IMG/VR virus record: IMGVR_UViG_3300037847_007661
Location: 1 to 20,153 of that record
Source of the DNA: a virus
Length of the DNA: 20,153 nucleotides
Strand: one strand, 5' to 3'
Shown here: in pieces, positions 1 through 20,153 of the stretch
How the letters are laid out: every line of letters starts with the position of its first letter
Numbering within the stretch: position 1 is the first letter of the stretch
The notes under the pieces: generated by a model
Told to the model about the DNA's origin: nothing
The model's input: the letters and a program-made list of their open reading frames with translations, nothing else
Databases searched by the model: none
Translations under genes and position numbers: made by a program

Positions 1-29
1 AGGTCAATTTTTTACCGGAATTTTTTTTC

Positions 30-62
30 GACCAAAAATGGAATTAAAGTTCGTTTTTGGTC
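30..62. repeat. Inverted repeat at the end of the small left-edge gene
   Basis: A 9-bp inverted repeat (gaccaaaaa at 30-38, tttttggtc at 54-62) flanks a 15-base loop, and a further GAA/TTC pairing is possible inside the loop. It overlaps the last codons and stop of the small - strand gene. It resembles a 3'-end hairpin, but on the - strand it is followed by an A tract (about 22-29), not by T residues. On the + strand the T tract lies on the wrong side. A classical intrinsic terminator is therefore not shown. It may protect an mRNA 3' end or may be chance in AT-rich sequence. Confidence 0.35.
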
Positions 63-241
63 AGGGGGTCAGCATACTTGAGCACGTCATCACCCAACAG
101 GTCACGACACAACTCAAGCACTCCCATGAACTGGTCAACGGTTTCGCAGTCCACTACACGTTCATTACCATCACTTGAATACAAAAAGAACTTACGGGAC
201 ACGGGATCCACAACACAACGGGTCAAAACTTCGTCTTGCAT
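44..241 (-). CDS. Small conserved-type hypothetical protein, probable early gene
   Basis: This encodes a protein of about 65 aa with no function I can assign. It is a mixed charged/hydrophobic sequence without membrane segments or cysteine motifs, and contains a run like SRKFFLYSSDGNE followed by a probable C-terminal helix. An in-frame ATG at 262 would give 72 aa. That ATG directly abuts the TATAAT box of a perfect promoter, and the expected transcription start (near 256) falls downstream of it. I therefore chose the next in-frame ATG at 241, although its Shine-Dalgarno is weak (AGGT about 13 bases upstream). The coding region is visibly richer in G and C than the tail genes. It follows the tail operon in the same direction but has its own promoter, so it probably belongs to an early unit that continues leftwards out of the window. 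Confidence 0.7.
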   Translation of the reverse strand: MQDEVLTRCVVDPVSRKFFLYSSDGNERVVDCETVDQFMGVLELCRDLLGDDVLKYADPLTKNEL

Positions 242-262
242 CAGTTTTTTGCTTACCTGCAT

Positions 263-291
263 ATTATAAGGTGTACTAAGTCAGGTGTCAA
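263..291 (-). promoter_or_regulatory. Perfect consensus sigma70 promoter (TTGACA-N17-TATAAT)
   Basis: On the - strand, TTGACA lies at 291-286 and TATAAT at 268-263 with exactly 17 bases between them. Both hexamers and the spacing match the bacterial housekeeping consensus. The -35 box begins only a few bases after the stop codon of the last fibre gene (TAG at 295-293). The predicted start point is near 256. It would be read by host RNA polymerase with its primary sigma factor, as expected for early transcription in T4-like phages. It should drive the small gene at 241-44 and whatever follows it. Three AGGTGT copies lie nearby (269, 283, 304) without clear meaning. Confidence 0.88.
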
Positions 292-292
292 C

Positions 293-934
293 CTACTTGT
301 TGCAGGTGTATTGACTGTTGTCACCAGGATAATCGTCAAAAGAAGTTCCCTCATATTCTACGATAAGTTTCTCTCCATCTTTTCTTTCTGCCTGGACAAG
401 ATAGAAGCAATCAATAGTGGTTCCATTTCCAGACTTGACTTTGATTCTAGAACCCCATTCAATACTATCAATCATCAAATCTTGTGATGTTCTGATTTGC
501 GTAAGAGTAACAGTGATGGTCTCTGGATCAATAAGTCCTTTCCAATAATCAGGTAGGTCAATGATATTAGATTTTGTTAATCTACCTCTATAATATACAC
601 CTGCTTCAGGACCTTCCAGGCATATGTGCCTCAATCTCCATCCCTCTCTGGTAGGGTGAGGGATATCAAATGATTTTCTTGAAGTAAGAGTAACACCACC
701 AGCACTTACTTCACTAGCAGTAACGTCTCCAGTCACGGTTACATCTTCATTTACTTTAAGATTATCAATTTGAGCATTACCGTGATACCTCGGTTCACAT
801 GCCTCCTCTGGATAATCATCTTCATCAATGTCACCTTTCCAGATGTAATCAAATCTGGTGGATTTAATACCCCATCCACCTGCTTTTTCAGAGCAGTCTT
901 TACCGCCAGAACCTGGAATAAATTCTCCTGCCAT
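293..934 (-). CDS. Tail fibre-like protein with FDIPHP-type C-terminal domain (paralogue 2)
   Basis: This 213 aa protein is probably a distal tail fibre or baseplate-attached adhesin. Residues 1-50 form a distinct acidic, aromatic-rich start. Residues 52-85 contain short beta repeats (NLKVNEDVTVTGDVTASEV) typical of trimeric fibre shafts. Residues about 86-213 form a globular domain that starts with SFDIPHPTREGWRLRH, continues with EGP...VYYRGRL and ends with YEGTSFDDYPGDNSQY. The same domain, in the same order, ends the neighbouring 260 aa protein, so the two are paralogues with unrelated N termini. I associate this domain with marine T4-like phage fibres, but its ligand is unknown. An AGGAGAG Shine-Dalgarno precedes ATG 934, and the gap to the upstream gene is two bases. 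It is the last gene of the tail operon. Confidence 0.82.
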   Translation of the reverse strand: MAGEFIPGSGGKDCSEKAGGWGIKSTRFDYIWKGDIDEDDYPEEACEPRYHGNAQIDNLKVNEDVTVTGDVTASEVSAGGVTLTSRKSFDIPHPTREGWRLRHICLEGPEAGVYYRGRLTKSNIIDLPDYWKGLIDPETITVTLTQIRTSQDLMIDSIEWGSRIKVKSGNGTTIDCFYLVQAERKDGEKLIVEYEGTSFDDYPGDNSQYTCNK

Positions 935-936
935 AA

Positions 937-1719
937 TTAATCTCTCCTATCGTAATGGTAACCAGATACAGAATATTCGTCATTATTACCTGGGTAATCT
1001 TCGGGTGTTTCTCCCTCATACTCAGGAATTAATCTCTCTCCATCAGCACGGGTGCCATAGATGTGAAAGAAACAATTAATAGGCATTTTACCATGCGATT
1101 GCAGGTAAACTTTGTCTTCATCTATACGTTTGACGATAACGTTTTGATGAGCACCAATCGGTGTAAGATTAACTGTGATCGTAGTCCAGTCAACTAACTT
1201 CTTCCAATATACTGGTAGTTCAATCTCAGTTTTGTTAAGTACTTTTCCTCTAAAGTAAACATCATTTGATGGACCTTCAGGGCAAGTGTGCCTAAGTCTC
1301 CAACCTTCTTTAGTTGGGTGTGGAATATCAAAGTTCTTCTTTGCTGCAAGTACGTGACCACCACAGTTTGAAATTACATGTCCCTGTGCAAGTAAATTAC
1401 CACCAACGATGACATTATCATTAGTTTGCACAACATTCATGAATGCTGCAGCACCACTTACTGCCAGTGAAAATGGATTATTAACTCCATAACAGGATAA
1501 CCCTGGAATTACTGGAGGTATAGAATCACTATTGGTAAGTGGTGCTATATTTACCGTCGCATATGGAAAGGGAAATGTTGTAGGGTTGCCCATAACGACA
1601 GGTCCTTCAATACCCGCAGAACCATTTACCCTTGTAACACCCTCACCAATCGCAGGATAAATGCCAGTACCAACTTTTATTTGACCGCCAACATTGGCAT
1701 CATCTAAATTAAATGACAT
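937..1719 (-). CDS. Tail fibre-like protein with FDIPHP-type C-terminal domain (paralogue 1)
   Basis: This 260 aa protein is predicted to be a tail fibre or adhesin. The N-terminal part (1-90) is rich in Gly, Pro, Val and Ile and has no family I recognise. Residues about 85-126 carry fibre-shaft-like beta repeats (NDNVIVGGNLLAQGHVISN). Residues 127-248 are the domain shared with the next gene: FDIPHPTKEGWRLRH, CPEGPSNDVYFRGKV, then YEGETPEDYPGNNDEY. The tail after 248 (GYHYDRRD) is unique. A good Shine-Dalgarno (AGGAG) sits before ATG 1719, with nine bases between it and the upstream gene. Placing it in a tail operon after the spike gene supports a virion role. Which receptor it binds, and whether it is structural or an accessory fibre, cannot be read from the sequence. 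Confidence 0.82.
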   Translation of the reverse strand: MSFNLDDANVGGQIKVGTGIYPAIGEGVTRVNGSAGIEGPVVMGNPTTFPFPYATVNIAPLTNSDSIPPVIPGLSCYGVNNPFSLAVSGAAAFMNVVQTNDNVIVGGNLLAQGHVISNCGGHVLAAKKNFDIPHPTKEGWRLRHTCPEGPSNDVYFRGKVLNKTEIELPVYWKKLVDWTTITVNLTPIGAHQNVIVKRIDEDKVYLQSHGKMPINCFFHIYGTRADGERLIPEYEGETPEDYPGNNDEYSVSGYHYDRRD

Positions 1720-1728
1720 CTATATCTC

Positions 1729-2349
1729 CTATGAGTTATTTTGTTGTTGTTGATATCTTTTTCCACCAACTTTTGAGTCCTTAAGTGCAACTGCATCAGA
1801 CACTCCACGGATAATAGAACCGTAAATTTTAAGTGTGCTATTAGCAATAACCTCAGTAATACCTGAAGACATTATCTTGGTGTTCATCTTTGAACTAAGA
1901 ATTATCTTCTTAGCTTCACCACTGATTGTTTCAGTGGCAACCATTTTGATATTACCTTTATCACCAGAACCACCGACAGCAATCAACTCAATATCAGTTG
2001 CTTGCATTCTAATTTTACCATTAGTTGCAATAATGTCAATGTTGCCATTCTTGGCATTAATCATGCAAGTATCTTGGTCCTCTACATTATCACTTCCACA
2101 CTCAAGTTGTAGATTACCAGGACACATTGCAGTGGTCCATCCTTTTCTCTGACCATCTTTATCCATTGAGACAAAGTGTCTACCATCAGATGCCTGCAAA
2201 AGAATATCCGATGTTACATCAGCACGTTTGTGAACTTTACCGAATGCGATAGATCCGTGGTCATTACCATATCGGATGGCAGTATAATTTGCCTTGATAT
2301 TATTACCACCACTTGACCTATCATTATTTGTATTACCGGCAGTTGCCAT
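1729..2349 (-). CDS. gp5-like beta-helical tail spike (needle) protein
   Basis: This 206 aa protein has a central region (about 76-180) of short alternating hydrophobic strands separated by Gly/Asn turns: AKNGNIDIIATNGKIRMQATDIEL, then KGNIKMVATETI and TLKIYGSII, quoted in pieces. This is the pattern of the intertwined trimeric beta-helix at the C terminus of T4 gp5 and of VgrG spikes. The N terminus (1-45) is Asn/Ser/Gly-rich. The C terminus ends in KVGGKRYQQQQNN, encoded by a CAA-rich run. No OB fold and no lysozyme domain is present. I infer that it forms the membrane-piercing needle below the separately encoded gp5 OB domain. The alternative is a generic phage beta-helix structural protein. 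It starts 25 bases after the giant protein upstream, without a clear Shine-Dalgarno. Confidence 0.75.
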   Translation of the reverse strand: MATAGNTNNDRSSGGNNIKANYTAIRYGNDHGSIAFGKVHKRADVTSDILLQASDGRHFVSMDKDGQRKGWTTAMCPGNLQLECGSDNVEDQDTCMINAKNGNIDIIATNGKIRMQATDIELIAVGGSGDKGNIKMVATETISGEAKKIILSSKMNTKIMSSGITEVIANSTLKIYGSIIRGVSDAVALKDSKVGGKRYQQQQNNS

Positions 2350-2374
2350 CTTAAAAAATAAAAGTGTATACTAT

Positions 2375-5300
2375 CTAGATAAGATTATCTGGTGTATTGG
2401 GAATATCAAGTCTAGGATCATTACTAGATCTATCAGTACCCTGCCTTTGAATGGCAGAAGGTGTTGTGAATACCTCTGCTTCAATACTCTCTTCAAGGGT
2501 GCTATAAACTTGAACCAGAACACCAAGAGTTTCGTATATACCAGCATAACGAATTCCATCTTTGAAGAAAGTTGATCCATAATATGGTTTGCCATTGACA
2601 TAACCAGTTTGTTTTAATCCAACCAAATCAGTAACCTGAATAATGTTTTCATCAGGTAAGATATTATCAGGAACTCTGATTGCTTCAAATACGGGTCTTC
2701 CTCTAAATCCAACACCGGTCAGAGATGGTATTGAAATATCAGGGAACTCAGTAAATCCAATCGGTGCATTAATGTTTGGTGCTATTTCTGTTCTCTCAAT
2801 AATTGTATCAAGTTTTCTTAAATCTGTTACACCACTGATGTCTCTCAAACCACTAGCAAGGTCAGTGTATCTCTTACCTCTTGCTTTTGGTCTGCGTAAT
2901 GGATCATCTCCAAGAGTTGTTCCAGGATCTGTTGGACCATCAGCATCAGGATCTGTTGAACCAGCACCAGGATCTGTTGAAATATCAGCACCAGGATCAT
3001 CTGGATCATCAGATACAATCGGTGAGTCTGGAATAGGAATAGAGATTATTTCACCAAAAGGACCTACATTTGGAGTAACAGGTACACCATCAACAACAAG
3101 TGGTTCACCGTTAACAAAAACTTGATCATTGGGGTCATAATTTATGCCCGGTGAGGTGGGAACAATATCTTTAAGCACTAATGTTACTGGATAAGTTGGA
3201 GTATCATCAGAGGGAGGTGTTGGAATTGTATTAGGAAATCCATTTCCAGGTTCTTCAGCAATAATAGTTGTTACCACACCTTTTCCTTCAACAATTTTTG
3301 GACAAGGAGGGGGAACTAAAACAGCAGAAATTCCCACAGGGTTTACAGTCCAAGCAGGTGATCCAGTAGCAACTTGAGCAGGAATGTCAATTCTAAGTGC
3401 AAAACCAACAGGGTTGCTGTAAAAAATGTTTGTGTAATCAGGAGTGTTCTCCATGCTGACACGAACAGTATAAGTTCCAGCAGTTAAGTTTACATAAGAT
3501 GGAATTGGAGTTCCTCTATCATAAACAGCACTGGCAACTTTAACCTCATTGATGAATACTTCCGCCTGATTATCAGCTTGAAGTCTGACAATGTATTGTC
3601 CACTATCTGGGAATTTTACATTGCTAAAAATGTATTCTCTTCTACCATTGATAGCAGCATTAGGTGAGTCAAGAGGGGGTAAGAATGGAGAAATAGAGTT
3701 CTTATTCATGAAGGTGCTCCACCTCTTGTCCTTATAGTGGAAAATTGGTGGACCATCATATACTACACCATCTTTATTTGTAATTTCAGAGGTCTCAGTT
3801 ATCTCTCTTGGAGGAGATAACTGTCTTGATGTAATTGCTGTGAAACTAGCGTTAACATCCAATCCATCAGCATCAAAAAGATTAATTCTTTGTTGCCTTG
3901 CCTCTGGTTGAGGACCAGTATCAACAATGGTGGGATCAGCAGACCCTGCTGCCCTACCATTTAACTGAACAGCATATCTATTACCACTCTTGAATGTACC
4001 AGTGAGTTTTACAGTGCCTCTTCTTCTACTGTTGTCTCTACTAAAATATAAATCACCTTTCTCTGTCTGAATAATAACATTATCAATCGCAAGACCAGCG
4101 ATGTTTATTCTGTCATCATAATCCAAAACAAAATCGGTTTCAACAATATCATTTCCACCAGCAAGATAAACATATCTACCACCCTCTTTTAAGAAGATAC
4201 CACCTGGAGGTGCATCTGCAAGAGTCTTTTTCTTAAGTGGGAATTGAAAATCTTGAGTACTAAAAACTTTTTTGATAATCGTTTTATACTTCGTTTGGTT
4301 ACCATTCTCAACTTCAACAGTGATGGTGTGATTACCTTCAGGCAAGAAGAATTTTTTGAATTGTGGTGCGGGGTCTTTAAATCCTGCAAGACCATTTCGT
4401 GGTCTATTTAATCCACCACTCATTATTTCTTGATTATCAACCAGAATACGTCCACCATTATCGACAGCACCTTTTAGTGCGTAGAATCCTCTATATGGTG
4501 CTTCAAAATTCCAAGAGGTTCTATATGTAACACCACCTCCACCATCACTGTTAGGAGTATTAAGAGGAGCAATTGGTGATAGAGCAAACCTATTCATGAA
4601 TCTGCTCCATCTCTTATCCAGAGTCACAGGATACCAGGACTCAGATGCACCTGGGAATCTTGTAGTCCAGATAGGATTTTTTGGACATCTCCCTTCACCT
4701 TCAGGAATAGGTTCTTGGGGAATTGGTGGATCTGGTGCATCAATAGTGAAAGCAGCACCCATTGGATTTATATTCCAAGATTTAGCAGAGATAATCTCTC
4801 TTTCAAAATCACTAACTGTAATATTTACAGCAAGTGCCATAGGATTAATACCCTTAACTGGTGCTGCTTGTTCATTTTTAACTCTTACAATAAAGAGTTC
4901 AGCATTTGTATCAAATCCACCACTAATATCATCATCAAATCTAATTACATTATCCTCAACTGTCTGACCAGAATCAGCAGAACCACCAATAACTTGAACT
5001 GGATATGTTATTCCCCCTTCAAAAACACCAGAACCAGAGATTGTTTCTTTTCTTTGAGGGTCTAGGTAGTCCTCACCTGTCTGAAATCTACTCTTTCCTG
5101 ATGCATTATATCTTCTAGTTCTTTTTAATTCTAAATTCCCAATCTTTACAGATGAAAGTGCAAGTCCAGATATATTCGGTCTGTCATTTACCTTCAATGA
5201 AAAATCAATTTCTGCAGATCCAGAACCATCAACAAACATAATAATTTGACCATTTGCATCTCTTCTAAACCTTGGAATCAATTTACCACCTTCGGTTCCA

Positions 5301-7498
5301 CTGGTAGGATCAAAAGAAAATCTTCCACCTGGTTTTTGATAAAGGTCAGCAAAAATTCTGTACTTACCTTTATTAAAAAATAAAGTTTCTGTGCTTTTAC
5401 CAGTAGCGGTATTTGTATTTGGAACAAAACCTAATTTGCGAATTGATTGTTGTTCATCAACAAAATTATCAAAGTAAAGATTACAAGCATCATCAACATC
5501 AACTTCAATATTATAATTTCCGGTAACAGGAAATTCTACATCATTCCATACAATATCGTGATGTCCTGCATAAGGATTGTCGTCCAGTGCATTAACTGTA
5601 TCAAAGGGACAAACACCATACTCGTTTAAGAATCCACCCTTACTGAAAACATTTGTTCTCCATAATTTTCTATCTGCCTTTTTGATATAATCTATAGTAT
5701 TAAAAACACTGCCAAATTTTTCACTTTCTATTGATGGTTGAGAGGGTTGTTGAGCAGGAGATTGTTGTGTTGCAGATACACCAACAACATCAATTGTCTG
5801 TACTACTTTACCACTTTTTTTATAACGTTTTTCTGTCCCACCACTTCCTCCTCTACCAAGTCGAACATTAGTAAATTCTCTTGCCCATACTTTTCCACCA
5901 ACTTCAATATCAGTAATTGCTAGTCCAGAAATACTTGGTCTATCATTATACTTCATTTCAATGGTGATTTTACCACTACCATTGTACAGAAGTTTTTTAC
6001 CATCACTTGAAAATCTTGCATTCACCGTGGATGACAAAATTTTAAACGAAGCATTTTTATCAAACGATGGTTTGATATCATCATCTATACCAACTTCTGT
6101 TGGAGATATTAAAACAATACCAGATCCCTCTGACATTCCACGATAGGATATTAAAAGTTCCTCTGCTCTGTTTTGAGATTGTGTTTGAGGTGGTGCTTTT
6201 TTAATTCTGATTTTTTCCTTAATAGGATGATTCAACAAATCTATTTTGATTCTATGAACTCCAGATTCAATTGTTTTCTTTAACGTGTCAGTTGGTCCAC
6301 CTCTAAAATTAGATGTCTCAATTAATGGTTCATTATCAAGATATAAAATGGCTTGATTGTCTGCCATACCACGGAACACATATTCTCCCGAGAAAGGAAA
6401 ATCTTCTTCCCATTCAAAAGTACACACTCTCCCTGCATAATCACTTCCAGGAACATTAGAAGGTGGGACAGGTGAAATCGCATAACGATTCATAAAACTG
6501 TCACCAAAATCTTTTTCTTTTGGAATATATCCCGCAATCTTAGCACTATGCTCTAGTATGCTACGGAATATTTCTTGTCCAGATAAACGTGTTCCTAACC
6601 AATCACTTATCTCTTTTTGAGATGCTACCCGTCCCCAACGGAAATTATACATTAATTTAATTTGTTCAGCACTAGGAGGTCCATCTCCTATCGCGAAACT
6701 TGTGTCACTCCATGCTAAATGAGAGACGGCATGAGCAACTCTATTAGTTCGATCTCCAAACGTTACGTTGAGTGGTGTTTCCAATCTTGTATTCCACCAA
6801 GGTTTTTTTCCTCTCCGTAGAAATTCCTGATATTGTATAATCTCACGTTTGATTGGGTCATCTTTTAAATTAGCATAAAGATTAGGATCCCAAGGACCTA
6901 ACACCTCTCCATCAGGATTTGTTCGTTCTCCGTAATCTGCAGGATCCTCTCCACACCGTGACAAATCATATATCTCAAAGTCATCCTCCTGATCAAAAAC
7001 AATCTCTGTTTTTGGAAGTTGTCCAAGTACTGACCTTAATACAGCACCTGAACCTTGCAATGAGTCATCAATGACCTTCACTTGTGGTGGATACTGATAT
7101 CCAAAACCACCTGATATCAAATCAACATCTAATAAAGAACCATCGTTTCCAATGACTGGGTTTGCAAGTGCTCCTGTGCCACCACCACCAATGATTTCAA
7201 TTCTAGTTGGTTTAAGTTCATTATCAACTTCTGGACGCAACCCTCGAATACCTTTACAACTTTGATTTGCTGCGGTTTCTTTAGGTAATATATCATCTGG
7301 AGTTAATGCATTTACTTCATTAATATTAAGATATCTAACTCCATCTCTCGTCTCAAGTATAAAAATCGTGCCTGGATTTAAAGAAGCGTAACGATTTGCA
7401 TCACAAATAGATATACCAGTGATATATCCTCTCTCTGGATCAACATATCCTACGGTGATATCTTTATACGTGGCAGGTCCGTAAATATCGAACGACAT
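2375..7498 (-). CDS. Giant modular virion protein with four PA14-like repeats
   Basis: This 1707 aa protein is probably a baseplate-attached structural adhesin. Residues 1-165 include a Gly-rich beta segment (GGFGYQYPPQVKV). Residues 205-320 form a mixed helical region with Trp-rich stretches. Four PA14-like beta-sandwich modules follow at about 332-425, 620-725, 963-1065 and 1259-1350. Three of them start with an FMN(R/K)...SP..P motif, and each contains a strand pattern like FPFSGEYVFRGMADNQAILYLDN. After the first three lies a second repeated module marked by NDRPSISGLAI, NDRPNISGLAL and DDRINIAGLAI. Short (I/V)NP(M/V)G strands recur near 884, 907, 1361 and 1385. An Asp/Pro-rich linker (1490-1533) leads to a C-terminal domain. 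PA14 domains often bind carbohydrate, so glycan recognition is plausible but inferred. A late-promoter box lies upstream. ATG 7498 has no evident Shine-Dalgarno. Confidence 0.85.
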   Translation of the reverse strand: MSFDIYGPATYKDITVGYVDPERGYITGISICDANRYASLNPGTIFILETRDGVRYLNINEVNALTPDDILPKETAANQSCKGIRGLRPEVDNELKPTRIEIIGGGGTGALANPVIGNDGSLLDVDLISGGFGYQYPPQVKVIDDSLQGSGAVLRSVLGQLPKTEIVFDQEDDFEIYDLSRCGEDPADYGERTNPDGEVLGPWDPNLYANLKDDPIKREIIQYQEFLRRGKKPWWNTRLETPLNVTFGDRTNRVAHAVSHLAWSDTSFAIGDGPPSAEQIKLMYNFRWGRVASQKEISDWLGTRLSGQEIFRSILEHSAKIAGYIPKEKDFGDSFMNRYAISPVPPSNVPGSDYAGRVCTFEWEEDFPFSGEYVFRGMADNQAILYLDNEPLIETSNFRGGPTDTLKKTIESGVHRIKIDLLNHPIKEKIRIKKAPPQTQSQNRAEELLISYRGMSEGSGIVLISPTEVGIDDDIKPSFDKNASFKILSSTVNARFSSDGKKLLYNGSGKITIEMKYNDRPSISGLAITDIEVGGKVWAREFTNVRLGRGGSGGTEKRYKKSGKVVQTIDVVGVSATQQSPAQQPSQPSIESEKFGSVFNTIDYIKKADRKLWRTNVFSKGGFLNEYGVCPFDTVNALDDNPYAGHHDIVWNDVEFPVTGNYNIEVDVDDACNLYFDNFVDEQQSIRKLGFVPNTNTATGKSTETLFFNKGKYRIFADLYQKPGGRFSFDPTSGTEGGKLIPRFRRDANGQIIMFVDGSGSAEIDFSLKVNDRPNISGLALSSVKIGNLELKRTRRYNASGKSRFQTGEDYLDPQRKETISGSGVFEGGITYPVQVIGGSADSGQTVEDNVIRFDDDISGGFDTNAELFIVRVKNEQAAPVKGINPMALAVNITVSDFEREIISAKSWNINPMGAAFTIDAPDPPIPQEPIPEGEGRCPKNPIWTTRFPGASESWYPVTLDKRWSRFMNRFALSPIAPLNTPNSDGGGGVTYRTSWNFEAPYRGFYALKGAVDNGGRILVDNQEIMSGGLNRPRNGLAGFKDPAPQFKKFFLPEGNHTITVEVENGNQTKYKTIIKKVFSTQDFQFPLKKKTLADAPPGGIFLKEGGRYVYLAGGNDIVETDFVLDYDDRINIAGLAIDNVIIQTEKGDLYFSRDNSRRRGTVKLTGTFKSGNRYAVQLNGRAAGSADPTIVDTGPQPEARQQRINLFDADGLDVNASFTAITSRQLSPPREITETSEITNKDGVVYDGPPIFHYKDKRWSTFMNKNSISPFLPPLDSPNAAINGRREYIFSNVKFPDSGQYIVRLQADNQAEVFINEVKVASAVYDRGTPIPSYVNLTAGTYTVRVSMENTPDYTNIFYSNPVGFALRIDIPAQVATGSPAWTVNPVGISAVLVPPPCPKIVEGKGVVTTIIAEEPGNGFPNTIPTPPSDDTPTYPVTLVLKDIVPTSPGINYDPNDQVFVNGEPLVVDGVPVTPNVGPFGEIISIPIPDSPIVSDDPDDPGADISTDPGAGSTDPDADGPTDPGTTLGDDPLRRPKARGKRYTDLASGLRDISGVTDLRKLDTIIERTEIAPNINAPIGFTEFPDISIPSLTGVGFRGRPVFEAIRVPDNILPDENIIQVTDLVGLKQTGYVNGKPYYGSTFFKDGIRYAGIYETLGVLVQVYSTLEESIEAEVFTTPSAIQRQGTDRSSNDPRLDIPNTPDNLI
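2921..3012. repeat. Degenerate tandem repeats encoding an Asp/Pro-rich linker
   Basis: Four imperfect units of roughly 20-24 bases carry the core (c)caggatctgttg or its variants (ccaggatcat, ctggatcatc). They encode the DPDDPGADISTDPGAGSTDP-like acidic linker of the giant PA14 protein. The units keep the reading frame. Such a repeat could change copy number by slippage or recombination and so vary linker length. Confidence 0.65.
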
Positions 7499-7527
7499 AT
7501 TTACACGTTACACTTGTAGCATACAGA

Positions 7528-7535
7528 TATTTATC
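7528..7535 (-). promoter_or_regulatory. T4-type late promoter box (GATAAATA)
   Basis: GATAAATA on the - strand matches seven of the eight bases of the T4 late -10 element TATAAATA. It lies in the 35-base gap that is the largest within this part of the operon, 29 bases upstream of the giant gene's ATG at 7498. It overlaps the stop codon of the preceding gene. The spacing resembles that of the gp4 and gp26 boxes in this window. In T4 such promoters need the phage sigma gp55, gp33 and the sliding clamp. Confidence 0.6.
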
Positions 7536-8757
7536 AGAAATCAAGAGCATCGTCAAGACCTGAACGATCACCTGCTCTTGCCCTTGCTAATTCTGTGTCA
7601 AGTTCATTCCCAATAATATCAGGAGTTGCCCTGGTTGGTTCAACAAATGGTTGTGTCTTTTTAGGAGGTACTGTTGGAGTGTCTTTACTAACTCGGTCAC
7701 CAAGAGATCTCTCACTAGGAAGTTCTGATCTTGCTTGTCCCGATCCTCCACTACAAAATGTATAATAATCAGTATTTGCTTGGTTTGGTTTTAATTCACA
7801 ACCAAATACACTTGGTGAAAAATTAGTAAAAGTAAGAGCAGAAGTAACACTTCCTTTAAAATCACCAATCAAATTTTTAACATCCTGTAGATTGCCTGTA
7901 ATCCCAGCCAATGTATCAGTAATATCTTCAAGATATGCATCAATATTATCAAGCAATGTCACATTTGCTTTGTCAATATCGTCAACATGTAGGGACATTA
8001 CTCTCGATGTGATATCTTCAGCCGTACAGATTGGTGCTTTAGGAAAAGTGGTTTCACCATTTACGTTTCCATCACTATCAACACTCGCTGCTGCTCTATC
8101 TCTTGCTTCTTTTTCAAGATCATCAAGTTTTAAAATATCATCAAGAACACCAGAGACTTGATCTGTGAGATTGCCTGTCATTTTACCATAAAGACATAAA
8201 ATGAGTTCCGTTGTAATATCTTTGAGATCAGAGAATTGATATCTTAAACTAGATGGAAGTGCTGCAACAACTTTATTCATTTGTTTATTAATTATCTTTA
8301 TGGCATACTCCATCACTTTATCAAACATGATCTTCATGTATTTTGCAATTTCACCTGATATACCTCTGATATAATTTCTTATATCTTGAATTTTGTTAGT
8401 GGCAGCATCAATATAACTTTGAATTGACTGAAGAAATTTGTCAATTTTCTTTGTCATATTTTCAATTGCGGTTTGTATTCCCTTAATTGATGACCTAACA
8501 ATTGAATCTGGATCTGGTGTCAGAAGAACAATTTTTTCATCACATTTTTCTTGTCGGATTACATCTGCAGCAGTAATCTGATGTACTCCTTCATTTTCAA
8601 TAGTTGCTCCAGGTTGTGGTTGTGCTCCTGGACCTGCCTCTGGTGCCTGTCTATTACGTGCTCTCTCAGCAGCTCTCTCAGCACGATCTCTCTCAATAGC
8701 TTGTAAACCTACTTCAGCAGCTGCGTCCTCTGCTGGATTACTAAAACTTGATGTCAT
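7534..8757 (-). CDS. Unknown helical virion-associated protein downstream of gp5
   Basis: This encodes a 407 aa protein that I do not recognise. Residues 14-40 form a charged helix rich in Ala, Arg and Glu (AIERDRAERAAERARNRQ), followed by a Gln/Pro/Gly linker (40-52). Residues about 85-215 and 250-310 are long amphipathic, probably coiled-coil helices with few prolines. Cysteines occur near 72, 188, 244, 320 and 335. The last 70 residues are Pro/Arg/Asp-rich and look disordered. No enzyme motif is visible. The start codon overlaps the gp5 stop (TAATG) and has the strongest Shine-Dalgarno in the window (AGGAGG), so high expression coupled to gp5 is likely. The position between gp5 and the fibre/spike genes suggests a baseplate or hub structural role, which is inference only. 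Confidence 0.75.
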   Translation of the reverse strand: MTSSFSNPAEDAAAEVGLQAIERDRAERAAERARNRQAPEAGPGAQPQPGATIENEGVHQITAADVIRQEKCDEKIVLLTPDPDSIVRSSIKGIQTAIENMTKKIDKFLQSIQSYIDAATNKIQDIRNYIRGISGEIAKYMKIMFDKVMEYAIKIINKQMNKVVAALPSSLRYQFSDLKDITTELILCLYGKMTGNLTDQVSGVLDDILKLDDLEKEARDRAAASVDSDGNVNGETTFPKAPICTAEDITSRVMSLHVDDIDKANVTLLDNIDAYLEDITDTLAGITGNLQDVKNLIGDFKGSVTSALTFTNFSPSVFGCELKPNQANTDYYTFCSGGSGQARSELPSERSLGDRVSKDTPTVPPKKTQPFVEPTRATPDIIGNELDTELARARAGDRSGLDDALDF

Positions 8758-9341
8758 TATGCTCCTCCTCTTCTTGTAGTGCTGCCCAAACGCCTACCAC
8801 CTTGACCTCTTCTGGCAGGTTGTTTAATTGTCCTACCTTCATCTGACGGAATTGATCTTCTAGACCCCTGTTTTGGTTTTGCACCATCTGCAAAAGCACT
8901 AACTCCAAGATTTCCAGGTGTAGAGTTTGTAACTCTGTTATCACCTGTCTTTTGATTTAATATAGTTTGAGAGTTATTACCAAGAACTCCCATAATGACA
9001 GGAACTTGTTGGTCTTGACCATCAAGGAAAAAACCAAACACCATGTTTCCTTGACGTAAATTTGGTGTTTGTCCACTACCACCTTGAAATCCACCAGCAG
9101 TCACGGGGTACATTATATTAGCCCAAGGTAATTGATCATCAGGAATTGTTTCCTGTCCCTGATCATGAAGACCAATAATTCTTACCTTGTATCTATATCC
9201 CCACCCCGGAATTGTATCTACATCATCATACTTTCCAGGATTGATATTATCTCTCCATACAGAATCGTCAACAATCTGACCGACCCACCAATTAAATGAT
9301 GCACCTAAAAATCCAGGATTGAATAGTGAACTACCTTCCAT
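8757..9341 (-). CDS. gp5: Baseplate hub protein gp5, OB-fold domain only
   Basis: This 194 aa protein resembles the N-terminal OB-fold domain of T4 gp5, which joins the gp27 hub trimer to the spike. Residues about 12-30 (NWWVGQIVDDSVWRDN) and 45-125 (YRYKVRIIGLHDQ, LPWANIMYPVT, RQGNMVFGFFLDGQDQQVPVIMGVLGN, quoted in pieces) show the strand pattern of this domain and of VgrG proteins. Residues 130-194 are a basic Gly/Arg/Pro-rich tail. T4 gp5 has 575 residues with lysozyme and beta-helix domains; both are missing here. A TTG three bases upstream (9344) could start the frame, but ATG 9341 is preferred because it overlaps the upstream stop (TGATG) and follows GAGG at a suitable distance. Its neighbours gp27 and the downstream beta-helix gene support the assignment. 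Confidence 0.85.
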   Translation of the reverse strand: MEGSSLFNPGFLGASFNWWVGQIVDDSVWRDNINPGKYDDVDTIPGWGYRYKVRIIGLHDQGQETIPDDQLPWANIMYPVTAGGFQGGSGQTPNLRQGNMVFGFFLDGQDQQVPVIMGVLGNNSQTILNQKTGDNRVTNSTPGNLGVSAFADGAKPKQGSRRSIPSDEGRTIKQPARRGQGGRRLGSTTRRGGA

Positions 9342-9559
9342 CAATCCTCGTAGATTCTACATTCATCAGCTTCTGGATTTTCGTCACAATACATTTCAAG
9401 GAATGAAGGATCATGATCTTCGTCTGGATGATTTGCTTGATACTGCTCAAGGTGATCAAGTTCATCTGCTACATGACGACGCATTTGAGGAGACAATGTT
9501 GCGTCCTCAAGCATATCCTTGTCGTCATTAATGTGTTGTTGAATGCTTCTATCCGTCAT
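9341..9559 (-). CDS. Small acidic protein encoded between gp27 and gp5
   Basis: This 72 aa, very acidic protein is rich in Asp, Glu and His (for example ELDHLEQYQANHPDEDHDP) and ends with a two-cysteine segment, CDENPEADECRIYED. From memory, CxxNPxxxECRxY-type endings occur in many small marine T4-like phage proteins, but I cannot assign a function. The N-terminal half is predicted helical. It overlaps gp27 by four bases (ATGA) and shares a base with the gp5 start (TGATG), so all three are likely translated in a coupled way. That position suggests a role in hub assembly, perhaps as a chaperone or small plug, which is inference. A weak GGAAGG Shine-Dalgarno precedes ATG 9559. Confidence 0.75.
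   Translation of the reverse strand: MTDRSIQQHINDDKDMLEDATLSPQMRRHVADELDHLEQYQANHPDEDHDPSFLEMYCDENPEADECRIYED
9345..9350 (-). promoter_or_regulatory. Ribosome binding site deciding the gp5 start
   Basis: CGAGGA on the - strand lies four to nine bases before ATG 9341 and only one to six before the alternative TTG 9344. The spacing favours the ATG. It is embedded in the last codons of the preceding gene. Confidence 0.55.
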
Positions 9560-10908
9560 CTTAAAATACCTTCCGAATTTGCTTTACCTGTTTTACCGAA
9601 TGAATCTCTCACAAGGTTTAGTCTAGTGAATGTTCCGTTCGTGTCAACTAAGTGAGTTAATTCTGCTATAATATATAGACCACTATTTTGCTTGCTAACA
9701 TTTTTAGTCTTATCTCTCTCTAGTTGAGGAACATCTAAGTATATCATATCTCCTGCATGAAGAGAGAAATCTCCTGGAATCGTGACAGTTGCTCTAGATG
9801 AGAAGACCTGATTAAATCTCATGATTGATTGATTTAGAATCTGAGAATACTCAAAGTTTTCTTCATTCTTTTTTTCAAGTTGTTGATTCGTATCACCAGT
9901 GGCAAGTGTGCCTTTATCAAGTAGGTAATAAGTTGTTCGTGAGAACTCCTTATTTCTACCCTCTTGATTAAACTCTGGGTTCATGACAGGAAGATTTTTT
10001 CCTCCCAATTTTAAATCATCTTCATTGGCATTTGAGTTGGGGGTGATGACCTCATAGTAAGTTGTAAAAGGATCAAACAAAATAGTTCTTGTGGAGAATG
10101 CTCCCATTCTTAATTTCTCTTGAGCATTAACCATATTATCTTTTGAATAACTCAATGCTTTGAGATCATATCCTTCTGGTGTGCCAGGTGTTTCATTATA
10201 AATTATTGACTTCTTTTGTTTCTGAGAGAACAATGTGTCAATAGATTTAAAATGGAAACCCTCTGATGTCTCAAAGAAAAAGAAACCAGCACTCTTTCCC
10301 TTCTTTTGATTCTGTGCGGAGATTGCTTTTTTTGATAACCAGTTGATCACATAAAAAGGTTTCTTGTTATTACCAATGTAATTAAAATTATTAGATGTCT
10401 CTTCAACATCAACATTTTTTTCTGTCTTAAGACCGATAGAGTTAGAATCTGTTAAAAGTTTATTGACGTTATCAGAAATATTACCATCATATCTTTTTGT
10501 AATTCTGGTTTTTTCATTTAAAATAAACTCCTTTGATACAAGATCTAGTTGAACAAGAGTTTTTGTTGTATCATCAGATAGAGGAGTTACCTTATTAACA
10601 TATAAAGTCAATTCAGGTTTATCACCAATCTTTACTTCATTATTATCCTCAAATTTTATCTTTACTCTTTCCTCACCAACGATAGGAAGTCCTTCTAAAA
10701 CACTGACACCACCTGTGGCATCACCTTTAACAACACCAGTGTCTGCAAATGTGACTGTTGCTCTTACAGTATCACTAACTATACTCTCAAAATACACTAA
10801 AGATATCAAACCCCCAAGCAGACTTATATCTTTTCTTGGTTCTTTGTTTGATACAATCTGTACTGTCTCAATCTTGCCAGGATTAGAAGAACGTGGAGTT
10901 ACTGTCAT
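9556..10908 (-). CDS. gp27: Baseplate hub subunit gp27
   Basis: This 450 aa protein is the likely counterpart of T4 gp27 (391 aa), the trimeric hub that forms the ring between the tail tube and the gp5 spike and is structurally related to the N-terminal half of VgrG. The sequence shows two tube-like beta domains interrupted by helical and charged segments. The first runs from about 15 to 125 (SLLGGLISLVYFESIVSDTVRATVTF, quoted in pieces, then ELTLYVNKVTPL and LVQLDLVSKEFIL). The C-terminal part has NQVFSSRATVTIPGDFSLHAGDMIYLDVP, GLYIIAEL and FTRLNLVRDS (also in pieces), a pattern typical of phage hub proteins. It is followed directly by the small acidic gene and gp5, as expected for the hub. 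An AGAGG Shine-Dalgarno precedes ATG 10908. Confidence is high for the class and good for gp27 by name. Confidence 0.87.
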   Translation of the reverse strand: MTVTPRSSNPGKIETVQIVSNKEPRKDISLLGGLISLVYFESIVSDTVRATVTFADTGVVKGDATGGVSVLEGLPIVGEERVKIKFEDNNEVKIGDKPELTLYVNKVTPLSDDTTKTLVQLDLVSKEFILNEKTRITKRYDGNISDNVNKLLTDSNSIGLKTEKNVDVEETSNNFNYIGNNKKPFYVINWLSKKAISAQNQKKGKSAGFFFFETSEGFHFKSIDTLFSQKQKKSIIYNETPGTPEGYDLKALSYSKDNMVNAQEKLRMGAFSTRTILFDPFTTYYEVITPNSNANEDDLKLGGKNLPVMNPEFNQEGRNKEFSRTTYYLLDKGTLATGDTNQQLEKKNEENFEYSQILNQSIMRFNQVFSSRATVTIPGDFSLHAGDMIYLDVPQLERDKTKNVSKQNSGLYIIAELTHLVDTNGTFTRLNLVRDSFGKTGKANSEGILR

Positions 10909-10930
10909 CTTATTTACCTCTTGATACTAT

Positions 10931-13900
10931 TTACCCAACAAAATCAAGACTATCAAAGAAGTCTGATCCACCCACAGGCATGATAATAGGTGCTGATTGT
11001 TTTGGTTGCGGTTGTGTATTATCAACAATTTCTTTTCTATCAATAACGACTGTCTCGCCAGACATCATGTCATATGGTGCGTACTCTGCGATTGCATTCA
11101 TGACACCCCGACTATCTTTTGCCTGATTAATAGCAAGCAACATATTCTTTGCAGGTCCTGCACTATCTGCATCAATAACAACCTCACCTTTATGCAAGAA
11201 TGCAGGAACATTTCTAGGTACAAATCCACCCTTTTGATATGCAACGTGAACATGATCAGAGTGTCCTATAGGATCATCATATCCAGTAATAAGTTCTACT
11301 GGAGACACCCCATTGATCTCATTGAATTTTCTAATTGCATCAAGAATTTTTTCTTGCTCCCAAGTATAAGCACCAATATCAATTGCCCTGTCAGAATAAT
11401 GATATGAATTTTCAGCATGTCTTCCAACAACACCACCAAACTCTGAATGTTCTGTGACTGCCTGAAAATCTTTTGGAGAGTTCAATACTTGGTACAAATA
11501 TTTACCAAGTTTTCCTGCAGTAATACTGCCAGGATGCCTTTTGTCATCACTAGACGAAACATCAGATGAATCATCTTTTTTATCTTCAGTTTTAGAGGGT
11601 CCAGCAGGAATACCAAACTCTTCCATCTTTTTAAGAACTCTATTATCAAGGTCTGAGGGTGTAATAACACCGTCTTGATTTACATCGAGTCCAACATTAT
11701 CATCATACCATGCTTCTCCTTTCTTTGCTACAACATAATCAGATGCTTTATTTGTATATGATGGTAAAAATACAGACATATAAAGTTGACCAGGACCAGC
11801 ACCTTTTGGCAATCCCCAATAATCAAAATACTTTTCGACCAATTTCATCTGTTGAGCACGACTCATTTCAAGTATTTCTGCTTGAGATGATCCTACCAAC
11901 TTAGCACTTTCTTTACTGAACTGAATCAATCCAACATGTGTTCCATTATCTGCTTTAGGATCAAATCCCGATTCAGATGCTATCAATCCTAAAAGATGTG
12001 AGGGATTTATATTATATTTCTTAGAGAGTCTATCAACTTCTTTAGCAAATTCAGGATCTTGTTTTAGTAAATCATACTCTACATTACCGGAGGTCACAGA
12101 TGCACTGATGGATGGAGGTGCCATCAGTGGTGGTGGTGCGGGCATATTAAAACCAAACATACTTCTACTCTTACTAGGATCGTTTATCTGACCATCAAAT
12201 AATTTTTGAAAAGGTTGAACTAACAGTTCTTTAACGAATGAAATTACGTTCATTGCTGGTTTAATAATTAGGCTTCTAAAAGTATCAGCAATCCAAGATG
12301 TAATGTCTTCACCAAGTTTCGACATGAAATTTACCGAACCACCTTGATTATATCCGGTAAGAGATTGAACCAATCCAAGTAGTGATGCTCTTTGAATAAA
12401 TGCTGTTAGACCTAGACTTACATTTCTAAAATCTTGAGAGTCAGGAGATTGTCCCATCAAGATTTTACCTGCAAGTCCTAAGATGGGTCCAAAGTAATCA
12501 ACCTTGTCTAAAAGTTTAGAATTTTCAGTGATTTTTTTATCACCATCAGGATCAAACCTAGTTGGTTGTGGACTAGATATTTGCTTTGGTTTTTTAACGG
12601 AAACTGGTTCAGGTGCTCTTCGTATAGGACCACCTTCATTTCTTTTTTCTACACCAGTTAATTTATCAACCTCACCCGTAACAAATCCACCCAATCCTAT
12701 AGACCCTAAAACACCTGCACCAAGCACACCTACACCATATACTAATCGAGCACCAGGGATTGGAAGAGCTAAAACTGGTGATAAAACTTTTGCTGCAACT
12801 GCAGATGCTGCTGTAAATCCTGCAGTTCCTGCAATAGCTCCTGATACTGCACCAGATGCTGCTTGTGAAGTAGTTTGTCCTTGTTGAACTCTGTCATAAA
12901 ATTCAATACCAGCAAATATACCTTCAAGTGCGATTACACCTCTTGAACTTTTTAACTTTTTCAAAAGTCCAGAAGACTCTGCTCCTGCTATTCTAATGGC
13001 TTTAGGTCTAGCAACTCTTCTAAAAACATCAGTTTCTCTCCTTAAAATTCTTTTTGCTTGAGGAGAATCAGGGTTATTAAGTAATATCCTTGCTTCTTTT
13101 AGAGATTTTTCAGTTCCTTTTCTTGCAAGTTTTTCTGCAACCTCAAATGTTCTAGCACTTATTTGAGCTCCTCTTGTCCTAGCAAGTGTAACTGGTCCCT
13201 CAATACCAGAAGTTTCAAGAATTCTTTTTGTTGAAATTCTTTTTCGTTTTGCAGAGGAAAGATTATTACTTAAACTTCTTACAACATTTGGATCCGATTC
13301 CTTTGCCATCTTACGAAGAATCCTTCCATCTCTAGGTGTAGGAAGTCCACCCTGTCCCACTTCATAACCAGATGCGATTAATTCTTTGTTTACTTCTTGT
13401 TGTGTTTTTGTAACAAATCTTTTCTTTAATTGAGATGATCTTTCTTCGCCAACCGAATCCTTTAATCGAATTTTTTTAAATCTATCTTCAACTCTAGTTT
13501 GTTTTGTTGACTTTACTTTTCTAGCATTTAATCTAAGTTTTCTTAATCGTTCACTAATTCCTCTTGCGAGACCCTGTGTTTTTACTTTTTTTAAATCTTT
13601 AGATGTTAATGTTGGTAATTTAGGAAGTTTAGGTTTCCCTCCACCTCCTCCGAATCCGCGAGGTCCAAATCCAAAATTATCGAGTACATTTCTGCCACCT
13701 ATGATTGTAGACAGAACAAGTGCATCGATTACAAATGATACTTTATCAATTAATCCCTCAAATAATCCTACAACATTTTCACCACCAATATTTTCAAGAA
13801 TATTTTTGGTGCCATCCGAAACTTTGTATCCAAAATCAATAAAACTTGCTAGACCATCAAATAATTTACCCCCAATGTCAATAACAAAGTCAGCAGCTTT

Positions 13901-14269
13901 GCCTACAACAGATGCAATTGCTACTAATTTTGGTAATTGATCTACTAATCTTACAGCAAAAAATCCAAGTAGTATATTACCAATAAAGTTTTTTATAAAC
14001 CCAAAGACTCCCATCTTAGGTTTAATTTTTTTAGTAATCTTTTCTTTTTCTTTTCTGGGTTTTGTTTCTAATTTATCTTCAATCTCTTCCTTTCTATCTT
14101 CACTAACCTCTCTCTTTGATTCATTGAGTTCTTTCTTTTTAATTGCAACAGAACCCTTCAAAAGTTTATCAAGTTTGATAACTTTTACTTTAAGTTTTTT
14201 TGTATAGTCTCCACCAACTATTGGTTGTGTTGCAGATGATGGAAGAAGAAGTTGTTTGTTTACTGCCAT
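10931..14269 (-). CDS. Tape-measure-like protein with lytic transglycosylase and M15-like peptidase domains
   Basis: This 1112 aa protein combines tape-measure features with wall hydrolases. Residues 22-86 are a highly charged basic/acidic helix. Residues 87-125 are hydrophobic. Residues 220-450 are very basic and helical. Residues 470-530 are Gly/Ala-rich and hydrophobic, like the membrane-inserting parts of tape measures. Residues about 735-880 resemble a lytic transglycosylase, with LIASESGFDPKADNG (candidate catalytic Glu766) and HVGLIQFS. They include an EF-hand/dockerin-like loop, DVNQDGVITPSDL, near 862. Residues 905-1010 resemble an M15 peptidase (S-x-H957...A-x-D964, then H1006-V-H1008). 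Residues 1011-1050 carry the tape-measure motif GGFVPRNVPAFLHKGEVVID. It starts three bases after the 891 aa gene. Likely role: tail length/tube content and local peptidoglycan opening at infection. Confidence 0.82.
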   Translation of the reverse strand: MAVNKQLLLPSSATQPIVGGDYTKKLKVKVIKLDKLLKGSVAIKKKELNESKREVSEDRKEEIEDKLETKPRKEKEKITKKIKPKMGVFGFIKNFIGNILLGFFAVRLVDQLPKLVAIASVVGKAADFVIDIGGKLFDGLASFIDFGYKVSDGTKNILENIGGENVVGLFEGLIDKVSFVIDALVLSTIIGGRNVLDNFGFGPRGFGGGGGKPKLPKLPTLTSKDLKKVKTQGLARGISERLRKLRLNARKVKSTKQTRVEDRFKKIRLKDSVGEERSSQLKKRFVTKTQQEVNKELIASGYEVGQGGLPTPRDGRILRKMAKESDPNVVRSLSNNLSSAKRKRISTKRILETSGIEGPVTLARTRGAQISARTFEVAEKLARKGTEKSLKEARILLNNPDSPQAKRILRRETDVFRRVARPKAIRIAGAESSGLLKKLKSSRGVIALEGIFAGIEFYDRVQQGQTTSQAASGAVSGAIAGTAGFTAASAVAAKVLSPVLALPIPGARLVYGVGVLGAGVLGSIGLGGFVTGEVDKLTGVEKRNEGGPIRRAPEPVSVKKPKQISSPQPTRFDPDGDKKITENSKLLDKVDYFGPILGLAGKILMGQSPDSQDFRNVSLGLTAFIQRASLLGLVQSLTGYNQGGSVNFMSKLGEDITSWIADTFRSLIIKPAMNVISFVKELLVQPFQKLFDGQINDPSKSRSMFGFNMPAPPPLMAPPSISASVTSGNVEYDLLKQDPEFAKEVDRLSKKYNINPSHLLGLIASESGFDPKADNGTHVGLIQFSKESAKLVGSSQAEILEMSRAQQMKLVEKYFDYWGLPKGAGPGQLYMSVFLPSYTNKASDYVVAKKGEAWYDDNVGLDVNQDGVITPSDLDNRVLKKMEEFGIPAGPSKTEDKKDDSSDVSSSDDKRHPGSITAGKLGKYLYQVLNSPKDFQAVTEHSEFGGVVGRHAENSYHYSDRAIDIGAYTWEQEKILDAIRKFNEINGVSPVELITGYDDPIGHSDHVHVAYQKGGFVPRNVPAFLHKGEVVIDADSAGPAKNMLLAINQAKDSRGVMNAIAEYAPYDMMSGETVVIDRKEIVDNTQPQPKQSAPIIMPVGGSDFFDSLDFVG

Positions 14270-14272
14270 CGG

Positions 14273-16948
14273 TTAGAAGGGGAGAGGAATTCCTAAGATT
14301 TTGGACTTAGACGCAGACTTCGGAGGTGAAGGAATAGGTGGAACAAAAGATGCTGATGTTGTTTCCATTGCAGTCTGACTTACAGTAGCACCACCATCAA
14401 CCACAGTAACTTTTGCTTGTGGTCTAACTGGAGGACTTGGCAAACTTACAGATGGTGTAGTGGTTGCTAATTGAGCAGTTTTTGAAACCTCATCACCAAG
14501 GAACATACTATATCCCTCACCAGGTTTAATACCTCTTAATTCCATATCAATTCTTCTTGCATCAGCTTCTCTTCTTCTTGTAGATTCGTAAGCATCACTT
14601 TTAGATAGAATATCTACAAGTTGTTCTGATGAAACTCCTGGAATACTATCGGCACCTTTCATCACATCTTCAATCGTTGTTCCTCTTGGTAACTGACTTA
14701 AAATTTGATGTTGAAATTTTAGTAGGTCGGGTTTACCAATACCAACGAAATTTTTTTTATAAGATGTTTTATCATCATACAACATACCACCCCTTACTTT
14801 TTTTATCCTCTTCGTTATTGTATCATTAGTTTTATTTACAGTTATACCTTCACCCATCCTTCTAGTTGTGTCACCTAAAAATCTTCCACCCTGTCCCCTT
14901 CCAACACTTTTCATTAATTTTTCGGTTTTCACATTAGTGTATCCTGCAGTAAGTGTTTCAGGATTTATCTGTCCTATTCTATAACCAAACTTACCCTCAG
15001 TATTCACAGAATCATTAAATTTATTTTTATTATAATTTTCAACTATTTCAGGAGTTAATTGCGGACCAGCCATACCAAAAAGTTCTGGATTAATTTTTGA
15101 TGCCCGTTCTTTTTTGCCCATCAATGTCAATAAAGTCCTTGTTAAAGCATTGCCCAGAGGTTTACCTACTGCTTCAACACCTCGATCAAACACATTTCCC
15201 AGTGCCAAATTTACAATCATCTGTAATGGTGATCCTCCTCTTAAGTTTTTCAATCCACCAATATTAAATTTAGGCAATCTTCCAGCACCAGATGCCATTT
15301 GTCCTCTGAGCCTATTTGCCAAAGCACTATTAGGTCTGTATCCAGATTGCAATTTATCAGCAAGTGATTTTCCCTTGTCAAAAACTTCGGGTGCAACCTT
15401 CATCTGTGGTTCAAGGAAAGGAATTCTTGCTGCCCCTCCAGGAACAATCGTTCTGATAACTCCACCTGGAACTTGAGGTCCACCAAGTGAACCCTGAGAC
15501 CCAGCATATCTCATTGCTCCTTGTGAAGTAGGAGCACTATATGCACCACGTCCTAAGATTTGTGGTTTACTAGATTGAATATACTTGGCACCACCACTTA
15601 TAGCATCAAAACCTGGTTTACCCATTCCGGTAAATCCAGCAGTTGCTCTTGTTCCTCTTGCAAGTCCTTGCTGTTGAAATATATTTGTAACAGGTGATGA
15701 TGCTTGTGGAATGATAGGTCTTAAACCTCTTGCAGGTGGTTTTTCCTTTTCCTCTCCAAGGTAACCACCACCCTGTGCATAAAGTTTATTCTGAATTACT
15801 TTAGGTTTGTTTGTGCCCCCACCAGAGGCATTCATCTCTTTCAATGTATCGACACCATACTTTTGTACGGCACCTTTACTCATAACAAATTCACCTGCTG
15901 TAAGCATAGCAGGCACTTTGTCAATACCAGTGGGACCCTCTACTTTTCCACCTTGATTAAATGCTTGTGCCTCAGGAGATTGTCCTTCTTTAGTATCATC
16001 AGGTTGACTATCACCCTCTAATAGCTTAGATATGCCACCAATAGCTGCTGCAGTTCCTGCAACCTCTAAAACAGTTGCGAGTGCTCTACCTCTTCCTCCT
16101 AATAATCCTCTTGCAAGACCACCTGCCTTTCGCAGACCCATCTTCTTAAGGAGTAATAGTGCAGCAGCTCCTAATCTAATTGCACCTTTAATCAAAAGAC
16201 CAGTAAGTTTTCTTATTGCTCTTCCTACACCCGTTCCAAATACAAGATAAGTTGCTAATAACTTAGGACCAAAATCAGTAAGGAATCTTATAATTGAATT
16301 TACTTTACTTTGATTCTTAGGATCACCTAACCACTCAACTAATTTAAATACAATCCTACCCAGAATTATCTTTGTAAAGAAACCAATAATTCTATCAAGA
16401 ATAGACTTGACTGGTTTGATTATCTTTTCAGATGCCTTTCTTAGTCCTTCAAATCTTTTCTCTAATTTTTCTTCTTGAAGTTTTCTCTTCTCATTCTCTT
16501 GCTTCTTCTTATCTGCTGCTGCTTTTTTCTTTTCAAGTTCTTGATCCTTCTTCAAGGTTTCAAGAATTGAATCTATACCTCTTAAAACTTCTTCAAGATT
16601 CTCTTGAGTCCCCTCACCTTTGAAATTATTAACATCAATATTAGTTTTTCTAATTACTAATCCACCATTAGCACCAATAGACGGTGTACGTTTGGTTTGA
16701 ACTTCAATTCTTTTCTTTTTTTCTAATACTCTATCTACAAAATTTTGAAAATTTATCTTGCCTTTTCTATATGCCTTGACACCTTCCTTTCTCTCGTCAG
16801 GGGTAAGATTGTCACCTTTAATTCTTCCTTCACTTAAAAGTTCTTTGTAATATTTGTCATACTTATCCTCACCAAAAAATTTCGCAGGGACGATCTTGCC
16901 TCCTGTACCTTCTTCTCTTATAGATTTCAGGAGGTCATCAAGATCCAT
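14273..16948 (-). CDS. Tape-measure-like protein without hydrolase domain
   Basis: This 891 aa protein has a charged N-terminal region and a long coiled coil (about 115-178, Lys/Glu/Gln-rich). Hydrophobic segments follow at 185-206 (IIGFFTKIILGRIVFKLVEW) and 225-310, and then the tape-measure motif GGKVEGPTGIDKVPAMLTAGEFVM at 333-356 (quoted for its key Gly, Pro and Glu). The rest (375-891) is Gly/Pro/Arg-rich with low complexity and no enzyme motif. The segment ILGRIVFKLVEWL matches ILLGFFAVRLVDQL of the next gene, so the two proteins look paralogous. In T4 the tape-measure/hub protein gp29 (about 590 aa) occupies a similar place, but I cannot show direct homology. The start overlaps the small ORF upstream by 11 bases. 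A tape-measure role is inferred from composition, motif and position. Confidence 0.78.
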   Translation of the reverse strand: MDLDDLLKSIREEGTGGKIVPAKFFGEDKYDKYYKELLSEGRIKGDNLTPDERKEGVKAYRKGKINFQNFVDRVLEKKKRIEVQTKRTPSIGANGGLVIRKTNIDVNNFKGEGTQENLEEVLRGIDSILETLKKDQELEKKKAAADKKKQENEKRKLQEEKLEKRFEGLRKASEKIIKPVKSILDRIIGFFTKIILGRIVFKLVEWLGDPKNQSKVNSIIRFLTDFGPKLLATYLVFGTGVGRAIRKLTGLLIKGAIRLGAAALLLLKKMGLRKAGGLARGLLGGRGRALATVLEVAGTAAAIGGISKLLEGDSQPDDTKEGQSPEAQAFNQGGKVEGPTGIDKVPAMLTAGEFVMSKGAVQKYGVDTLKEMNASGGGTNKPKVIQNKLYAQGGGYLGEEKEKPPARGLRPIIPQASSPVTNIFQQQGLARGTRATAGFTGMGKPGFDAISGGAKYIQSSKPQILGRGAYSAPTSQGAMRYAGSQGSLGGPQVPGGVIRTIVPGGAARIPFLEPQMKVAPEVFDKGKSLADKLQSGYRPNSALANRLRGQMASGAGRLPKFNIGGLKNLRGGSPLQMIVNLALGNVFDRGVEAVGKPLGNALTRTLLTLMGKKERASKINPELFGMAGPQLTPEIVENYNKNKFNDSVNTEGKFGYRIGQINPETLTAGYTNVKTEKLMKSVGRGQGGRFLGDTTRRMGEGITVNKTNDTITKRIKKVRGGMLYDDKTSYKKNFVGIGKPDLLKFQHQILSQLPRGTTIEDVMKGADSIPGVSSEQLVDILSKSDAYESTRRREADARRIDMELRGIKPGEGYSMFLGDEVSKTAQLATTTPSVSLPSPPVRPQAKVTVVDGGATVSQTAMETTSASFVPPIPSPPKSASKSKILGIPLPF

Positions 16949-17105
16949 TTGCTTGCTGTTTTAACTTTTCTTCTTCAAGGTGTTGTTGAAGAAGAGCAAC
17001 ATAAACGTCCCTCTCCCACGGCATCATATTTTCTATTTCTGTCAATGAATATTTATGATACTGCATCAAAGCAAAATTTAGTTTATAATAGCTCATCAAG
17101 TTCAT
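16938..17105 (-). CDS. Small ORF after gp26, likely frameshift extension (T-like chaperone domain)
   Basis: This encodes 55 aa from ATG 17105, or 52 aa from the in-frame ATG 17096: (MNL)MSYYKLNFALMQYHKYS, then LTEIENMMPWERDVYVALLQ, then a charged tail ending KQQANGS. It is rich in aromatic residues and helical, with a MPWERDVYV segment. The frame overlaps the start of the 891 aa tape-measure-like gene by 11 bases. Neither ATG has a clear Shine-Dalgarno, and both lie inside a strong RNA stem-loop. The frame is open backwards to the slippery site in gp26 in the -1 frame, so the product may be made mainly as a gp26 fusion of about 299 aa. By position it matches lambda T or P2 E'. Independent translation by coupling to gp26 is the alternative. 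Confidence 0.75.
   Translation of the reverse strand: MNLMSYYKLNFALMQYHKYSLTEIENMMPWERDVYVALLQQHLEEEKLKQQANGS
17050..17057 (-). promoter_or_regulatory. Possible internal late promoter box (CATAAATA)
   Basis: CATAAATA on the - strand matches the T4 late element TATAAATA at seven of eight bases. It lies inside the small ORF, about 100 bases before the start of the 891 aa gene. The distance is longer than for the other boxes here, and the codons TAT CAT AAA TAT explain the sequence equally well, so this is only a candidate. Confidence 0.25.
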
Positions 17106-17129
17106 ATGAACTAGAGCTATGCGAAAAAA
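17088..17129 (-). promoter_or_regulatory. Programmed -1 ribosomal frameshift signal at the gp26 3' end
   Basis: On the - strand T TTT TTC occupies 17129-17123 in the gp26 frame (codons TCT TTT TTC). This is a canonical X XXY YYZ -1 slippery heptamer. The gp26 stop (TAG, 17119-17117) follows one codon later. Two bases after the heptamer a stem-loop begins. The outer stem ATAGCTC (17120-17114) pairs with GAGCTAT (17094-17088). The inner stem AGTTC/GAACT closes an ATAT loop within a perfect 14-base palindrome (17112-17099). After a -1 slip the reading continues CGC ATA GCT CTA GTT CAT into ATG 17105 without a stop. The two-base spacer is shorter than usual (5-9), so partial melting of the outer stem would be needed. 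Confidence 0.68.
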
Positions 17130-17836
17130 GATGCCAATCCCTCAAGTACAACCTCACTTTCAACTTTGGTATTAGGATTCTTGACCTTTACCGTATGTGA
17201 CAGTTTAGGCATCGTTTCAAAGAACTTTTCAATCTCTTTAAATTGAGATGAATTCATTTGTTCAAGGAAATCATTCATTTCCTTCTTAGTAAAATCACCG
17301 GTTGCCCAGACTTCATCTTCAGTAAAGATTTTATCAATACAAGTTGCAATCAATTCAAAAGATTGATCCATTGAACTCTTGTCTTCAAAATCAAAGTTGT
17401 TCTTAATAAATTGTTCAAGAGATGGATATCTCATCTCCATCATAATGTTATCATCAATTTTAATTTGTTTCTTGTGATCATCGTCCTTCTGAACTTTGAT
17501 TGATTCAAGATCAATATTGACAGAGACTGTTGTTTGTTCATCATCTGGACAGATGATATTTACCTCAATCTCTTCTCCTACGGACTTACCACGAATATTC
17601 AAAAACAAATATTCAATATCAAAAGTAGGCAATTGCTCTACTTTTATTCCTCTAGTAAGAACACAATTCTTGATTACAGTTTTGATTGCAGTTGTAATCT
17701 GTTTTGTATCCTCACTCTCCAGTGCAAGAACAAGAAGTTTCTCTTCTTTAACAAGAAAGGGTCTAAATTTAATTGTCTCTTCAGTAGATGGAAGCTCCAA
17801 CTCATAGGTTGGAGTTGCAATCTTTGGTAAAGGCAT
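17117..17836 (-). CDS. gp26: Baseplate hub assembly protein gp26 (putative tail assembly chaperone)
   Basis: This 239 aa protein resembles the T4 gp26 baseplate hub assembly family (T4 gp26 is 208 aa). Typical features are the start P-x-Y-x-L-x-L-P-S followed by IKFRPFLVKEEKLLVLALES (24-41 region), the segment LPTFDIEYLFLNIRGKSVGE, and a C-terminal GLASFF. A position that may once have been a metal-binding CPxC is only ICPDD here. In T4 gp26 is needed for hub formation but is not clearly part of the finished virion. The protein lies directly after a tube-fold protein and before two tape-measure-like genes, the place of lambda G. Its last codons hold a -1 slippery heptamer. A late-promoter box lies upstream at 17871-17864. 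ATG 17836 follows a weak AGGT. Confidence 0.82.
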   Translation of the reverse strand: MPLPKIATPTYELELPSTEETIKFRPFLVKEEKLLVLALESEDTKQITTAIKTVIKNCVLTRGIKVEQLPTFDIEYLFLNIRGKSVGEEIEVNIICPDDEQTTVSVNIDLESIKVQKDDDHKKQIKIDDNIMMEMRYPSLEQFIKNNFDFEDKSSMDQSFELIATCIDKIFTEDEVWATGDFTKKEMNDFLEQMNSSQFKEIEKFFETMPKLSHTVKVKNPNTKVESEVVLEGLASFFA

Positions 17837-17863
17837 AATAACCTATAGAAATTTCAGTGTGAT

Positions 17864-17871
17864 TATTTATT
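17864..17871 (-). promoter_or_regulatory. T4-type late promoter box (AATAAATA)
   Basis: AATAAATA on the - strand matches seven of eight bases of the T4 late -10 element. It lies in the 33-base gap before gp26, overlaps the preceding stop codon, and ends 27 bases before ATG 17836, close to the spacing of the gp4 box. The gap is one of the few in this operon, which favours a real promoter. Confidence 0.55.
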
Positions 17872-18691
17872 AAGCAAATCCCTGGTTAGAATCTTGAAGA
17901 ATTCTACGGTTCAATCCAAATCTATTAGGATCAAACTCAAAATCAAATCCACTACGATCATTTAAAAGACTATTTCTATTATTTTCAAAATATTTCTCAT
18001 CCGCAGGTTTATAAGTGAATGGATTTGCATAAGGTCCATTCATAACATACCTTATGTAAGACATTGAAACAGTACACCTCAATAAATCATTTCCATCATA
18101 AGAAACTGGTATGGAATTCATACTGACAGGAAATGATCTAATAAATTCATATTCTAAAACATTTGTATAATCTCTCTCAAATTTAAAAACTTTCAATCCT
18201 TGATCTGCCATGTAATCATCAGGATATTTTACTCTGTAATTATATGCTTTTGATTTTAAATTAACAGGAGTTTGGTCAGGACGTGGTGGTAGTCCAGGTG
18301 TATCAAATGGGTTTAAATCTGGGTCCTCACCAACAATGCTTCTCATCCAAGTTTCAAAAAATTTGATTGGCAGATATTCTTCTGCATCAACATAAAATGT
18401 TAAATCAATTCTATCATCAAAAATTCTACGATATGCGTGTCTCTCAGTTACTCCAGTTCTATCATTATTAATTTCATATGTCGCAAGAGAGGAACCAGGA
18501 AGAGATGCCTCTGCACAATGAAGGTTTAATTTTTCCTGATCATTCGGAGTATCTAAAATTTTTGATAATTTATCCCTTACTGAACCAGTTGGAAAAGGAA
18601 TCTCTACAAGAAAATAAGATGAAAGAGATGGTCTCAACATCTTAGATGTCAACTCACTTACTGATTGTGGCTTTATTTCTTTAGATGCCAT
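17870..18691 (-). CDS. gp54: Tail tube-fold protein, probably baseplate tube initiator gp54 (gp19-like)
   Basis: This 273 aa protein has the beta-sandwich pattern of T4 tube-family proteins. Residues 23-32 (LSSYFLVEIP) are a first strand, and 56-72 (LHCAEASLPGSSLATYE) the conserved loop seen in gp19-like tubes. They are followed by a basic segment, then DRIDLTFYVDAEEYLPIKFFETWM (94-117, quoted in pieces), and by YEFIRSFPVSMNSIPVSYDG and LLRCTVSMSYIRYVM near the C terminus. T4 gp19 is 163 aa and gp54 is 320 aa; both share this fold. The length and the proximity to gp48 across the divergent junction favour gp54, but gp19-like tube or another tube-layer protein remains possible. It is the first gene of the left operon. 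No clear - strand late promoter was found in the 31-base divergent gap. Confidence 0.75.
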   Translation of the reverse strand: MASKEIKPQSVSELTSKMLRPSLSSYFLVEIPFPTGSVRDKLSKILDTPNDQEKLNLHCAEASLPGSSLATYEINNDRTGVTERHAYRRIFDDRIDLTFYVDAEEYLPIKFFETWMRSIVGEDPDLNPFDTPGLPPRPDQTPVNLKSKAYNYRVKYPDDYMADQGLKVFKFERDYTNVLEYEFIRSFPVSMNSIPVSYDGNDLLRCTVSMSYIRYVMNGPYANPFTYKPADEKYFENNRNSLLNDRSGFDFEFDPNRFGLNRRILQDSNQGFA

Positions 18692-18692
18692 C

Positions 18693-18700
18693 TATAAATA
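18693..18700 (+). promoter_or_regulatory. T4-type late promoter (TATAAATA) for gp4
   Basis: An exact TATAAATA lies in the 31-base gap between the divergent genes and ends 22 bases before the gp4 ATG at 18723. The expected start point is near 18706, giving a leader of about 16 bases without a Shine-Dalgarno. It is the only perfect match to the T4 late -10 box that I saw in a gap in this window. On the opposite strand the same bases read TATTTATA, which is not a late box. Confidence 0.75.
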
Positions 18701-18722
18701 GTTTTTACCGTATATATTATGT

Positions 18723-19166
18723 ATGGCAGAAAGTAATAAGAGTAAATATAAACCTTCTTTTCCTAAAAAATATAAAGGTAATCCGAACAATATTATCTGT
18801 AGAAGCACATGGGAGAGAAGATTTTGTAGGTGGTGTGACTTGAATGAAAACATTCTTGAGTGGGGGAGTGAAGAATTCTTCATTCCATACATCTCACCAG
18901 TTGATCACAGAGTCCATAGATATTTTCCTGATTTTATTATAAAGGTAAAAGAGAGCACAGGTCAACTAAAGACCTATGTGATAGAGGTCAAACCAAAAAA
19001 GCAAACACAACCACCAAAGAAGAGATCGAGAGTAACAAAGTCATATCTATATGAATGTAAAACCTATGCTGTAAACCAGGCAAAATGGAAAGCAGCAAAT
19101 GAATTCTGTGAAGATAGACGCATTGAATTTAAGATTATCACAGAAGACGAACTAGGTATCAAATGA
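18723..19166 (+). CDS. gp4: Head completion protein gp4 (TnsA-like nuclease fold)
   Basis: This 147 aa protein matches T4 gp4 (also called gp50/65, about 150 aa) in length. T4 gp4 acts late in head maturation so that filled heads can join tails. The sequence shows a PD-(D/E)xK-like core: Glu31 in STWERRFCRW, then PDF with Asp70, then VIEVK with Glu88 and Lys90. This is the arrangement of the TnsA endonuclease N-terminal domain. The N terminus is basic (KSKYKPSFPKKYKGNP) and a basic stretch (KKQTQPPKKRSR) follows the core, which fits DNA contact. It begins the + strand unit behind a perfect late promoter and overlaps the next gene by four bases (ATGA). Whether it still cuts DNA cannot be told from the sequence, although the key residues are kept. 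Confidence 0.88.
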   Translation: MAESNKSKYKPSFPKKYKGNPNNIICRSTWERRFCRWCDLNENILEWGSEEFFIPYISPVDHRVHRYFPDFIIKVKESTGQLKTYVIEVKPKKQTQPPKKRSRVTKSYLYECKTYAVNQAKWKAANEFCEDRRIEFKIITEDELGIK

Positions 19167-19513
19167 ACCGTATCGAACCTGTAAGACAAGAAATTCAATC
19201 TGAAAAAAATCTAGATGATAGAATGGAATTGATAATGTATGCACTGAATGATACAGTTGCACCTATTCCAGAAGAGGGAAACATTTGCACCTTTAGATAT
19301 TTTGCAAAAACTCCTAAAATTAAATACGATCAACATCCTTTGGTCGCAGTTACTGAAATATTCCCTTGGGGGTTTCGTGGATTAAATTTTCATCTTAGAA
19401 CTTACAGACAATATACCTGGGAAGAATTAGCAACTCAAGTATACATTGTAAATAGAACAGAACTTGATGACTTGCTATCATTAGATTATGAAAAGATAGT
19501 ACTAAATAGATAA
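19163..19513 (+). CDS. Conserved-type unknown protein between gp4 and gp48
   Basis: This 116 aa protein has no function I can assign. The central part reads FRYFAKTPKIKYDQHPLVAVTEIFPWGFRGLNFHLRTYRQYTW in sense, with the key elements YDxxPLV, GFRGLNFH and RxYTWEE. The pattern of a tyrosine/aspartate before a PLV strand followed by G-x-N-x-H recurs in several structural-module proteins of T4-like marine phages, to my recollection. T4 places gene 53 after gene 4, but this sequence does not resemble T4 gp53 (196 aa), so I do not use that name. It overlaps gp4 by four bases (ATGA) and is followed after ten bases by gp48, so co-expression with head completion and tail cap proteins is likely. Confidence 0.78.
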   Translation: MNRIEPVRQEIQSEKNLDDRMELIMYALNDTVAPIPEEGNICTFRYFAKTPKIKYDQHPLVAVTEIFPWGFRGLNFHLRTYRQYTWEELATQVYIVNRTELDDLLSLDYEKIVLNR

Positions 19514-19523
19514 AAAACCCCTC

Positions 19524-20153
19524 ATGGCAGGTAAATTATACGGTTCCAGAGATGATAATAATTGGAATCCAAAAATCGGTAATAATTACACATATTATAC
19601 CCTTGTAGATTCTCAGTCGGGAGAGATTACTGTAAGAAGAAAAGGAAGATTTGGTGACACAACTGTGGCATCAAAACCTGCTGGGGGTGCATGGAATATT
19701 AGAAAGACTGTTACCACAGAAGCAGAAAGAACATATTTTGGTAGTGTCAGAAATCAAATAGATATTGTAAAAAAAGCAGAAGTTAATTCAAATAAATCTC
19801 AAGTAACGTTAGGAGTTGATCCAGATACTGCAAAGAAACGAACGGATGACATATTAAAAACAGGGAAAACAGACATAGATCCTGGCACTTCAGAAGAATC
19901 AAAAAGAAAAGCTAAAGCAAAACAATTAACATCATCAAATGAAAAAACAAGGAATAAATTTCCTATAGATTTACGTTATCCAGAGGAACTTGGAAATATA
20001 CAGCAAGATGTTATTAAATTTAACATGTTAGAGTACTCTCCAAGAGGATTTGATGCAGCTAATTTTGGATTTAAAGATAGAAGAGCGGTAACAAAAGATA
20101 AAATAATTGGATCAGTAATCCTACCGATTCCAGGTGGAATCTCTGATAGAAAT
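19524..20153 (+). CDS. gp48: Baseplate tail tube cap gp48, N-terminal 210 codons (runs off the window)
   Basis: The frame is open from ATG 19524 to the last base, 210 codons without a stop, so the gene is truncated by the window edge. The first residues (MAGKLYGSRDDNNWNPKIG) are followed by a basic, Lys/Thr/Asp-rich helical stretch (about 75-140). Then comes FPIDLRYPEELGNIQQDVIKF, quoted for its core LRYP...QQDVIKF...MLEY at about 149-170, and SVILPIPGGISDRN at the end. The LRYP/QQDVIKF/ILPIP pattern is one I associate with gp48 tube-cap proteins of marine T4-like phages. T4 gp48 caps the hub and starts tube polymerisation with gp54, which is consistent with the gp54-like gene just across the divergent junction. 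No Shine-Dalgarno is seen before the ATG. Confidence 0.75.
   Translation, partial: MAGKLYGSRDDNNWNPKIGNNYTYYTLVDSQSGEITVRRKGRFGDTTVASKPAGGAWNIRKTVTTEAERTYFGSVRNQIDIVKKAEVNSNKSQVTLGVDPDTAKKRTDDILKTGKTDIDPGTSEESKRKAKAKQLTSSNEKTRNKFPIDLRYPEELGNIQQDVIKFNMLEYSPRGFDAANFGFKDRRAVTKDKIIGSVILPIPGGISDRN

Follow-up and report, generated by a model that had tools for sequence, protein, structure and literature searches.

Gene 26 and the small '51' frame that follows it very probably form a single gene expressed by programmed -1 frameshifting in T4-like phages

In the genome of a marine T4-like phage, gene 26 is followed by a small open reading frame that could be read in two ways: as a gene of its own, or as the tail of gene 26, reached by ribosomes that change frame shortly before the gene 26 stop codon. 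This question was addressed in the window, i.e., the whole 20,153-nucleotide stretch of viral DNA that was analysed, and in its close and distant relatives. Judged from sequence comparison, gene 26 and the small '51' frame very probably constitute one gene, whose products would be a chaperone pair made by programmed -1 frameshifting and, in T-even phages, from paralogues. The features of the locus were as follows:

17117..17836, minus strand: gene 26, short form (TAC-N, 239 aa); PF12322 E=1.8e-76, phrog_150 E=3.4e-82
17123..17129, minus strand: slippery heptamer T TTT TTC
16938..17123, minus strand: -1 frame extension of 61 codons plus stop, the C-terminal domain; 'gp51' in cyanophage annotation, aligning colinearly with the C-terminal end of T4 gp51
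16938..17105, minus strand: the 55-aa ORF that annotation would yield; phrog_634 E=1.4e-26, phrog_150 positions 241-281
17099..17112, minus strand: inner hairpin of 5 bp with an AUAU loop and a 10-nt spacer to the heptamer; conserved, with covarying pairs
17088..17120, minus strand: outer stem of 7 bp, as drawn in the preliminary description
14273..16948, minus strand: downstream gene of 891 aa, candidate tape measure; weak, local matches to tape-measure PHROGs

The preliminary description had claimed an in-frame T TTT TTC near the gp26 stop, a -1 frame open from there into the small ORF, and a fusion of about 299 aa (238 plus about 61), and all three were recovered. The 3' end of gene 26 reads GCA TCT TTT TTC GCA TAG on the minus strand, which places the heptamer at 17129-17123 in frame as xxT TTT TTC, with a single codon (GCA) between it and the gp26 stop TAG. 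Read from T TTT TTC, the -1 frame was FFRIALVHMNLMSYYKLNFALMQYHKYSLTEIENMMPWERD... (translated onward as FFRIALVHMNL...) and met no stop before the far end of the 55-aa ORF, where a stop codon ends at 16938. The predicted fusion was computed at 238 + 61 = 299 aa. The PF12322 domain was found in the short form, and the long form bears the gp51 C-terminal domain (phrog_634). The 55-aa ORF also matched the C-terminal positions of phrog_150, the gp26 family, so some members of that family are fused; the ORF is probably only part of the -1 extension and not an independent gene.

Within gp26 the heptamer was the sole in-frame X XXY YYZ site. Altogether, 44 such in-frame sites occurred in the 13 main genes of the window, and the -1 frame passed the gene stop at two of them, the gp26 site included. 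Bare TTTTTTC was not enriched in this AT-rich window (16 observed, 12.5 expected). Since the bare heptamer is common there, the evidence lies in its position and conservation, not in its presence.

Conservation was measured in a close-relative set of 80 viral-contig loci with 71-82% identity. Alignment of the gp26 3' ends gave no refutation of the proposed frameshift: 80/80 loci kept the heptamer in the same frame, with the -1 frame open. Among 126 degenerate codon columns (conserved in at least 90%), the two slip-site Phe codons were the only ones without a synonymous change. The first was invariably TTT, the second invariably TTC, and the codon before the pair was AGT, TCT or GGT, thus ending in T in every case. 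Amino-acid constraint (Ser-Phe-Phe) combined with codon usage might alone keep such a heptamer, without any slippage, and the lack of TTTTTTC enrichment in the window, together with two other Phe columns almost fixed as TTT, would fit this explanation. However, the second Phe codon is invariably TTC in genes that favour TTT (753 TTT vs. 328 TTC), six further Phe columns, likewise conserved, are free to vary, and the same site recurs in several phage families with differing neighbouring residues. Constraint without slippage is therefore considered extremely unlikely, and conservation of the site for frameshifting is preferred.

Downstream of the slip site, stops in the -1 frame were found in 0/79 sequences over 66 columns, and over the same columns the remaining two frames carried stops in 77 and 67 of these sequences. 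From the gp26 stop to the ATG of the small ORF, the DNA evolved as coding sequence in the -1 frame, the third position being the most variable (1.24 bits vs. 0.95 and 0.46). Because the close relatives share descent, their counts are not independent events; recurrence of the layout in distant phages is the stronger point.

The same layout was shared by 11 distant phages, their slip site being T TTT TTC, T TTT TTT or T TTT TTG: SynMITS9220M01, P-SSM2, S-CAM4, ME01, HTVC008M, pf16, Astolliot, Ps15, phiM9, S13, and R10Z. These included cyanophages and phages of Pelagibacter, Pseudomonas, Stenotrophomonas (Ps15), Sinorhizobium (phiM9), Cronobacter (S13), and Vibrio (R10Z). A further 29 contigs, several of them near-identical, were compared, and 28 had the layout as well. 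Judged from these genomes, most T4-like phages have kept the slip site. The sole exception among the 29 contigs was L107, in which the gp26 frame was broken. This contig is 99% identical to HTVC008M, its gp26 frame (1501-2199) breaks at residue 162, and the break is probably an assembly error.

As an independent gene 51, the small ORF would have its own start, the ATG at 17105, used through translational coupling or reinitiation. That ATG was present in 74/79 close relatives, stop-start overlaps occurred in phiM9, Ps15 and R10Z, and annotators list a separate gp51. However, no ATG, GTG or TTG was found at the expected tail start in L041, HTVC008M, S-CAM4 and S13; the tail in these is thus not an independent gene, and independent initiation cannot yield the full tail there. 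In the S-CAM4 and S13 genomes the tail gene is unannotated. In addition, SD-like motifs occurred in just 8/80 loci, coding constraint begins already upstream of the ATG, the heptamer is without any synonymous change, and T4 gp51 is the fused form (described below). An independent gene 51 is judged very unlikely on this evidence, and a -1 extension of gp26 is retained as the reading of the small ORF.

For the RNA downstream of the heptamer, the preliminary description had claimed a two-part stem-loop. Structure prediction folded the window RNA as drawn, with an outer stem of 7 bp and an inner one of 5 bp (-11.5 kcal/mol, z = -3.1), but conservation upheld the inner part only. Across 78 aligned sequences 86% of inner-stem cells were paired, two-sided changes occurred in 5/5 pairs, and RNAalifold retained the inner stem only; three or fewer of the five inner pairs formed in 20/80 sequences. 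In pairing and covariation the whole structure, and likewise the inner hairpin, scored above 500/500 shuffles and above each slid register. Of the outer pairs, those joining 14-16 to 36-38 were unpaired in 48-52 of the 78 sequences. With its pairs mostly broken, the outer 7-bp stem was ruled out as a conserved signal and is largely private to the window. No Rfam family was found at the slip site, where the search gave one sub-threshold CRISPR repeat match.

T4 differs in having two divergent genes and no frameshift. Its genes 26 and 51 are separate, divergently oriented and both PF12322, and no frameshift was found where T4 gene 26 ends. Both proteins are listed as hub assembly chaperones, gp51 being essential and absent from the particle (PMC3004832). 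Over the 282 positions of phrog_150, T4 gp51 covered 13-280 and T4 gp26 only 14-235. Fusions of 15 phages or contigs aligned straight through the junction to the long forms of T4, Aeromonas 31, RB43 and KP5. Among 107 reading frames, an HMM of the tail only picked T4 gp51 (E=5e-6) and the RB43 and KP5 long forms. T4 gp51 is therefore a homologue of the whole fusion, colinear with it and junction included, and T4 gp26 a homologue of the short form only; by alignment, T4 gp51 is the constitutive version of the predicted fusion. PF12322 occurred as one copy in 12/12 tested phages with the gp26-plus-tail layout (11 with the heptamer) and as two copies in T4 and RB43. These copy numbers, together with the alignment through the junction, indicate that the same two proteins can be made either by the frameshift or from the gene pair. 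The site and its conservation, the fused form in T4 and the copy numbers are direct observations.

Speaking against the frameshift reading, three Vibrio phages carried the tail in the -1 frame without the T6 heptamer, and gp26 ended in CTT TTY nnn TAATG:

L101, position 4079: heptamer-less locus of K361
L135, position 4070: heptamer-less locus of 1.244.A
L136, position 4073: heptamer-less locus of K474

PF12322 was single-copy in K361, the one of the three that was checked. Reinitiation at TAATG would be a plausible replacement for the frameshift in these phages. A wider reading, offered only tentatively, is that one ancestral short/long chaperone system has come to be expressed in three modes among T4-like phages. 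These would be: -1 frameshifting in most groups; duplication into short and fused-long paralogues in the T-evens and the RB43/KP5 group; and heptamer loss with TAATG in K361, 1.244.A and K474, in which the C-terminal domain would be a separate polypeptide.

A TAATG junction was also seen in gene 5 (baseplate hub/tail lysozyme; 7534-9344, minus strand). In the window this gene was divided between two ORFs, one with the OB domain (8757-9344) and another after it (7534-8757), and a strong SD immediately preceded the junction. A new ORF begins at the split point also in L141, L142, L144, L145 and L147; gene 5 was one long ORF in L143, L146, L148 and L149. A T TTG GGC was in frame at 8784-8790 (minus strand), roughly 10 codons short of where the N-terminal gp5 ORF stops, and from it the -1 frame was open into the second gp5 ORF.

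Lambda (G/GT) and P2 (E/E') each make a short protein and a -1 frameshifted extension of it just upstream of the tape measure gene. Here the short form and its predicted -1 extension are followed by the 891-aa gene, a candidate tape measure, and in HTVC008M a putative tail tape measure is annotated one small ORF downstream of the pair. The slip site is T TTT TTC here and G GGA AAG in lambda, lambda's T part is longer than the present extension, and no sequence homology was shown between the lambda or P2 proteins and gp26 or its extension. The colinearity of T4 gp51 with the fusion, and one PF12322 copy against two, point to a short/long pair that would work like lambda G/GT. The preliminary description had suggested such a G/GT-like chaperone pair; the suggestion gains support, strengthened by T4 gp51 as an apparent constitutive fusion.

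Structure models were compared as well. The gp26 model (pLDDT 83) matched T4-like hub proteins in BFVD. Against the PDB, the HK97 tail assembly chaperone 2ob9_B ranked ninth and was not significant (E=2, prob 0.51, TMt 0.43), the gp51 model had no PDB match, and gp26 had no significant sequence relatives in the PDB. The fold likeness to known tail chaperones is suggestive only, and the missing significant match weighs against the chaperone reading.

In the mechanism that we infer, the ribosome in all probability shifts back by a single base shortly before it reaches the gene 26 stop. Most ribosomes would stop after 239 aa and yield the short form, and a minority, at a rate likewise inferred, would slip on T TTT TTC and yield the 299-aa long form with the 61-residue extension. 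The hairpin about 10 nt downstream may help slippage. Both forms would be tail assembly chaperones, the short one a TAC-N and the long one a TAC-NC, comparable to lambda gpG and gpGT, and their presumed client is the tape-measure protein from the gene that follows. In T-even phages the same two proteins would come from the paralogous genes 26 (short) and 51 (long).

The 2022 abstract of Vladimirov and colleagues reportedly describes a frameshift kept in several groups of T4-like phages, and genes 26 and 51 as the ones used in T4. The preliminary description knew of no such frameshift as an established feature of the T4-like baseplate hub genes. For T4-like phages the idea is nevertheless an earlier one: PMC10885494 and PMC12846349 both cite Vladimirov, Gautam & Davidson (Virology 2022, 566:9-15), who identified the tail assembly chaperone genes of these phages. 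Citing that study, the PRFect paper notes that some T4-like phages carry a short and a longer fused chaperone gene instead of frameshifting (PMC10885494), and the phage Adele paper notes poly-T slippery sequences in T4-like TAC-N genes (PMC12846349). As far as these citing papers convey it, the genes are the same 26/51 pair as TAC-N/TAC-NC, with no essential difference, so the finding is real, well supported and already known. The hairpin covariation and the start-codon-less relatives may or may not already be part of the 2022 study.

The frameshift explains the size gap between cyanophage 'gp51' (about 55 aa) and T4 gp51 (249 aa), since the cyanophage entry would be the tail only of the frameshifted protein. 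Many genome records would consequently hold a wrong gene at this position or, as in S-CAM4 and S13, none.
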